From: Thermoflexus hugenholtzii JAD2
Lineage (GTDB): Bacteria > Chloroflexota > Anaerolineae > Thermoflexales > Thermoflexaceae
Assembly: GCF_900187885.1 (NCBI RefSeq)
Contig: NZ_FYEK01000044.1
Coordinates: 1 to 64,000, forward strand
Length of the DNA stretch: 64,000 bases
Direction of reading: 5' to 3'
Numbering within the stretch: the stretch's first letter is position 1; each line of letters starts with the position of its first letter. The notes below the pieces were generated by a model. That model was not told the origin of the DNA, did not search any database, and worked only from the letters and a program-made list of their open reading frames with translations. This document shows positions 1 to 64,000 of this stretch, piece after piece. The position numbers and the translations under genes are program-made.

Positions 1-429
1 GCACGAAGCGCACGTGCCCAAAAACAGCTCCTTCCCCTTCTCCGCATCCCCCTTCAGGGCCACCGCCGCCGGCGTGGGGTTTGTCGCCGGAGCAGAGATG
101 GGGGCGCTTCCCTCCGTCAGCGCAGCGGGAGCGGATCCTTGAGGCTGCGGCATCGGATAGAAGATCACGGCCAGGACGACGAGCAAAGCCAGCCCGCTGA
201 TCACAAAGGGCCAGGGGCCGATGCGCTGGGAAGGAGCGGCCGGCGCAGCGGGAGCCTCTCCGGCGGGGGCTACAGCTGGACGAGCGGGGGCAGGCGCCTG
301 CCCATAAGCCGCCTGCACCTCCCGGGTCAGCCAGGGCAAGAGAAGCGCCAGGATCCCCGCCAGCGCCAGCGTCGCACCCAGGACACCGCCGATGAGCAGG
401 AGCAACGAAATGGGTGAAAGGCCAGGCAT
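1..429 (-). CDS. membrane-anchored cytochrome c, N-terminal part (runs off window)
   Basis: The open frame starts with ATG at 429 behind a GAGGTGGG ribosome site and continues off the left edge; 143 codons are visible. Two hydrophobic segments lie at about residues 8-33 and 73-91. They are separated by, and followed by, Ala/Pro-rich linkers. The last visible residues are C140-A-S-C143 after KGKELFLGT, the beginning of a c-type haem motif whose His would be just outside the window. By family knowledge this is an extracytoplasmic electron-transfer haem domain held on a membrane stem. The stem is clear; the cytochrome call depends on the CxxC and its typical preceding context. A good promoter precedes it (528-556). 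Confidence 0.7.
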   Translation of the reverse strand, partial: MPGLSPISLLLLIGGVLGATLALAGILALLLPWLTREVQAAYGQAPAPARPAVAPAGEAPAAPAAPSQRIGPWPFVISGLALLVVLAVIFYPMPQPQGSAPAALTEGSAPISAPATNPTPAAVALKGDAEKGKELFLGTCASC

Positions 430-527
430 CGATCCCACCTCGGTCAGAAATGATGCCTTCAATGCGTGATCCAGTGCGTCGTTCGGATCGCCCTCGAAAC
501 ACCGCCGCGGCTTAACGATCCTCTCGA

Positions 528-556
528 ATTCTATGGGAAGCCCATCTCTTCGTCAA
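528..556 (-). promoter_or_regulatory. sigma70-type promoter of the cytochrome c gene
   Basis: On the minus strand TTGACG (551-556) and TAGAAT (528-533) are separated by 17 bases, close to the consensus. The site lies about 100 bases upstream of the ATG at 429 and downstream of the glycosyltransferase gene that ends at 655, so the cytochrome gene probably starts its own transcript. Confidence 0.65.
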
Positions 557-654
557 CCCATGCCGCGCACTTTTTGGGGATACGGCTCCAGATTCCACCG
601 CCCGAATTCCCCGGAGCCGGGGCGCTTTCGCGAAGCCGGGAACCGCTGGGGGCC

Positions 655-2973
655 TCAGGAGCGGCGAAGCGAGAGGGCGCGGGGCTGCGCCTCACGGTCC
701 GGCTCCGGGGACGGGCGCAGGAACCGATGGGCCAGGTTCAAGGTCAGCAGCCAAGCCAGTGTGGACTCAGCGCCCTGATTGACGTTGACCTCTGTGGCCT
801 CCAGCCCGTCCCGGCATCCACCGGTTTTCAGATCGGCCAGCGCGCATCCTCGATCATTCCACCCCAGGAACCAGCCCACACAGCGCTCGAGCACCTCCAG
901 CCAGATCCGATCCCCCGTGGCCCGCCAGGCCCAGGCTGCCGCCTCCGCCATGGCTGCTCCCTCGATGGGCTGCTGGGCGAAGCGCGCCTTCTCCCCTCCC
1001 CGGGGGAACCAGCCCCGGTTGCCCACAAAGGAAAGATGTCCGCCTTGGGGGTCCGTCTGGATCTCCACCAGCCAGTTCAGGGCCGCAAGCCCCCGCTCCA
1101 TCCAGCGAGGTTCCTGGAGACTGTAACCCGCGGCGATCAGCGCCGCCGGCAGGATCCCGTTGTCATAAGTGATCCGATCCTCGCACCAGGACCAGCCGGG
1201 CCGGGCATACGTCTCAAAACGCGCCTCCAGACGTCGGGCCAGCTCGAGGCAGCCCGTCCGGATCCTCCGATCCCCAGGGAATCGTTGCCACATCGCCACC
1301 CCGCCCAAGACGGCATAGGCCCACGGCCGGGGATGCTCCAGAGACCACGCCCCCGGCCAGGCTTCCTGGAACAGGGTCCATGCAGGCTCCGCGATCCCCT
1401 CCGGCCCGAAGGCGGCCGCCTCCCCCAGAGCCCACATCGCCCGGCCGTAGGCATCCTCCGAACCGATCGATTCCAGCCATCGGCGATCATAGGCCATGAA
1501 ATTCCGAAAGCGCTGCGCCTCCGGGTTCCAGGCATGCTGGAGAAAAGCCAGGTAAACCTCCATCAACGGGAGCAACGAGGCCTCTCCGGTCCGCTGCCAT
1601 TCCCGCACGGTGAAGAGCAGGGCTCGGGCGTTGTCGTCCGTGCAGTAACCGAACCGACGGTCCGGGATGGCGAAGCGGGCATGCTGCAGCATACCGGTGT
1701 CGTCAGTGAGTCGGCGCAGGTGTTCGAGGCGGACGGTGGGAAGCCTCAGCGGCCGGGCCAGCACCCACGCCGGCCGGAGGCCGGGCCGCGGGCGCTCGAG
1801 GACCTGACGGAACAGCTCCAGATAGCGAGCGCCGACGATGGACCACGCCATCTCCCGCCCTCGCGCGTAGGCCGCCCGACGCAATCGATCCCACTCCTCC
1901 GGGTTGGAGAGCAACTGATCCAGGGCCCGGGCCATGGCCTCCGGATCCCGGAAGGGGACCAGGAGGCCTCGTCCCTCCCCCAGCACCTCCTCCGCATACC
2001 AGGAGGGGGTGGAGACGATGGCCTTCCCGCAGGCCAGGGCATAGGTAAGGGTTCCGGAGACGATTTGCTCCCGCGTCAGATACGGCGCCACGTAGATATC
2101 GGCGGCCATCAAGAAAGTTAGGAGCTCCTCTCGATTGAGGTAGCGATCGACGAAGCGGATGTGCGCCTGCAGCCCGGCTCGCGCGATCTCTTCCTCCAGG
2201 AACCGGCGATAGGCCTCGCCGAACTGTCGGCGCACCTCCGGATGCGTGGCCCCCACCACCAGATATAGAAGATCGGGATGGTGGGGGACCAGGCGTTTCA
2301 TCGCCTCGATCATCGTTTCGATGCCCTTGTTAGGGCTGAGAAGCCCAAAAGTGAGCAGGACGCGACGCCCATCCAGGCCCAGGCGCGCTTTATAGGGCTC
2401 GGGATCCTCCAGGGGCATCGCCGGCGCGCCATGGTCGATTCGGGTGATCCGCTCGGCGGGTATCCCATAGCGCTCCACCAGGAACTGACGGGCCCGCTCC
2501 GCCATCACCACCACCTGATCCGCCCGTCGGGCCAGGGCGATGAGCACACGCCGCTGGCCCTCCGAAGGCTCATAGAGGACCGTGTGCAGGGTGACCACGA
2601 GAGGCTTGCGCAAGCGCTCCACCAGCTCCAGCGCATACGCCCCGTCCGGCCCGCCGAAGATCCCATACTCATGCTGGAGACACACCCCATCGATGGGCGC
2701 CTGGTTCAGGTAAGCAGCGGCCGCCCGGTAATCCTCCGGGACATCGGCCCGGATCTCGAAAACCACCTCGGGCCCGTAATCGTAGCGTTGCGGGGGGTTG
2801 GTGAGGGCAACCACCTGAACGGTGGAGAGGAAGGGCGAAGGATTTTCCGCCCCTCCCTGGGATGTCCCCTGGGCTTCCGCCATCGCCTTCGCCAGATCGT
2901 GGGTGAACGTCGCGATCCCGCACGGACGGGGCACGTAGGTCCCCACCAGCGCGATGCGCAGACGCTCCCCCAT
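655..2973 (-). CDS. GT4 glycosyltransferase fused to a C-terminal helical domain
   Basis: A 772-residue protein starts with ATG at 2973 behind AGGAGGTGG. The open frame continues upstream of this ATG, but that part overlaps the GH130 gene and looks like shadow coding. The first ~385 residues are a GT-B glycosyltransferase: N-terminal ALVGTYVPRPCGIATFT, then TFGLLSPNKGIETMIEA and an EQIVSGTLTYALACGKAIV segment typical of the nucleotide-sugar site of family GT4. The remaining ~370 residues are Trp-rich and helical with WNPEAQRFRNFM and EDAYGRAMWALGEA, resembling alpha/alpha-barrel domains of glycosidase-like proteins. It lies 50 bases downstream of a GH130 gene, which suggests a shared role in a mannose-containing glycan. 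Substrate unknown. Confidence 0.8.
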   Translation of the reverse strand: MGERLRIALVGTYVPRPCGIATFTHDLAKAMAEAQGTSQGGAENPSPFLSTVQVVALTNPPQRYDYGPEVVFEIRADVPEDYRAAAAYLNQAPIDGVCLQHEYGIFGGPDGAYALELVERLRKPLVVTLHTVLYEPSEGQRRVLIALARRADQVVVMAERARQFLVERYGIPAERITRIDHGAPAMPLEDPEPYKARLGLDGRRVLLTFGLLSPNKGIETMIEAMKRLVPHHPDLLYLVVGATHPEVRRQFGEAYRRFLEEEIARAGLQAHIRFVDRYLNREELLTFLMAADIYVAPYLTREQIVSGTLTYALACGKAIVSTPSWYAEEVLGEGRGLLVPFRDPEAMARALDQLLSNPEEWDRLRRAAYARGREMAWSIVGARYLELFRQVLERPRPGLRPAWVLARPLRLPTVRLEHLRRLTDDTGMLQHARFAIPDRRFGYCTDDNARALLFTVREWQRTGEASLLPLMEVYLAFLQHAWNPEAQRFRNFMAYDRRWLESIGSEDAYGRAMWALGEAAAFGPEGIAEPAWTLFQEAWPGAWSLEHPRPWAYAVLGGVAMWQRFPGDRRIRTGCLELARRLEARFETYARPGWSWCEDRITYDNGILPAALIAAGYSLQEPRWMERGLAALNWLVEIQTDPQGGHLSFVGNRGWFPRGGEKARFAQQPIEGAAMAEAAAWAWRATGDRIWLEVLERCVGWFLGWNDRGCALADLKTGGCRDGLEATEVNVNQGAESTLAWLLTLNLAHRFLRPSPEPDREAQPRALSLRRS

Positions 2974-3023
2974 CGGATTTCCACCTCCTCGCCAGGTTTT
3001 TCCGAAAGGAAAAAGCTTTCTTC

Positions 3024-3962
3024 CTACATCGGCGCATGCAGGAGATAATCCAGGAGCGTTCGCAAGTCCGCCGTCGCCAAAGCGACGCAGGTGTCGGCAG
3101 CGCCGTAATACATCAGCAGCTCGCCGGAGCGAGGATCCACCACCGCGCCGCACGGGAAAGTCACGTTGGGCACGTCTCCGACCCGCTCGTAGGGCGCGCG
3201 GGGGCCGAACACCCACTCCGCACTGCGCCGGATCACTTTCCGCGGGTCCTCCAGATCCAGCAACGCCATCCCCACCCGATAGATCCGGCCGGAGGCGGTC
3301 TGACGCACGCCGTGATACAGGATCAGCCATCCCTCCGGGGTCTCGATGGGCTGGGGTCCCAGGCCCACCCGATCCGAATCCCACCAGCCCCCGGGGCGAG
3401 CCTCGATGATCACCGTGTGATCCCCCCAATGCCGCAGATCCGGGGAGAAGGAGATCCAGATGTTGGGCCGGGTGCGGGGCGAGGTGGGCATCGGCCGGTG
3501 GATCATCACCCAGCGTCCTCGAAAGCGCCGGGGGAACAGACTGGCATCTTTATCCTCCGGAGGCAGGATCGGCCCCAGACGATGGAAAGTTCTGAAATCC
3601 GAGGTCGTGGCCAGGGCCACCAGCGGCCCCCCACGGGAATAGGCCACATAGGTCACCGCATAAAGCCCCTCCTCCTCGAGGAAGACGATGCGGGGATCCT
3701 CGATCCCCCAGAACTCCTCCGGATGGCGGAGCGGATCCGGCAACAACGTGGGCTCCGGATCCACCCGCCAGCCACTCCGCCCATCCGGGCTGCGGGCCAC
3801 GGTGAGATGGGAAAGCCCCTGGAAATCCTCCACCCGCACCAGGAGGAGGACTTCATCGTTGAAACGGGTGGCACCCGGGTTGAACACGGAGTTGGCCGGA
3901 TACGGCCAGTCCCCGGCCGTCAGGATCGGGTTGCCCGGATAGCGATGGAACAGCTCCGGCAT
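3024..3962 (-). CDS. GH130 family beta-mannoside phosphorylase/hydrolase
   Basis: This 312-residue protein starts with ATG at 3962 behind GGAGGG. GH130 features include YPGNPILTAGDWPYPANSVF at the N-terminus, VFNPGATRF, the conserved GIEDPR with its Asp, the DKDASLFPRRF stretch, and GDVPNVTFPCGAV followed by YYGAADTC near the end, matching the five-bladed propeller pattern of the family. Family members cleave beta-1,4- or beta-1,2-linked mannosides, usually with phosphate. There is no signal peptide, so it is cytoplasmic. It is the first gene of a two-gene minus-strand unit with the GT4 fusion. Exact linkage cannot be told from sequence alone. Confidence 0.88.
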   Translation of the reverse strand: MPELFHRYPGNPILTAGDWPYPANSVFNPGATRFNDEVLLLVRVEDFQGLSHLTVARSPDGRSGWRVDPEPTLLPDPLRHPEEFWGIEDPRIVFLEEEGLYAVTYVAYSRGGPLVALATTSDFRTFHRLGPILPPEDKDASLFPRRFRGRWVMIHRPMPTSPRTRPNIWISFSPDLRHWGDHTVIIEARPGGWWDSDRVGLGPQPIETPEGWLILYHGVRQTASGRIYRVGMALLDLEDPRKVIRRSAEWVFGPRAPYERVGDVPNVTFPCGAVVDPRSGELLMYYGAADTCVALATADLRTLLDYLLHAPM

Positions 3963-4042
3963 GCAAGCCCTCCGGTCGAGGGATCAGCGATCCACATTCA
4001 ACTAATATCTCAGAAACATCAGAGGAAAGTTAGCGTGCCTGG

Positions 4043-4048
4043 TATAAT
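4043..4048 (+). promoter_or_regulatory. possible -10 element for the deoxysugar operon
   Basis: A perfect TATAAT lies 44 bases before the proposed TTG start of the rmd-like gene. No good -35 box is visible at the usual distance, so this is only a candidate promoter. Confidence 0.35.
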
Positions 4049-4091
4049 TCGGAAAGGCCGGAGCCTCATCCGATCGGAGGAGCACGCTGCG

Positions 4092-5051
4092 TTGCGCCTG
4101 CTGATCACCGGCGTCGGCGGATTCGTCGGACGACACCTGGCTGCCGCCCTGGCCCAGGGCACGGACTGGGAGCTCTGGGGCTGGGCGCGACGGCCCGTCG
4201 ACGGGCTGCCCGATCGCCTGCAGATGATGTCTGTGGACCTGCGCAACCCGGAGGAGGTGCAGCGCGCCCTCGCCCGGGTGGCTCCGGAGGGCATCATCCA
4301 TCTCGCCGCCCAGTCGGACGTGGCGGAATCCTGGCGGGATCCATGGGGGACCTTCGAAACCAACGTGCGGGGGACGCTGAATCTCCTGGATGGCTTGCGG
4401 GCCCTGGGCCTGCGGCCTCGGGTCCTCGTTGTGACCTCTAATGAGGTGTATGGCCTCGTCCGGCCCGAGGAGCTCCCCATTCGGGAGGAGCAGCCCCTGC
4501 GACCGGCCAACCCCTACGGCCTCAGCAAAGTCGCCCAGGACGGGCTGGCCGCCGTGTATGCGCGGGCCTACGCCCTGCCCATCATCCGGGCCCGCCCGTT
4601 CAATCACATCGGGCCGGGGCAGGCCCCCCGGTTCGTGGTGCCCTCCTTCGCCCGGCAAATCGCCTGGATCGAGGCCGGCCTCCAGGAGCCCGTCCTGCGG
4701 GTGGGCAACCTGGAGGTCCAGCGGGATTTCACCGACGTGCGGGATGTGGTCCGGGCCTACCGGTTGCTCCTGGAACGCGGGGAGCCCGGGGAGGTTTACA
4801 ACATCGGCTCCGGACGCCCCCGCTCCATCCGGGAGGTGCTGGAAACCATGCTGGCCATGGCTCAGGTGGAGGTGCGCATCGAGGTAGACCCTCAACGCCT
4901 CCGGCCGGTGGACATCCCCGTCAGCGTGGCGGACACCACCCGGATCCGGGAGCGGGTCGGATGGCAACCCCTCATCCCCTTCGAGCAATCCCTGCGGGAC
5001 GTGCTGGAGGAGTGGCGGGCGCGCGCCCGGGAGGCCCGCTCCCGGGCCTGA
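4092..5051 (+). CDS. rmd: NAD-dependent epimerase/dehydratase, GDP-4-keto-6-deoxymannose reductase-like
   Basis: A 319-residue short-chain dehydrogenase of the extended type. The Rossmann motif TGVGGFVGRH is at the N-terminus. The catalytic Tyr and Lys are in NPYGLSKVAQDG, after a VTSNEVYG serine region. FNHIGPGQAPRFVVPSF and RDFTDVRDVVRAY match the GDP-sugar branch. The frame has no ATG here; I chose TTG at 4092 because GGAGGA precedes it and it starts directly at the Rossmann strand. It stands just before gmd, so the likely reaction is reduction of GDP-4-keto-6-deoxymannose to GDP-D-rhamnose. A different ketoreductase or epimerase specificity is possible. Confidence 0.78.
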   Translation: MRLLITGVGGFVGRHLAAALAQGTDWELWGWARRPVDGLPDRLQMMSVDLRNPEEVQRALARVAPEGIIHLAAQSDVAESWRDPWGTFETNVRGTLNLLDGLRALGLRPRVLVVTSNEVYGLVRPEELPIREEQPLRPANPYGLSKVAQDGLAAVYARAYALPIIRARPFNHIGPGQAPRFVVPSFARQIAWIEAGLQEPVLRVGNLEVQRDFTDVRDVVRAYRLLLERGEPGEVYNIGSGRPRSIREVLETMLAMAQVEVRIEVDPQRLRPVDIPVSVADTTRIRERVGWQPLIPFEQSLRDVLEEWRARAREARSRA

Positions 5052-5126
5052 GCTCAGGGATCCGCGGAGAGGATCCCGGCCTGGCGGATCCGGATGAATC
5101 GCAAACCCTGAGGGAGGAAGAAGCAG

Positions 5127-6113
5127 ATGGAGCGGAAGCGAGCGCTGATCACCGGCATCACCGGACAGGATGGCTCTTACCTGGCGGAGTTCCTGCTGGA
5201 GAAAGGCTACGAGGTCATCGGGATGGTGCGTCGCACCAGCACCATCAATTTCGAGCGGATCCGGCACATCCAGGATCGGATCACGCTGGTGCAGGGGGAC
5301 CTGCTGGATCAGTCCTCCCTGATCGACATCCTGCGGGAACACCGACCCCACGAGGTCTACAACCTGGCCGCCCAATCCTTCGTCCCCACCTCCTTCAAGC
5401 AACCGGTCCTGACCGGGGAGTTCACCGCCCTGGGAGTGACCCGGCTCCTGGAGGCCATCCGCCTGGTGGATCCCACCATCCGCTTCTACCAGGCCTCCAG
5501 CAGTGAGATGTTCGGGAAGGTCCGGGAGGTCCCGCAGAACGAGAACACTCCCTTCCATCCCCGCAGCCCATATGGGGTGGCCAAGGTCTACGCCCACTGG
5601 ATCACAGTGAACTACCGGGAGAGCTACGGGATGTTCGCCGTGTCGGGGATCTGCTTCAACCATGAAAGCCCGCGACGGGGGCTGGAGTTCGTCACCCGCA
5701 AGATCACCTACACAGCAGCGAAGATCAAGCTGGGCCTGGCCCACGAGCTGCGCCTGGGGAACCTGGAGGCCCGCCGGGATTGGGGATATGCCCCGGATTA
5801 CGTGCGGGCGATGTGGCTGATGTTGCAACAGGACGAGCCAGAGGATTACGTCATCGCCACCGGGGAGACTCACTCCGTCCGCGAGTTCGTGGAGCTGGCC
5901 TTCGATTACCTCGGGCTGGATTGGAAGAAATACGTGGTGGTGGACCCTGCTCTCTATCGCCCTGCGGATGTGGACCTCCTGGTCGGGGATGCCACCAAAG
6001 CGCGGACCAAGTTGGGCTGGGCGCCCTCGGTGACCTTCGAGCAGCTGGTGAAGATTATGGTAGACGCCGACCTGGAGCTGGTAAAACAGGAATACGGGAT
6101 CCGGGAGGGCTGA
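5127..6113 (+). CDS. gmd: GDP-mannose 4,6-dehydratase
   Basis: A 328-residue protein with [23 protein letters not shown] at the start, the diagnostic [13 protein letters not shown] loop, YNLAAQSFV, a [11 protein letters not shown] catalytic Ser/Thr-Glu region and [12 protein letters not shown] holding the Tyr-Lys pair, then FNHESPRRG. All match GMD. It removes water from GDP-D-mannose to give GDP-4-keto-6-deoxymannose, the precursor of GDP-rhamnose or GDP-fucose. Length fits bacterial GMDs. Its stop codon is one base from the start of the next gene, so they are translationally close, and the rmd-like gene lies upstream. A GGAGGAAG ribosome site precedes the ATG. Confidence 0.95.
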
Positions 6114-6114
6114 G

Positions 6115-7539
6115 ATGACCGTCATCCGCTTCGGGACCGATGGCTGGCGCGGTCGCATCGCGGACGATTACACCTTCGCCAATGTCCGCCGGTGCGCCCA
6201 GGGTTTCGCCCGCTGGCTGCTGGATACCGGACAGGCGGAAGGCGGGGTGGTGATCGGCTACGATCACCGTTTCGCCTCCGAGCACTTCGCCGAGGCCTGT
6301 GCGGAGGTCCTGGCCGGCAATGGCATCCGGGTCTATCTCTGCGACCGGGCCGTCCCCACCCCGGTGATCAGCTACAGCGTGGTGGCCCGGGGCGCCGCAG
6401 GGGCCATCAACATCACCGCCAGCCACAACCCCCCCACCGACAACGGGTTCAAGGTCCGCAACCGCTTCGGCGGGGCCGTCGATCCCCAGGGCCTGCGGGA
6501 GATCGAGGCCCGCATCCCTCCGGATGAACAGGGGGTGAAACGCATGCCCCTGGCGGAGGCCCGGGCGAAAGGCCTGGTGGAGATCTTCGACCCGGCCCCG
6601 GCTTATCTCGCGCACCTCCAGCAGCTAGTAGACCTGGAAACCCTCCGCCAGGCGGATCTCACCGTTGTGGTGGATCCGATGTGGGGGAACGGGATCGGCT
6701 GGCTGCGGCGGCTGCTCTCCCCGGGGCGCATCCGGGTGGTGGAGATCCACGGCGAGCGCAACCCCATCTTCCCCCGGATGAAGCGCCCGGAGCCCATCCC
6801 GCCGAACCTGGACGACCTGCAGGAAAAGGTCCGGGAGCTGAAGGCCGACGCGGGGATCGCCACGGATGGCGACGCCGATCGCGTCGGACTGGTGGATGAG
6901 CATGGCGGGTTCGTTGATCCGCTTCGGGTCTACGGCCTCCTGGCCCTCTACCTCCTGGAGGTCCGCGGCCAGCGCGGCCCCATCGTCAAAACCCTCTCCA
7001 CTACCTCTATGCTGGAGAAACTCGGGGAGCGCTACGGGGTGCCCGTCTATGAGACCGGCGTGGGGTTCAAGTATGTGGCCCCGAAGATGCTGGAGACGGA
7101 CGCCCTTATCGGTGGGGAGGAAAGCGGAGGCTTCGCCTTCCGGGGGCACCTTCCCGAGCGGGATGGCATCCTGGCCGGCCTCTACCTGTTGGATTTTATG
7201 GTCCGGACCGGCAAACGCCCTTCGGAGCTGATCCGCTGGCTGTTCGAGCGGGTCGGCCCCCATTATTACTCCCGCATCGATGTGGAATTCCCACCGGAAC
7301 GCCGGGAGGAGACCCGAGCCCGCCTGGATCAGACACAACCGGATCGCTTGGCCGGTCTGCGGGTGGTCCGCATCGATCGCTCCGACGGCTACAAGTTCTA
7401 CCTGGAGGACGGCGGCTGGCTGCTGATCCGGTTCTCGGGAACGGAGCCCCTGCTGCGGATCTACACCGAGACCACCGTGCCGGAGCGGGTGGCTCAGCTG
7501 CTCGAAGAAGGCCGCCGTCTGGCCGGGCTGGAAGAGTAG
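6115..7539 (+). CDS. phosphoglucomutase/phosphomannomutase family protein
   Basis: A 474-residue phosphohexomutase. RFGTDGWRG opens the protein, the phosphoserine loop is [16 protein letters not shown], the metal loop is [13 protein letters not shown], the sugar-binding [10 protein letters not shown] and the C-terminal phosphate-binding [15 protein letters not shown] are all present. The enzyme interconverts sugar 1- and 6-phosphates. In this operon, mannose-1-phosphate supply for GDP-mannose is the natural role, but the family also includes glucose- and glucosamine-specific members, so specificity is inferred from context. The start lies one base after the gmd stop codon. Confidence 0.9.
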
Positions 7540-7546
7540 ACCGGTG

Positions 7547-8383
7547 ATGGAGCGGTCGATCCTCATCGATACCCATTGCCACCTGGACGACCCGGCCTTC
7601 GATCCGGATCGGGAGGAGGTGCTGGCCCGAGCTCGGATGGCGGGCGTGGAGATCCTCATCCTCCCCGGGGTGGAACCGGAAGGGATCCCGCGCGCCCTGG
7701 CGCTGGCCGAACGCCATCCAGGGCTTTACGTGGCGGTGGGGATTCATCCCCACGTGGCCTCGCAGTTTTCTTCCCAGCTCCTGGCCCAGCTCCGGAGCTG
7801 GGCGCGACATCCTCGAGTGGTGGCCATCGGGGAGATCGGCCTGGATTTCTATCGCGATCGCTCGCCTCGAGAGGCACAACGGGAAGCCTTCCGGGCCCAG
7901 CTGGAGCTGGCCGGCGAGCTGGGGCTGCCGGTGATCATCCACCAGCGGGAGGCCCGCGAGGCGGTGATGGAGGAGCTGGAGCGCTGGCTCGCCGCCCGCC
8001 CCGGGGCCCGAGGGGTCCTCCACGCCTTCTCCGGCGATCCCGCAATGGCGCGGATCGCCGTGAAATGGGGGTTCCTCCTGGGGATCGGGGGGCCGCTCAC
8101 CTATCCCCGGGCGGAAAGCCTGCGAGAGGCCGTGCGGGCGGTCGGCCTGGACGGCCTGGTGCTGGAGACGGACGCGCCCTATCTGCCCCCGCAACCCCAT
8201 CGGGGCCGTCGTAACGAGCCCGCTTACCTGCGGAACGTGGCGGAAGCCCTGGCCCAGCTGCTCGGGCTGCCGATGGAGCAGATCGCCCGACAAACCACCG
8301 CGAACGCTTGCCGGCTCTTCCGGCTTCCCCCACCGCAGGAAAGCGATCTCCCAGAGTCTCGCTGCGGAGGCGGAGATCCATAG
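7547..8383 (+). CDS. TatD family metal-dependent hydrolase
   Basis: About 278 residues. Metal ligands of the TatD fold are visible: DTHCHLDD near the N-terminus, GEIGLDFYRD (Glu), IIHQRE (His), LHAFSGD (His) and ETDAPYLPPQ (Asp). RRNEPAYLRNVAEALA is the usual C-terminal signature. TatD proteins are Mg-dependent 3'-5' DNA/RNA exonucleases acting in DNA repair or RNA quality control. An in-frame GTG at 7544 is an alternative start. The gene follows the mutase by a few bases. Confidence 0.92.
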   Translation: MERSILIDTHCHLDDPAFDPDREEVLARARMAGVEILILPGVEPEGIPRALALAERHPGLYVAVGIHPHVASQFSSQLLAQLRSWARHPRVVAIGEIGLDFYRDRSPREAQREAFRAQLELAGELGLPVIIHQREAREAVMEELERWLAARPGARGVLHAFSGDPAMARIAVKWGFLLGIGGPLTYPRAESLREAVRAVGLDGLVLETDAPYLPPQPHRGRRNEPAYLRNVAEALAQLLGLPMEQIARQTTANACRLFRLPPPQESDLPESRCGGGDP

Positions 8384-8465
8384 ATCATGGAAAGGCTCCA
8401 CGCCCGATGTAAAATGAGACGAGAAGCTTGTTCTTCGACGAACATTCTGAATCAGGTAGACGGGA

Positions 8466-9455
8466 ATGCCTCCGACCGCGCATTCGGTGCAGGCTCTGGT
8501 CCATATCCAGGAGTGGCTCCAGGGAGACCTGGAGCAGGTAGAGACCCGCATGCGGGCGATCCCCCTCACGTTTGAACCCCTGAAAACCGCGGTGGACCAT
8601 CTGCTGCGTGCGGGGGGCAAGCGCATCCGTCCCATGTTGGTTTTGCTGACCGGTCGGCTCTACCGGGAAGCGGACGAGGCGATGATCGCTCTGGCCGCCG
8701 CCGTGGAGATGCTGCACACCGCCACCCTGGTCCACGACGACCTGATCGATGGCTCCCTGCTCCGGCGGGGGATCCCAACCCTGAACGCCATCTGGACCCC
8801 GGCGGCAACGGTGTTGACGGGCGATTATCTGTTCGCCTACGCGGCCTCCCTGGCCGCGCAGACCGAGAACGTCCGCGTCATGGCCATCTTCGCACGCACG
8901 CTGATGACCATCTGCGAGGGGGAGCTGCGCCAGCAATTTGGAGACCGCGCCGCCATGCTGGATCGGGAGGATTATTTCCGACGGATCTATGCTAAGACGG
9001 CGGCGATGTTCGAGCTGGCCACCGAGGCGGCTGCCGTGCTGGCCCGGGCCCCTGAGCCCCAGGTGGAGGCCCTTCGGCGTTACGGGGTGGATCTGGGGAT
9101 GGCGTTCCAGATCATGGACGACATCCTGGACTTCACCGGTGAGGCCCAGGTCTTGGGCAAGCCGGTCGGCAACGATCTGCGCCAGGGCCTGATTACCCTC
9201 CCGGTGCTCTTCTATTTGGAGGAGCACCCCGGGGATCCCGTCATCGACCGCATCCTGGCCGGGAGCTCCGGGGATGAGGACCTCATCCGCGAGGCGGTTG
9301 AGCGGGTGCGGAACTCGAAGGCGATCGCCCAGGCCCGGGCGGAGGCGGAGGCGTTCATCCGTCGCAGCCAGAGTTACCTCGAGAACCTCCCGGAGGGTCC
9401 GGCCCGAGAAGCCCTGCGGTTCCTCGGCGAACTCGTCCTGCGTCGGGATCATTGA
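8466..9455 (+). CDS. polyprenyl (long-chain) diphosphate synthase
   Basis: A 329-residue trans-isoprenyl diphosphate synthase. Both aspartate-rich motifs are present: LVHDDLIDGS (first, DDxxD) and QIMDDILDF (second), together with GGKRIRPML and the KTAAMFELATEAAA helix and GKPVGNDLRQGLITLP. These enzymes condense isopentenyl diphosphate to C30-C50 products for menaquinone side chains or lipid carriers. The residues before the first motif are not bulky, which favours a long-chain product, but chain length cannot be fixed by reading. It sits between tatD and a GT2 gene. The upstream gap of 82 bases has no strong promoter. Confidence 0.9.
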   Translation: MPPTAHSVQALVHIQEWLQGDLEQVETRMRAIPLTFEPLKTAVDHLLRAGGKRIRPMLVLLTGRLYREADEAMIALAAAVEMLHTATLVHDDLIDGSLLRRGIPTLNAIWTPAATVLTGDYLFAYAASLAAQTENVRVMAIFARTLMTICEGELRQQFGDRAAMLDREDYFRRIYAKTAAMFELATEAAAVLARAPEPQVEALRRYGVDLGMAFQIMDDILDFTGEAQVLGKPVGNDLRQGLITLPVLFYLEEHPGDPVIDRILAGSSGDEDLIREAVERVRNSKAIAQARAEAEAFIRRSQSYLENLPEGPAREALRFLGELVLRRDH

Positions 9456-9488
9456 GCTCCCCTGGCCGGGAGCGCTCGAAGAAGGGCA

Positions 9489-10442
9489 ATGGACGTCTCG
9501 GTGATCGTGGTGAGCTGGAATGTATGGAGCTGGCTAGCTCCCTGCCTGCGCTCCATCCGGCAGGCCCTGGGGAGGCTGGAGGGGGAGATCATCGTGGTCG
9601 ACAACGCCTCGACGGACGGGACCCCGGAGCGGGTGCGGGAGGCCTTCCCCGAGGTGCGGCTTCTGATCAACCCGGCCAACCGGGGTTTCCCGGCGGCGAA
9701 CAATCAGGGGATGGCGGTCGCACGGGGCCGCTATTTCTTTTTGTTGAATCCGGATACCGTAGTTCTGGATCAGGCCATCGAGGAGCTGGTCACCTTTGCA
9801 GACGCCCATCCGGATGTGGGGGTGGTAGGTCCGCAGCTGCTCAACCCGGATGGGAGCGTCCAGTCCTCCCGCCGGCGGTTTCCCACCTTCTGGACTGCGC
9901 TGTTTGAGAGCACATGGTGGCAGCCCTGGGCGCCCCGCTCCATCCTGGCGCACTATTACGTCCTGGATCGCCCGGATCACGAGATCCAGGAAGTGGATTG
10001 GGTCACCGGGGCGGCCATGCTGGTCCGGCGGGAGGTGGTCGAGCGGGTCGGGCCTATGGACGAGGGGTTCTTCATGTATGCCGAGGAGCTGGACTGGTGC
10101 CGGAGGATCCGGCAGGCGGGCTGGCGGGTGTTCTACTATCCGCCGGCGAAAGTGATCCATTATGGGGGGCGAAGTAGCGATCAGGTGCCGGCCCTGCAGC
10201 ATCTGGCCTTCCAGCGGAGCAAGATCCGGTATTTCCGAAAGCATCACGGTACGTGGGCCGCCGCCGCCCTGCGGGCCTTCCTGATCGCCCAGTATCTGTG
10301 GCAGATCGGCGTGGAGGGGAGCAAAGCCTTGCTGGGGCATAAGCCGGCCATGCGCCGGGAGCGCATGCGGATTTATATGCGGGTGGTCCAAGGGTTACTT
10401 TCCATCCCTTTCATAACGCAAGCGAGGTCCGATGGCATCTAA
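9489..10442 (+). CDS. GT2 family glycosyltransferase, rhamnosyltransferase-like
   Basis: A 317-residue GT-A enzyme. VSVIVVSWN at the start, VVDNASTDGTPE, NRGFPAANNQG, the metal-binding LLNPDTVV, GAAMLVRREV and EELDWCRRIRQAGW are typical of WbbL-type family 2 transferases that add rhamnose or related sugars to lipid-linked glycans. A weak amphipathic or membrane-near segment near residues 255-275 may attach it to the membrane. Nearby GDP-deoxysugar genes suggest a donor such as GDP-rhamnose. Its last codons overlap the next gene by 11 bases. Confidence 0.88.
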   Translation: MDVSVIVVSWNVWSWLAPCLRSIRQALGRLEGEIIVVDNASTDGTPERVREAFPEVRLLINPANRGFPAANNQGMAVARGRYFFLLNPDTVVLDQAIEELVTFADAHPDVGVVGPQLLNPDGSVQSSRRRFPTFWTALFESTWWQPWAPRSILAHYYVLDRPDHEIQEVDWVTGAAMLVRREVVERVGPMDEGFFMYAEELDWCRRIRQAGWRVFYYPPAKVIHYGGRSSDQVPALQHLAFQRSKIRYFRKHHGTWAAAALRAFLIAQYLWQIGVEGSKALLGHKPAMRRERMRIYMRVVQGLLSIPFITQARSDGI

Positions 10443-12324
10443 GGCCTTTCGGTTTTGGGCTCTGATTCTCTTCCTTCTGCCGTGGACGATCTACGCGCGG
10501 GTCATCTTTTTCCCGCTTTTCTATGACGATCTTCTCCACCTTGCCCTCATCGACGGGAGATCCTATCCGGAGCTGCTTCTGCCCCATCCGGGGCATTCGT
10601 ATTATCGTCCGATGATCCTGCTGTGGACCTCCCTCCATCACAGGCTTCTGGGTCCACAGGCTGGATTATCTCTCCATTTCACCGTGTTGGCCGTTCACCT
10701 TCTAAACATCGCATGGCTGGTTCGGCTGCTCCGTCAACTGCGTGTTCCAAACGCGGTGGCGTGGCTGGGAGGGCTGATCTTCGGATTAATCCCCTATGAT
10801 GAGCAGGTGATCCTTGTGCCTGCCTTCTCCCTTCACGTTTTTCAAGCGTTGCTCTTCCTGATCGGCGGCTCCCTTTTTCTCTCGTCCCTGAGCCCTGTTC
10901 ACAAGCACATCCTGCTGAGCGTTGTGTTCCTGTTCGCCATGCTCACCCATGAGACCGTGGTTCTACTGGGGCCTTTCCTGGGCGGGTTGAGCATAGTCGC
11001 CTCCCGACGAACCTGGTCCTGGATCCCGTACGGGATAGCCGGAGGGCTTTACGCAGGGATCTATCCGCTCCTCCCGCGCAGCGAGCCACCTGCTCCTTCA
11101 TGGGGATTGGAGGAGCTGGCGGAGCGAGGCTGGTTTGTGCTCCAGGCCCTTGCTTTCCCATTGTTCCCCGGGTTGAGTCGTTTGCTCGGAGAAAGCCTGC
11201 GTCCCTGGATCCAGGGCATCGCGTTGATCTGGATGATCGCTGCCTTACTCGTCCTCGCGCGGAGGCCACATGGATGGATTGGCATCGCCGGAGCAGCTTT
11301 CCATGTCATGGCCGCTCTCCCGGCGGCATTATGGCTCCCCACTGGCTACTTCCTGCACGGCCGTCGTCTCCTCTATTTGGGGACCATAGGCGTGGCTTCC
11401 TTCTGGGGAATATGGCTGGGCACCCGGACCTCCTCTTCGCTCTGGCTTCGGACTCTAAAGCGCTCGACCGTGGTTGTCATGGTGATCATGGATCTCCTGA
11501 TCCTGAACCGCCAGATCGATCTCTATGCTCGCTCTTTAGAACCTCTGGACCAGATCCGACGCCTTCCACCGACTGCCCCCATTCGTCTGGCCATCCTGGT
11601 GAATTTCCCCGAATGGCTTGCCTATCACGATCGATTCTTCCCGATCGGCTCAGAGGGCGCACTGGTCTTCGGCGGACATCTCCTACCTGGCATGCTGTTT
11701 CGGGCCAACGCCGCAGTGCATCCTGATGTGATCATGGTGCAGGCGGATACCCCTTTCCATCGGCCTCGCGGATACGCGTTTCAGGTCAGCGGCCGAACAG
11801 CAGATCCCATCGAGCTGATCCGTTGGATTCAGCAGGGAGATCTCATCCTTTTCACCGTCTATGAAGAAACAGGCCCTCACACAGGCGCGCTGATGAAATC
11901 CGGGTTGCGGTGGGAAGACCTTGAGGTAGCCTTCATAGGAGGACCTGTCCTGCGAAGGGCACATGCCCAGCGCTGCGCTTCTAATATCTATCTTTACTTG
12001 GAGTGGGAGGGAGCTCCCAACACCTTGCCGGATCTTTCGCTGGCCGTCCACGCGCTCAGCGCCGACGGAAAGATTCTGGCCCAGGCGGACGGTCCGCCAT
12101 GGTATGGTACGATTTCGTTCGATCGCATCCCTCCTGGACAAACCCTGCCGGAGACGCGGACGCTGGCCATATCCAGGAGCGCACATTCTACCGCCATACG
12201 TCTTGGCGTGTATAACTGGCGGAGCGGCCAACGCCTTCCAATCCGGACTCATCTGCCCAACGTGCGAGCCGATGAAATGGGGTTCGTGTATCTCCCCCTT
12301 CTTCCATGCCAATCCGTGCGCTGA
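10432..12324 (+). CDS. multi-spanning membrane protein, glycosyltransferase-like, function unknown
   Basis: A 630-residue protein with about ten hydrophobic segments in the first ~370 residues and a soluble C-terminal domain. The N-terminal part (FYDDLLHLALIDGRSY, PGHSYYRPMILLW, ETVVLLGPF) has the acidic-loop-after-TM1 layout of GT-C (PMT-like) transferases, but I do not recognise a specific family. Start ATG overlaps the end of the GT2 gene, so the two are coupled. Base composition looks less GC-rich than the flanking genes, with more A/T third positions, which could mean recent acquisition. Likely role: adding or flipping sugars on a lipid carrier. Confidence 0.7.
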   Translation: MASKAFRFWALILFLLPWTIYARVIFFPLFYDDLLHLALIDGRSYPELLLPHPGHSYYRPMILLWTSLHHRLLGPQAGLSLHFTVLAVHLLNIAWLVRLLRQLRVPNAVAWLGGLIFGLIPYDEQVILVPAFSLHVFQALLFLIGGSLFLSSLSPVHKHILLSVVFLFAMLTHETVVLLGPFLGGLSIVASRRTWSWIPYGIAGGLYAGIYPLLPRSEPPAPSWGLEELAERGWFVLQALAFPLFPGLSRLLGESLRPWIQGIALIWMIAALLVLARRPHGWIGIAGAAFHVMAALPAALWLPTGYFLHGRRLLYLGTIGVASFWGIWLGTRTSSSLWLRTLKRSTVVVMVIMDLLILNRQIDLYARSLEPLDQIRRLPPTAPIRLAILVNFPEWLAYHDRFFPIGSEGALVFGGHLLPGMLFRANAAVHPDVIMVQADTPFHRPRGYAFQVSGRTADPIELIRWIQQGDLILFTVYEETGPHTGALMKSGLRWEDLEVAFIGGPVLRRAHAQRCASNIYLYLEWEGAPNTLPDLSLAVHALSADGKILAQADGPPWYGTISFDRIPPGQTLPETRTLAISRSAHSTAIRLGVYNWRSGQRLPIRTHLPNVRADEMGFVYLPLLPCQSVR

Positions 12325-12361
12325 AGGCAACATCGAGCCACCCACGAAGCTCGATTCTCGA

Positions 12362-14224
12362 TTATGGCAGAACCTCCACCGTGCCGATCTCAATAAAATC
12401 TTGATCCCCTACCGGGACGCGGATCAGCGTTTCCCAGTTGTAACGTCCCATCCGCAGCCGGTAGCGGCCCGGCGGGATCTCCACGGGCAGCCGCAGCTCG
12501 AAGCGCTCGAAGACCACCTCGTCCGGTTCCCACATCCATGGTGGATATTCCCCTCGGCCGACCGGGTGATCATCCTGAGCCACGAGCCGGCCCTCTTCAT
12601 CCACCAGATGGGCGAAGACGCTGTGCTCCTGAGGGGCCGCCCCCCATCGGCGCCATGCCGTCGAGATCCGAAGCAGCCCACCTGGGTGGGAAGGGTGATT
12701 GGGCTCCACCCGCACGCCGAGGAGCTCCACCCCATCCGCCCAACGTGCCTCCTGTCGCTGCATCTCCTGCAGGGCCCAAGGGAGAGGGCGAAAGGCCATC
12801 AGGCGAAGGACGCCGAAAGGATATACTTCCAGAAGATCCGCATGACGAACCAGCCAGCGCTCCACCTCTTCAGACCCGGGCCACGAAGGTAGGTGCACCG
12901 GCAGGAGCCAGATCCTGGGATGACGCTGGGCCAGCTCCTTCAGGCGCTCCCGAACCTCCTCAGGATGAAACGGCTGGGTGGCCGGAAGCATGCTCCATGG
13001 GATGTCACCGCGATAATAATATGGGAAAACGGGATCTGGAAAGGTGATCAGAATGTGATCCCCGGGCGCCACCTTCTGGCGGAGGAAGGAGACCAGCTCC
13101 CGCACGGGAGGACTCTTTGCATATTGAGGCAGCGCATAGTGGTGCCAGAGGCTCTGAGCGAAACCGACAGCGAGCATCCACCACGGGATTACCTGGAGCC
13201 ATGAAGGGCGAAGGGCGCTTAACCCCCACCTCCCCAGGGCGATGAGGGTAATCCAGAAAGGCAGCCCTGCTGCCATATAATGGGGCGCGAAGACCGCTCG
13301 CCCCTGAGAAGCCAGCCAGGTCGCCAGGATCGGGACGCTTAGGTGTCCGAGCATCCAGATCCCTGTCTTCCTGGAGCGCCTCAGAAGCCGGAAGACAGCC
13401 GATCCGGCCAGGATCAGAGCGCCCCCCACCGCCAGGCGCGCAGGCCAGCCATCCCCTGTCCAGCCTACTGTGAAGACCCGGAGGACCTGAGCCGCCGCAT
13501 CGGCAGGAGGCGGGGCCTGGAGGGCGGTTCCCCGGTAAGGGGCCAGGGCGTGATAGGCGAACACTGCCCCAGGCGCCCACACGATCCCAATGGCGATAGC
13601 AGAGAGCATCCACCCCCGCCAGCGATGACGCCACAGAAGCAACGTCAGCATTCCCTGAAGAGGTAACACGAACAGCATCGCATAGTGGTAGTAAAGCGCG
13701 AGGGCGCTGGCCAACCCGTAAGCGATCCATCCTTGAAGCCGGTTGGCGCGCAGGGCCCGCCAGAGGATCATGGACTGAAATAGACCCCAGAACGCCAACG
13801 TCCCATAGGGTCGCGCGTCCTGGGCCAGCCAGATTATATAAGGATGTATGCCCACGAGGGCGATCCCCATCGCTCCCATCAGGGGCTTGCGGGTGATCCA
13901 GTAAAGCCACACGCCCGCCAACGGGAGGATCAGGAAGGTAGCGAACACAGAGTGGAAGCGCAGGGTGAATTCAGAATCCCCCGCTCCCATCATCCAAATC
14001 TTCATCCACAGGAAGGGGAGCGGGGAGTGGGGCTCCCGTGCCTCCCAGATGAAGCGCAGGATCGCCCCCACGTCCATGCGCGCTACCATCCAGGAGAACC
14101 CCTCATCGCCCCGCAGGGAAGGGCCCGCGATGTGAAACAGATGAAGAGCCCATCCGAGCAAAAGAAAGGGGACAGCCCATGTCCAGAAACCGAGAACGGA
14201 AGAACGGATCCGCTCCGCCTTCAC
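12362..14224 (-). CDS. GT39-like membrane glycosyltransferase (ArnT/PMT type)
   Basis: About 620 residues with ~10 membrane spans followed by a C-terminal soluble beta-rich domain. SLRGDEGFSWMVARMDVG after the first span holds the acidic DE expected of GT-C enzymes, followed by EAREPHSPLPFLWMKIWM and DARPYGTLAFWG. Such enzymes use polyprenyl-phosphate sugars to glycosylate proteins or lipids outside the membrane. I chose GTG at 14224 because a GAGG site precedes it. A TTG at 14278 opens the frame further upstream but has no ribosome site. It converges with the 10432-12324 gene, and the tail domain of both proteins looks related (a WRSGQRLP/YNWETLIRVPV-type ending). Confidence 0.78.
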   Translation of the reverse strand: MKAERIRSSVLGFWTWAVPFLLLGWALHLFHIAGPSLRGDEGFSWMVARMDVGAILRFIWEAREPHSPLPFLWMKIWMMGAGDSEFTLRFHSVFATFLILPLAGVWLYWITRKPLMGAMGIALVGIHPYIIWLAQDARPYGTLAFWGLFQSMILWRALRANRLQGWIAYGLASALALYYHYAMLFVLPLQGMLTLLLWRHRWRGWMLSAIAIGIVWAPGAVFAYHALAPYRGTALQAPPPADAAAQVLRVFTVGWTGDGWPARLAVGGALILAGSAVFRLLRRSRKTGIWMLGHLSVPILATWLASQGRAVFAPHYMAAGLPFWITLIALGRWGLSALRPSWLQVIPWWMLAVGFAQSLWHHYALPQYAKSPPVRELVSFLRQKVAPGDHILITFPDPVFPYYYRGDIPWSMLPATQPFHPEEVRERLKELAQRHPRIWLLPVHLPSWPGSEEVERWLVRHADLLEVYPFGVLRLMAFRPLPWALQEMQRQEARWADGVELLGVRVEPNHPSHPGGLLRISTAWRRWGAAPQEHSVFAHLVDEEGRLVAQDDHPVGRGEYPPWMWEPDEVVFERFELRLPVEIPPGRYRLRMGRYNWETLIRVPVGDQDFIEIGTVEVLP

Positions 14225-14294
14225 GTGCCGCCTCGCGGAAACAGAATCCCTCTGCCCGAGGCAACTTTGAGGGAACAACCGGAGAATTAGGTCC

Positions 14295-14633
14295 CTAATT
14301 CAACGAGAACAGGGACTCGCCTCCCCGGGCAAGCGCCCACCCTAACTGCTGGAGGATGAGCGCCTGCAGGGATGCAAGGCGTTCCTCATGGCGTCGCCGC
14401 ATCTCCTCGAATTCGGCCTCCAGCTGGGCCAGGCGCTCCTCCATCCGATACCGGGCCTCCTCCAGCTCCGCCATCCGCTCCTCCAGCATCCGCAGACGAG
14501 CGGAGGAGGTCACCATCCACTGATAGAAAGTCCGGATCAGATCCACCAGCGCCCTCACATCCACCGACTCCGGATCCGACTCCAGACGGCGCAGAAACGC
14601 CTCCAGATCCTCCAGCCCATGATCCAACGTCAT
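14295..14633 (-). CDS. small coiled-coil protein, function unknown
   Basis: A 112-residue charged protein starting with ATG at 14633 behind GGAGGTGTGAGG. Residues ~45-95 form a long heptad-like stretch rich in Glu/Arg/Leu (MLEERMAELEEARYRMEERL). There is no signal peptide or membrane segment. I do not recognise a family; it may be a scaffold or DNA- or partner-binding helper. Codon use is like the neighbours. A TATAAT sits on the minus strand at about 14695-14700 and may be its -10 box. Confidence 0.65.
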   Translation of the reverse strand: MTLDHGLEDLEAFLRRLESDPESVDVRALVDLIRTFYQWMVTSSARLRMLEERMAELEEARYRMEERLAQLEAEFEEMRRRHEERLASLQALILQQLGWALARGGESLFSLN

Positions 14634-14820
14634 TTCCTCACACCTCCGCGCGTGAGATTCAGCGGTCAGGCCGGTGCGTCCCCCAGCTCTCTCGATTATA
14701 GCCGCACGGCTTCCCGGCGATAAAGAATCCCCCCAGGAAGAGCGCACCGGCCTTTGCCGGATAAAAGTAAAATGAGCAGGCCCGAAGCGACCGATTCCCG
14801 GCAAGCCTGGCTCGGAAACC

Positions 14821-15972
14821 ATGCGGGTGGTCCACTTATACAAGGACTACTTCCCGATCCTCGGAGGGATCGAGAATCACATTCGGTTCCTGGCGGAGGC
14901 CCAAGCCCGCTCCGGCCTGGAAGTCATCGTCCTGGTGACCTCCCCCACCTGCCGAACCCAGGAGATCCGGGAGGGGAACCTGTGGGTGTTGAAGGCCGGG
15001 CGCTGGCTCACGGTGTCCTCCACCCCTCTGAGCCCTGTTTTCTTCCTGCACGCCCGGCGCCTCCTTCCCCACTGCGATCTGGTCCACCTGCATCATCCCT
15101 ACCCACCGGCGGAACTGGCCTACCTCCTGACCGGAGGAAGGATCCCTGCCGTCATGACCTACCACAGCGATATCGTGCGCCAGCGCCTGGGGGGTCGGCT
15201 CTATCGTCCGCTGCTCCATCGCGTGCTCTCCCGGGTCGCCCGTATCCTGGTCACCAGCCCCGTCTATCTGGAGACCTCCCCCCACCTGCGAGCCTTCCGT
15301 GAAAAATGCCGTGTGGTTCCCCTGGGCATCGATCTCAGCCGCTTTCTCTCCGCTCCCCCTAATGCAACGCGGGCCCTGCGCGCCTCCTGGTGTGAGACGC
15401 CCCGACGTCCCCACGTCCTCTTCGTGGGCCGCCTGCGGTATTACAAGGGGCTCGAGACCCTGCTCCACGCGCTCAAGCGCCTGCCGGATGTCCACGCCGT
15501 GATCGTAGGGACCGGTCCGATGGAGCGGCCATGGCGCGCCCTGACGCATGATCTGGGGCTCTCCCCGCGCGTGCATTTCCTCGGGGACATCCCGGATGCC
15601 CAGCTGCCCCTGGTTTATCACGCGGCCGATCTCTTCGTGCTGCCGGCCAGTGCGCGGGCGGAGGCGTTCGGGACCGTGCTGCTGGAGGCGATGGCCGCCG
15701 GCCTGCCGGTGATCACCACCGATATCGGGACCGGGACCCGCTGGGTGGTCGGCGAGGCGGGATGGGTGGTGCCTCCCCGGGATCCGGAAGCCCTGGCCAC
15801 TGCCATCGGTGAGATCCTTGGGGATCCCGTCACCGCCCGGGTGCGCGGCCTGCAGGGCCGGGAGCGGGTTCGAGCGCACTTCACCCTGGAGAAGATGGTC
15901 GAGAACGTGATGGCGGTTTACCAGGAGGTCCTCCACCAAGCCCATCCCCAGAGGGCCAGCCCCAACCCGTAA
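14821..15972 (+). CDS. GT4 family glycosyltransferase
   Basis: A 383-residue GT-B protein. VHLYKDYFPILGGIENHIRFL at the N-terminus, MTYHSDIVRQR, VVPLGIDLSRF, VLFVGRLRYYKGLETLLHAL and the donor-site EAFGTVLLEAMAAGLPVITT are typical of mannosyl- or glucosyltransferases of family 4. It is cytosolic and acts at the membrane face, probably on the same surface glycan as the other transferases in this stretch. Its last 55 bases overlap the end of the convergent membrane-protein gene at 15918-16538. Confidence 0.9.
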   Translation: MRVVHLYKDYFPILGGIENHIRFLAEAQARSGLEVIVLVTSPTCRTQEIREGNLWVLKAGRWLTVSSTPLSPVFFLHARRLLPHCDLVHLHHPYPPAELAYLLTGGRIPAVMTYHSDIVRQRLGGRLYRPLLHRVLSRVARILVTSPVYLETSPHLRAFREKCRVVPLGIDLSRFLSAPPNATRALRASWCETPRRPHVLFVGRLRYYKGLETLLHALKRLPDVHAVIVGTGPMERPWRALTHDLGLSPRVHFLGDIPDAQLPLVYHAADLFVLPASARAEAFGTVLLEAMAAGLPVITTDIGTGTRWVVGEAGWVVPPRDPEALATAIGEILGDPVTARVRGLQGRERVRAHFTLEKMVENVMAVYQEVLHQAHPQRASPNP

Positions 15973-16538
15973 AGCGGAAGCCCCCAGCCCATATCCGGCG
16001 GGATCCGGAGATGTTCGCCCCAGAGCCTCCAGGCCTGCACCAGCTCCGGTCCAGTGATCCCCAGGACAGCGGGGGGCAGAGCCAGGGCCACCCGGCGGCG
16101 CCAGGAGACAGGCCAGAGCGGCAGCGATGCGACGACGCAGGCAGCCATCAGGCCGCCGATGAAACCGCCTCGCCCTTCAACGGACCAGGGGTTCAAGAGC
16201 TCCGGGTAAGGAGGCCATGTAGCCAGCGGCCACAGGAGGGCGAGGAGCCAGAAGAACCCCCGCGGGGAGGCCCGTAGCCTTCGCTCCGGACCCAGGGATA
16301 GGAGGCCGAGGCCGAGGGCAAGACCCCATAGAGGCATCCACAGACGCTCCCGGACCAGAGGCCCATAACCGGCCCGCTGGAAGAAAACCAGGAAGTGGGG
16401 CAGATCGAACCCGGAGAACGTCAACCCAGCTGTTGAGCCCTCCACCCATGGAGCCCAGTAACCGGCCAGCATCAACCCCCAAGCGACCCATGCGAGCAAG
16501 CGGGCAGAAACGCTGGACGATACGCCGGAGCGTGTCAT
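15918..16538 (-). CDS. integral membrane protein, function unknown
   Basis: A 206-residue, very hydrophobic and Trp-rich protein with five or six predicted spans (for example LLAWVAWGLMLAGYW, FWLLALLWPLATW, GLPLYGLGLALWGWAWW). It starts with ATG at 16538 behind GGAGGGAG. No conserved catalytic motif is visible and I do not recognise a family. The gene overlaps the convergent GT4 gene by 55 bases. Confidence 0.65.
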   Translation of the reverse strand: MTRSGVSSSVSARLLAWVAWGLMLAGYWAPWVEGSTAGLTFSGFDLPHFLVFFQRAGYGPLVRERLWMPLWGLALGLGLLSLGPERRLRASPRGFFWLLALLWPLATWPPYPELLNPWSVEGRGGFIGGLMAACVVASLPLWPVSWRRRVALALPPAVLGITGPELVQAWRLWGEHLRIPPDMGWGLPLYGLGLALWGWAWWRTSW

Positions 16539-16577
16539 TCACTCTCCCTCCATTGCTTGGAGGTTGTGGCGATGGGC

Positions 16578-16736
16578 TCAGGGGGTGGGCAGGAACAGCG
16601 GGAAAGGCGTTGGCGTCGGCGGAGGCGGCGGGGCGCTGGTGATCAGGCTGGTCAGGATCAGACTGATCACCGCCAGGATCGCCAGGATGATGAACAGCGT
16701 TTGTTGCCATGGGCGTGCGCGCGGACGACGAGCCAT
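16578..16736 (-). CDS. 52-residue single-pass membrane peptide
   Basis: ATG at 16736 with a GAGGGG site upstream. The peptide has a basic N-terminus (MARRPRARPWQQ), one hydrophobic span (TLFIILAILAVISLILTSLI) and a Pro/Thr-rich outer tail. The positive-inside rule gives an N-in topology. It precedes the 206-residue membrane protein by 39 bases and is probably cotranscribed with it. Function unknown. The frame is open further upstream, but only this start has a ribosome site directly before a membrane-protein-like N-terminus. Confidence 0.55.
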   Translation of the reverse strand: MARRPRARPWQQTLFIILAILAVISLILTSLITSAPPPPPTPTPFPLFLPTP

Positions 16737-16907
16737 TGAGCCTTGCACCCCTCGAGATATTCCACGAAGCCTGGTGCGAATTCTTGGTATAACGGGATCA
16801 GTGTCCTCGCGTTCACGCCCATTATTATAATCGAGGTTCGTTTCGGGGCTCTCAGCCAAGACATCGGATCGGTCCCTCATCTCATTCAAGCGAAGGAGGC
16901 GTAGGAG

Positions 16908-17651
16908 ATGCCGCGTCGCGGCGAAGTGTTAGTGGCCATGGGGGTGCTGCTTGTCCTCTGGCATATCCTGGCGGCGCTGGTCCAGCGTCCCATCCTGCCT
17001 GCCCCGTTCACGGTAGGGATTGCTCTGGTGAGGGGTTTCCAAGGAGAGCTGGGATGGCACTTCCTGGCCAGCGCCGGGCGGGTGATCATCAGCATCCTCC
17101 TCTCGATTGCCACGGCAGCTCCTCTGGGGTTGCTCTTGGGACTCAGCCCCGGGCTGCACCGGCTGGTTTCTCCTTTCTTGTATCTGCTGTATCCGATCCC
17201 CAAGGTCGTGTTGGTGCCGATCCTGATCCTCTTCTTTGGGGTCGGGGACCTGGCCAAGATTCTCCTTATCTATCTGATCCTCTTCTTTCAGATCCTGGTG
17301 CTGGTCCGGGATGCAGCAGCGGGCCTGCGGCCAGAGTTGCTTCTCTCCGTCCGCAGCCTGGGAGCGGGGCGGCGGGCTCTCTTCTGGTTCGTTTACCTGC
17401 CCGCCTCCCTGCCGGCCATCCTCACGGCGGTGCGCCAGAGCATCGGCACGGCAGTGGCTGTGCTGTATCTGAGCGAGCTCCTGGCCACTCGTTACGGGCT
17501 GGGCTACTACATTTACATCCAGGCCAGCACGTTTTTTGACTATCCGGCAATGTATGGCGGGATCGTCTTGATGAGCGGGATGGGGCTGGCTCTATATCTG
17601 GTTGTGGACGCGCTGGAGCGGCGCTGGTGTCGCTGGCAGTTCACCTCATAG
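16908..17651 (+). CDS. ABC transporter permease, nitrate/sulfonate/taurine (SsuC/TauC) type
   Basis: A 247-residue protein with six membrane spans. The family signature is around LGAGRRALFWFVYLPASLPAI, the EAA-like coupling loop that contacts the ATPase, and the N-terminal LPAPFTVGIALVRGF is typical. By family knowledge it would import sulfonates, nitrate or similar small anions together with an ATPase and a binding protein, but neither is encoded nearby, so it looks like an orphan permease. AAGGAGG precedes the ATG. The next gene starts 48 bases downstream on the same strand. Confidence 0.85.
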   Translation: MPRRGEVLVAMGVLLVLWHILAALVQRPILPAPFTVGIALVRGFQGELGWHFLASAGRVIISILLSIATAAPLGLLLGLSPGLHRLVSPFLYLLYPIPKVVLVPILILFFGVGDLAKILLIYLILFFQILVLVRDAAAGLRPELLLSVRSLGAGRRALFWFVYLPASLPAILTAVRQSIGTAVAVLYLSELLATRYGLGYYIYIQASTFFDYPAMYGGIVLMSGMGLALYLVVDALERRWCRWQFTS

Positions 17652-17699
17652 CCGGATGCATGCTTTCTGGGTTCCTGATGGCCTCCGGAGACTGGGGCA

Positions 17700-18707
17700 A
17701 TGATCGGGCTGGCACTTCTTCTGGGTTATCTTCCCATGGTAAGCTACGCTCTTTTCGTGTGGTGGCTGGATCGCTATGAGAAGGAGCCGCTCCGGCTGGC
17801 CTCTACGGCCTTTTTATGGGGACTGCTCCCGGCCATCCTGATCGCACTGCTGGCGGAAGTGGCCCTGGAGCCTCCCCTTGAGGAGGGGCTGTGGAGAGAT
17901 CTGATCTCCAGCGGTCTGATCGCCCCCCTTGCCGAAGAGACCGCCAAAGGGCTCTTCCTGGCCTTGCTGTTCCTCCGGCGCCGGGATGAGATCGACAGCC
18001 TGTATGACGGATTCCTCTATGGCTCCCTGGTGGGCTTTGGTTTCGCGGCGACCGAGAACGTTTTCTATCTGATTGGAGCGGGAATCGAAGGGGGAACCGC
18101 AGCGATGCTGGCCCTGGCATCCCTGCGGGCGGGGATCTTCGGCCTGAACCACGCCTTCTTCACCGGCTTCACCGGCCTGGGGTTGGCGATGGCGAGGCTG
18201 TCGCCTCGAGGGTTTCGGCGCCTTTGGGCTCCCCTGGTCGGATGGGGCGCAGGGGTCGGCTTCCACGCATTCCATAACGGAGTGCTGACCCTCGTCAGCC
18301 ATCTGGGGGATGAGGGAAGCGCCCTGGTGGGTTGCCTCACAGTTATAGCAGGGGACTGGATGGGGGCGCTGTTGGTGTTCGCCCTGGGGCTATGGGGACT
18401 GTATCGAGAACGTCTCTGGATCACATGGTATCTTGGGAAGGAGGTCGAACGCGGAACCCTGCCTCCAGCGGTCTATCAGGAGTGTCGCTCAGCGTGGCGG
18501 CGGGGGTTCCGGCGGTGGGGTGCTCTGTTGCGAGGAGACTGGCAGGAATGGAAGCGATTGGGAGATCTATATGGAGCGGCCATCGAGCTGGCCTTCCGTC
18601 AGCATCAGCGGCTTGCGCTGGGGGAACAACGCTGGGAGAAGGAAATCGCACGCCTTCGGGAGAGGATCCGAGCCCTGACCGCTCCTTCAAGGATGGGTGA
18701 TTCATAA
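17700..18707 (+). CDS. PrsW family intramembrane metalloprotease
   Basis: A 335-residue protein with about eight membrane spans in the first 240 residues and a soluble helical tail. The family motifs are present: WWLDRYEKEPLRL after the first span, PLAEETAKGLFLALL (the EExxK active-site helix), GFAATENVFYL and the LNHAFFTG His region. PrsW-type proteases cleave membrane anti-sigma factors or process small proteins; the target here is unknown. The stop codon lies inside the left arm of the terminator that follows. Confidence 0.85.
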   Translation: MIGLALLLGYLPMVSYALFVWWLDRYEKEPLRLASTAFLWGLLPAILIALLAEVALEPPLEEGLWRDLISSGLIAPLAEETAKGLFLALLFLRRRDEIDSLYDGFLYGSLVGFGFAATENVFYLIGAGIEGGTAAMLALASLRAGIFGLNHAFFTGFTGLGLAMARLSPRGFRRLWAPLVGWGAGVGFHAFHNGVLTLVSHLGDEGSALVGCLTVIAGDWMGALLVFALGLWGLYRERLWITWYLGKEVERGTLPPAVYQECRSAWRRGFRRWGALLRGDWQEWKRLGDLYGAAIELAFRQHQRLALGEQRWEKEIARLRERIRALTAPSRMGDS

Positions 18708-18746
18708 AAACAAAAGGACCGGTGTTCAACCGGTCCTTTTGTTTTT
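18706..18746. terminator. bidirectional intrinsic terminator between prsW and 23S
   Basis: A perfect 18-bp inverted repeat (arms 18706-18723 and 18729-18746, 5-base loop) has an A-run at the left and a T-run at the right, so it works in both directions. It ends the plus-strand protease gene and the minus-strand 23S transcript. It begins only 76 bases past the 23S end, leaving no room for a 5S gene. Confidence 0.92.
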
Positions 18747-18780
18747 CACGCGCACTCACATGTAGAGAAGTGGAAGGGTG

Positions 18781-18832
18781 AACCGAACAGAGCGTGGGCT
18801 CGGGGGACGGGTTCTCCGCGTCACGTGTAAGC
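18781..18832 (-). repeat. 23S rRNA processing stem, 3' arm
   Basis: Bases 18808-18832 are the exact reverse complement of 23309-23333 (25 bp), and 18781-18797 of 23367-23383 (17 bp). Together they form the long helix that brackets 23S rRNA and is the usual RNase III substrate. The perfect pairing shows that both 23S ends and both introns belong to one transcript. Confidence 0.88.
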
Positions 18833-18951
18833 CCTCGGCCGTTAGTACCGCTCAGCTTCACCCGTTACCGGGCTTCCACCTGCGGCCTATCAAACCGGTC
18901 GTCTCCCGGCGGCCTTACCCGGTCAAAGCCGGTGGGGGGCCTCATCTTGGG

Positions 18952-18989
<38 letters not shown>

Positions 18990-19042
18990 TCCGGACGTTG
19001 GCTACCCGGCGATGCCGCTGGCGCGACAACCGGCACACCAGA

Positions 19043-19078
<36 letters not shown>

Positions 19079-19096
19079 CACCCCTCAAGCCCCCAA

Positions 19097-19148
<52 letters not shown>

Positions 19149-19156
19149 ACGTACCG

Positions 19157-19190
<34 letters not shown>

Positions 19191-19194
19191 TGTC

Positions 19195-19230
<36 letters not shown>

Positions 19231-19266
19231 GAGCGAGGCCGTCGATGTGAACTCTTGGGCCTCACC

Positions 19267-19301
<35 letters not shown>

Positions 19302-19742
19302 TCCACGGCCCTTCCACACGGAACCGTGGGGTCACTAGGCCCGGCTTTCGCCCCTGCTCGGCTTGTCAGCCTCGCAGTCAAGCCCCCTTATGCCCTTGCA
19401 CTCAACGGCGGGTTTCCATTCCGCCTGAGGGGACCTTTGGGCGCCTCCGTTACCTTTTAGGAGGCTGCCGCCCCAGCAAAACTGGCAACCAGGCACTGTC
19501 CGCCGCCCGGGTTCACGGGTCGGCGTTAGGGCCAAGATTTGACCAGGGTGGTATTTCACCGGCGGCTCCACCCGAGCTGGCGCCCGGGCTTCTCAGCCTC
19601 CCACCTATCCTACACAGGCCAAACCCTAACCCAATACCAGGCTCCAGTAAAGCTCCACGGGGTCTTTTTGTCCCGCTGCGGGCACTGCGCGTCTTCACGC
19701 AGTTCGCAGTTTCGCCGGGACCCTCCTCGGGACAGCGCCCCG

Positions 19743-19773
<31 letters not shown>

Positions 19774-20542
19774 CGCCTTCTCCCAGTGTTTCCACTGGAG
19801 GCAGACTATCCCTTCACCTCACCCGAGCACCCTTAGGAGATCCTCCTTCCGATAACGACGCTTGCCGCCCGGATTCATCTCATACGCCAGATCGATGATG
19901 CGCCTCAGATACTCCCGATTGCGATGGCGATTCGCGTGAACCCAGCGGCAAATTTGGGCGAAACGTTCAAAATCTGCCCGCTTCGCTGTTTGCAGAGGAT
20001 AGCGCTCAAAGTGGGGAAGCACGCGTTGCACGATGTCCGAGATCGATCGCACTTCCCATTTGTAGGTGCGGTCCCCGCGCGAGTAGCGGATGGCTCCGCA
20101 ACCGAAGAAACGGCGCAGGGCTTTCAGCACCTCCAGCGAGCGCTCATTCAGGGCGACAGCGAAAGCGGGACGCACCTCGATCCCTGTAGACAGCGAGGGA
20201 CGCAGATTGAAACTCACCATGAAACTTCCCTCGCCGTCTACCAGCCCGGTCACATACCAGGGATCCAGTTGCATCATCTCGCCCCACCTCATCCGGAAGG
20301 AGGCTCCATAGGCGCCCTTGGCTCGCCGCATCTGGGCGAGGGGTGAGGGCCGGCGTGTTGCGCGGGGTGGGGAACCGCGCCTCCCCTTTCGGGTCAGTCG
20401 TTACGGGGTCAAGCCCGGCGAGGACCGGGCCGACTTCCCTCGGGATCACCCCACGCCGTCCCGCACCACGGCAGGAGGGCTCCCCCGATATGAGCCGGCG
20501 TTTCATCTCCCCTCGCGGGGAGAAGGGGCAAGCGATCGGCTT
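19774..20542 (-). other. group I intron in 23S after E. coli position 1951
   Basis: Relative to E. coli, 23S exon sequence stops after U1951 (base 20543) and resumes with AAGTTCCGACC at 19773. The 769-base insert has the group I hallmarks: exon ends in U, intron ends in G, an R element with ACGACTGACC (20394-20403 region) whose GACU pairs with AGUC of the S element AAGGGATAGTC (19804-19814) to form P7, and a P9 hairpin with a GAAA loop (19783-19798). An endonuclease gene lies between R and S. L1951 is a known insertion site (Coxiella group I intron; archaeal Desulfurococcus intron of another type). Confidence 0.88.
19819..20277 (-). CDS. LAGLIDADG homing endonuclease of the L1951 intron
   Basis: About 152 residues from ATG at 20277 (or 20274) behind GAGGTGG. 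The frame is open upstream, but that stretch is intron core. One LAGLIDADG-type motif, YVTGLVDGEGSF, carries the metal-binding Asp and Glu; single-motif proteins act as homodimers. The rest (ALRRFFGCGAIRYSRG, FERYPLQTAKRADFERF) matches 23S-intron endonucleases of the I-CreI/I-CpaI type. It would cut intron-less 23S genes near position 1951 to spread the intron. The stop codon lies a few bases before the S element, so coding and ribozyme core are packed together. The motif is intact, so it may be active. Confidence 0.87.
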   Translation of the reverse strand: MMQLDPWYVTGLVDGEGSFMVSFNLRPSLSTGIEVRPAFAVALNERSLEVLKALRRFFGCGAIRYSRGDRTYKWEVRSISDIVQRVLPHFERYPLQTAKRADFERFAQICRWVHANRHRNREYLRRIIDLAYEMNPGGKRRYRKEDLLRVLG

Positions 20543-20562
20543 ACCCGACAAGGAATTTCGCT
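20543..20562 (-). other. 20-nt 23S mini-exon between two introns
   Basis: Only 20 bases of 23S sequence, equivalent to E. coli 1932-1951, separate the two introns. They include the universally conserved AGCGAAATTCCTTGTCGGGT, which holds the m5U1939 position. The match in length and sequence is exact, which fixes both splice junctions. Confidence 0.9.
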
Positions 20563-21309
<747 letters not shown>

Positions 21310-21338
21310 GTTCAGGGCTACACCGGCCGAAGCCGGGT

Positions 21339-21376
<38 letters not shown>

Positions 21377-22131
21377 GGCCCCTATACTTCCCCTTACGGG
21401 TTAGCAGAGACCTGTGGTTTAGGTAACCAGTCGCCAGGGCCTGTTCACTGCGGCCTCCTCGGGCTCGGCCCGAAGGCCTCACCCTACGCGAGGCACCCCT
21501 TCTCCCGAAGTTACGGGGCCAGTTTGCCGAGTTCCCTGAGGAGGGTTCTCCCGTCCGCCTTGGCGCGCTTACGCCAGCCTACCGGTGTCGGTTTGCGGTA
21601 CGGGCACCCGGGCTTCAACGCTTAGAGGCTTTTCTCGGCAGTGTGGGCTCGACCACTTCCGCCGGGTTTCCCCGGCTCGCCATCATCCCTCAGGCTCCGG
21701 CGGCGGATTTGCCTACCGCCTTCATCGCCCTAAGGACTTGGCACCGGCACAGCCAGCGGCCGGCTGGCCTACCCTCCTGCGTCCCCCCTTCGCTCCACCC
21801 GGGTGGGGCCGGAATATTAACCGGCTGTCCATCGGCTACGCCTTTCGGCCTCGCCTTAGGTCCCGCCTAACCCGACGCGGATCGACCTTGCGTCGGAAAC
21901 CTTAGGCCTTCGGCGGACGCGGTTCTCACGCGTCTTCCGCTACTCGTGCCGGCATTCTCACTTCCGCACGCTCCACGCGTCCTCACGGTCGCGCTTCCAC
22001 GCGTGCGGAACGCTCCCCTACCGCTCCCGTGCCTCATCGACACGAGAACCCGCTGCTTCGGCGCCGGGCTTGAGCCCCGTTACATTTTCGGCGCAGGGCC
22101 GCTCGACCAGTGAGCTGTTACGCACTCTTTA

Positions 22132-22167
<36 letters not shown>

Positions 22168-22740
22168 ATAGCAGCCCCACATCCTTTCCCACTGAGCCCG
22201 GACTTGGGGGCCTTAGCAGGCGGTCTGGGTTGTTCCCCTCTCGACCATGGAGGTTATCCCCCACGGTCCGACTCCCACGCTGCACGTGGCGGCATTCGGA
22301 GTTTGACAGGGTTCGGTAGCATAACGCCCCTAGCCCTACCAGTGCTCTACCTCCGCCACGGACCGCGTGAGGCTAGCCCTAAAGCTATTTCGGGGAGAAC
22401 GAGCTATCTCCGGGTTCGATTGGCATATCACCCCTACCCACAGCTCATCCCACACCTTTGCACTGGTGATGGGTTCGGGCCTCCACGGGGGATTAGCCCC
22501 GCTTCACCCTGGCCATGGGTAGCTCACCCGGTTTCGCGTCTACTCCCGGCGACGAGACGCCCTGTTCGGACTCGCTTTCGCTCCGGCTCCGGGTGTGACC
22601 CCCTTAGCCTTCGCCACCGAGAGTAACTCGCCGGCTCATTCTCCAAAAGGCACGCCCTCAGGCATTGCCCCCAAAGGGGGCCATAGCCCTCGGACCGCTT
22701 GTAGGCATGCGGTTTCAGGTTCTATTTCACTCCCCTCACC

Positions 22741-22774
<34 letters not shown>

Positions 22775-23308
22775 GCGCTATCGGTCGCCAGGGGTATTTA
22801 GCCTTGGAGGGTGGTCCCCCCTGCTTCCCACGACCTTCCACGTGGGCCGTGGTACTCGGGATCCCATCCCCGGGAGGCCTTCGACCTTTCGCCTACGGGG
22901 CTATCACCCTCTATGGCGGGCCTTTCCAGACCACTTCGGCTAGGCCAAGGCTTGGTAACTCCCTGAGGCGTCCGAGGCCGCCCCCGGATGGGTCCCACAA
23001 CCCCCACAGGGCAACGCCCTCGGGCTTTGACACCCTGTGGGTTTGGGCTCTTCCCCGTTCGCTCGCCACTACTAGGGGAATCTCGGTTGATTTCTTTTCC
23101 TGGGGGTACTAAGATGTTTCAGTTCCCCCCGTGCCCCTCCGTGGCCTATGGATTCAGCCACGGATGCCTGGGGTTCACCCCAGGCGGGTTTCCCCATTCG
23201 GGCACCCCCGGGTCATCGCGCCCGCACACGGCTCCCCGAGGCTTTTCGCAGTGTGCCGCGCCCTTCATCGGCCCCTGGCGCCAAGGCATCCACCGCATGC
23301 CCTTACTC

Positions 23309-23383
23309 GCTTACACGTGACGCGGAGAACCCGTTTCCCGAGCTGCCCGCGTTGCTTTCCTCCATTCCACGCTCTGTTCGGTT
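23309..23383 (-). repeat. 23S rRNA processing stem, 5' arm
   Basis: Partner of 18781-18832: 23309-23333 and 23367-23383 pair with the 3' flank over 25 and 17 bp. The pairs lie at both ends of the mature 23S and mark the precursor cleavage region. Confidence 0.88.
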
Positions 23384-23394
23384 GTTAAGGTGCA
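23382..23394 (-). promoter_or_regulatory. boxA-like antitermination element in the 23S leader
   Basis: Read on the minus strand, TGCACCTTAACAA matches the E. coli rrn boxA TGCTCTTTAACAA at 11 of 13 bases. It lies in the leader between the 23S promoter and the processing stem, the usual place for NusB/NusE-dependent antitermination. Confidence 0.6.
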
Positions 23395-23522
23395 CATCGG
23401 ACTCCTCGCCCGACTCACCCTGACGAGCCCCTTCCCGGCCCGCCAGCGGATGGCCGCTGGCTCCCGCCTCCGAACCAAACCCCGCCCGGCCTCGGGAGCC
23501 AGCCTCCATCCGGCAGCGTTGG

Positions 23523-23551
23523 ATTATAACGAGGAGTCCCTCTCCTGTCAA
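23523..23551 (-). promoter_or_regulatory. perfect-consensus promoter of the 23S gene
   Basis: TTGACA (23546-23551) and TATAAT (23523-23528) with a 17-base spacer on the minus strand, a full match to the sigma70 consensus. It lies only 10 bases past the tRNA-Ala 3' end and about 200 bases before 23S, so 23S can be transcribed independently of the tRNAs. Confidence 0.9.
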
Positions 23552-23561
23552 GGTGCTCAGG

Positions 23562-23634
23562 TGGAGATGACGGGATTCGAACCCGTGACCTCCTCCGTGC
23601 AAAGGAGGCGCTCTCCCATCTGAGCTACATCCCC
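23562..23634 (-). tRNA. tRNA-Ala(TGC)
   Basis: A 73-base cloverleaf. Acceptor GGGGATG pairs with CATCTCC (one G-U), the D-arm is TAGCTCAGATGGGAGAGC, the anticodon loop reads TTTGCAC (TGC, alanine), and the T-arm is GGGTTCGAATCCC. Discriminator A; CCA is not encoded. Eight bases separate it from tRNA-Ile. Confidence 0.97.
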
Positions 23635-23642
23635 ACCTCAGG

Positions 23643-23716
23643 TGGGCCTGCCTGGACTCGAACCAGGGACCCCTCCCTTATCAGGGGAGTGCTCTGACCG
23701 CCTGAGCTACAGGCCC
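23643..23716 (-). tRNA. tRNA-Ile(GAT)
   Basis: A 74-base cloverleaf. Acceptor GGGCCTG pairs perfectly with CAGGCCC, the anticodon loop is CTGATAA (GAT, isoleucine), and the T-arm is CTGGTTCGAGTCCAG. Discriminator A; CCA is not encoded. It is the first gene of the transcript, the place where 16S-23S spacer tRNAs normally follow a 16S gene. Confidence 0.97.
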
Positions 23717-23737
23717 ACACGGCATACTGCGCTTATG

Positions 23738-23767
23738 ATTTTATACGCCGATCGCGTCCCCTGTCAA
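23738..23767 (-). promoter_or_regulatory. promoter of the tRNA-Ile/tRNA-Ala/23S transcript
   Basis: TTGACA (23762-23767) with TATAAA at 16-base spacing (23740-23745), or TAAAAT at 18 bases, on the minus strand. The start would be about 15 bases before tRNA-Ile, so no 16S gene can precede the tRNAs in this transcript. Confidence 0.85.
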
Positions 23768-23943
23768 GATGCCGCCCGACCGGGGGCCCAAGGAGGATCC
23801 TCGAGCTGGGGGCCTGAATCCCTTTCAGAGAAGGTCGATCCTTGAGATCCGCCCCGCATCCCTCTGAGGATGAGGTTCCCCAAAGCGTCCACCTCCACTC
23901 CGGACTTGCCTTGTGGAACACTCGGCGTTGTCTTCTTGTCTTC

Positions 23944-24591
23944 TTATGGCCCGGGTGCCCCGAGGATGGCCTGCAAACATTCCGTCACGGGAGGCCGGGG
24001 GATCTGAAACAGCCATCCCACCTCCAGCCAGAACCCCGGCACCGCGATGCTGGCCACCCGTCCCGTCCGCACCCCCTCCACCGCATATCGATCCCCCCGC
24101 CGCCGATGCGCCCACAGCACCCCCTCCTCTCCATCCACCCCCCAATACTCCTCCACCCCCGCCCGCGCATACTCCTCCGCCTTCTCCCACAAGTCCAGCG
24201 TCCGCGTGGAGGGGCTCACCACCTCCACCACCAGAACCGGCACCACCTCCAGAGGCACCCCCCGCGCCCGTCCCACATCCTCCGGACGGAGCACAAACAC
24301 GTCCGGCTCCCGCACCACCTCCGGCAAAATCCGCACCGCTGCCGGCCCCATCAAAACTTTCCCCCACCCCCTAATTTCGCAATAGCCCCGGAGAAGCCAG
24401 TAGAGGAAACCGACGAGATCCTGGTGTTCCGCGGTGGCCGGTGAGTGCATCAGGACCTCCCCCCGGACGAACTCCCAAATCCGGTCCTCCGGCGCCTCCC
24501 GAAGATAGCGCTCCAGCGTCCATCCCCCCATCCGGATCACATACGGCTCCCGCACCGGAACCTTCCGCTCGTCCACCACCATCACCCCCAT
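23944..24591 (-). CDS. Uma2 family endonuclease-like protein
   Basis: A 215-residue protein of the Uma2 (DUF820) group, which has the PD-(D/E)XK nuclease fold. Visible features are YLREAPEDRIWEFVRGEV, SPATAEHQDLVGFLYWLL, EPDVFVLRPED (catalytic Asp) and VVPVLVVEVVSPSTRTLDLWEK (ExV core and Lys). ATG at 24591 follows AGGAGG; a GTG two codons upstream is also possible. Such genes occur in many copies in Chloroflexota and cyanobacteria, and their targets are unknown. It sits alone between the tRNA promoter and RidA. Confidence 0.85.
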   Translation of the reverse strand: MGVMVVDERKVPVREPYVIRMGGWTLERYLREAPEDRIWEFVRGEVLMHSPATAEHQDLVGFLYWLLRGYCEIRGWGKVLMGPAAVRILPEVVREPDVFVLRPEDVGRARGVPLEVVPVLVVEVVSPSTRTLDLWEKAEEYARAGVEEYWGVDGEEGVLWAHRRRGDRYAVEGVRTGRVASIAVPGFWLEVGWLFQIPRPPVTECLQAILGAPGP

Positions 24592-24827
24592 CGCCACCTC
24601 CTGGGGATCTCTGTGGGCCGCCGTTCAGGACCTCGCCTCGCCCCAGCCGCCCAACCGAAGAGCTCCACCGACATGATGAGCCGGGTCCTCGGAGCGGTCA
24701 ACCGAAGGGAAACAGCCTTCCGGCCCCGCCCGAAGGATCGGAGGAGCTCCGACCGGCCCTCTTCCCAGCCAGGTCAGAGACCATCGGTGAAGGAAGCGCC
24801 CGCATCCCCTCTCCTCGGGGAGATCCC

Positions 24828-25244
24828 TCACCGGCACCCGCAGGCCTCCGGAGAGGGGCAATCGCACACCTCTGCGATCGCCTCGATCTCCACCCGGGCT
24901 CCCATAGGCAGCGTGGCCACGCCCACCGCCGAACGGGCGGGGGGCATCTGCGGGAAGAACTCGGCGTAAACGGCGTTCATGCGAGGCCACTCGGAGAGAT
25001 CCACCAAGAACACCGTGGTCTTGACCACGTGACGAAGACAGGACCCCGCCGCTTCCAGGATCGCCCGCAAATTCTCCAGGGCCTGCCGGGTCTGGCTCTC
25101 GATGTCCGGCCCCGCCAGCTGACGGGTCTCCGGGACCAGGCCCAGCTGGCCAGCGGTGAAGATGAGGTTCCCCACCCGGATGGCCTGGGAATAGGGGCCG
25201 ACGGCGGGAGGAGCTTTCTCCGTGGCGATCGCTTCCCGAGCCAT
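24828..25244 (-). CDS. RidA family reactive imine/enamine deaminase
   Basis: 138 residues. APPAVGPYSQAIRVGNLIFTAGQLGL at the N-terminus, TRQALENLRAILEAAG and the C-terminal PARSAVGVATLPMGARVEIEAIA with the active-site Arg are the RidA signature. The protein hydrolyses reactive 2-aminoacrylate-type intermediates from PLP enzymes. The last 15 residues (CDCPSPEACGCR and neighbours) carry four Cys, unusual for the family and perhaps a metal or redox site. It ends a minus-strand gene run starting with the M6 peptidase; the start lies 22 bases from the AAC(3)-like gene. Confidence 0.9.
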   Translation of the reverse strand: MAREAIATEKAPPAVGPYSQAIRVGNLIFTAGQLGLVPETRQLAGPDIESQTRQALENLRAILEAAGSCLRHVVKTTVFLVDLSEWPRMNAVYAEFFPQMPPARSAVGVATLPMGARVEIEAIAEVCDCPSPEACGCR

Positions 25245-25265
25245 GATGCCTCCTCAGCGGTGGAT

Positions 25266-26096
25266 TCAGGCGGGACGCGAGCCGTAGAGGACATGCTGGC
25301 GAACCGCGTGACAGAGCAGGCACATGGGGTCCTCGCAGAGCAGGGCCATAGGATCCCGGCGCAGGAGCTCCAGAAGGATCTCCACCATCCGCCCCATGGG
25401 CAGCCCCTGGAAGACCCGCTCGCTCAGGTAGACCCGACGGGTGATCGGCTCCAGACGCGGCGCGGCGGCGCCGAAGCCTCGACGACACCCCGGGAAGCCC
25501 GGCAACTCCACCACCCGGCGGTCCATCAACGCCCAGCGGAGGAAGGTTTTGCGCCCGGCCAGGGCTTCCACGTAATGGATGGCCACGTTCATCGTGTGAT
25601 CGGCGCCGAGGAGCAGGACGTCGCCCCCTTCCGCATGGAGCCAGCGCAACGGCCCCCAGGGATCCTGGAGGGATTGGGCGGCGGCGACCGCTTCCGCCCG
25701 CGGGCCCACCGTGACGAAGGAAAGGACGGGGTGCTCGCTCCGGCGCGCGCCGGGCAGCCGACGGGCCATCTCCGGGAACGAACCCCACTCCGGATCCGCC
25801 GCGAGATCCGGGCGGAAAAACACCGCCCGGGCGTTGCCCCCCTGCATGGCCAGGTAGACCACGCCGTTATCCGGCGGGCCCGTCCGCGGATAGACCATGG
25901 TGGAAGAGGTGAAGGCAGGGGTCAGCCAGGTCTCGCCGGCCATGGCCGCCTGGACCGCGCCGAGGAGGGTGGCGATGCCCCCTCGCACCTGCTCCGCCGC
26001 GTCGGGGGCGGCCACGATGAGGGCCGGGCCGTCCGGGTTCCAGCGGATGGCCTCCAGGGCCAGAACCAGGGTTCGGAAACCGATCGGTCCCACCAC
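25266..26096 (-). CDS. AAC(3) family N-acetyltransferase-like protein
   Basis: 276 residues. SFPEMARRLPGARRSEHPVLSF and GDVLLLGADHTMNVAIHYVE match the AAC(3) fold (aminoglycoside 3-N-acetyltransferase and relatives). Many chromosomal members are not resistance enzymes, and this one has a C-terminal CEDPMCLLCHAV Cys cluster. It begins with GTG at 26096, a few bases after the enoyl-CoA hydratase stop, so translation is coupled. Resistance activity should not be assumed from the fold. Confidence 0.78.
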   Translation of the reverse strand: MVGPIGFRTLVLALEAIRWNPDGPALIVAAPDAAEQVRGGIATLLGAVQAAMAGETWLTPAFTSSTMVYPRTGPPDNGVVYLAMQGGNARAVFFRPDLAADPEWGSFPEMARRLPGARRSEHPVLSFVTVGPRAEAVAAAQSLQDPWGPLRWLHAEGGDVLLLGADHTMNVAIHYVEALAGRKTFLRWALMDRRVVELPGFPGCRRGFGAAAPRLEPITRRVYLSERVFQGLPMGRMVEILLELLRRDPMALLCEDPMCLLCHAVRQHVLYGSRPA

Positions 26097-26102
26097 CGGA
26101 GC

Positions 26103-26876
26103 TCAGCGTCCTTTCCATTCGGCCTTGCGCTTCTCGATGAATGCCCGCATTCCCTCTTTCTGATCCTCCGTGGCGAAGAGGATATAGAAGAGCCGGCGCT
26201 CATATTCCAGGCCGTCCCGCAGGCTGGTCTCGAAGGCTTTGTTCACCGCCTCCTTGGCCAAGCGGACGGCGATGGGCGGCCGGGCGGCGATCTCCTTCGC
26301 CAGACGGATCGCTTCCTCCAGGTAAACTTCCACGGGGACCACTCGGGAAACCAGCCCGGCGGCCTCCGCCTCCCGGGCGCTCATGTAACGGCCGGTGAGG
26401 ATCATCTCCATTGCCTTCGACTTGCCGATGGCCCGGGTCAGGCGCTGGGTGCCCCCGGCCCCGGGCATCACCCCGATGTTGATCTCCGGCTGGCCGAAGA
26501 CAGCGGTCTCCGAGGCGATGATGATGTCGCAGGCCATGGCCAGCTCGCAGCCCCCACCCAGGCACCAGCCCGAGACCGCGGCGATGATCGGCTTGCGGAT
26601 CCGCTGGATGCGATCCCAGCGGGCGATGTGATCCCGCAGCAGCATCTCCACCGCGCTGGCCTCGGCCATCTCCTTGATATCCGCCCCCGCAGCGAAGGCC
26701 CGCTCGTTCCCCGTGATCACAATGCAGCGGATGGCCTCGTCGCGATCGAAGGCCTCCAGAGCCGTCGCCAGCTCCTCCATCAGGACGCTGTTGAGGGCGT
26801 TCAGCTGCTGGGGGCGGTTCAGGCGGATCAGCCCCACGTTCTCGATGGTCTCCACCAGGATCGAGGTGTAGGCCAT
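26103..26876 (-). CDS. enoyl-CoA hydratase/isomerase (crotonase family)
   Basis: 257 residues from ATG at 26876 behind GGGAGGG; the frame is open upstream but overlaps the CPBP gene. Crotonase motifs: [29 protein letters not shown] (oxyanion-hole region), [17 protein letters not shown] and [19 protein letters not shown] with both catalytic Glu positions. It probably hydrates trans-2-enoyl-CoA in fatty- or amino-acid degradation. No other beta-oxidation gene is adjacent. Confidence 0.93.
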
Positions 26877-26908
26877 GGGACCCTCCCGCAGGCTGAGGAT
26901 GGGATCTC

Positions 26909-27700
26909 CTACCGGAAGTTCAACAGGAAGATGGCCTCGAGGGTGGCGTAGAGGTTGAGGGTCATGTGCATCACGATAGGCGGCCAGAGGGACCGGGTGC
27001 GGGCCCGCAAACCGGTTAGAGCCAGGCCCACCAGGAAGGCCTGGGCGATCCAGAACCATTGATCCGCGGTCCCTCCATAAGTGAAGAGGTGGAGCAGGGC
27101 AAAGATCAGCGAGACGAGATAGACGGCGAACATGGGGCCCACCCGCACCGCCAGGGCGGGATACAGGAGGCCCCGGAACAGCAGCTCCTCCGTCGGCGGG
27201 CCGACCAGCACGGCGAGGAACCCCATCGCCGCCCAGCCCAGGGGATCCCGGCCTCGGAACAGAGGGGCCAGGTTCTCCGGGATCACCGGCCGGCCCGACG
27301 CCATGGTGACCGCATCCAGCGCCACTGCTAAGCCCAACGCTAAGAAGGGCACTGCCCAGATGGGGATGCGCGCAGGGGGAACCAGGCGCAGGGCGGGGGC
27401 CAGCGGGCCGCGCACCCACAAGCGCAAGGCAGCCCCCACGGTGATCAGGGTGAACAGATAGATGAAGCCGCTGGCCAACCCCGTGAAGCGCCCGCTAGCG
27501 GCCGCTCGGGCGTAGGCGGCCTCGAACGGCTGGCCGGGCATCGCCACGACCCAGTAGATCAGAAAGAAGAGGACGCCCAACATGAACTGGACCATCAGGA
27601 AATACGCCAGGGCCGTCAGAGCCAGGCCGATCCCCCAGGGCGGGGCCGGCTCCAGCTCCTCAGACGGTGCGGAGGAGGATGGGGCAGGACGCATCTTCAC
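26909..27700 (-). CDS. CPBP family intramembrane glutamic protease
   Basis: 263 residues with about seven membrane spans. The Abi/CPBP motifs are present: [16 protein letters not shown] (EExxxR), then [10 protein letters not shown] (His) and [15 protein letters not shown] (HxxxN). The family includes Rce1-like CaaX proteases and bacteriocin-immunity proteins. Start at 27700 or an ATG two codons later. It lies between the phospholipase D-like and enoyl-CoA hydratase genes on the same strand. Confidence 0.87.
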
Positions 27701-27772
27701 GCGCTCCTCATTTCACGAAATATCGAAGGAAATCGATCCGAGCTCCCGGGGCCGGGCCGGCGGGCCTCTTCC

Positions 27773-28942
27773 TCATCGCGCCCACGCCAGCGTCCCATCC
27801 GGCCACCCGCCCCCTCGGGGCGGGTTCAGAGCCTGCTCATAAACCCGGGCGAACTCCGACTCAAACCGGGCCGCCATCGCCGGATCCGTCACGATCAGGA
27901 AGTTCTCGTCGTTGTCCTGCTCGGCGTTGCGGGAGAAGTTATAGGACCCGAAGATCACCACCCGACGGTCGATGACGAAAACCTTATGGTGCATGTTGTA
28001 AGGGTTGCCGTCCTTCAGCACGTCGATCCCCGCTCGCCGCAGGCGGTTGAACTGGCTCACCGGGGATCCCGCGCCGCTGGACTCGAACACCCCATGGATC
28101 TCCACCCCGGCCCGGGCCCGCTCCAGCAGCGCATCGCCGATCCGCGGGTGCGTGAAGGCGAAGGCCATGAACACGATGCGCTCCCGCGCTCCCCGGATCG
28201 CCCGCACGATGGCCTCCACCGTCGGATCCTCCGGGGCGAAGTAATTTTCCACCGAGATCCCCTCGATGGTCAATCGCGGGACCGTATCGCCGGGGGAACG
28301 GGCAGGGCCGAAGGCGCGGCGCTCGAACATGGCAGCGAACTTGGCGGCGTAGTTGCGGGCCAGCTCCGGCGAGCGGAGGAGAGCGGCGTTGTTGTTGTTT
28401 TGATAGACATCGTTGTCCGTGAAGTTCATCGATCCCGTCCACACCCGATCGCCGTCGATGACCATGAACTTGTTGTGCATGTAGCCCTCCCGCTCGTCGG
28501 TGACCACGGGAATGCCCCCCGCCCGCAGGCGGGCGACGGCCTTCGTGTCGGCGTTGTCGGTCTCGGTGACCACTCGAACCCGGACGCCGCGATCGCGAGC
28601 CCGCAGGAGGGCCTCCGCCACTGGCATCAGATCGATGTCGTATACGGCCACGTCCAGGGTCCGCTGAGCGCCGTCGATGGCCGCGATGAGGGCATCGGCT
28701 ACACCTCCCCGATGGAACTCCGGGGCGTCCGGGAAACGCGGGGCAGTGAAGAAGACCTCATACCATCCCCCCTCGCCGGAGGGAGCCGTGGAAGGCGGCG
28801 CCCCGCCCCGGCCCATGCACTGCTGGGCCATCCCCAGGGCCGCCACCAGGATCAGCAGGACGACCAGGCCGGCCAGGGATAGAGGCCGGGATAACGCACG
28901 AGACCTTGCCTGTAGCAGACTCCGCCTCCTGCGCGCGCTCAA
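27773..28942 (-). CDS. phospholipase D-like protein with two HKD motifs
   Basis: 389 residues from a TTG start at 28942 behind GGAGGT. An Arg-rich N-terminus and a hydrophobic segment (SLAGLVVLLILVAALGMA) form a membrane anchor or signal. Two PLD catalytic motifs follow: MHNKFMVIDGDRVWTGSMNF (about residues 154-173) and MHHKVFVIDRRVVIFGSYNF, each HxKx4D. A full two-motif enzyme would hydrolyse or transfer phosphodiester bonds in lipids or nucleic acids outside the membrane. It is 25 bases from the small upstream gene. Confidence 0.88.
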   Translation of the reverse strand: MSARRRRSLLQARSRALSRPLSLAGLVVLLILVAALGMAQQCMGRGGAPPSTAPSGEGGWYEVFFTAPRFPDAPEFHRGGVADALIAAIDGAQRTLDVAVYDIDLMPVAEALLRARDRGVRVRVVTETDNADTKAVARLRAGGIPVVTDEREGYMHNKFMVIDGDRVWTGSMNFTDNDVYQNNNNAALLRSPELARNYAAKFAAMFERRAFGPARSPGDTVPRLTIEGISVENYFAPEDPTVEAIVRAIRGARERIVFMAFAFTHPRIGDALLERARAGVEIHGVFESSGAGSPVSQFNRLRRAGIDVLKDGNPYNMHHKVFVIDRRVVIFGSYNFSRNAEQDNDENFLIVTDPAMAARFESEFARVYEQALNPPRGGGWPDGTLAWAR

Positions 28943-28967
28943 AGGGACCTCCGGAAGGGAAATGCGC

Positions 28968-29333
28968 TCACCCCTCCGGCTCCTCCGAAGGGGGGTCCGG
29001 GAACCAGTCCCGCAGGGCCTCCAGAGTCCATTCCAGACGCTGCCCCGGCGTCCAGGCTTCCCACTCCGGAGGAGGCGCCAGCCCCCATGGAGAGAGCAGC
29101 TCCCCCGCCTCCGCCGCCGGGGCCCGAGCTGCCCGGCCGATGCGACGCATGGCCAGGCGCACCCGCTCGCCGGTTCTCTCCGGGGCGGACCCCACCCGCG
29201 CCATCGCCCAGCCGAGCAGGCGCTCTGCCTCTGCGTCTGTCAGCCCGCTCCGCCAGCTCTCATCCTCCAGGGCCCGCTCCAGCCAGGCCGCCAGCCCGGG
29301 TTCCAGCGTCCGTTCTTCCTCGCTCTCGCTCAA
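28968..29333 (-). CDS. hypothetical protein, translationally coupled to the M6 peptidase
   Basis: A 121-residue acidic protein. I chose TTG at 29333, which overlaps the stop of the upstream gene as TTGA and has GGAGG six bases before it. The sequence is Trp/Glu-rich (LSESEEERTLEPG, WTPGQRLEWTLEALRDWFPD) with no membrane segment or known domain. The tight overlap suggests it works with the peptidase or the PLD-like protein. Confidence 0.6.
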   Translation of the reverse strand: MSESEEERTLEPGLAAWLERALEDESWRSGLTDAEAERLLGWAMARVGSAPERTGERVRLAMRRIGRAARAPAAEAGELLSPWGLAPPPEWEAWTPGQRLEWTLEALRDWFPDPPSEEPEG

Positions 29334-31288
29334 TGCCAGCCTCCGGTGATCTGCGGAAGGGCGATCCGCAACGTGTAGGGCGCGGGCTCGGTGGTGAACC
29401 GCGCCAGCGCCGAGATCGCCAGCACCACCCGGCGATCCGGCCCCGCCTCGACGAGCCCCTCCCCGGTCCCGTCCGCCCGCAGGGGCAGCCGCTCCACCCG
29501 GGCCTCCCCATCCCTCCGGAGGCGGAGGACCTGGAGGGCGAAGCGCACGGGGACCTCCGGGGCGACCCGGGCCCAGCCCTCGGCCTCCCACCCGGCCTCC
29601 TCCTCGGCCCCATCCCGGAGCCCGATCTCCGGGATCTCGATGGCGTCTAAGGCCACCCCGGGGCGGTTGACGGCGTCATCGGTGACCACCTCGAAGCGCA
29701 GGCGGATCACCTGCCCCGCGTAGGGGGTGAGATCCACCGTCTCGGTGATCCAGCGCGGCCTCTCCCCTCCCCCGCTCACCCCCGTGTAGCCCCATCCCAG
29801 GTTGTTGTGATTGGGGTTCGCGTCGGTCCCCGAGGGCGTGCGCAGCATCGTCCAGCGCCGCCCTCCATCCGTGGAGACGCTGACGTAGGCGTAATCCCAA
29901 TCCTCCTCCAGATCATACCAGATGCGATAGCGCAGGGTGGCCCGCGGGACTCCCCGCAGATCGACGATGCGGGTCAGGCGGGGGTTGCTGTCGTCCCCCC
30001 GGACCGCATACCAGAACCGCCGACCCTCGAAGGGGGAGGCGGCGACCAGGGGGAGGACGGAGGAGCCCCGGAAGGAAAGGGCCAGGGTCCGCCCGGCCGG
30101 GAGCTCGATGTAATCCGTGGCGTAAGGGAACACCGTGTCCCGGATCTCCTGCGGGAGGCGGTTCACTCGAACGGCCCGCCGGGGCTCCGGAAGCTGCAAC
30201 GCCCGGTAGCGCGGCCCCGAGGCGGGCTCGGCGTGATCCAGGAAGTTTGCCGCAACCCATTCCAGAAAGAAGGCGTCAGCGTCCTCTCCCACTCCCCACT
30301 CGCGCAGCACCGCGTCCACAGCCTCCAGGCCGTTCTCGGGATGGGCCACCAAGCGTCGGGTGGCCTCTTCTCCGAAGCGCTCCAGGAAGTATGCCAGGAA
30401 AAGGAAAGCGGCCCCGTAGTGCTCCGCGTTCCCCTCCTCCTGAGTCCCCCAGGTGTTCAGCTGGGTGTCGGGCTGGACCAGGAAGGCGCTCTCGAAGCCG
30501 CCCACGTCGTAGCCGCTGAGGAAGGCGGCCAGCTCCGAGGCTCCTTCGTTCAGCCAGGTCTCCTCGTTGCGATCGTGATACCAGTGGATCATGTGCTGGA
30601 ACTCGTGGGCCAGCACCCCGTGATAGAAATCCGAATTGATACGCACGGCGTCGAGATTGATGTAGAACATCTCCGCCTCGTTGGAGTCGGCCCGCACGGC
30701 TTTAGGGAACTCATCCTTGCTGGCGTAATAGCCCGCCACACCCCCCAGCCCGCCGGCGTGGAGGATGAAGAGATGCGGATCGCAATCCACGCCGGGCGTC
30801 CATTCGCTCCCAAAGAATTCACGGACGGTTGGATAGGTCCGTTGCTCGAAGGCCTCGGCGGCCGCCCGCAGATCCGCCGGGTCCACCGTCCGCCCTTCCT
30901 CCACCCAGAGATACGCATGGGGGGTCTTCTCCCGCAGGACTGCCGTGACGGTGAAGGTCTCGTTCGTGTCGTTGTTGGAGACCAGGAAGTCCCATCGGGC
31001 GCCGAGGGGGAGATCACGATCCGACCGGCATGCCGTCTCCGGGGTGTTGGGCGGGAGGCCGTGATACCGCACCGCCAGATCCCGCAGGTCCCGCACCGGA
31101 GGATCTGCCTGCAGGAGCGCCTGGAGGGTTTCCGCAGCGTCTGGGGCTTCGACAGGGGTGGGCGTCCCCCGGGGAGCGGTCGTCGGAATCGCTGGCGTGG
31201 GGGTTGGGCCGGGCACCCCGCCGCGCCCGCACAGCCCTCCCAGGGCCAGCGCCAGAAAGAACCAGCGGATGATCCCCGTTCGAGTCAT
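29330..31288 (-). CDS. secreted M6-type (immune inhibitor A-like) metallopeptidase
   Basis: 652 residues from ATG at 31288. An N-terminal signal (GIIRWFFLALALGGLCG) is followed by a Pro/Thr linker. The zinc motif HEFQHMIHWYHD, a downstream Glu in NEGASELAAFLSGYD, and a C-terminal beta-sandwich region (TLRYRIWYDLEEDWDYAYVS, VIRLRFEV) resemble bacterial extracellular peptidases with immune inhibitor A domains. It is exported, possibly lipid-anchored. It is the first gene of a long minus-strand series. Confidence 0.85.
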   Translation of the reverse strand: MTRTGIIRWFFLALALGGLCGRGGVPGPTPTPAIPTTAPRGTPTPVEAPDAAETLQALLQADPPVRDLRDLAVRYHGLPPNTPETACRSDRDLPLGARWDFLVSNNDTNETFTVTAVLREKTPHAYLWVEEGRTVDPADLRAAAEAFEQRTYPTVREFFGSEWTPGVDCDPHLFILHAGGLGGVAGYYASKDEFPKAVRADSNEAEMFYINLDAVRINSDFYHGVLAHEFQHMIHWYHDRNEETWLNEGASELAAFLSGYDVGGFESAFLVQPDTQLNTWGTQEEGNAEHYGAAFLFLAYFLERFGEEATRRLVAHPENGLEAVDAVLREWGVGEDADAFFLEWVAANFLDHAEPASGPRYRALQLPEPRRAVRVNRLPQEIRDTVFPYATDYIELPAGRTLALSFRGSSVLPLVAASPFEGRRFWYAVRGDDSNPRLTRIVDLRGVPRATLRYRIWYDLEEDWDYAYVSVSTDGGRRWTMLRTPSGTDANPNHNNLGWGYTGVSGGGERPRWITETVDLTPYAGQVIRLRFEVVTDDAVNRPGVALDAIEIPEIGLRDGAEEEAGWEAEGWARVAPEVPVRFALQVLRLRRDGEARVERLPLRADGTGEGLVEAGPDRRVVLAISALARFTTEPAPYTLRIALPQITGGWH

Positions 31289-31393
31289 CAAGGGCTCCAC
31301 AGGAAATCCAAGCTCTGGCTCTATCATAATCCCACACCTGGGGATGGCGCTTCCCCCCTGCGCGGTGTCCGGGAGGTCCTGAAGCGCCCTGCT

Positions 31394-31600
31394 CACCGAT
31401 TCGCTCGCCTCCAACCGCGCCTCACCGCTGATGGGGATGGGATCATGCGCCGGTCTGTCGAGGAGTTGCCGGAGCTGAGCGCAGCGGCCGAGGAGGAGGG
31501 ACTTCTGCCACGCATCCAGGACGCGGGGGATTTCGCCCGCCGTCATCATGTCCTGCTGCTACGTCATCAGGAAAGCGGGGTCAACGTGGATGTCTCCTCA
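31394..31600 (+). pseudogene. nucleotidyltransferase fragment (MNT/AbiEii-like)
   Basis: About 70 in-frame codons read RFARLQPRLTADGDGIM, then ELSAAAEEEGLLPRIQDA and FARRHHVLLLRHQESGVNVD. This is the PRLTADxD ... FARR.HVLLLRH.SGVPVDVS pattern of bacterial nucleotidyltransferases (often DUF6036 or antitoxin-associated). The N-terminal GGxA part and the C-terminus are missing, and the invariant Asp of TADxD reads Gly-Asp. It is therefore a decayed remnant. It stops where the IS-like fragment begins. Confidence 0.6.
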
Positions 31601-31854
31601 AAAAGAGGAAGCAGGCGAGGAGGATCTTTCCCCAGATCCCCTTCTCTTGAAGTTCCAGATGCCGCCGCCAGGCGGTCGGATCGGAGCCGTATGGGCGGGG
31701 CCTATCGCACCCCCGGCAGCCGATGACCCGGACATGCAGGATCCCAATGGAGCCCCTTGCGGTCGTCGACACGGGACCTGCCGGTTTGGGCCTGGGACGG
31801 CAACGGGGGCTCGATGAAGGCCCACGGCCCATCCGTCAACTCCCGGAACGCCAT
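31581..31854 (-). pseudogene. IS5-family transposase remnant (frameshifted, truncated)
   Basis: From an ATG at 31854, MAFRELTDGPWAFIEPPLP then RSRVDDRKG match the IS5/IS427-type transposase N-terminus (LTDEQWAFIEPLLP, RPRVDDRK). A frameshift follows, after which IGCRGCDRPRPYGSDPTAWR and LQEKGIWGKIL match TGCRWRDMP..YGS..T.WRR and WQEEGVWERIW. The C-terminal DDE part is lost. The fragment probably marks an old insertion into the adjacent nucleotidyltransferase gene. Terminal inverted repeats were not identified. Confidence 0.65.
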
Positions 31855-32003
31855 CAGCCTTCCTGCTCAAACAGGTTGTCCAGAAAGAGTCTACTACAAC
31901 CGGACACTGGAGTTTTGAGATGAATTCGGAGGCAGAAGGGGTGCAAGAAGCGGAGGGGAACGAGATTCTCTTAATGCAAATCAAAATCATCAAAAAGCAG
32001 ATC

Positions 32004-32032
32004 TTGATGGCACCTAGAAGTTTTGGTAAAAT
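32004..32032 (+). promoter_or_regulatory. promoter of the GAF histidine kinase gene
   Basis: TTGATG (32004-32009) and TAAAAT (32027-32032) with a 17-base spacer. The leader to the ATG at 32248 is about 210 bases and has no recognised riboswitch. Confidence 0.6.
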
Positions 32033-32247
32033 GGAAATGTGTTTCGGACACCTGCTTCGGGATGGATCCGATGGCCCGGACAGTCGACTAGGGAGACATC
32101 GGAGCGCCTGGCTATCCTGGTGATCGGTCTTGAGATTGAAACGATTCGATCCAGATGCCATCCCGGTGAGGAAGCGCTCAAGCCCCCTGACGAAGGGAGA
32201 CGTTCGGGACCTGACGTTGGGGATCCTCGAGAAGGAGACAAATCGGG

Positions 32248-35085
32248 ATGGAAACTTTTTCCTTACACTCGCTGTGGCAGAAGGCGAAAAGAGGAGACTG
32301 GATCGCCGGATTGCGGTGGGAGATACCTGGAGAAGAGCAGTTATGGGAAGCCTGGATCCGCGCGGCCGCCCGCGCCGGGCATCGCCTGCTCTACTTCCGT
32401 CAGGACGGCGCGCTCAGCGGGATCCTGCAAGATCTGCCGGGGACCACCCTCGTGGACGCCCCACAGTGGAGCCCCGACCTGCGCGCCCGCCTCCTGGACC
32501 TGCTCCCCCGGGAAGGCCCCCCGACGGTGGGGCTATGGGAGGATCTGCAGGGCTTGCTAAGCCAACCGGACCCCCGGGCCGCCTGGGAGATCCTGGAGGC
32601 CCTGGATCGGCTCCGGCGGGAGGCTCCGGTGATCTGGTTCACCCTGATCCGAGGGGATCCGGATACGCTGCCGCTCTTCACCCCACCGGTGCCCCTGGCC
32701 TCCTTTATAGTGATCCCGCTCACCCTGCCGCCGGATCCTCTCCTGCTAACCCTGGCGCTCCGGGAGGAAGATCCGCGACTTCCTCCCGGCCTTTACCGGC
32801 TGGTCTTTGATCCCGAGCCCCGGCTGGAGTTCCTCGCGCACACCTCGGTGAAAGGGCTCCTCCCCTTGTTCGAGATACTGCAACGCCAGCGTCAGCAGCA
32901 ACAGACGCTGGAGCAACGAATGCGCCTGCTCGCAGCCCTGGCCGAAGGGACGCGGTGGTTGCCGGATCTCCCGGCCTTCCTGAACGTTCTCATCCGGGAG
33001 CTGGTGGAGCACCTCGAGGTGGATCGGGGGGCCATCGCCCTCCGGGAGGGGCCGGATCGCCTGCGCATCGTCGCCGAGCACCGGCGGATCGAGGGCCCCT
33101 CGGCCCTGGGCGCCGTCATCGACCTGACCGGCGATCCTCTCTCCGCCCGTGTCGTGCAGACGCGCCAGCCCCTCGTCCTCAACAAGATCCGGGATCCGGC
33201 CCTCTTCGGCGCCTCCGCACCCCTGCTGCAGCGGCTTGGGATCCGCTCCATCCTGATCGTGCCCATCCCACGGGGGGAAGAGGTCCTCGGCCACATCGGC
33301 CTGGATAGCGTCCGCGTGGAGCGCTCGTTCAGCCCACAGGAGGTCCAGCTGGTTCAAACCATTGCCGAAGGGGTCGCGGGCCTGATCGAAAGGGCGCAAG
33401 CCCTGGAGCGGCAACAACGCCTGGCCCAGCTCCTCGAGGCCCTGCATCGGATCCTCCGCTCCGCCTTAGAGGTCCAGAACTTTGAGGCCTTCCTCCATCA
33501 GGTTCTCGCGCAGGCTATGGAGGCCCTGGAGAGCCCCATCGGGGTCCTCTGGGCCGCGGGGAGGCTCAGCGCACGCGGGATCTCATCCCCCATCCTCGCG
33601 TCCATTGAGGACACCGCTCGAAAGGAGGGGCTCCGCATCACCGAGACCCTTGCGGTGTCGGATCACCGGGAGCTTCCTCCATCTGCCCTGCGAGACGCCC
33701 TCCTGCAGGCGGGCATCCGGGCCTCCCTGAGCGTGCCGATCCGGGCCGGCGAGCGCCCAATCGGCGTCCTGGGCCTGGCCAGCCCGACCCCGCGCCAGTG
33801 GAGGCCGGAGGAGATCGCGCTCGCGGAAGCCATCGCGCTGGAGATCGGCCATACCGTTGAGCGCATCCGCTTCGTCCGCCATCTGCGCCTGCTCTATCGC
33901 CTGGCGGACGCCCTCAGCGGGTTCCGGGATCTGCATGGGGTGCTGCAGCCGATCTTTGATCTGATCCGGAGCGAGCTGATGGCACGTGAAGTGGGCCTGT
34001 ATCTCCCCGTGGAAGAAGATCCCTCGACGCTGGCCTGCAGGATCCGCTCGGCCTCGGGATCACGATCCGTCTTCCCGGCCCGCATGCGCCGGCATGCCAT
34101 TCCGGCCCTGGAGCCCATATTTCAGGGCCAGGCCCTCTGGTTCACCGATCCGCCCGGCGCCCCTACCCTCTTTCCCGCCCGATCGCTGGCGCTTCTTCCG
34201 TTGAAGCACGAGGACGAGATCTTGGGGAGCCTGGCCATCGCCTGGGAGAAGCCGGCGGTCTTCGATGTAGACACCCAGGAGTTCCTGTTCCGGGTAGCTG
34301 CCTTGCTGACCACGGGGGTGCTCAACGAGCGCCTGTGGCGGCAGCTGGAGCGTCGCGCCCGTGAGCTCGAAAGCCTCACGGAGTCCCTGCAACAGGCCCT
34401 GAAGCTCCGTGAACAGATGATCCAGAACGTCTCCCACGAGCTGCGGACCCCCCTGGCGATCCTTCAGGGATACATCGAGCTCATGCAGGAGGAAGCTTTG
34501 GGCCCCCTGACGTCGGAGCAACGTGAGGCGCTGGGGGTGATGCAGGAGCGGTTAAATGGGCTCATTCGGTATGTGGAGCTCCTCCTCACCCTTCAGGAGA
34601 TCCAGGCCGGCGCGCGGTCGCTGAACATCCTGGATCTCCGGGAGCTGGTGCGGGAGGCATGCCGGGCGTATCAGAGCCGCCTCGATCCCCAACGCCATGT
34701 CCTCCAGGTTCATCTGCCGGATCATCCGGTCTGGGTGATGGGGGAAGGGGAGCACCTGCTCCTGACCTTCACCGAGCTCCTGGAGAACGCGGTCAAATTC
34801 TCCCCGACGGGGGGTACGATCCAAGTCTCCCTCGCCGTGCAGGGGCCGGAAGCCCTTTTGGAAGTGCGTGATGAAGGGATCGGCATCCCTGCCGAAGCCA
34901 TCTCCCGAGTGTTTGAGCCCTTCTATCAGGTCGACGGAGGTACTACCCGGAAGTTCGGAGGGATGGGAATTGGGCTGACAGTGATCAAGCAGGTCGTCGA
35001 GGCGCATCGGGGTCGCGTGGAGATCGAGAGCGCGGTCGGCCAGGGCACGCGCGTCCTCCTGCGCTTGCCCATCGTGATCCCTTGA
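32248..35085 (+). CDS. cytosolic GAF-domain sensor histidine kinase
   Basis: 945 residues with no membrane span. An N-terminal ~210-residue region of unknown family is followed by a coiled linker (ILQRQRQQQQTLEQRM). Three GAF-like domains span about residues 240-380, 395-550 and 555-690. The kinase has NVSHELRTPLAILQGYIELM with the phospho-His near residue 730, a LLENAVKFSPTG N-box, RDEGIGIP and GGMGIGL. It probably senses a soluble ligand or redox state. No response regulator gene is adjacent, so its partner is unknown. The N-terminal region somewhat resembles a degenerate P-loop fold and would merit a profile search. Confidence 0.87.
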   Translation: METFSLHSLWQKAKRGDWIAGLRWEIPGEEQLWEAWIRAAARAGHRLLYFRQDGALSGILQDLPGTTLVDAPQWSPDLRARLLDLLPREGPPTVGLWEDLQGLLSQPDPRAAWEILEALDRLRREAPVIWFTLIRGDPDTLPLFTPPVPLASFIVIPLTLPPDPLLLTLALREEDPRLPPGLYRLVFDPEPRLEFLAHTSVKGLLPLFEILQRQRQQQQTLEQRMRLLAALAEGTRWLPDLPAFLNVLIRELVEHLEVDRGAIALREGPDRLRIVAEHRRIEGPSALGAVIDLTGDPLSARVVQTRQPLVLNKIRDPALFGASAPLLQRLGIRSILIVPIPRGEEVLGHIGLDSVRVERSFSPQEVQLVQTIAEGVAGLIERAQALERQQRLAQLLEALHRILRSALEVQNFEAFLHQVLAQAMEALESPIGVLWAAGRLSARGISSPILASIEDTARKEGLRITETLAVSDHRELPPSALRDALLQAGIRASLSVPIRAGERPIGVLGLASPTPRQWRPEEIALAEAIALEIGHTVERIRFVRHLRLLYRLADALSGFRDLHGVLQPIFDLIRSELMAREVGLYLPVEEDPSTLACRIRSASGSRSVFPARMRRHAIPALEPIFQGQALWFTDPPGAPTLFPARSLALLPLKHEDEILGSLAIAWEKPAVFDVDTQEFLFRVAALLTTGVLNERLWRQLERRARELESLTESLQQALKLREQMIQNVSHELRTPLAILQGYIELMQEEALGPLTSEQREALGVMQERLNGLIRYVELLLTLQEIQAGARSLNILDLRELVREACRAYQSRLDPQRHVLQVHLPDHPVWVMGEGEHLLLTFTELLENAVKFSPTGGTIQVSLAVQGPEALLEVRDEGIGIPAEAISRVFEPFYQVDGGTTRKFGGMGIGLTVIKQVVEAHRGRVEIESAVGQGTRVLLRLPIVIP

Positions 35086-35122
35086 CCCGGGCGGCCGAAC
35101 CGGTCGCCCCGGTGATCCCCCA

Positions 35123-35144
35123 GCCCCGGGCGAGGGCCCGGGGC
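35123..35144 (+). terminator. GC-rich hairpin after the histidine kinase
   Basis: A perfect 9-bp stem (GCCCCGGGC / GCCCGGGGC) with a 4-base loop, 38 bases past the stop codon. No T-run follows, so termination may be Rho-assisted or inefficient. Confidence 0.4.
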
Positions 35145-35308
35145 GACTGCCCCCTGGATATGAGCGAAAGCACCCGGGAGACCTGACGGTCGACACCCCT
35201 ACCTGAAGCGCTCCGGATGTATACTTCGCAGAAATAAAGATAACCGGGATGAACCTTCTCGGCCCCGGGCGGGGCCGTTGGCAGCCCAAGCGAAGAGGGA
35301 GGTTTCCC

Positions 35309-38884
<3,576 letters not shown>

Positions 38885-38945
38885 TCAACCCGGGGCGGGG
38901 TCGCGTGACCCCGCCCCTCTCTTCTACACTGCACCGGAGGCTCCC

Positions 38946-39947
<1,002 letters not shown>

Positions 39948-39962
39948 GGCCCTTAACGCTGC

Positions 39963-40787
39963 CTATCCCAGCAGCTCCCGCAGTCGTTCGGCCAGCTGAC
40001 GGGCCACCTCCTCCGGGCTCCCCTCCAGCCGGATGCGCCGGCGCTCCCGGGAGGGGGCCTGGGCCAGCCCGGAGACCTGCGTGGGAGAACCGGCGACCCC
40101 GATGAAGACCTCATCGACCTCCAAATCCGCGGCGCTCCAGACGGTCACCCGCTCCGGCGCGAAGGCCCATGGCTTCCGCCGGTAGTCCATGAAACGAGGC
40201 TCGTTGCATCCCGTCTTGACCGAGATCACCGCCGGGAGAGGGACCTCCAGGATCTCATACCCGCCGGGCCGCTCCCGACGCCCCCGCACCACCCGCCGCC
40301 AGGGATCCAGCTCGATCTGCGTGACCATGGTGATCTGCTGGAAGCCCAGCCACTCCGCCAGCCCGGGCGGCACCTGGCCGGTGGCCCCATCCGATGACTC
40401 CTCCCCGCAGAAGACCAGATCCACCGGTCCCAGCTTCTCGATTCCCCGGGCCAAGGTGTAGGTGGTAGCCAGGGTGTCAGCGCCCCCGAACCGGCGGTCG
40501 CTGAGCAGGTAGATGTGATCGGCCCCCATGGCGAGCCCTACCCGGAGATAGGGCTCGAAGAAGGGCGGGCCCATGGAGACGATGGAAACCCGTCCCCCGA
40601 AGCGGTCCTTGAGCTGCAGGGCCATCTCCAGGGCGTTCATGTCCGGCGGATTGATCTCCGAGCGGGCCCCTGCCCGATCCAGCCGCCGGGTCTCCGGGTC
40701 CACCCGCACCTCCTCCGGCTTGGGCACCACCTTCATACAGACCACGAAATGCCAGTCCCGGCCGTTCGGGCTCACCATCGTCTGCAT
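39963..40787 (-). CDS. etfB: electron transfer flavoprotein subunit beta
   Basis: About 274 residues; an ATG three codons downstream has better spacing to the GGGAGGAGG site and may be the real start. VVCMKVVPKPEEVRVDPETR, INPPDMNALEMALQLKD, VSIVSMGPPFFEPYLRVGLAMGAD and LVFCGEESSDGATGQVPPGLAE are characteristic of EtfB. It forms a heterodimer with EtfA carrying FAD and AMP or a second FAD. It is the last gene of the kor-hdr-etf run and lies 28 bases after etfA. Confidence 0.93.
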   Translation of the reverse strand: MQTMVSPNGRDWHFVVCMKVVPKPEEVRVDPETRRLDRAGARSEINPPDMNALEMALQLKDRFGGRVSIVSMGPPFFEPYLRVGLAMGADHIYLLSDRRFGGADTLATTYTLARGIEKLGPVDLVFCGEESSDGATGQVPPGLAEWLGFQQITMVTQIELDPWRRVVRGRRERPGGYEILEVPLPAVISVKTGCNEPRFMDYRRKPWAFAPERVTVWSAADLEVDEVFIGVAGSPTQVSGLAQAPSRERRRIRLEGSPEEVARQLAERLRELLG

Positions 40788-40815
40788 CCTCCTCCCGATC
40801 TTTCGGGGCGCATCC

Positions 40816-41856
40816 CTATCCTCGGGCCGGGCCGCCCTCCACCGCCATCCGCTCCGCGCGCAGGACCTCGATCAGGGCCGGGATCACCTGCAGGGCATCC
40901 CCGACCACGCCGTAATCGGTGAACTCGAAGATGGGAGCCTCTGGATCGTTGTTGACCGCGATCACAGTCCCGGCGTTCTGGATCCCGACCACGAACTGGA
41001 AGGCGCCGCTGGCACCGCACACGATGGCCACCTTCGGCCGACACACCACGCCGGTCTGGCCGACCTGGCGCTCCCGGCCGATCAGGCCCTCATCCACCGG
41101 CGGGCGGGTGGCCCCCACCTCTCCGCCGAGCAGCTCCGCCAGCTCCCGGAGCAGATCGAACCGTCCGTGGATCCCTCGCCCGCCCACCACCAGGACCGGC
41201 GCCTGGGTGAGATCCACCCCCTGGCCGATCACCCGCTCCACCACCCGGGTGTGGAGATCCTCCGGTCGCAGATCCACATCGAGAGGGATGACCGCACCGG
41301 TCCGCCCGGGCTGGGGAGCAGCGAGGGGGAAGACGCCTGGCCGCACAGTGGCCATCTGGGGGCGGTGATGAGGCATGGTGATGAGGGCCACCACGCCTCC
41401 GCCAAAGCCGGTGACCTCCCCGATCAGCAACCCGCCCCGCTCTGGATCCAGGCGCAGATCGGTGCAGTCGGCGGTGAGGCCGGTCCGCAACCGCACCGCC
41501 AGACGCCCGGCCAGGTCCCGTCCGTTGGGAGTGGCGCCGCACAGGAAGACGCTGGGCCGCCCCTGCATCAGGGCCCGGAACGCCATCGCCGTGTGGGCCT
41601 CGACCGTGAAGGGCTCGAGGAGGGGATGATCCGCCACCCACACCTCATCCGCCCCCCAGGCGAAGGCCTGCTCCACCAGGGGCCTCACCCGATGGCCGAG
41701 GAGCAAGCCAGCCACCCGCCAGCCGATCCCATCCGCCAACTCTCGGGCCTTAGAAAGCAGCTCCAGGGACACCCGTTCCAGGACGGCTTGTTCCTGCTCC
41801 AGATACACCCAGATCGCAGGTTGCGCCTCATCGGGACCGTAGAGGGAAGCCGCCAT
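40816..41856 (-). CDS. etfA: electron transfer flavoprotein subunit alpha
   Basis: 346 residues. The C-terminal FAD domain is clear: GRGIHGRFDLLRELAELLGG, RPPVDEGLIGRERQVGQTG and CGASGAFQFVVGIQNAGTVIA, then NNDPEAPIFEFTDYGVVGDA. EtfA/EtfB pass electrons between dehydrogenases and quinone or, in bifurcating types, split electrons between ferredoxin and another acceptor. Adjacent Hdr genes favour the latter. No N-terminal ferredoxin domain is fused. It lies 33 bases after the HdrCB-like gene. Confidence 0.93.
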   Translation of the reverse strand: MAASLYGPDEAQPAIWVYLEQEQAVLERVSLELLSKARELADGIGWRVAGLLLGHRVRPLVEQAFAWGADEVWVADHPLLEPFTVEAHTAMAFRALMQGRPSVFLCGATPNGRDLAGRLAVRLRTGLTADCTDLRLDPERGGLLIGEVTGFGGGVVALITMPHHRPQMATVRPGVFPLAAPQPGRTGAVIPLDVDLRPEDLHTRVVERVIGQGVDLTQAPVLVVGGRGIHGRFDLLRELAELLGGEVGATRPPVDEGLIGRERQVGQTGVVCRPKVAIVCGASGAFQFVVGIQNAGTVIAVNNDPEAPIFEFTDYGVVGDALQVIPALIEVLRAERMAVEGGPARG

Positions 41857-41889
41857 TGGGTTTGCCCCCTTTCCGCTGGATGCAGCGCA

Positions 41890-43074
41890 TCAGATGCGCA
41901 GGTCCGTTCCGGAGGGGCTGATCGCCATAGCCGCGATCTCGGCCACATCCATCACCCGTATCCCCTGCACGCCGAGGCCCTTCAGGCTGTCCTCCAGGCA
42001 GGCCATGCAGAACGGGCAAGCGGTGGCGATCACCTGAGCCCCGGTCTGCAGGGCCTCCTGAACCCGCAGGTCGGCGAACCGCTCGCCGGCCCGGGTCTCC
42101 AGCCACATCCGCCCTCCGCCGCCGCCACAACACAGGGCCTCCGGACCGGAATGGGCCATCTCCACCCGTTCCAGGCCGGGGATCGCATCCAGGATCCGAC
42201 GAGGGGCATCGTATTCGCCGTTGCGCCGCCCCAGGTAGCAGGGATCGTGATAAGTGACCCGGAGCCGGACCTCCTGAGCAAACCGGAGGCGGCCCTCCTC
42301 CAGCAGGCGGGCCAGATACTGGGTGTAGTGATAGGGGCGGAACTCCGCCTGGAACCGGGGGTAGTGATTCTGGAACACATCGTAGCAATGCGGGGAGGTG
42401 GTGATGAGCTCCCGCACTCCCGCGTCGGCGAAGATCTTCGCGTTGTTCTGGGCGATCTCGTAGAAGTAAGGGCGGTGTCCGAGGCTCTTAACGGCCTCCC
42501 CGCAGCAGGGTTCATCGTTGCCCAGGGTGCCGAAACGCACGCCGGCGGCCCGAAGGAGCTGCACCAGGGCGCGGGCGACCTTCTGGGCCCGCCGGTCATA
42601 AGCGGAGGTGCAACCCACGTAGTAGAGGAGCTCATGCTGGGCCGGATCGAAGCGGGGCACCTCCAGGTCGCGGGCCCATCGGACGCGGTAGGAGGGAGGC
42701 TGGAACCAGGGATTGTTGTTCCAGTAGACCGACCAGAGCACCGCGGAGAGGCCCCGGGGGATGCGACGGGTTTCCCAAGCCTGCTCCCGCAAGCTCTGGA
42801 AGATCTCGGAGACCGGCACCCCGCGGGGGCACAGGGTCTCGCACTGAGCGCACGCGGCGCACAACCACAGGTGCTCATCCCCGTCCAGCAGACCGACCTG
42901 GGCCCGGCGCATCATGGCCCGCACGGAGAAGGGCTCATGCCGAACCAGGCCCCAGGGGCACGCGGCGGTGCAGACCCCACACTGATAGCAGAGGGCCATT
43001 GTCCCCTGCGTCTCCCGGAACAGGCGCTCCCACAGCGCCTCGTCGGGGGTCAGGACGGGCATCTCGAGCATCAC
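41890..43074 (-). CDS. HdrC-HdrB fusion-type iron-sulfur protein (heterodisulfide reductase-like)
   Basis: 394 residues. The N-terminal ferredoxin (HdrC) part has CYQCGVCTAACP and CAACAQCETLCP for two [4Fe-4S] clusters. The C-terminal HdrB part has two CCG domains: CTSAYDRRAQ with NDEPCCGEA, and DPCYLGRRNGEYDAP with EALCCGGGGGRMW, which in HdrB hold non-cubane clusters that reduce disulfides. There is no membrane span, unlike HdrD/DUF224 quinone-linked proteins, so the complex should be soluble. Its start overlaps the hdrA stop by four bases. Confidence 0.9.
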   Translation of the reverse strand: MMLEMPVLTPDEALWERLFRETQGTMALCYQCGVCTAACPWGLVRHEPFSVRAMMRRAQVGLLDGDEHLWLCAACAQCETLCPRGVPVSEIFQSLREQAWETRRIPRGLSAVLWSVYWNNNPWFQPPSYRVRWARDLEVPRFDPAQHELLYYVGCTSAYDRRAQKVARALVQLLRAAGVRFGTLGNDEPCCGEAVKSLGHRPYFYEIAQNNAKIFADAGVRELITTSPHCYDVFQNHYPRFQAEFRPYHYTQYLARLLEEGRLRFAQEVRLRVTYHDPCYLGRRNGEYDAPRRILDAIPGLERVEMAHSGPEALCCGGGGGRMWLETRAGERFADLRVQEALQTGAQVIATACPFCMACLEDSLKGLGVQGIRVMDVAEIAAMAISPSGTDLRI

Positions 43075-46000
43075 TCGCCTCCTGCCGTCTCAGCGGGCTG
43101 GGCCGCACGCTCGGGGGCCGGGACGGCTTCCCCGCGCAGCTTGCGGACGTAGCGGCGGACGACCTCGTCCATCTCCCGGAGCTTCTCCGCGAACTCCTTG
43201 CCCTCCGCCGCCGAGATCCAGCGCAGCTGCAGCCGCTCGGGCTCGATCCCCATGCGGGCGAACTTCCGCTGCCAATACTGGAAGCGCTTCCAGGTCTGCC
43301 GGTTGGCGTAGTTGTAGTGGCAATCCGAGCCGGTCTCTGTCAGCCGACAGCCGGTGATCAGCACCGCCCCGGCTCCTTTCTCGAAGGCGCGGGCGATGAA
43401 ATCTTCCTCAAAGCGTCCTGAGCACATCGTCCGGATGATCCGTGAGGAAGGCGGATACTGGCGTTTCTCGATGCCGGCCAGATCGGCCCCGGCGTAGGAG
43501 CACCAGTTGCAGGTGAACACCAGGCACTTCTCCTCCGGCCGCTCGGCCAGGGCCGCGTCGATCTGGGCCAGGATCTGCTCCTTGGTGAAGAAGGGCATGA
43601 GGATGGCATCCGTTGGGCACTCCGCGGCGCACGTCCCGCAGCCCATGCAGGCTGCCTCGATGATGCGCACCTTCCCCACCTTCACGGGACCGGTGGGCTC
43701 GATGGCGTTGAAGGGACAGACCTTCACACACCGCATGCACCCGATGCACTTCTCCGGGTCCACCCGGGCGGTGAGGGGCTCCTTCTCGATGACCCCGCGG
43801 GCGAGGAGGGCGCCGGCCTTGGCCGCTGCTGCCAGGCCCTGAGCGATGGCCTCCCGCACATCCTTCGGCCCCTGCGCGGTCCCCGCCAGGTAGATGCCCT
43901 GGGTGGCTGTCTCCGCTGGGCCCAGCTTGGGATGGAGTTCCATCAAGAAGCCATCCTCGCTGCGGGAGAGCCGGAGCTGCTCAGCCAGGCCGTCAGCGGC
44001 CGGGCGCAGGCCCACTGCCAGGACCAGCAGATCCGTGGGCAGGCGAAGATACGCCTGCGAGAGATGGTCGTAGAAGATCACATGGCCATCCTCGAAGGTG
44101 ATGGCCTCCTGGGGCGGCCGATCGGGATCGTAGCGGAAGAACTGAACGCCCTCCCGCATGGCCTGCTCGTAGAGCTCCTCGGCGTTGCGGCTGTAGGTGC
44201 GGATCTCCCGATAAAGGATCCGCACCTTCTTGCCCATCCGCCGCAGGCGCAGGGCCTGGCCGATCATCGAGGTGCAGCAGTAGCGGGAGCAGCCCATGTT
44301 GCCCTGGCGCGAGCCCACACAGCCCACGAAGGTGATGCGCTCGGCTTCGACGGCGCCGCGCCGGAGCATCGCCTCCAGCTCCAGGTTGGTGATGACCCGC
44401 GGGTCGCTTCCGTAGCCGAACTCCGTGGGCCGATAGGGCTCCGCCCCTGTGGCCATCACGATGGCGCCCACCTGGAGGGTGGTGCCGTCGCTCAGGCGGG
44501 CCTGGAAATTGCCCACCACCCCGCCGATGGTCTCGATCTGCTTCCCCAGATGCACTTGGACGCCGCTCTGGAGGAGCTCCCGCTTCTTCGCCTCGACAAG
44601 GTCGCGGGCCTTCAGGCCGGAGGGCGAGAGCTCGTCCAGCTGATTCAGGAGGCCGCCTAGCTCAGCGCTCCGCTCCACCAGGTGGGTCTCAAAGCCCTGG
44701 CGGGCCAGGGCGATGGCCGCCGTCATCCCGGCGATCCCGCCGCCGATCACCAGCGCCCGCTGGGTGAGGGGCAGCTGGGAGGGCTCCCCAGGGGTCAGAC
44801 GCCGGGCCTTCTCCACCGCCATCCAGACCATGTCCATCGCCTTGACGGTGGCCGCCTCCTTATCCGCCTTATGCACCCAGGAGTCCAGGTTGCGGATGTT
44901 GGCCATCTCCAGGAGATACGGGTTCAGGCCCGCGCGCTGGAGCACCCCGCGGAAGATCGCCTCGTGGGTGCGGGGGGAGCAGGCGGCCACCACCACCCGG
45001 TTGATCCGCTCCCGGCGGATGGCCTCCTCGATCTCCTTCTGGGTGTTCCCCGCGCAGGAGAACATCTGATGGGTGGCGTAGACCACATCGGGAAGGGTCC
45101 GGGCGAACTCCACCACCCGCTCCACATCGACCACCCCGGCGATGTTGCTGCCGCAATGGCAGACGAAGACTCCCACCCGAGGGGTTTCGATGTCCGTAAT
45201 CGGTTCCACCTGCGGGGGCTCCGGCCAGTGGCGGCGGGTGAGGTGGCTCAGGGCGAGGGCGGCGGCCCCGCTCCCCTCCGAGACGCTGTCCGGGATGTCC
45301 TTGGGCCCGGTGGCGCAACCCGCCGCGTAGATCCCCGGCCGCGTGGTTCGCACCAGACCGCCCACCCCCTCCAGGGCCCGGATGAAGCCGTCCTCATCCA
45401 GCTCGATCCCCAGGCGCTGGGCCAGATCCGCCAGGCCGTCGGGCGGGGAGACCGCCGTGGCCAGCACGACCATATCGTAATCCTCTGAGATGCGCATCCC
45501 CCGTTCCGTGTCCTCGTAGATCACCTGGATCCGGCCGTCCCCGTTGGGCGCGATCCGGGCCGGGCGCCCTCGGACGAAGCGGGCACCGGCCTCGCGGGTC
45601 CGCTCCCAGAAGCCATCGAAACCCTTCCCGTAAGCCCGGATGTCCATGTAGAGGACGGTCACGTCCCGGATGCCATGGTCGATGGCCTGGTAGGCGTGTT
45701 TGATGGAATACATGCAGCAGATGCGGGAGCAATGCCGGAAGAACCGGCGGTCCCGGGATCCGACGCACAGGACAAACAGGATGTTGTGGGGATGTTCGCC
45801 GTTGGAGGGGCGCAGGATCTCGCCTCCCGTCGGGCCGGCGGAGGTGAGCAGACGTTCGAACTCCAGGGCCGTCAGGATGTCGGGATGGGTGCCATATCCG
45901 AACTCCCGCAGCAGCCGCGGGTCGATCGTCTCATAGCCCACGGCCACGATGATGGACCCCACGCGGCGCACCAAGCGGCGCTCCCGGGGCATCAGGAAAT

Positions 46001-46520
46001 CGATGGCCCCTGGCTGACAGGCCTGCACGCACCGGTGGCACGGAAGGTAATGGGGGGGATCGTTCAGGCAGTTCTCGATGTCGATCACATAAGCACCGGG
46101 CACCGACTGTGGGATAGGGGTGTAGATGGCCTTGCGGGCCGCCATCCCGACATCGAACTCGTTGGGGAGGACCACCGGGCAGACGTTCACGCACTCGCCG
46201 CAGCGGGTGCACTGATCCGTCACAAAGCGAGCCCGCTGGCGGATGGTTACCTCGAAATCTCCCGCATGGCCCTCCACCCGCTCCACCTCGGCCAGGGTGA
46301 GCAGCTCGATGTTCGGGTGGAGACCGACCTCAGACATCTTGGGCGCCTCGATGCAGATGGAGCAGTCCAGGGTGGGGAAGTTCTTGTCCAGGATGGCCAT
46401 CTTCCCCCCGATGGTGGGCTCCCGCTCCACCAGCACCACGCGCGCGCCGGCGTTGGCCAGATCCAGCGCCGCCTGGATCCCTGCGATCCCCCCGCCGATG
46501 ACCAGGACCGAATCGCTCAT
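43071..46520 (-). CDS. hdrA: triple fusion HdrA-HdrA-MvhD
   Basis: 1149 residues. Module 1 (~1-430) has VIGGGIAGIQAALDLANAG, LDCSICIEAPKMSEV, CTRCGECVNVCP and CHRCVQACQP. Module 2 (~445-985) starts like canonical HdrA (VGVFVCHCGSNIAGVVDVER, VVAACSPRTHEAIF, EMANIRNLDSWVHKADKEAA), has a second FAD site VIGGGIAGMTAAIALARQGF, CVGSRQGNMGCSRYC and two ferredoxin clusters (KCIGCMRCVKVCP, CMGCGTCAAECP). Module 3 (~990-1110) is MvhD/FrhD-like: KCLVFTCNWCSYAGADL and TMCSGRFEEDFIARAF. HdrA flavin is the electron-bifurcation centre, and MvhD normally feeds electrons into it. The start overlaps the korC stop by four bases. Confidence 0.93.
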   Translation of the reverse strand: MSDSVLVIGGGIAGIQAALDLANAGARVVLVEREPTIGGKMAILDKNFPTLDCSICIEAPKMSEVGLHPNIELLTLAEVERVEGHAGDFEVTIRQRARFVTDQCTRCGECVNVCPVVLPNEFDVGMAARKAIYTPIPQSVPGAYVIDIENCLNDPPHYLPCHRCVQACQPGAIDFLMPRERRLVRRVGSIIVAVGYETIDPRLLREFGYGTHPDILTALEFERLLTSAGPTGGEILRPSNGEHPHNILFVLCVGSRDRRFFRHCSRICCMYSIKHAYQAIDHGIRDVTVLYMDIRAYGKGFDGFWERTREAGARFVRGRPARIAPNGDGRIQVIYEDTERGMRISEDYDMVVLATAVSPPDGLADLAQRLGIELDEDGFIRALEGVGGLVRTTRPGIYAAGCATGPKDIPDSVSEGSGAAALALSHLTRRHWPEPPQVEPITDIETPRVGVFVCHCGSNIAGVVDVERVVEFARTLPDVVYATHQMFSCAGNTQKEIEEAIRRERINRVVVAACSPRTHEAIFRGVLQRAGLNPYLLEMANIRNLDSWVHKADKEAATVKAMDMVWMAVEKARRLTPGEPSQLPLTQRALVIGGGIAGMTAAIALARQGFETHLVERSAELGGLLNQLDELSPSGLKARDLVEAKKRELLQSGVQVHLGKQIETIGGVVGNFQARLSDGTTLQVGAIVMATGAEPYRPTEFGYGSDPRVITNLELEAMLRRGAVEAERITFVGCVGSRQGNMGCSRYCCTSMIGQALRLRRMGKKVRILYREIRTYSRNAEELYEQAMREGVQFFRYDPDRPPQEAITFEDGHVIFYDHLSQAYLRLPTDLLVLAVGLRPAADGLAEQLRLSRSEDGFLMELHPKLGPAETATQGIYLAGTAQGPKDVREAIAQGLAAAAKAGALLARGVIEKEPLTARVDPEKCIGCMRCVKVCPFNAIEPTGPVKVGKVRIIEAACMGCGTCAAECPTDAILMPFFTKEQILAQIDAALAERPEEKCLVFTCNWCSYAGADLAGIEKRQYPPSSRIIRTMCSGRFEEDFIARAFEKGAGAVLITGCRLTETGSDCHYNYANRQTWKRFQYWQRKFARMGIEPERLQLRWISAAEGKEFAEKLREMDEVVRRYVRKLRGEAVPAPERAAQPAETAGGE

Positions 46521-47098
46521 CGCGGCCGCTCCTCCGGGGATTCCAGGGGAACTGCGCCACGGAAGGACGGGAAGCGCGTCCGGGCGTATTCATAGCCGGC
46601 GGCGAAGGCTTTCCGGTTCAGGGGGACCAGCCGGGGGGCCAGGGTGGTCTCGATGGCCTTCTCCACCGATTCCGGCCGCACCTGTCCCCAGACCCCGGCG
46701 AGGAACCCCAGGACGACCATGTTGGCGACGATGCGCCGCCCCAGCTCCTCCGCCAGCCGGGTCGCCGGAATCCCGAGCGGACGATCCTCCGGCCAGGGCT
46801 GGACGAGATCCTCCTCTATGATGACAAGGGCGTCCGGCTTGGCCGTAGGGCGGAACCGGGTGTAGGCCTCCTGGGAGAGCAGGATCAGGACGTCCGGCTC
46901 CAGCACGAAGGGGTAATCGATGGGCTCATCGGAGACCACCACGTTAGAGCTGGAGGACCCCCCTCGGGCCTCCGGACCGTAGGATTGGGTCATCACCGCC
47001 TCCAGGCCTTCGTAGACGGCGAAGGCCTTGCCCAGGATGTAGCCGGCCAACACCACCCCCTGCCCGCCGAAGCCCGCGATCCGGATCTCCACGCGCAT
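46517..47098 (-). CDS. korC: 2-oxoacid:ferredoxin oxidoreductase subunit gamma
   Basis: 193 residues. IRIAGFGGQGVVLAGYILGKA is the gamma-subunit signature, followed by TQSYGPEARGGSSSSNVVVSD and VDRLVPL-type binding loops (TLAPRLVPLNRKAFAAGYEYA). Gamma docks with alpha, beta and delta in the 2-oxoglutarate-type complex. It lies 12 bases after korB and overlaps hdrA by four bases, so it is firmly cotranscribed with the Hdr gene. Confidence 0.92.
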   Translation of the reverse strand: MRVEIRIAGFGGQGVVLAGYILGKAFAVYEGLEAVMTQSYGPEARGGSSSSNVVVSDEPIDYPFVLEPDVLILLSQEAYTRFRPTAKPDALVIIEEDLVQPWPEDRPLGIPATRLAEELGRRIVANMVVLGFLAGVWGQVRPESVEKAIETTLAPRLVPLNRKAFAAGYEYARTRFPSFRGAVPLESPEERPR

Positions 47099-47110
47099 CG
47101 CATCCTCCCT

Positions 47111-47941
47111 TCATCGGCGCACCGGCCGGAAGACCTCCCGCTCCCGATCCACGAACCGACCCACGTAAATGGGGCGCTCCTCCCGCAGGTCCACCTCCAG
47201 GGCCTCCCAGGGCACCTCCTCCGGCACCCGGTAGACCAGGACGCTGCGGCGGCGATACAGCTGCATCTCCTCCACGCCGTCCTCGATGTCGTTGGGCCGC
47301 CCGAAGCCCACCGGGCACGGCGCCAGGACCTCGATGAAGGTAAAACCGGGCTTGCGGAAGGAATACAGGATGTCCTGCTTGATCTGGCGGACGTGGAGGG
47401 CTGTCCATCGCGAGACGAAGACCGCTCCCGAGGCCGCCAAAAGATAGGGGAGATTGAAGGGGTGTTCCGGGTTGCCGTAGGGTGTGGTGGTGGTCTTCGC
47501 CCCCAGGGGCGTGGTGGGCCCGACCTGACCGCCTGTCATGCCGTAATTGAAGTTGTTAATACAGATCACCTTGATATCCACATTGCGTCGGGCGGCGTGG
47601 ATCAGGTGGTTCCCGCCGATGGCCGCCAGGTCCCCATCCCCGCTGAACACCGTGACCATCAGCTCGGGCTTCATCAGCTTGAGGCCGATGGCGAAGGGGA
47701 TGGGACGCCCATGGGTGACGTGATACGAATCCAGGTTCATGTAGCCGGGCACCCGCGCCGTGCAGCCGATGCCCGAGACCACCACATGGCGCTCCACCGG
47801 GATGCCGGACTCCAGGATCGCCTGGGCGTAACAGCGCATCACGATGCCGATGCCGCACCCCGGGCACCAGATATGGGGCATGCGGTCCCGGCGGATGAGA
47901 TCATCCAGGGGATGCTTTTCCGCCACCCGTGCGTGCGCCAT
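47111..47941 (-). CDS. korB: 2-oxoacid:ferredoxin oxidoreductase subunit beta (TPP)
   Basis: 276 residues. IWCPGCGIGIVMRCYAQAI, SGIGCTARVPGY and the TPP/Mg motif GDGDLAAIGGNHLIHAARRN, ending in NNFNYGMTGGQVGPTTPLG, match the 2-oxoglutarate (KorB) rather than the pyruvate (PorB) branch. The start at 47941 is behind GGGAGG and overlaps the korA end by 41 bases. Substrate inferred from family (2-oxoglutarate or a branched 2-oxoacid). Confidence 0.93.
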   Translation of the reverse strand: MAHARVAEKHPLDDLIRRDRMPHIWCPGCGIGIVMRCYAQAILESGIPVERHVVVSGIGCTARVPGYMNLDSYHVTHGRPIPFAIGLKLMKPELMVTVFSGDGDLAAIGGNHLIHAARRNVDIKVICINNFNYGMTGGQVGPTTPLGAKTTTTPYGNPEHPFNLPYLLAASGAVFVSRWTALHVRQIKQDILYSFRKPGFTFIEVLAPCPVGFGRPNDIEDGVEEMQLYRRRSVLVYRVPEEVPWEALEVDLREERPIYVGRFVDREREVFRPVRR

Positions 47942-49091
47942 GGAAGGCCGCCTCCCGAATGGCCTGCAGGATCGGATCCGGCGGGATCATCGCCCCGCCG
48001 GCGTGGAAAACCCCCTTCACGGGCTGGGAGACGTAGCGTTCGACCTCGCAGATCATCTGGCCCAGGTTCATCTCCGCCACGATGAAGACCTCCGCCTGCT
48101 TCGCCAGCTCCCGCACCACCTCGGCCGGGAAAGGCCAGAGGGAGATCAGCCGCAACAGCCCGGCGGGGATCCCCATGCGGCGGGCGTCCGCCACCGCCCG
48201 CCGGGCCGAACGGGCGGTGCACCCGTAAGAGATGACCACGATCTTCGCGTCCTCCAACGCATACGTGTCGTAGCGGATCATCTGATGGGCGTTCCGCCGC
48301 ACCTTCTCCACCAGTCGGGTCACCAGGCGGTGATGCGTCTCGGCGGACATGTCCGGGTAGCCCCGCTCGTCGTGGGTCAGCCCGGTGAAGTGCACCCGAT
48401 ATCCCTCCCCGGCGTGCACCATAGGAGGGACCAGGTCCTCATCCTCCACCAGGAAAGGTTTGAACCCGTTGCCGGCGGGATAGCGGGGCCGCTTCCGCTC
48501 CCAGCGGGGGATCTGGTCTTCGGGCGGGATCACCACGCGCTCGACCATGTGACCGACCACCTCATCGGCCATCACCATCACCGGGATCCGGAAGCGATCG
48601 GCCACGTTGAAGGCCAGCACCGTGAGATCGAACATCTCCTGAGGGGACCATGGGGCATAGGCCGCGATCTCGTAATCCCCGTGGGAGCCCCAGCGGGCCT
48701 GCATCACATCCGCCTGGCCGGGGAGCGTGGGCAGCCCGGTGGAGGGGGAGCCGCGCTGCACATCCACGATCACACAGGGGATCTCCAGCATGGCCGCCAG
48801 GCCCACGCTCTCCATCATCAGGCTGAAGCCCGGGCCGGAGGTGGCGGTCATCGCCCGGGCGCCGGCCGCCGAGGCGCCGAGCACCGCCATGATGCTGGCG
48901 ATCTCGTCCTCCATCTGGATGAAGACCCCGCCCACCTCCGGAAGGCGCTGGGCCATGCGCTCGGCGATCTCCGTGGAGGGGGTGATGGGATACCCGGCGA
49001 AGAAGCGGCACCCCGCGGCGATCGCCCCCTCGGCACAGGCATGGTCGCCATGCATGAAGTGGACGCCCGTCAACACACCCCGGCCCGTCAT
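47901..49091 (-). CDS. korA: 2-oxoacid:ferredoxin oxidoreductase subunit alpha
   Basis: 396 residues. HFMHGDHACAEGAIAAGCRFF and AGYPITPSTEIAERMA open the protein, with EDEIASIMAVLGASAAGARAMTATSGPGFSL and EIPCVIVDVQRGSPSTGLPT typical of KorA. The ARSARRAVADARRMG and RLISLWPFPAE stretches belong to the domain that closes over TPP. Its start overlaps the korD stop (ATGA). Confidence 0.93.
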   Translation of the reverse strand: MTGRGVLTGVHFMHGDHACAEGAIAAGCRFFAGYPITPSTEIAERMAQRLPEVGGVFIQMEDEIASIMAVLGASAAGARAMTATSGPGFSLMMESVGLAAMLEIPCVIVDVQRGSPSTGLPTLPGQADVMQARWGSHGDYEIAAYAPWSPQEMFDLTVLAFNVADRFRIPVMVMADEVVGHMVERVVIPPEDQIPRWERKRPRYPAGNGFKPFLVEDEDLVPPMVHAGEGYRVHFTGLTHDERGYPDMSAETHHRLVTRLVEKVRRNAHQMIRYDTYALEDAKIVVISYGCTARSARRAVADARRMGIPAGLLRLISLWPFPAEVVRELAKQAEVFIVAEMNLGQMICEVERYVSQPVKGVFHAGGAMIPPDPILQAIREAAFHGARTGGGKASPG

Positions 49092-49360
49092 GCCGAGTCC
49101 ACCTCAAGGGTGAAGATGGCGAACTCCGGGCAGACCATCATGCAGAACTCGCAATGGACGCAGGCGTTCTCTTTGCCGGGCGCGATCTCCGGGTAATGGT
49201 AACCGCGCGAGTTCATCCGGCTGGACATGCGGAGCACCTGCTGGGGACAGAACTCCACACACATCTGACAGCCCTTGCAGCGCTCCGGGATGAGGAAAAC
49301 CTGCCCCCGTGGGATCCGAACCTGGGTCAGGTTCAGCGGCTGCCGAGCGTAGACCCGCAT
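49088..49360 (-). CDS. korD: ferredoxin-type delta subunit of the kor complex
   Basis: 90 residues from ATG at 49360; upstream in-frame codons lack a ribosome site. Two [4Fe-4S] motifs are present: CKGCQMCVEFCP and CVHCEFCMMVCP, with a trailing FAIFTLEV. It is the first gene of the kor-hdr-etf unit and would receive electrons from the TPP centre and pass them on, perhaps directly to the HdrA fusion. Confidence 0.9.
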   Translation of the reverse strand: MRVYARQPLNLTQVRIPRGQVFLIPERCKGCQMCVEFCPQQVLRMSSRMNSRGYHYPEIAPGKENACVHCEFCMMVCPEFAIFTLEVDSA

Positions 49361-49535
49361 GATGGCCCCCCCATATCGGCGGCTGGGGCGGCTCCGGGCA
49401 CAGCGCGGCACGATGACAGCGGGGAGAGACCAGCGATGCAACCGCCCGCAGTCTCACAGGGTCGACAATGCTGGTTCAACTCTCACCTTAAGAAAATGAT
49501 CACCCCTGTTGTAGTAATTTTGATCACCTGATCCC

Positions 49536-49551
49536 TGTGACTTCCATCACG
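49536..49551. promoter_or_regulatory. CRP/FNR-type operator candidate
   Basis: TGTGA-N6-TCAC(G) matches the CRP family palindrome TGTGA-N6-TCACA with one mismatch. Its position between two divergent operons fits a regulator of carbon or redox state acting on both. Confidence 0.5.
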
Positions 49552-49642
49552 AGGAGGGAAGGCCGGGCGAACGCCAAGTGGGAACTCGACATTCTTCACC
49601 CCAAAAGCGGGCCGGAGATCACTGGAGAAATCCCCGCGCGAT

Positions 49643-49660
49643 TCTACAGTGATTTGTAGA
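49643..49660. promoter_or_regulatory. inverted repeat TCTACA-N6-TGTAGA
   Basis: A perfect 6-bp palindrome with a 6-base spacer, 78 bases before the porGD start. Its size suits a dimeric repressor or activator, but the regulator is unknown. Confidence 0.45.
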
Positions 49661-49737
49661 GGAAAATCGATGGCGATCCGGGTTCGCCTCAGAAGCCTCA
49701 CCGTGGCCGTCGGGGATTCCGCGAAGGGAGAGCTGCG

Positions 49738-50652
49738 ATGGGGGAGATGATCGAAATCCGATGGCATGGGCGCGGGGGCCAGGGGGTGGTGACCGCCGCC
49801 CGCCTCCTGGCGGAGGCGGCCATGGAGGCCGGGTATTTCATCCAGGCCTTTCCGGATTACGGGCCGGAACGCAGCGGGGCGCCCATCCGGGCCTTCACCC
49901 GCCTCAGCCGCTCCCCGATCTCCCTGCACTCGCAGGTGCAGGCGCCGGATCTCGTGATCGTGCTGGATGAAACCCTCCTGGGGGATCCGGCCATCCTGGA
50001 AGGGCTGAAGCCCGAGGGCTGGCTGGTGGTCAACTCCGGACTGCCTCCAGACCGGGTCCGGGCCCGGGCGCGGGGCTATCCGGGCCGCCTGGCCCTCCTG
50101 GATGCCACGCGGATCGCCCTGGAGGTCCTGCAGCGGAACCTCCCCAACACGCCGTTGCTGGGCGCCCTGGCCCGGGTGACCGGGCTCTTTTCCCTGGAAG
50201 ATCTCACCCGCCACCTCCACCATCACCTCGCCCCCAAATTCGGGGAGGCCATCGTCCAGGCCAACCTGGAAGCGGTCCGCCGGGGCTTTGAGGAGGTGCG
50301 CATCGATCCCGGCCGGATCCCGGCGGGCGAATGGGCGCTGGAAGCCTCCACGGCGGGGATGGCCCTCCCCTGGTTTGAGCTGCCCCGGGGGGGCCTGATC
50401 CTGGACGCCGGGAACGCGGTGGCGTATGCCACGGGAGGCTGGCGGACCTTCCGGCCGGTGGTGGAGATGGAGAAATGCACGCACTGCCTCTATTGTTGGC
50501 TCTACTGCCCGGATGACGCGGTTCGGGTGGCCGGCGGGCGGTTCGTGGGCTTCGATGAGCTCCACTGCAAAGGATGCGGGATCTGCGCGGCCGTCTGTCC
50601 GCCCAAGGCCATCACCATGGTCGAGGAAGCCCGCCTGATGGCCGGAGCGTAA
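49738..50652 (+). CDS. porG: pyruvate:ferredoxin oxidoreductase gamma-delta fusion
   Basis: 304 residues. The gamma part (~1-180) has IRWHGRGGQGVVTAARLLAEA and PDYGPERSGAPIRAFTRLS. The C-terminal delta part (~225-304) has TFRPVVEMEKCTHCLYCWLY with CTHCLYCWLYCP and CKGCGICAAVCP for two [4Fe-4S] clusters. The fusion order is common in bacterial Por. It precedes porA by 11 bases, so the four-function enzyme is encoded by three genes here. Confidence 0.93.
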   Translation: MGEMIEIRWHGRGGQGVVTAARLLAEAAMEAGYFIQAFPDYGPERSGAPIRAFTRLSRSPISLHSQVQAPDLVIVLDETLLGDPAILEGLKPEGWLVVNSGLPPDRVRARARGYPGRLALLDATRIALEVLQRNLPNTPLLGALARVTGLFSLEDLTRHLHHHLAPKFGEAIVQANLEAVRRGFEEVRIDPGRIPAGEWALEASTAGMALPWFELPRGGLILDAGNAVAYATGGWRTFRPVVEMEKCTHCLYCWLYCPDDAVRVAGGRFVGFDELHCKGCGICAAVCPPKAITMVEEARLMAGA

Positions 50653-50663
50653 GGAGGTGCGGG

Positions 50664-51917
50664 ATGGGCCGATGGATGGCGCTGGAAGGCACCGAGGCGG
50701 TGGCTTACGCGATGAAGCAGATCGCCCCGGACGTGGTGGCCGCTTACCCCATCACCCCTCAGACCGGGATCGTGCAGACCTTCGCCCAGTTCGTGGCGGA
50801 CGGGGAGGTCCCCACAGAGTTCATCCAGGCGGAGAGCGAGCACAGCGCCCTGAGCGCCTGCGTGGGCGCGGCGGCCGCAGGGGCCCGCGCCATGACCGCC
50901 ACCTCCTCCCAGGGCCTGGCCCTGATGTGGGAGATCCTCCCCATCGCCGCCGCGATGCGGCTGCCCATCGTGATGCCCGTCGTCAACCGGGCCCTCTCCG
51001 CGCCCATCAACATCCATTGTGACCACTCCGACTCCATGGGCGCCCGGGACACGGGCTGGATCCAGATCTATTCGGAGAACGCTCAGGAGGCCTACGATAA
51101 CACCCTGCAGGCCGTGCGCATCGCGGAGCACCCCCAGGTCCGCTTGCCTGTGATGGTGATGCAGGACGGCTTCATCACCAGCCACGCGGTGGAGCGCGTG
51201 TGGGTGGAGGACGACGATGTGGTGCGGGCCTTCCTGGGGACCTATCAGCCGGCCTGCACCCTCCTGAACTTCGAGCGGCCGCTCACCTTCGGGGCCCTGG
51301 ATTTCTACGACTATTACTTCGAACACAAACGCCACCAGGTGGAGGCCATGCGCCGGGCGAAAGACGCGATCCTGGAGGTGGCCGAGGATTTCGCCCGACG
51401 CTTCGGACGCCGCTACGGGCTCTTCGAGACCTACCAGCTGGAGGACGCCGAGGCCGCGGTGGTGGTCCTCTCCTCCACCGCCGGGACCGCCCGCGTGGCG
51501 GTGGACAACCTGCGGCGGATGGGCTGGCGGGTCGGCCTGCTCAAGCTGCGGGTCTATCGTCCCTTCCCGGATCATGAGATCATCGCCGCCCTGCGGCACC
51601 TGCGGGCCATCGGCGTGATGGACCGGGCCATCGCTTTTGGGGCACTGGAGAACGGAGGCCCCCTCTGGCTGGATCTGCTGGCAGCCGCCCACCGCCACGG
51701 CCTGCACATCCCCATTGCGGACTACGTGTTCGGCCTAGGCGGGCGGGACATCACCCCCTCGGAGATCGAGGGGATCTTCACCGACCTGATGCAGATCGCC
51801 GATCGCGGCGCGGTCACCCGCCCGGTCACCTACGTGGGGGTCCGCGGCGAGCTGCCGCTGCCCAGCCCCGCTGAGTGGTCCCTGTGGATCCCCGAGGCCA
51901 CGATGGCTGGCGACTGA
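50664..51917 (+). CDS. porA: pyruvate:ferredoxin oxidoreductase subunit alpha
   Basis: 417 residues from ATG at 50664 with an AAGGAGGT site. LEGTEAVAYAMKQIAPDVVAAYPITPQTGIVQTF, ESEHSALSACVGAAAAGARA and TATSSQGLALMWEILPIAA are PorA signatures, as is the PINIHCDHSDSMGARDTGW loop involved in pyruvate specificity. With PorGD and PorB it oxidises pyruvate to acetyl-CoA or, with strong ferredoxin reduction, runs in reverse. It lies 10 bases before porB. Confidence 0.93.
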   Translation: MGRWMALEGTEAVAYAMKQIAPDVVAAYPITPQTGIVQTFAQFVADGEVPTEFIQAESEHSALSACVGAAAAGARAMTATSSQGLALMWEILPIAAAMRLPIVMPVVNRALSAPINIHCDHSDSMGARDTGWIQIYSENAQEAYDNTLQAVRIAEHPQVRLPVMVMQDGFITSHAVERVWVEDDDVVRAFLGTYQPACTLLNFERPLTFGALDFYDYYFEHKRHQVEAMRRAKDAILEVAEDFARRFGRRYGLFETYQLEDAEAAVVVLSSTAGTARVAVDNLRRMGWRVGLLKLRVYRPFPDHEIIAALRHLRAIGVMDRAIAFGALENGGPLWLDLLAAAHRHGLHIPIADYVFGLGGRDITPSEIEGIFTDLMQIADRGAVTRPVTYVGVRGELPLPSPAEWSLWIPEATMAGD

Positions 51918-51927
51918 GGAGGTCCCC

Positions 51928-52872
51928 ATGGTGGCTACTCCGCTGAACTTGAAGATCCTGTCGGAAAAGCGCACGCCCCTCTCCGGTGGGCACCGCATGT
52001 GCGCCGGATGCGCGGAGGCCATCATTGTGAAGCAGGTCCTGCTGGCCATCGACGACCCGGTGGTGGTGATCAACGGCACCGGCTGTCTGGAGGTCTCCAC
52101 CACCATCTTCCCCTACACGGCGTGGCGCGTGCCCTGGATCCACGTGGCCTTCGAGAACACTGCCGCCGTGGCCGCAGGGGTGGAAGCCGCTTACCGCGCC
52201 CTCGTCCGCCGGGGGGCCCTCCCGGCCGACCGCCGGGTGGTCTTCGTGGCCTTCGCCGGGGATGGGGGGAGCTACGACATCGGCCTTCAGGCCCTCTCCG
52301 GGGCGCTGGAACGCGGGCACCGCTTCCTCTACGTGTGTCTGGACAACGAAGGCTACATGAACACCGGCATCCAGCGCTCCGGCGCCACTCCCCGGGGGGC
52401 CTGGACCACCACCACGCCGGTGGGGAAGGTCATGCCGGGCAAACCCCAGTGGCGCAAGGATCTGACCGCCATCGTCGCCGCCCACCGGATCCCTTATGTG
52501 GCCCAGGTCGCCCCCTCCCACTGGAAGGATCTAATGACCCGGGTGCGCAAGGCCGTGGCCAGCGGAGGCCCTGCCTTCCTGAACGCCCTTTCCGACTGCA
52601 ACCGGGGCTGGCGGCACGATCCGGCCCAGACCATCGAGGTCACCCGCCTGGCCGTCGAGACATGCTACTGGCCCCTCTTTGAGGTCGAGGATGGGGTGTG
52701 GCGGCTGAACTACCGGCCGCGCCGCAAGCTCCCCATCACCGAATACCTCCGGCTCCAGGGCCGGTTCGCTCACCTGCTCCGGCCGGAGTTCCAGGACCTG
52801 GTGGCGGAGATCCAGGCGGAGGTGGATCGACGCTGGGAGGAGCTGCTGCGTCGCTGCGGTGAGACGGCCTGA
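51928..52872 (+). CDS. porB: pyruvate:ferredoxin oxidoreductase subunit beta (TPP)
   Basis: 314 residues. HRMCAGCAEAIIVKQVLLAI, NGTGCLEVSTTIFPYTAW and the TPP motif GDGGSYDIGLQALSGALERG, followed by CLDNEGYMNTGIQRSGATPRG, are typical of PorB and different from the KorB in the opposite operon. A C-terminal RPRRKLPITEYLRLQGRF tail is also usual. Confidence 0.94.
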   Translation: MVATPLNLKILSEKRTPLSGGHRMCAGCAEAIIVKQVLLAIDDPVVVINGTGCLEVSTTIFPYTAWRVPWIHVAFENTAAVAAGVEAAYRALVRRGALPADRRVVFVAFAGDGGSYDIGLQALSGALERGHRFLYVCLDNEGYMNTGIQRSGATPRGAWTTTTPVGKVMPGKPQWRKDLTAIVAAHRIPYVAQVAPSHWKDLMTRVRKAVASGGPAFLNALSDCNRGWRHDPAQTIEVTRLAVETCYWPLFEVEDGVWRLNYRPRRKLPITEYLRLQGRFAHLLRPEFQDLVAEIQAEVDRRWEELLRRCGETA

Positions 52873-52908
52873 ACCCCTTCGGCAACCCTGAGCACGGAGA
52901 GGCGTGCG

Positions 52909-53424
52909 ATGCTGGTAGCGCGAGATATCATGACCCCCAACCCGGTCACCGTCCAGCCAGACGACCCGCTGGGCGTGGCGGTGGAGAGGATGCGCTCCCG
53001 TCGCTGCCGGCGGCTGCCGGTGGTGGAGGGGGACCGGCTGGTGGGGATCATCACGGATCGGGATGTGCGACTGGCCCTGAATTCCCCGCTGGTGCTCCAC
53101 GAACGGCGCTCGGACCGGCTCCTCCTGGAGCATGTGCCGGTGCGGGCCTGCATGACGCCTGACCCCATCACGGTCTCCCCGGATACCCCGCTGATCGAGG
53201 TGGTGCGTCTGATGCGGGATCACAAGTTCGGCGGGGTGCCCGTCGTCGAGGGAGATCGCCTGGTTGGGATCATCACCGAGACGGATCTCATGGATCTGCT
53301 CATCCGGCTCCTGGAGTTCGGCGTGGATGAGATCCCCTGGAGCCGGATGCGACGCCCCGAGCGCGCTTCCGCTTTCCCGATCCCATCGGGAGCCCCTTCA
53401 TCCAACGCTTCCAGGCGGGCGTGA
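52909..53424 (+). CDS. CBS-domain pair protein
   Basis: 171 residues, two CBS motifs: IMTPNPVTVQPDDPLGVAVE ... DRLVGIITDRDVRLAL and CMTPDPITVSPDTPLIEVVR ... DRLVGIITETDLMDLL. CBS pairs bind adenosyl nucleotides such as AMP, ATP or NAD(H) and sense energy state. It lies 36 bases after porB, so it may tune the Por enzyme. The tail is basic and probably disordered. Confidence 0.9.
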   Translation: MLVARDIMTPNPVTVQPDDPLGVAVERMRSRRCRRLPVVEGDRLVGIITDRDVRLALNSPLVLHERRSDRLLLEHVPVRACMTPDPITVSPDTPLIEVVRLMRDHKFGGVPVVEGDRLVGIITETDLMDLLIRLLEFGVDEIPWSRMRRPERASAFPIPSGAPSSNASRRA

Positions 53425-53655
53425 GCCTTCCGGGGATCCTGGAACGACCGTTCCCATCGGCGCGGGGTCTGGATCCAGGCCCTGCGCTCCTCCGTTCCTT
53501 CCCGCTCCCGACGCCCGGAGCCCGGCTGCGCCGTTCCGATGCCCGCTTGGCCAGTTCCGGCGCCAGAATGCGCAAGAGACCCCCGAGAGCAAGTGAGCAA
53601 GTGAAGTAAACTGGGAAAAGGGGGTCGCCGAAATTCGGAACGTGCGGAGGTCAGG

Positions 53656-54765
53656 ATGCACATCGGGATCCCGAAAGAGCGCCGACCGGAGGAATACCGG
53701 GTGAGCCTCACCCCGGCAGGGGTGGAGATGCTGACCCAGGCCGGACATACGGTGTGGGTGGAGAGCGGGGCAGGCCTGGGAGCCGGCTTCACGGATGAGG
53801 ACTACCGCCGCGCGGGCGCCCAGATCGTCTACTCCGGGCCCGAGGTCTATGGACGGGCGGATCTGGTCGTGAAGGTGGCCCGGCCCACCCAGGAGGAGTT
53901 CGAGTGGCTTCGGGAGGGCCAGGCCCTGATGGGCTTCCTCCATCTCGCCGCCGCCCGACGAGACAAGATCGAGATCCTGCTCCAGCGGCGGATCACCGCC
54001 ATCGCCTACGAGACAGTGCAGGCCGACGACGGCACCCTCCCCATCCTGGCTCCGATCAGCGCCATCGCCGGGCGGATGGCCGCCCATGTCGCCGCCACCC
54101 TGCTTCAGAACGACCGGGGGGGCAAAGGGATCCTCCTGGGCGGTGCCCCGGGCGTCCCGCCCGCCGAGGTGGTGATCCTAGGGGCCGGCGTCGTGGGCTC
54201 CAACGCCGCCCGGGCCTTCGCCGGCATGGGAGCCAGCGTCTATGTGCTGGACAAAGACATCCGTCGGCTCCAGCGCCTCGAGGAGCTGTGCGGAAGCCAG
54301 GTCGTCACTATGGTCTCGCATCCCTACAACCTGCGTAAGGTCGTCCGCTTCGCCGATGTGCTGATCGGCGCCGTGCTGGTGCCCGGCGCCCGCACGCCCA
54401 TCCTGGTCACCCGGGAGATGGTCCGCTCTATGAAGCCTCGATCCCTGATCATGGACATCTCCATCGATCAGGGCGGGTGCGTCGAGACCAGCCGCCCCAC
54501 CACCCACCGCGACCCCACTTTCGTCGAGGAGGGGGTGATCCACTATGCGGTGCCCAACATGACCGGCGTGCTGGGGCGGACCGCCACACACGCGCTGACG
54601 AACGCTCTGTGGCCGTTCCTGGAGGAGATCGCCCGGGTGGGCCTGGAGGAGGCCCTGGATCGGGATCCAGCCCTGGCCCGTGGGGTGAACACCCGTGAGG
54701 GTCAGGTGACCCACCCGGAGCTGGCCCGTGTTCTGGAGATGGAGGCCTCGATCCGCCAGGGTTGA
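53656..54765 (+). CDS. ald: alanine dehydrogenase
   Basis: 369 residues. IGIPKERRPEEYRVSLTPAGVE, the nucleotide motif VVILGAGVVGSNAARAFAGMG, VLVPGARTPILVTREMVRSM and DISIDQGGCVETSRPTTH are family hallmarks, with the catalytic His in MGFLHLAA and Asp in DISIDQGG. It reversibly converts alanine to pyruvate, ammonia and NADH, feeding or draining the pyruvate pool used by the adjacent Por operon. A 231-base gap precedes it, so it may have its own promoter. Confidence 0.95.
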   Translation: MHIGIPKERRPEEYRVSLTPAGVEMLTQAGHTVWVESGAGLGAGFTDEDYRRAGAQIVYSGPEVYGRADLVVKVARPTQEEFEWLREGQALMGFLHLAAARRDKIEILLQRRITAIAYETVQADDGTLPILAPISAIAGRMAAHVAATLLQNDRGGKGILLGGAPGVPPAEVVILGAGVVGSNAARAFAGMGASVYVLDKDIRRLQRLEELCGSQVVTMVSHPYNLRKVVRFADVLIGAVLVPGARTPILVTREMVRSMKPRSLIMDISIDQGGCVETSRPTTHRDPTFVEEGVIHYAVPNMTGVLGRTATHALTNALWPFLEEIARVGLEEALDRDPALARGVNTREGQVTHPELARVLEMEASIRQG

Positions 54766-54786
54766 TCCTCGCCGAGGAGGCATCCG

Positions 54787-56106
54787 ATGTCCTGGATGGA
54801 ACTCTACCGCGAGAAGCTGATGACGCCGGAGGAAGCCGTCCGTCGCTACATCCGATCCGGGATGCGGGTGTTCCTCTCGGGGAACTGCGGGGTCCCTCAG
54901 CGCCTGTTAGCCGCCCTGGTGGAATACGCCCCTCAGCTGGAGAACGTGGAGATCGTGCAGGTCCTCACCGTGGGCCCCGCGGATTATGTGACCCCCGGCA
55001 TGGAGCGGCACATCCGCGTCAACACCCTCTTCATCAGCGACAACGTCCGCCGGGCCGTCCAGGAGGGCCGGGCCGATTTCACCCCCTGTTTCCTCTCCGA
55101 GATCCCCGGCCTGTTCCGCAGCGGCCGGCTCCCCCTGGACGTGGCCCTCATCCAGGTCTCGCCGCCGGATGAGCATGGGTTCTGCTCCTTTGGAGTGGAG
55201 GTGGGGATCACCAAGCCGGCGGCCCAGTCGGCGCGCGTGGTGATCGCGGAGGTCAATGAACACATGCCCCGCACCCTGGGCGACAGCTTCATCCACATCT
55301 CCCGGCTCACCGCCGTCGTCCCTGTCTCCTACCCTCTCCCCGAGGTCCACATGGCGGAGCAATCCGAGGTGGCCCGGCGCATCGCCGAGCACATCGCCGC
55401 CATGGTCCCGGACGGTGCCACGCTACAGACCGGCATCGGAGCCATCCCCGACGCCGTGCTCCGGGCGCTCACCAACCACAAGGACCTGGGGATCCACACG
55501 GAGCTGTTCTCCGACGGGATCATTGATCTGGTGGAGAAAGGGGTGATCACGGGGGAGCGGAAAACCCTGCACCCCGGGAAGATCGTGGCCGGCTTCATGT
55601 TGGGCACCCGCCGGCTCTACGAGTTCGTCCACGACAACCCGATCTTTGAGCTGCATCCCACCGATTACGTGAACGATCCCTTCATCATCGCTCAAAACGA
55701 ACGCATGGTGGCCATCAACTCGGCCATCGAGGTGGATCTCACCGGGCAGGTCTGCGCGGACAGCATCGGCCATCTCTTTTACAGCGGGGTGGGTGGGCAG
55801 CTGGATTTCATCTACGGCGCCTCCCGGTCCCGCGGGGGGCTGCCCATCATCGCCCTGCCCAGCACCGCCCGCCTGAAGGATGGGACGGTGATCAGCCGCA
55901 TCGTGCCCACCCTCAAACCCGGCGCCGGCGTCACCACCACCCGCAACCATGTCCGCTTCGTGGTCACCGAGTGGGGGGTGGCGGATCTCTACGGGAAGAC
56001 CATCCGCCAGCGGGCCCGGGCCCTGATCGAGATCGCCCATCCAGACTTCCGGGAGGAGCTGGAGCGCGCCGCCTACGAGCTGCGTTATCTGCGGGAGGAT
56101 CGATGA
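54787..56106 (+). CDS. acetyl-CoA hydrolase/CoA-transferase family protein
   Basis: 439 residues of the Cat1-type CoA-transferase family. SGNCGVPQRLLAALVEYA, QTGIGAIPDAVLRAL and the catalytic Glu in GIHTELFSDGIIDLVEKG are present, and the C-terminal VVTEWGVADLYGKT is typical. Likely reactions are acetate:succinyl-CoA or 4-hydroxybutyrate CoA transfer, which would let acetyl-CoA from Por be converted to acetate with energy conservation in the thioester. It starts 21 bases after ald and is probably in the same unit. Confidence 0.88.
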   Translation: MSWMELYREKLMTPEEAVRRYIRSGMRVFLSGNCGVPQRLLAALVEYAPQLENVEIVQVLTVGPADYVTPGMERHIRVNTLFISDNVRRAVQEGRADFTPCFLSEIPGLFRSGRLPLDVALIQVSPPDEHGFCSFGVEVGITKPAAQSARVVIAEVNEHMPRTLGDSFIHISRLTAVVPVSYPLPEVHMAEQSEVARRIAEHIAAMVPDGATLQTGIGAIPDAVLRALTNHKDLGIHTELFSDGIIDLVEKGVITGERKTLHPGKIVAGFMLGTRRLYEFVHDNPIFELHPTDYVNDPFIIAQNERMVAINSAIEVDLTGQVCADSIGHLFYSGVGGQLDFIYGASRSRGGLPIIALPSTARLKDGTVISRIVPTLKPGAGVTTTRNHVRFVVTEWGVADLYGKTIRQRARALIEIAHPDFREELERAAYELRYLREDR

Positions 56107-56136
56107 TCCGGCGGCGCGCTTCCTTCTTGAATCAGG

Positions 56137-57312
56137 ATGGAAGGCAAGATGAGCCAGATGTCCCGTGATGGAGCGCTCCCTCTGTTAAGGGGAGGCCCGG
56201 GGGATCTCCTGCGCGCCCTGGGGGAACGGGCGCTCCGGTTGCCTTTGTTTTACAAGATCCTGATCGCCAACACCCTCCTGGTCGCGGCCGGGGCCGTGAT
56301 CGGCACCACCCTGTCCTTCCGGGCAGGCCACCAGCTGTCGGGGGAGGCTTACTACCGCTGGCGCTACGCTTACATCCTGCTCTTCGCGACAGGAGGAACC
56401 GCGCTGAGCGCGCTGATCTACAGCCTGCTGGTGCGCTGGGCCCTCCGCCCTCTGGAGCAGCTCCAGGAGGCCGCGGAGGCGATCCGCCGGGGTCAGTTCA
56501 ACGTGCGTGTTCCCCCCCATCCCTTCCGCGACGCCCAGATGGAGCAGCTGGTGGAGACCTTCAACCAGATGGTGGAAACCATCGTTAGCAACAGCGAGCG
56601 CCTGCACTGGCTTTCCCAGCAGATCCTGCAGGCTCAGGAGGAGGAACGAGCGCGGATCGCGCGGGAACTGCACGATGAGGCCGCCCAGTGGCTGACCTCT
56701 CTGTTGATCCGCCAACGCTTGCTCCTCCGCAGCCTCCCTCCGGAGATGCGCCCGGAGGTGGAGGAGCTCCAGCGGATGACCACCGCCGCCCTGGAGCATC
56801 TCCGCCGGATCGCCATGGAGCTCCGCCCCGCCATCCTGGACGACCTGGGGCTGGTAGAAGCACTGCGATGGCAGGCGGAGGAGTTCCAGAAGCAGACAGG
56901 GCTCTCCCTCACCCTCCAGATCCAGGGGCGGATCGAGCGGCTGCCCCGCCAGGTGGAACTGGTTCTTTACCGGGTCGCCCAGGAAGCCCTGACCAACATC
57001 GCCCGGCACGCCCGGGCCACCCGGGTGGAGATCACATTAAACTGTTCAACGGAGCATCTGGAGCTTTTGATCGCAGATGACGGGGTCGGCTTCGACCCGG
57101 AGGCGGTCCGGCGGTCGCGCGCCCGCTCCCTCGGGCTGATCGGGATGGCCGAGCGTCTCGCCCTGATCGGGGGGACACTGGAGATCGATTCCGCCCCCGG
57201 CAAGGGCACGCGCATCCGCGCCCGGGTGCCTGCGGGTGGACCCCATTGTCTGGCTCGGGAGGTCTGGCATGATGAACGGAGGACGGAAGATCCGCATCCT
57301 GATCGCGGATGA
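56137..57312 (+). CDS. NarL/LiaS-type sensor histidine kinase
   Basis: 391 residues. Two membrane spans near residues 37-58 and 80-101 enclose a short outer loop of about 20 residues, so sensing is probably within the membrane. A HAMP region (RWALRPLEQLQEAAEAIRRG) and HisKA_3 helix EEERARIARELHDEAAQWL follow, with the phospho-His in ELHDE, then an HATPase with EALTNIARHARA and DDGVGFD. Its last 44 bases overlap the response-regulator gene. Two in-frame start codons exist (56137, ATG 12 bases later). Confidence 0.9.
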   Translation: MEGKMSQMSRDGALPLLRGGPGDLLRALGERALRLPLFYKILIANTLLVAAGAVIGTTLSFRAGHQLSGEAYYRWRYAYILLFATGGTALSALIYSLLVRWALRPLEQLQEAAEAIRRGQFNVRVPPHPFRDAQMEQLVETFNQMVETIVSNSERLHWLSQQILQAQEEERARIARELHDEAAQWLTSLLIRQRLLLRSLPPEMRPEVEELQRMTTAALEHLRRIAMELRPAILDDLGLVEALRWQAEEFQKQTGLSLTLQIQGRIERLPRQVELVLYRVAQEALTNIARHARATRVEITLNCSTEHLELLIADDGVGFDPEAVRRSRARSLGLIGMAERLALIGGTLEIDSAPGKGTRIRARVPAGGPHCLAREVWHDERRTEDPHPDRG

Positions 57313-57943
57313 CCACCCGGTGCTCCGCCGGGGTCTGCGGGCGCTGATCGAAGAAGAGCCGGACATGGAGGTAGTGGGGGAGGCTGGGAACGGCCTGGAG
57401 GCGGTGCAGCTGGCCGAGCGGCTCCGCCCGGATGTGGTCATCATGGACATCTCGATGCCGGAGCTGGACGGGCTGGAGGCAACCCGGCGCATCCGCGAAC
57501 GTTTCCCTTCCACCTATATACTGATCCTCACCGTCCATGCCCACGAACGCTATCTCTTCCCTGTCCTCAAGGCAGGAGCCTCCGGATACGTTCGCAAGAC
57601 CGCCGCGGACGAGGAGCTGATCGAGGCCATCCGGGTGGTGGCCCGGGGCGACGTCTTTCTTTACCCCTCCGCCACCCGCATGCTCCTGGACGATTACCTC
57701 GCCCAGGTTCGGGCCGGGCGTGAGCAGGATTCCTACGAGAGCCTCAGCGAGCGGGAGCGGGAGATCCTCCGCCTGCTGGCGGAGGGTCACACCAACGCGG
57801 AGATCGCTCAGAAATTGAACCTCAGCGTGAAAACGGTGGAGACTTACCGAACGCGCATCATGGAGAAGCTGCATCTGCGCACCCGGGCCGAGCTGGTGCG
57901 TTATGCCCTCCGCAAAGGCCTGATCTCCGAAGAGACCGCTTGA
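57269..57943 (+). CDS. LuxR/NarL-family response regulator
   Basis: 224 residues from ATG at 57269 behind GGGAGG, overlapping the kinase end. The receiver (~1-125) has ILIADDHPVLRRGLRALIE, the phospho-Asp in VVIMDISMPELDG, and the Lys in VRKTAADEELIEA. A LuxR helix-turn-helix (LSEREREILRLLAEGHTNAEI ... LSVKTVETYRTRIMEKL) is at the C-terminus. It is the transcription factor of the pair, and the adjacent sulfur or rSAM genes are plausible targets. Confidence 0.93.
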   Translation: MMNGGRKIRILIADDHPVLRRGLRALIEEEPDMEVVGEAGNGLEAVQLAERLRPDVVIMDISMPELDGLEATRRIRERFPSTYILILTVHAHERYLFPVLKAGASGYVRKTAADEELIEAIRVVARGDVFLYPSATRMLLDDYLAQVRAGREQDSYESLSEREREILRLLAEGHTNAEIAQKLNLSVKTVETYRTRIMEKLHLRTRAELVRYALRKGLISEETA

Positions 57944-57961
57944 TTCGAAAGGGGGACCCCC

Positions 57962-59140
57962 TTGGCCCGTTTGAGGCTTGAAGCGGACGGAACGCTGCGC
58001 CTTCCCCCGGAGATCCTTCGTTCATACGGCGTGGAGCCGGGGACGGAAGGCGTGCTGGAGCAAACAGAGGATGGATGGGCTTTCCACGTCATCCGCCCCG
58101 ATCTGCGCCGCGTTTATGTGGAGGTCACCGCCCTCTGTAATCTCAACTGCGCCATCTGCATCCGCCAGGTCTGGCGGGATCGCCCCGGATCCATGCCCTG
58201 GGAGGTTTTCGAGGAGCTCATCCGACAGCTGCGGGCCTTCCCCGAACTGCGCCGGATCACGTTCGGCGGGTTCGGGGAGCCCCTCGTCCATCCCCGCATC
58301 GCGGACATGGTGGCCCTGGCGCGAACCCTGGGTGTGGGGATCACCCTGACCACTAACGGCCTGCTTTTGGATGGGGCGGTGGCGGAGGCGCTGTCGGAAG
58401 CCGGGCTGGACACGGTGGTCGTGTCCATCGACACCGCCCACCTTCAGGCCTATCGGCAGGCCGGCCTGGTCGACGGCCTGGATCGGGTCATCGATAACAT
58501 CCGCGGGCTGCAGGCGCTGGCGCGGGCGCACCGCCGCCTGGTCCCCCGCATCGGGCTGGAGTTCGTGCTCACCCGGGACAGCCTCCCGGAGCTCCCTCAG
58601 GTCCCCCGCCTGGCCCAGGCCCTGGGGGCCTCGTTCGTCCTCATCACCCATCTGCTCCCCCACACGCCGGAACAAGCCCAAGCTATCCTGTATGACCGCG
58701 GAGAGCCCCTCCCCGCCCTTCCCGGCTGGCCGGTCCCCGGCGGAGACTGGCTGGTCTGGGGTCTCGCCCGGATGCCGCGCTCCCGATGGGGCGCGATGCG
58801 GCGCTGTCGCTTTGTCGAAGAACGCTCCACCGTGATCCGATGGGACGGCGGGGTGAGCCCCTGCTACGCGTTGATGCATTCATACCCCTATTACATTTAT
58901 GGACGTCGTAAAGAGGTCACCGCTTACATCTTGGGCTTCATCCAGCAACGCCCCCTTATCGAGATTTGGAGCTCGGAGGAATATGTGCGGTTTCGGGCGA
59001 AAGTGCGGGCCTTCCGCTTCCCCTCATGCGTGGATTGCGGGATGGCCTGCTACTACGCTGCCCACAACGAGGACTGCTGGGGAAACACCCCTTCCTGCGC
59101 CGATTGCCTCTGGGCTCAGGATATCATCCGCTGCCCATGA
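57962..59140 (+). CDS. radical SAM/SPASM-type protein, tungsten oxidoreductase maturase-like
   Basis: 392 residues from a TTG start with AAAGGGGG before it. The first ~45 residues resemble an AbrB/SpoVT-like strand (RLEADGTLRLPPEILRSYGV). The radical SAM cluster is C59-NLN-C63-AI-C66 in ALCNLNCAICIRQV, followed by TFGGFGEPLVHP and TLTTNGLLLD. The C-terminus carries many Cys (CRFVEERS, PSCVDCGMACYY, NEDCWGNTPSCADCLWAQ) as in SPASM domains. The ending NEDCWGN.PSC.DCLWA matches the radical SAM maturases found beside tungsten-dependent oxidoreductases. No such oxidoreductase gene is adjacent. Substrate unknown. Confidence 0.8.
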   Translation: MARLRLEADGTLRLPPEILRSYGVEPGTEGVLEQTEDGWAFHVIRPDLRRVYVEVTALCNLNCAICIRQVWRDRPGSMPWEVFEELIRQLRAFPELRRITFGGFGEPLVHPRIADMVALARTLGVGITLTTNGLLLDGAVAEALSEAGLDTVVVSIDTAHLQAYRQAGLVDGLDRVIDNIRGLQALARAHRRLVPRIGLEFVLTRDSLPELPQVPRLAQALGASFVLITHLLPHTPEQAQAILYDRGEPLPALPGWPVPGGDWLVWGLARMPRSRWGAMRRCRFVEERSTVIRWDGGVSPCYALMHSYPYYIYGRRKEVTAYILGFIQQRPLIEIWSSEEYVRFRAKVRAFRFPSCVDCGMACYYAAHNEDCWGNTPSCADCLWAQDIIRCP

Positions 59141-59149
59141 AGAAAAAGC

Positions 59150-59176
59150 GGGACAGACCCTCGGAGGGTCTGTCCC
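59150..59176 (-). terminator. intrinsic terminator of the rhodanese/Phs-like operon
   Basis: A 13-bp perfect stem (arms 59150-59162 and 59164-59176, one-base loop, in practice a shorter stem with a larger loop) is followed on the minus strand by GCTTTTTCTTC. It lies 21 bases beyond the rhodanese stop codon. On the plus strand it lacks a T-run but could still slow the convergent transcript. Confidence 0.85.
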
Positions 59177-59196
59177 ACCGGCGGTCCTCGTCGGAC

Positions 59197-60114
59197 TCAC
59201 TGGGCTTTCTCCAAAGGCTCCCCAGCCTTCTGCCAGCCGAGGATGGCGGGGGTGAAGTTACGCACGTTGGTGTAGCCCAGCAGCTGCAACGCCGCCGTGG
59301 CCATCCCCGCCCGATGCCCCGTCCGACAATAGACCACCACCGGCTTATCCTTCGGCAGCTTGTCCAGATTCTTCGCCAGCGTCCGAATCGGGATGTTCAC
59401 CGCCCCAGGGATGTGCCCCTCCGCATACTCATTCGGCTCCCGCACGTCCACCAGCACCACGTTCCCCGCCGCCAGCATGTCCTTCAACGCATCCACCGCC
59501 CCCACCGTGTAATACTTGTCCGGAATCCCACTCAAAAACCGATCCACTACCGCGAGGAGCTCCGGATCCACTTGGGGCTGTCCGACGGAGCGCGCTTCCA
59601 CCGGCTCGGTGCTGAGCGGCTCCCCGGCGTCCTTCCAGCCGAGGATGGCGGGGGTGAAGTTACGCACGTTGGTGTAGCCCAGCAGCTGCAGCGCCGCCGT
59701 GGCCATCCCCGCCCGATGCCCCGTCCGACAATAGACCACCACCGGCTTGTCCTTCGGCAGCTTGTCCAGATTCTTCGCCAGCGTCCGAATCGGGATGTTC
59801 ACCGCCCCAGGGATGTGCCCCTCCGCATACTCATTCGGCTCCCGCACATCCACCAGCACCACGTTCCCCGCTGCCAGCATGTCCTTCAACGCATCCACCG
59901 TCCCCACCGTGTAATACTTGTCCGGAATCCCACTCAAAAACCGATCCACCACCGCCTTCAGGTCGAGGGCCGCTTTGGTGGGCGTCGGCGGGATCGGAGT
60001 GGGCGCCACCGTCGGCGTGGGAGGGGCTACGGTGGGCGTCGGAGCAACCGCAGGCCCGCAGGCCGCCAGCGTTAGAGCAAAGATGGTGAGAAGGATCCAC
60101 AACGTCCGCTTCAT
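59197..60114 (-). CDS. lipoprotein with two near-identical rhodanese domains
   Basis: 305 residues. A signal peptide ends in the lipobox LTLAAC, so the mature protein is anchored outside the membrane. A Pro/Thr linker follows, then two rhodanese domains, each with VVLVDVREPNEYAEGHIPGA and the active-site loop VVYCRTGHRAG (Cys). The two differ by about one residue over ~107. Rhodaneses transfer sulfane sulfur from thiosulfate or polysulfide. It is the last gene of the operon with the molybdopterin oxidoreductase, 34 bases downstream of the cytochrome b gene, and could deliver or remove sulfane sulfur there. ATG at 60114. Confidence 0.93.
   Translation of the reverse strand: MKRTLWILLTIFALTLAACGPAVAPTPTVAPPTPTVAPTPIPPTPTKAALDLKAVVDRFLSGIPDKYYTVGTVDALKDMLAAGNVVLVDVREPNEYAEGHIPGAVNIPIRTLAKNLDKLPKDKPVVVYCRTGHRAGMATAALQLLGYTNVRNFTPAILGWKDAGEPLSTEPVEARSVGQPQVDPELLAVVDRFLSGIPDKYYTVGAVDALKDMLAAGNVVLVDVREPNEYAEGHIPGAVNIPIRTLAKNLDKLPKDKPVVVYCRTGHRAGMATAALQLLGYTNVRNFTPAILGWQKAGEPLEKAQ
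59233..59553 (-). repeat. tandem internal repeat, C-terminal rhodanese domain copy
   Basis: About 321 bases repeated at 59635-59955 (offset 402 bases, 134 codons). I count about six differences, all transitions and most silent, so roughly 98% identity. This points to a very recent duplication or ongoing gene conversion. Confidence 0.9.
59635..59955 (-). repeat. tandem internal repeat, N-terminal rhodanese domain copy
   Basis: Partner of 59233-59553. Both copies start at the same codon phase, so the duplication kept the frame. The spacer of 81 bases encodes the linker between domains. Confidence 0.9.
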
Positions 60115-60148
60115 GGTTGCCTCCTGAGACTCAGGGTTTCATGCAGGC

Positions 60149-60865
60149 TTATCCCACTGCTTCCTCCTCAGCTCGGGCGCCGGGAACCCGGCGAGGCTCT
60201 GGGATCTCCTCCTGCACTTCGATCACATAGGGAGGCTCCTGGGGGATGGAGGCCAGCCACATGGCATGCTCCATCCGAGCGTATTCCTCGCTGACGTAGC
60301 CAGTGGTCATCGCCGGCAGGGCATCGTAAACGAAAGTGAAGTAGATGTGACCTACGGTGAGGATGGCCATCACAGCCATCGACACATCGTGAACGAGCGT
60401 TGCGGCGAGCAGGCCGATGGGCCCCAGGGAGCCCTTGCCCAGCCACAGGGCCAGGCCGGAGCCGGAGATAGCGAAGTAGGCAATGATGGTGAGGGCATGA
60501 TGGATCTTCTGGCCCGCGTTGATCCGCCCCTGCGGAGGCAGATGCGACGTCCGACCCAGGAAATAGCCCGGGAAACCTTTCAGCCATTCCAGATCCTCTC
60601 GGGTGTAGGTGAAGGAATCCCGAACCAGATCCCGAAGCCCCCGGAAGTCCAGAAGGGCATATAGGACGGGGGTGAGGAGGAAGATCACCGCCGCCACCCG
60701 GTGCAGCAGGCGGGAGAGGCCACCGGCCGCGAGGAAGGAGAGGGGTGGCCAGATCAGGGCCAGACCGGTGATGAGGAGAACGAAGAAGGCCCCCGCGTGG
60801 AGCCAGTGGACCACCCGCTGGCCCGGACGATAGCGCAGCACCCACCGAACTGTCTGCTTGGCCAT
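60149..60865 (-). CDS. cytochrome b subunit, FdnI/PhsC-type
   Basis: 238 residues with four or five membrane spans. RYRPGQRVVHWLHAGAFFVLLITG, LSRLLHRVAAVIFLLTP, GQKIHHALTIIAYF and DVSMAVMAILTVGHIYF contain the paired His residues that hold two b haems in formate dehydrogenase and thiosulfate reductase cytochrome b subunits. It would exchange electrons with the quinone pool. It starts three bases after the upstream Fe-S gene, so the three subunits are cotranslated. Confidence 0.9.
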   Translation of the reverse strand: MAKQTVRWVLRYRPGQRVVHWLHAGAFFVLLITGLALIWPPLSFLAAGGLSRLLHRVAAVIFLLTPVLYALLDFRGLRDLVRDSFTYTREDLEWLKGFPGYFLGRTSHLPPQGRINAGQKIHHALTIIAYFAISGSGLALWLGKGSLGPIGLLAATLVHDVSMAVMAILTVGHIYFTFVYDALPAMTTGYVSEEYARMEHAMWLASIPQEPPYVIEVQEEIPEPRRVPGARAEEEAVG

Positions 60866-60868
60866 GGT

Positions 60869-61603
60869 TCACTCCCCATGGTTTTGAGAGTTCCGCTTTT
60901 CCTCTAAGTGACGCCGCCGGGCGATGAAGAAGGCGATCCCGCTGGTGAGGGCGCTCAACGCGAGGGCGCCCAGACTCAAGGGCTGAACCCCACCCTTCCA
61001 GATGGCCAGGGGCGGGATCTGCGGCTGCGCCGGCAGGCCCAGCGTCTCCGGCGGTGCCGGAAGCACCATGATGACCCCCAGACCGCCCATCTGGGTCTCT
61101 CCATAGATCTGAGCCTCGGGGTAGCGATCCTTCAGAGCGGCCACCCGCGCCTGGGCCTCCGCCAGGATCTCCTCCCGGGTTCCGCACTGCAGGGCCCCCG
61201 CCGGGCAAGTTCGGACGCACCACGGCTCCTCGCCCCTCTGAACCAGATCCAGACACGAAGCGCATTTGGAGACGCGTCCGTCCACCAGGCGCGGCACCTG
61301 ATACGGGCAAACCTCGACGCAATAGCCACACCCGCTGCATCGGCCGAAATCCACCAGCGTGAAACCATCACGCTTGTAGAGGGCGCCGGTCGGACAGACC
61401 TGAACGCACGCCGCCTCCGCACAGTGGAAGCAACGATGCGGGACGAAGGCGCCCTGCAGCTCGGGAAAGCGGCCCCACACCACCTCCCGGATCTCCACCC
61501 ATCGCTCTCCTGGGGCCAGCTCCCGGCCGGCCTTGCAAGCGATCACACATGCTTGGCAACCCAGACACCGACTCAGGTCGATCAGCATCGCCAGCCGGGC
61601 CAC
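60869..61603 (-). CDS. four-cluster ferredoxin subunit with C-terminal membrane anchor
   Basis: 244 residues. Four Cys groups occur: CLGCQACVIACK, CFHCAEAACVQVCP, CSGCGYCVEVCP and CASCLDLVQRG with CVRTCP, the order seen in FdnH/PsrB/PhsB-type electron-transfer subunits. A hydrophobic C-terminal segment (SLGALALSALTSGIAFFIA) with a basic end anchors it. It links the catalytic subunit to the cytochrome b. It sits one base before the molybdopterin gene stop. Confidence 0.93.
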   Translation of the reverse strand: MARLAMLIDLSRCLGCQACVIACKAGRELAPGERWVEIREVVWGRFPELQGAFVPHRCFHCAEAACVQVCPTGALYKRDGFTLVDFGRCSGCGYCVEVCPYQVPRLVDGRVSKCASCLDLVQRGEEPWCVRTCPAGALQCGTREEILAEAQARVAALKDRYPEAQIYGETQMGGLGVIMVLPAPPETLGLPAQPQIPPLAIWKGGVQPLSLGALALSALTSGIAFFIARRRHLEEKRNSQNHGE

Positions 61604-61604
61604 T

Positions 61605-63881
61605 TCACACCTCCCGGATCAGGCGCACAAAATTCACCCGCATCCCCGCCCCGCCCGAGATCGGATCCAGACGATACCGGGTGATGAGCAGGTTGTCGCT
61701 CGCCCCCCGTCCCTCCGCCCGGCTCAACCGGGAACCCCGATGGCCGAAGCCGTGAACCAGATAGACGGCATCCTTGCGGATACGCGGGGTCGCCCGCACC
61801 CGCACCGGACCACTGCGGACGCCGTCCTGGTTCTCCAGGAGGACACGGTCGCCGTTCTTCAGGCCCAGCGCGGCAGCCATCTCATCGTTGACCCACACCT
61901 CGTTCTCCGGATAAACCTCCGCCAGCCAGGGGTTGTTCTGGGTCTTGCCGAAAGTGTGGAGCGGGTGCCGCCCATACAGCAGGCGGAAGTATCCCGGCGG
62001 CGGCTCCTCCACCGGCTCGTAAACAGGGAGCGGATCGAAACCCGCCCGGGCCAGGGCCTCCGAGTAGATCTCGATCTTGCCGCTGGGGGTGGGGAACGGC
62101 GTCTCCCCCTCCCCGTAGTCCTCCAGGTAAGGCTTGCCGGGCCATGTGAAGACCCCGCCCGCTTCCCGCAGCCGGTCCAGGGAGAGGCCCACGGACATCA
62201 GACGGGTGTTCAGGTATTCCTCGATGCTGGACCACTGAAAGTAATCGGCCAGACCCAGCCGCAGCCCCAGCTCCCGGGCGATCCACCACCCCGGACGGGT
62301 GTCGGGCAGGGGCTCGACTGCCGGCTCCCGCAAGGCGATGTAGGGTATGCGGTGAGAGGCTACCCACAGCTCGTCGTAACGCTCCAGGAACGTCGCCTCC
62401 GGCAGGACGATGTCCGCCCAGGCCAGGTGCTCCTGGGGGAGCACATCAATGGCCAGAACGAACTCCAGGCGCTTCAGGGCTTCGATGGTGCGGGGTACAT
62501 TGGGAATCGAGTGGAACAGGTTGACCCCGTAGACGACTAGGCCGCGGATCGGATAGGGCTGGCCAGTGATCATCGGCTCGATGAGCTCCTGGATGACCAC
62601 GGGGCCGGTGGCGAACTTGCTCCCCACCCCATCCGCGCGGGGTGGATGCCCTGGCGTGTCCGGGATCCGGATGCCCACCGCCGCCGCGCCGCACCCTCCC
62701 GCCGCCACCTCCACCGGGAAAGGTGGATGCGGATAGGGATCCAGGGCCGGCGCCCGCGGGAGGTAGAGGCCGCCCCGTCGCCCCACGTTGCCCAGCAACA
62801 CGTTCAGGATGAAGAGCGCGCGCATGCGCTGGGTGTCATTCCCATACCAGACCACGTGGCGCCCGGGCGGGATCACCACCTGAGGCCGGTGGGCCGCCAT
62901 CTCCCGGGCGACCTCCCGGATCACCTCCGCCGGGATCTCGGTGATCGGGGCCGCCCACTCCGGGGTGAAGGGGCGGATATGCTCCGCCAAGCGCTCAAAA
63001 CCAACCGTGTATTTCTCGATGTATTCACGATCGTAAAGCCCCTCGGTGATCAAGACGTTCATCCAGGCCAGAAGAAGGGCCGTGTCCGTGCCGGGCTTGA
63101 TGGGCAACCAGCGGTGCGCCTTCATCGCCGCGGTGGAATAGCGGGGATCCACCACCACGAGCTTCGCCCCCTGTGCCAGGGCCCGGGCGAAGTCCTGCAT
63201 CACCGTGTTGTGGGCGTTCTCCCCGATGTGATTGCCGATGAGGACGATGTAGCGGGTGTTCTCCCAGTCCACCGGCTCGTGACCGCCTATCCCCCGCCCG
63301 AAGGTGATCTGAGCGGCAACCTCGCGGGGGGTCAGGCAGAGGCCGGTGGCCGGCTTGCCAACGTTGGGGCTGCCGAAAGCCAGGGGCAAATAGTCCCCGA
63401 ACCAGAAATCTCCGGTGGTGTGGGCGAACCACGCCACCGACTCCGGCCCATATTGATCCCGGAGGCGAGCCAGCGCTTCCGCCGCTCGATCCAGCGCTTC
63501 CTCCCAGCTCGCCTCCCGGAACGACCAGGTCCCCCGCTCCCCCGTGCGGATCAGCGGCTTGCGCAGACGGTCCGGATCGTAAAGATGGGCTACAGCCGCC
63601 TGACCCCGGCCGCACAGACGGCCCCGGCTCTTCGGGTCCTTCGGGTTGCCCTCCACCTTCACGACCCGGCCGTTCACGGTATAGACCAGCATGCCGCAGC
63701 GCCACATGCACATATCGCAGTAGTTGTAAGTGATCCGCACCTCATCCGGGCGATACCAAGGCCAGCGCGCCCCACGGGTTCGCAGGAAGGCGAGCACAGG
63801 CTCCCCCAGCTGGGAGAGGCCCGTCCACATCCCCGCAAGAGCGCCCCCGCGCCGCAGGAATTCCCGACGGGTCAGCTTCAT
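61605..63881 (-). CDS. Tat-exported molybdopterin oxidoreductase, Psr/Phs-like
   Basis: 758 residues. A twin-arginine signal (KLTRREFLRRGG) precedes the [4Fe-4S] ligands C55, C58, C62 and C90 (CDMCMWRCGM ... GRLCGRGQ). C182 in ATGLCLTPREV is the likely Mo/W ligand, which fits polysulfide or thiosulfate reductase catalytic subunits better than a selenocysteine formate dehydrogenase. IGNHIGENAHN and ADIVLPEATFLERYDELW are family motifs. With a Fe-S and a cytochrome b subunit it forms a PsrABC/PhsABC-type complex facing the periplasm. Formate or arsenate activity is an alternative that only assay can settle. Confidence 0.9.
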   Translation of the reverse strand: MKLTRREFLRRGGALAGMWTGLSQLGEPVLAFLRTRGARWPWYRPDEVRITYNYCDMCMWRCGMLVYTVNGRVVKVEGNPKDPKSRGRLCGRGQAAVAHLYDPDRLRKPLIRTGERGTWSFREASWEEALDRAAEALARLRDQYGPESVAWFAHTTGDFWFGDYLPLAFGSPNVGKPATGLCLTPREVAAQITFGRGIGGHEPVDWENTRYIVLIGNHIGENAHNTVMQDFARALAQGAKLVVVDPRYSTAAMKAHRWLPIKPGTDTALLLAWMNVLITEGLYDREYIEKYTVGFERLAEHIRPFTPEWAAPITEIPAEVIREVAREMAAHRPQVVIPPGRHVVWYGNDTQRMRALFILNVLLGNVGRRGGLYLPRAPALDPYPHPPFPVEVAAGGCGAAAVGIRIPDTPGHPPRADGVGSKFATGPVVIQELIEPMITGQPYPIRGLVVYGVNLFHSIPNVPRTIEALKRLEFVLAIDVLPQEHLAWADIVLPEATFLERYDELWVASHRIPYIALREPAVEPLPDTRPGWWIARELGLRLGLADYFQWSSIEEYLNTRLMSVGLSLDRLREAGGVFTWPGKPYLEDYGEGETPFPTPSGKIEIYSEALARAGFDPLPVYEPVEEPPPGYFRLLYGRHPLHTFGKTQNNPWLAEVYPENEVWVNDEMAAALGLKNGDRVLLENQDGVRSGPVRVRATPRIRKDAVYLVHGFGHRGSRLSRAEGRGASDNLLITRYRLDPISGGAGMRVNFVRLIREV

Positions 63882-63911
63882 CGAAATCCTCCTCCAGCGG
63901 ACTTCAAACCC

Positions 63912-64000
63912 TCAAGGGCCAATGGGGCTTGCGACAGACGAAGCAGAGACCTCCCCTTCCCCGGTTTCAGCCTCCTGGTCGAAGGCCACCGGCAGCAAGC
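63912..64000 (-). CDS. C-terminal end of an unidentified protein (partial)
   Basis: Reading in from the right edge, the minus strand has an open frame of about 29 codons ending at TGA (63912-63914): a Glu/Ser-rich tail LLPVAFDQEAETGEGEVSAS. It ends 31 bases before the molybdopterin oxidoreductase start, so it may be the preceding gene of the operon. Too little is visible to name it, and chance openness cannot be excluded. Confidence 0.4.
   Translation of the reverse strand, partial: LLPVAFDQEAETGEGEVSASSVASPIGP

Follow-up and report, generated by a model that had tools for sequence, protein, structure and literature searches.

The window, a stretch of 64,000 nucleotides from Thermoflexus hugenholtzii JAD2, carries eight neighbouring genes on its minus strand, read from position 49360 down to 39963 in the order korD-korA-korB-korC-hdrA-hdrCB-etfA-etfB, and Pfam and NCBIfam agree with all eight family assignments (Table 1). 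The overlapping or near-touching ends described in the first-pass annotation were found: overlaps measure 4-41 bp, and no gap exceeds 33 bp. In L079, a near-identical relative, the spacings from korD to etfB are -4, -41, +12, -4, -4, +33, and +28 bp, and the window coordinates yield identical values. The korD gene starts with ATG at 49360, and its open reading frame as listed runs on to a TTG at 49441. By Kyte-Doolittle analysis with 19-residue windows, none of the eight proteins, HdrCB included, has a membrane span, the highest window being 1.84 in KorA; this bears out the earlier claim that HdrCB lacks such a span and that the module is probably soluble. The eight genes probably encode one soluble electron-transfer machine.

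Table 1. Genes of the cassette, with positions in the window
Gene	Product	Position	Strand	Basis of assignment
korD	2x[4Fe-4S] ferredoxin-like delta subunit of 2-oxoacid oxidoreductase	49088..49360	-	Pfam + NCBIfam
korA	alpha subunit, Oor/Kor type	47901..49091	-	NF006412, 558 bits, above its cut-off
korB	TPP-binding beta subunit	47111..47941	-	PF02775; NF007207 best
korC	gamma subunit	46517..47098	-	PF01558
hdrA	two-flavin HdrA fused to MvhD, 1149 aa	43071..46520	-	Pfam + NCBIfam; AF2 model
hdrCB	soluble EtfD-like protein, GTG start	41890..43074	-	Pfam + NCBIfam; fold match
etfA	alpha subunit	40816..41856	-	Pfam + NCBIfam
etfB	beta subunit	39963..40787	-	Pfam + NCBIfam

All eight genes occur with unchanged order and strand in the genus Thermoflexus and at 21 complete loci outside it, where the encoded proteins share 34-87% identity; these loci belong to many Chloroflexota, Rokubacteria, the HRbin16 bin and three archaeal contigs, the last with intact order at 34-60% identity. 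The carriers include hot-spring bacteria. The synteny check named beforehand, i.e., whether the Etf and Hdr parts are separate in relatives, thus found them together and in the same order. On contigs of sufficient length, HdrCB of the octet type was always preceded by HdrA and followed by EtfAB, and Kor was located upstream of HdrA at all such loci except L094 and L095; at L095 a masked or gap run lies upstream of HdrA, and at L094 a different gene occupies the place expected for korC. In the HdrCB tree, one branch (SH-aLRT 97) splits the octet proteins from 35 non-octet homologues. Subunit identities co-vary across loci (r 0.83-0.94), which partly mirrors shared descent. Clustering of the open reading frames flanking the cassette loci recovered exactly these eight families and no ninth conserved partner; the other widely recurrent clusters consist of unlabelled frames, which we take for shadow frames on other cassette reading frames. 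Acyl-CoA dehydrogenase-like frames flank only four loci, at scattered positions.

The Kor module displays the Oor-type subunit set and cluster cysteines: KorD keeps eight of eight cluster cysteines in all 14 orthologues, and the Kor cluster cysteines C26, C29, C60, and C209 of KorB are conserved in 31 of 31. The nearest solved structure to KorA is 1yd7, followed by 8ys5, which is annotated as 2-oxoglutarate synthase alpha and whose chain C is the best structural match of KorB. By family resemblance, the predicted substrate is most likely 2-oxoglutarate. Since carrier genomes encode further KorA-type proteins, the cassette need not be the sole 2-oxoglutarate route.

HdrA comprises an FAD1 domain with an inserted ferredoxin (residues 1-430), the HdrA N-domain (443-580), a second flavin domain, FAD2 (586-910), a 2x[4Fe-4S] domain (918-976) and MvhD (996-1122), and its AF2 model (pLDDT 83, pTM 0.84) matches the HdrA structures 5odc and 8rvu. 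The 25 families listed for each half of the protein did not include a Qmo model. In known HdrA proteins, bifurcation is recognized by residues of the E356/K409 type at the flavin N5 (PMC12054007; PMC9430772). The counterparts of E356/K409 of M. thermolithotrophicus HdrA, namely E222/K274, are present in FAD1 of 38 of 38 orthologues, position 754 of FAD2 is never lysine in the same set, and the Fe-S cluster and MvhD cysteines are complete and near-invariant across the 38 orthologues. Judging from these residues and those of EtfA described below, FAD1 is the only flavin of the cassette that keeps a bifurcation signature. Acetogens provide a precedent for HdrA proteins that hold two or more flavin domains and show NADH:viologen activity.

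The HdrCB protein combines an HdrC-type 2x[4Fe-4S] domain with two CCG domains. The "HdrCB-type" label given at first pass needs correction: in sequence and fold the protein is nearer to mycobacterial EtfD than to HdrB, the best fold match being EtfD 9ojn (TMq 0.72). The five noncubane cysteines (C279/C315/C316/C353/C356) and H229 are conserved, and the second CCG domain is complete in the members save for one gap. By contrast, the first CCG domain carries Ser or Asp at position 227 in all members and has lost more ligands in 10 of 46, so that the two complete noncubane sites of the HdrB type (Cx..CCGx..CxxC twice) are not present. Disulfide reduction, which had been suggested, is unlikely because HdrCB has no counterpart of the second noncubane cysteine set found in HdrB; a disulfide reductase role was discarded since the first CCG domain is incomplete. 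This pattern, in which the EtfD-type ligands of the second domain and the His are conserved and the first-domain set is dispensable, is also reported for FadF and DgcB. Having no hydrophobic span, HdrCB does not possess the membrane domain of a membrane Etf:menaquinone oxidoreductase either, and it is predicted to act as an EtfD-like wire that is soluble and has a single complete noncubane site. The EtfD-type CCG signature is also present in HdrA-linked, non-octet homologues without Etf nearby and therefore is no proof of Etf docking, a use of the signature that we dropped.

EtfAB descends from bifurcating Etfs. In Ldh-EtfAB, loss of the EtfA arginine that contacts the β-FAD N5 (LctC R205) abolishes bifurcation, and NAD(H) reactivity or coupling depends on the motifs RxFxG and SPT. 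This arginine is found in five of five solved bifurcating references and is replaced by V148 in the cassette EtfA; the same position in 45 members is occupied by Val (41), Thr (2), Asn (1) or Ile (1), and by Arg in none. The first-pass proposal of two bifurcation centres is hence not supported: HdrA retains the Glu/Lys pair at FAD1 only, and the proposal was rejected because the essential arginine is absent from EtfA in all members, which leaves one candidate centre. In EtfB, RxFxG (98-102) is retained by most of 41 members (R 36, F 40, G 40) and SPT (234-236) keeps Ser and Thr in 41/41 and Pro in 34/41. The β-FAD motif DGATGQVPP preserves the first Asp as well as Thr, Gln, and Val of the canonical DGDTAQVGP, with the second Asp changed to Ala, Gly or Ser (Ala in most members), and GEESSD is a signature of the family. 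NAD(H) reactivity of EtfAB is uncertain because the arginine of the NAD motif is lost in 5/41 members and the Asp-to-Ala exchange prevails; EtfAB is probably an electron-transfer subunit reacting with NAD(H) and not a canonical bifurcator.

Based on these findings we infer, tentatively and with somewhat less than even confidence, a soluble, probably NAD(H)-linked complex in which HdrA and the EtfD-like subunit relay electrons from Kor to EtfAB, the physical complex, cofactors, path, direction and substrate all being part of this inference. KorABC with its ferredoxin subunit KorD would oxidatively decarboxylate a 2-oxoacid, most likely 2-oxoglutarate, and the ferredoxin domains of the HdrA-MvhD hub, rather than free ferredoxin, would receive low-potential electrons from KorD. 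After HdrA, the electrons might cross the EtfD-like subunit by way of its HdrC-like clusters and its one conserved noncubane cluster; EtfAB would then exchange them with NAD(H) as the presumed end partner. Any three-way coupling would take place at HdrA FAD1, the only flavin with a bifurcation signature; mere transfer from Kor to NAD+ would leave the conservation of these FAD1 residues unexplained, which favours a reaction with three partners. The net effect may be an NAD-linked stand-in for 2-oxoglutarate dehydrogenase in oxidase-bearing organisms: among nine carrier genomes, all encode a haem-copper oxidase (COX1), and 2-oxoglutarate dehydrogenase E1 is above the cut-off in one, with a partial copy in another.

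The foremost alternative, which we consider rather unlikely, is an undescribed soluble confurcating complex of bacteria and archaea, in which the two-flavin HdrA of oxygen-respiring cells would merge, at FAD1, low-potential electrons from Kor with higher-potential electrons from a dedicated EtfAB, delivered by the EtfD-like wire, to form NAD(P)H. The invariant E222/K274 pair is the signature of bifurcating HdrA, acetogen HdrAs react with NADH, and in known Hdr complexes the branch of higher potential is the HdrC arm, which here leads to the EtfD-like protein and EtfAB; moreover, EtfAB could be fed by acyl-CoA or other dehydrogenases, and acyl-CoA dehydrogenases are encoded in eight of the nine carriers. 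However, seven of the nine possess a separate EtfAB elsewhere in the genome, with the extra EtfA adjoining an HdrCB/EtfD homologue in several, and these are likelier acyl-CoA partners, while G307, which has a single EtfA, has no PF00441 acyl-CoA dehydrogenase. A dedicated acyl-CoA link, as in the earlier suggestion of a CoA-ester reached via Etf, is weakened by the same two observations. Reduction of NAD(P)+ is placed in this scheme at the FAD2/MvhD arm of HdrA, a putative NAD(P)H site.

Transfer of Kor electrons through the wire and EtfAB to the quinone pool via a separate Etf:quinone oxidoreductase, bypassing NAD, would be in line with the resemblance of the EtfD-like part to the Etf-quinone route and with additional HdrCB/EtfD homologues in some carriers; it is distinctly unlikely, given that the ETF-QO ferredoxin domain (PF05187) was found in only one of nine carriers and that EtfB retains most of its NAD motif. 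Still less probable is operation in the reductive direction, with NADH bifurcation at HdrA driving reductive carboxylation of acyl-CoA by Kor and high-potential electrons leaving via EtfAB. The FAD1 signature is compatible with it, and the nearest published proposal couples korABCD to flxABCD-hdrABC within a gene cluster of the reverse TCA cycle (PMC6315080); against it, the surroundings of the cassette hold no further recurrent family, hence no recurrent gene for autotrophy, and T. hugenholtzii is described as heterotrophic and proteolytic and as having a respiratory chain (PMC8129789). Inserts of 0.6-1.5 kb between cassette genes in some Anaerolineae would suit mere co-transcription of separate Kor, Hdr-like and Etf enzymes sharing free ferredoxin, which is nevertheless improbable in view of a gene order that bacteria and archaea share exactly despite identities of 34-60%, the lack of a ninth partner and the single HdrCB branch tied to the cassette.

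If the preferred route from Kor to EtfAB is correct, 2-oxoacid oxidoreductase and EtfAB join the list of modules docking on HdrA, an HdrA-based hub has been retained in oxidase-bearing bacteria, and the recovery of Kor electrons in cells without 2-oxoglutarate dehydrogenase is explained. The loss of the EtfA arginine next to conserved HdrA residues would also offer a clean test of the bifurcating flavin in a complex that inherits both types.

The first-pass statement that no characterised complex has this gene set agrees with the literature searched, the coverage of which was partial. A Kor-Hdr route was also proposed for tubeworm symbionts and Thioflavicoccus (PMC6315080), where korABCD-tfrAB and flxABCD-hdrABC genes are interspersed; by contrast to the cassette, that cluster has FlxABCD and HdrABC, is assigned to the reverse TCA cycle and comes without Etf in the text. 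The OorDABC-type 2-oxoglutarate oxidoreductase (8ys5) is likewise a four-subunit Kor with a delta ferredoxin subunit but stands alone, whereas the cassette Kor is tied by gene order to HdrA and EtfAB. The bifurcating EtfAB proteins (CarDE, Bcd-Etf, LctBC, EtfABCX) are the nearest solved relatives of both cassette subunits and have RxFxG, SPT, and RPQMxTVRP in common with them; the cassette differs in the missing EtfA N5 arginine, the altered β-FAD motif and the EtfB signature GEESSD. HdrCB shares the fold, the HdrC-like clusters, the noncubane ligands of the second CCG domain and the histidine with mycobacterial EtfD (9ojn; PMC13083937), but has neither membrane domain nor haem, carries Ser/Asp in place of the first-domain ligand C581 and has lost the rest of that domain's ligands in some members. 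Two thioredoxin-reductase-like FAD domains per HdrA are also known from methane-metabolizing archaea (Type II HdrA; PMC12054007) and from Sporomusa (PMC9430772), and in the latter, as in the cassette, only one domain has both Glu and Lys; the C-terminal MvhD fusion and the Kor/Etf partners set the cassette HdrA apart, neither Kor nor Etf being mentioned in the texts of these two reports. With the methanogen complexes HdrABC-MvhAGD and HdrA2B2C2 the cassette shares the E356/K409 signature, the cluster cysteines, the HdrC-type clusters and the MvhD domain, whereas its HdrA unites two FAD domains and a fused MvhD in one chain, a built-in Kor instead of a hydrogenase is its low-potential partner, and its high-potential end is formed by an EtfD-like protein and EtfAB in place of HdrB.

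The eight-gene unit korD-korA-korB-korC-hdrA-hdrCB-etfA-etfB described in the first-pass annotation was recovered completely, and at its predicted location, on the minus strand of the 3.2 Mb genome, with genes overlapping by 41 bp or less and spaced no more than 33 bp apart. Pfam and NCBIfam assigned its products as KorD, KorA, KorB, KorC, HdrA carrying MvhD (FlpD) at its C-terminus, a protein of the HdrC-CCG type (HdrCB), EtfA and EtfB. No membrane span was found in any of the eight proteins, which bears out the earlier view that HdrCB lacks one. For the putative complex we favour a flow in which electrons from Kor would enter HdrA and pass via HdrCB, acting as an EtfD-like wire, to EtfAB, which would exchange hydride with NAD(H), direction and cofactors being putative. 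The nearest solved relatives of KorA and KorB were 1yd7 and the 2-oxoglutarate enzyme 8ys5, and 2-oxoglutarate is the probable Kor substrate by family membership.

The cassette HdrA is a two-flavin HdrA fused to MvhD. Phmmer searches against solved structures matched residues 2-372 to the HdrA flavin domain, 443-598 to the HdrA N-domain, 842-993 to the end of HdrA plus a C-terminal ferredoxin and 996-1122 to MvhD; a domain search placed the second flavin domain at about 586-910. The AlphaFold2 model (pLDDT 83, pTM 0.84) matched HdrA of 8rvu and 5odc best. E356 and K409 of the M. thermolithotrophicus protein serve to separate bifurcating from non-bifurcating HdrA flavins (PMC12054007, PMC9430772). 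Their counterparts in the first flavin domain, E222 and K274 in the 5odc alignment, were each present in 38/38 sequences, and the lysine position of the second domain (754) is occupied by G, A, H, S, N, E or Q; the first flavin would be the sole candidate for bifurcation. Because these residues are invariant, confurcation at HdrA competes closely with the favoured flow. In two Dehalococcoidia copies of hdrA, an in-frame stop follows codon 55, at the position of C56; since the solved HdrA 9sfi carries X there, the break probably encodes selenocysteine.

The closest solved relatives of the cassette EtfA and EtfB were bifurcating Etfs (CarDE, EtfABCX, LctBC). In the Ldh-EtfAB literature, EtfB is marked by DGDTAQVGP for beta-FAD, RxFxG for NAD and SPT at the anchor. 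In EtfA, R205 lies at N5 of beta-FAD, its replacement by Ala abolishing bifurcation while NADH:DCPIP activity stays. Cassette EtfB retained RxFxG (R in 36, F and G each in 40 of 41) and, in 41/41, both S and T of the SPT motif, so to judge from these motifs hydride exchange with NAD(H) may be possible. The beta-FAD motif read DGATGQVPP instead, and GEESSD stood where the references carry G[KR]Q followed by A or T. At the R205 position none of 45 cassette EtfA sequences had Arg (V in 41, otherwise T, N or I), whereas all five solved references had it and most Etf paralogues of the same genomes had Arg or Lys. With this Arg absent, bifurcation of the known kind by EtfAB is unlikely. Thus, of the two bifurcation centres proposed earlier, HdrA keeps its diagnostic residues at the first flavin, but EtfA lacks its Arg.

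Disulfide reduction, also raised by the first-pass annotation, finds counter-evidence in HdrCB itself, whose best match in both sequence and fold was EtfD (9ojn), far above HdrB. In the EtfD structure, D1 is assigned as a linear cluster and D2 as a noncubane one, made non-catalytic by a histidine, and FadF and DgcB are treated as homologues missing cysteines from D1 (PMC13083937). The D2 ligands and H229 were kept in 46 HdrCB sequences (one gap) and domain 1 was further reduced in ten of them, which favours an electron wire over a disulfide reductase. HdrA-linked homologues that lack Etf bear this signature as well, and on its own it is therefore no proof of Etf docking.

Among 60 relatives searched, the same HdrA was present in 6/8 other Thermoflexus-genus genomes, twice as contig-end fragments. 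Among 400 genomes of the phylum, HdrCB recurred at 51-61% identity in seven genomes of other families, always preceded by HdrA and followed by EtfA and EtfB; in four the contigs also reach Kor, with seven or eight genes in order. Scanning the HdrCB alignment against 84,980 species genomes yielded 80 loci. Both searches together gave 27 complete cassettes with identical order and strand, 21 of them after removal of the genus and its duplicates. The hosts were Chloroflexota (titles including Anaerolineae and Dehalococcoidia), Rokubacteria (L103), the HRbin16 bin (L084; 70-87% identity) and archaea (L122, L145, L153; 34-60%). Single-MAG occurrences may stem from binning errors, against which stand the divergence of the archaeal copies and their separate branching in a tree of 77 HdrCB. 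All 42 cassette members of this tree fell on one side of one branch (SH-aLRT 97). A Coatesbacteria contig ends after KorD through HdrCB, and some Anaerolineae carry 0.6-1.5 kb inserts between genes in unchanged order. Pairwise identities correlated between subunits (0.83-0.94), which also reflects shared ancestry. Clustering of all ORFs of 39 sequences returned the eight cassette families and no ninth widely common one, apart from unlabelled clusters taken as shadow ORFs of the cassette.

A haem-copper oxidase subunit was encoded in 9/9 carrier genomes tested versus 5/20 genomes with HdrCB outside a cassette (by genus 8/8 versus 5/11, Fisher p 0.018, the groups being unmatched for class). OGDH E1 exceeded the cut-off in one of nine carriers, with a partial E1 in another, and carriers encode further KorA-type proteins. 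Additional EtfA occurred in 7/9, several adjoining an HdrCB/EtfD homologue; one carrier (G307) has a single EtfA and no PF00441 acyl-CoA dehydrogenase. These observations point to EtfAB as a subunit dedicated to the cassette. Counting the cassette's own Kor, three 2-oxoacid oxidoreductase systems lie within 18 kb, and an alanine dehydrogenase-like gene is found nearby in three distant lineages. Three Thermoplasmata contigs (L125, L152, L157) carry Kor-HdrA-MvhD and, after it, two HdrCB plus a further HdrA, with EtfAB not found there, possibly an Etf-less relative of the cassette.

Positions of the cassette and of genes near it or its relatives
Feature	Sequence	Position	Orientation
korD to etfB cassette	window	49360-39963	minus strand
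NifJ-type pyruvate:acceptor oxidoreductase	window	35249-38884	convergent to cassette
Dihydroorotate dehydrogenase-like gene	window	38946-39947	convergent to cassette
Second 2-oxoacid oxidoreductase cluster past korD (gamma-type ORF bearing ferredoxin motifs, followed by alpha, beta)	window	49738-52872	divergent
Alanine dehydrogenase-like gene	window	53656-54765	
Alanine dehydrogenase-like gene	L106	5500-6630	
Alanine dehydrogenase-like gene	L118	15669-16766	
Second Kor cluster adjoining cassette	L122 (archaeal contig RBG_16_50_20)	14109-16427	opposite strand

Full-text literature searches found no published description of this eight-gene set, in agreement with the first-pass annotation, which knew of no such characterised complex. 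The cassette HdrA resembles type II HdrA (PMC12054007) and Sporomusa HdrA (PMC9430772), which have a comparable two-flavin architecture, and the nearest published proposal is the Kor-Flx-Hdr route in tubeworm symbionts (PMC6315080).

Follow-up and report, generated by a model that had tools for sequence, protein, structure and literature searches.

A TIGR04317 radical SAM maturase of Thermoflexus with an AbrB-like head and a probable partner in an unlinked aldehyde oxidoreductase cassette

Described systems and the maturase of the window

In the radical SAM superfamily, cleavage of SAM yields a carbon radical. In Thermococcus kodakarensis, the tk1064-tk1065-tk1066 genes, for a radical SAM protein, a MoaD-type ubiquitin-like protein (Ubl) and a tungsten aldehyde oxidoreductase (AOR), lie side by side, and it was suggested by the authors of that work that the radical SAM enzyme might join in the maturation of the tungsten cofactor (PMC11323500, in the part of the paper considered here). 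In scattered archaea and bacteria, Iyer et al. (2006) described genes of the MoaD type that lie strictly next to those for AORs, and they proposed that the AOR-MoaD cluster is probably mobile and serves the tungsten cofactor; MoaA is an occasional neighbour in these clusters, and the term "radical SAM" is absent from the portion of the text considered (PMC1779556). Among the curated protein families, TIGR04317 bears the NCBIfam name "tungsten cofactor oxidoreductase radical SAM maturase", and no mention of it was found in the open-licence PMC literature. The part considered of the Thermoflexus genome paper (PMC8129789) does not mention aldehyde, tungsten or radical SAM, and that of a paper on a tungsten formate dehydrogenase (PMC13197769) does not mention radical SAM.

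The stretch of DNA analysed here (the window; 64,000 nucleotides of Thermoflexus hugenholtzii JAD2) codes for a protein of the TIGR04317 type. The gene and its surroundings comprise the following features:

56137..57312, plus strand: sensor histidine kinase (HAMP, HisKA_3), upstream (Pfam)
57236..57943, plus strand: response regulator with a LuxR-type HTH, upstream of the maturase (Pfam)
57962..59140, plus strand: TIGR04317 radical SAM/SPASM maturase, 392 aa, TTG start (ORF list, Pfam, NCBIfam)
57962..58096, plus strand: predicted hairpin domain at the N-terminus, AbrB/MazE-like and not covered by the TIGR04317 model, residues 1-45 (alignments, Pfam, structural model)
58121..58510, plus strand: radical SAM core, residues 54-183, with C59, C63 and C66 (Pfam, alignment)
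58805..59038, plus strand: SPASM domain, residues 282-359 (Pfam, alignment)
59027..59134, plus strand: Cys-rich C-terminus, C356 to C391, seven cysteines (alignment)
59147..59179, minus strand: terminator-like hairpin (15 pairs) in the gap that separates the maturase from the convergent molybdenum (Mo) operon (terminator scan)
59197..63881, minus strand: convergent operon for a rhodanese protein, a cytochrome b, an Fe-S subunit and a PhsA-like molybdopterin subunit (Pfam, NCBIfam)

The maturase reading frame is intact, with 392 codons from the TTG start, and its relatives in loci L072-L075 align from the same start. Residues 47-392 match TIGR04317 over positions 2-349 of the 349 in the model, at 381.4 bits against a cut-off of 380, which is a narrow margin; all 60 aligned relatives match the same model at E <= 1e-40. 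The two Pfam domains are well supported (Radical_SAM, E 2.9e-18; SPASM, E 1.3e-12), and the source genome holds a single strong TIGR04317 match, two other proteins scoring 46 and 35 bits against the window protein. On this profile match, the window protein is assigned to TIGR04317 as its member from Thermoflexus, Chloroflexota. Cysteines 59, 63 and 66 (CX3CX2C) are conserved across the 60 aligned sequences, as are nine further cysteines at positions 282, 301, 356, 359, 363, 372, 379, 382 and 391, three of the twelve columns having one gap each. The earlier note, made from the sequence alone, had described a radical SAM maturase-like protein with a Cys-rich C-terminus and had proposed a profile search; the family match and the conserved cysteines confirm that description. 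Seven cysteines are known for SPASM domains, and the nine conserved ones in the C-terminal part (58805-59134) are two more than this; there may be an additional cluster or metal site.

The AlphaFold2 model of the whole protein, built with the 60 sequences, has a pLDDT of 91. Among its best structural matches are PqqE (6c8v), BlsE (7vob), BtrN, ChlB (9gm3), SkfB (6efn) and anSME (4k39), with Z from 20.7 to 21.4, and these matches span from about residues 29-47 to the C-terminus. The SPASM enzymes among them, PqqE, BlsE, SkfB, ChlB and anSME, share the fold of residues ~43-391 of the maturase, but at ~20% identity and with different substrates. The likeness to TIGR04317 itself extends over the whole radical SAM/SPASM part, whereas the head lies outside the family model, which starts at residue 47, and the AOR partner is unlinked here.

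The earlier note had also seen an AbrB-type strand in the first 45 residues. In the window protein, the Pfam match of the head to PF04014 (MazE_antitoxin) is weak and below the cut-off (E 0.026, 14.9 bits, cut-off 24.7); the same profile appears at E <= 1 in 13 of 18 family members, the window protein included (best E 1.7e-9), and at E <= 0.1 in 14 of the 54 maturases of a second set. Modelled alone (pLDDT 84, pTM 0.53), the head piece resembles MazE 2mru (Z 6.3, rmsd 1.4, 47 aligned), SpoVT 2w1t (Z 6.2, rmsd 4.0, 55 aligned) and AbrB 1z0r (Z 5.8, rmsd 2.4, 49 aligned), and all eight chains with Z >= 5 belong to the AbrB/MazE/SpoVT fold class, the scores being modest. Foldseek gave no E-value below 0.06 for the head model, and the VIA-align table for the whole model, in which residues before 39 are barely covered, contains no AbrB-type entry. 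The head recurs among the aligned relatives and is common in the family, and the fusion is not peculiar to the window protein. In L153-L155 the head is shortened, and it cannot be recognised in L164, L192, L205 and L226 (labelled Methanomassiliicoccales, Halobacteroidaceae, Syntrophomonadaceae and Clostridia in their records); the catalytic part is retained in all of these. Residues 1-45 are taken as a predicted AbrB/MazE-like N-terminus, which is a trait of the family. In the open-licence PMC literature, no paper was found that combines "radical SAM", "AbrB" and "maturase", or "radical SAM" and "AbrB-like domain", and a description of such a head was not found there.

A second group of AbrB-headed radical SAM proteins, ~32-38% identical to the window protein, was seen in L104, L105, L106 and L146, where it lies within ~1.1 kb of AORs of other types. 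In two further loci with this group (L144 and L145) the stretch covered contains no AOR, the contig of L145 being 3.5 kb long.

The probable AOR4 partner and its linkage in relatives

As the earlier note had remarked, no tungsten oxidoreductase is adjacent to the maturase. Contig C44, which carries it, contains no AOR, and the four AORs of the source genome are on other contigs, AOR1-3 on C27 and AOR4 on C3:

G000:C3:132224-134005, minus strand: AOR4, with AFOR_N and AFOR_C domains

Both AOR4 domains pass the Pfam cut-offs (PF02730, AFOR_N, 224.6 bits; PF01314, AFOR_C, 260.7 bits), and the nearest solved relative is an aldehyde:ferredoxin oxidoreductase (9mqx). AOR4 is taken as a tungstopterin aldehyde:ferredoxin oxidoreductase-type enzyme, putative in both metal and substrate.

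The co-occurrence of the two genes, a survey of which had been proposed in the earlier note, was assessed in a class sample of 199 genomes using the following definitions: (i) The maturase was counted in 34 genomes, 32 of them over the TIGR04317 cut-off together with G102 (379.1 bits) and G013 (364.7 bits), and the next best scores, 327 bits and below, were treated as other subfamilies. (ii) An AOR4-type gene was called at an identity of at least 57%, partial hits included, and is present in 57 of the genomes. The AOR4-type gene occurs in 31 of the 34 maturase genomes versus 26 of the 165 others (Fisher p 2.4e-17, with kinship not corrected); three genomes have the maturase without AOR4 (G012, G013 and G141), and 139 have neither gene. 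The maturase is thus absent from 26 of the 57 AOR4 genomes, and its absence is scattered over the AOR4 tree, where the "absent" label changes 14 times and a minimum of 11 changes are forced.

Some of the 34 maturase neighbourhoods are on short contigs; AOR4 is found within 1 kb of the maturase in 20 of the 34 and is unlinked in the assembly in 11. A further set, made up of 80 related loci whose genomes are named, overlaps the class sample; it includes 51 loci with AOR4 at no more than 1 kb (50 on the same strand), two with AOR4 within 2 kb and 27 without it at these distances. Besides the genome of one linked locus (L205), the genomes of 20 of these 27 unlinked loci were searched, at least five of which are also in the class sample, and 14 have an AOR4-type gene (identity of at least 55%) elsewhere; in the other six, there was no AOR4 match in three and matches of 36, 37 and 48% in the rest. 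L153, whose maturase has the highest identity (67%) of those outside the genus, belongs to a genome in which AOR4 had no match. What the earlier note had looked for as counter-evidence, a tungsten aldehyde oxidoreductase elsewhere in the genome that always accompanies this protein in relatives, is therefore present in AOR4 as far as the frequent co-occurrence goes, but the word "always" does not hold.

The distances among maturases and among AOR4 proteins agree, with a Mantel r of 0.91 for 20 unlinked pairs and 0.88 for 23 linked pairs. RpoB served as the species-tree control; of the 43 pairs, 30 genomes were used, and 29 remained after one without a match (G204). Given RpoB, the partial Mantel r is 0.74 for all pairs (p 1e-4), 0.83 for the unlinked pairs (p 1e-4, 16 pairs) and 0.68 for the linked pairs (p 0.003, 13 pairs). 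The pairing of the maturase with AOR4 persists where the genes lie apart. The Thermoflexus AOR4 is nearest to the AOR4 of G201 (83%) and of G200 (75%), the latter a Candidatus Nitrosymbiomonas record of the Armatimonadota, and the maturases of these two genomes (64%), like those of G059, G139 and G048, belong to the closest ones from outside the genus; by RpoB, five genomes of the same class are nearer to Thermoflexus than G201 and G200. The unlinked maturase of the G201 record (L155, ~5842-9158) was seen by eye to follow ArsR-type regulator-, permease- and thioredoxin-like genes.

Among 133 aligned AOR rows (66 from linked loci, 11 from unlinked ones, 21 without the maturase, 31 of other AORs, three outgroup and one second copy), no AOR4 residue is fixed between the maturase-linked and maturase-absent rows. 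Twelve columns differ in frequency between these two groups, and many columns separate AOR4 from the other AORs. No AOR4 residue tracks the maturase, and therefore no modification site can be named.

Ubiquitin-like proteins and losses within Thermoflexus

In many relatives, AOR4 is part of a cassette that comprises AOR4, the maturase, a Ubl with a diglycine end and a second, diglycine-less Ubl, the maturase being located inside; the Thermoflexus maturase is outside the cassette, next to the unrelated Mo operon. In the class sample, each of the 20 linked loci has both Ubl types within 4 kb of AOR4, and the tail of the diglycine-less Ubl is of the SMWPFQYRHG type in 17 and of the FPDDMQLLYKWYF type in three. 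A diglycine-less call was made in 13 of 20 unlinked loci (one of these, L131, matching weakly and on the opposite strand), and a reading frame for this protein is found in 12 of 21 maturase-less AOR4 loci, including the truncated copies of G175 and several with the same tail; all of these Ubl counts are rough, since ends such as AVGGG and VLAGG escape the diglycine pattern and several loci stop at contig ends. The idea that the diglycine-less Ubl is generally lost along with the maturase was considered and rejected on the count for the maturase-less loci.

The two kinds of Ubl were noted at L071:9156-10184 (minus strand) and in the AOR4 loci. The diglycine Ubl is of the MoaD/ThiS type and ends in FPP(I/V)(A/G)GG. 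The diglycine-less Ubl has a strongly conserved C-terminal tail, the Thermoflexus versions of which are FPQNMTMPHIRLFAPRA and FPRNMGMLYC. The cassette resembles the tk1064-tk1065-tk1066 genes in its content of radical SAM, Ubl and AOR genes, a comparison by gene description. In the part considered of the account of the AOR-MoaD clusters (PMC1779556), no Ubl was found that lacks the diglycine and carries a tail of the SMWPFQYRHG type.

Among nine Thermoflexus genomes, the maturase is present in five (G000, G010, G102, G122 and G141), the Mo subunit in six (the same five and G078) and AOR4 in six (G000, G010, G102, G122, G046 and G175); maturase and AOR4 are found together in four. G141 is 76% complete, and no AOR was seen in it. 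In G175, which has lost the maturase, two of the three AOR4-linked Ubl genes are decayed, both of them diglycine-less, and the third, the diglycine Ubl gene, is intact. Of nine genes compared, AOR4 shows the steepest increase in dN/dS on the G175 branch, 10.6-fold versus 0.5-4.4 for the others; the ratio is raised in seven of the eight control genes on this branch, and only the relative excess of AOR4 was used. The dN/dS table had 12 rows, of which three antisense ORFs were removed, and ORFs with a pairwise ratio > 0.2 or poor coverage were excluded. G046 is also without the maturase, and its AOR4 and three Ubl genes are intact. A dependence of the AOR4 cassette on the maturase is plausible, not strict, and G175 represents one event.

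We consider it probable from these sequence comparisons that the maturase serves AOR4, encoded on another contig, or the MoaD/ThiS-type Ubl proteins encoded with AOR4. The family match, the co-occurrence, the linkage in relatives, the agreement of distances in unlinked pairs, the nearness of the AOR4 of G201 and G200 and the decay in G175 argue for this reading; the many AOR4 genomes without the maturase, the intact cassette of G046, the L153 genome and the five others with no AOR4 match or a low one, the lack of a separating AOR4 residue and the closer tracking of the Mo block within Thermoflexus argue against it.

It is unlikely that the maturase acts on the diglycine-less Ubl and not on the oxidoreductase. 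Here the radical-modified tail would build or load the tungsten cofactor, and recognition would fall to the AbrB hairpin. This proposal draws on the presence of this Ubl in all 20 linked cassettes and on G175, which lost the maturase and in which the diglycine-less Ubl genes decayed and the diglycine one did not, and it is weakened by the reading frames seen in 12 of 21 maturase-less AOR4 loci.

Other targets, mechanism and significance

The two-component pair before the maturase and the molybdopterin operon on the other strand, both pointed out in the earlier note, are as described, and the operon is convergent with the maturase. Only 18 bases separate the end of the regulator from the start of the maturase, and the two may possibly be co-transcribed. 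The terminator scan that gave the hairpin between maturase and operon found two sites overall versus 1.9 in shuffles; a promoter scan of positions 56000-60300 found none, and Rfam gave no match in positions 54000-64000. The rhodanese protein of the operon (59197-60114, minus strand) has, by eye, a lipoprotein-like signal, and it has two near-identical rhodanese domains; such a protein beside a PhsA-like enzyme suggests extracytoplasmic sulfur chemistry.

The earlier note had proposed that the maturase modifies its oxidoreductase neighbour. A role on the PhsA-like molybdopterin subunit or a companion subunit now appears unlikely, even though the maturase tracks the Mo block more closely than AOR4 within Thermoflexus, where the kinase and regulator make up a single block with the maturase and the Mo operon: all five maturase genomes have the Mo subunit and three of the other four are without it, and in G141 the maturase-Mo block is on a different contig from the CoA-transferase gene that flanks the block in the window. 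However, in the loci fetched from outside Thermoflexus no relative of the Mo subunit was found close to the maturase, the proximity having been seen in this genus alone; the maturase and the operon are on opposite strands with the hairpin between them, and a single deletion of linked DNA could account for their joint absence. G078 has the Mo subunit without the maturase or regulator in its assembly, a weak point, as the contig ends inside the rhodanese gene.

Traces of the block were seen in two of these genomes. In G175, eroded kinase and acyl-CoA synthetase remnants (L258, C408, ~7974-9143) mark the site at which the kinase-regulator-maturase-Mo block was lost, and in G046 51 residues of the Mo subunit are left. 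The CoA-transferase gene of G141 directly adjoins a diacylglycerol-kinase-like gene (L261, C119), the maturase-Mo block being located at L075 on C170.

A role for the maturase on one or more of AOR1-3 and not on AOR4 is very unlikely. These three enzymes are encoded in the same genome, and the related AbrB-headed group lies near other AOR types in L104, L105, L106 and L146; in the fetched TIGR04317 loci, however, the gene beside the maturase is of the AOR4 type and not of the AOR1-3 type, and the sole AOR3-like neighbour, 1.3 kb from the maturase of L154, is in a genome that also has AOR4 at 75%. That the head binds DNA and the protein is a regulator or autoregulator, besides or instead of an enzyme, is highly improbable: its best structural matches are the DNA-binding domains of AbrB, MazE and SpoVT, but the head is shortened or unrecognisable in seven records that keep the catalytic part, and all radical SAM cysteines are conserved.

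Under the preferred reading, with AOR4 or its Ubl proteins as the partner, the AbrB-like hairpin would dock on the partner or dimerise the maturase. A [4Fe-4S] cluster on C59/C63/C66 would cleave SAM, the nine C-terminal cysteines would hold auxiliary Fe-S clusters, and the 5'-deoxyadenosyl radical would modify a residue or cofactor of the partner.

In the part of the literature considered, the role of a radical SAM protein beside tungsten AORs is a suggestion only (PMC11323500). The Thermoflexus maturase belongs to an already known family. The data give the maturase a defined partner set, in a pairing that endures with the genes apart, and they point to a head domain left out by the family model. 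Two natural maturase-minus relatives, G175 and G046, differ in the fate of the partner genes. A recognition element of the winged-helix fold is known from peptide-modifying radical SAM enzymes, and the AbrB-like hairpin would represent a recognition element of a different fold.
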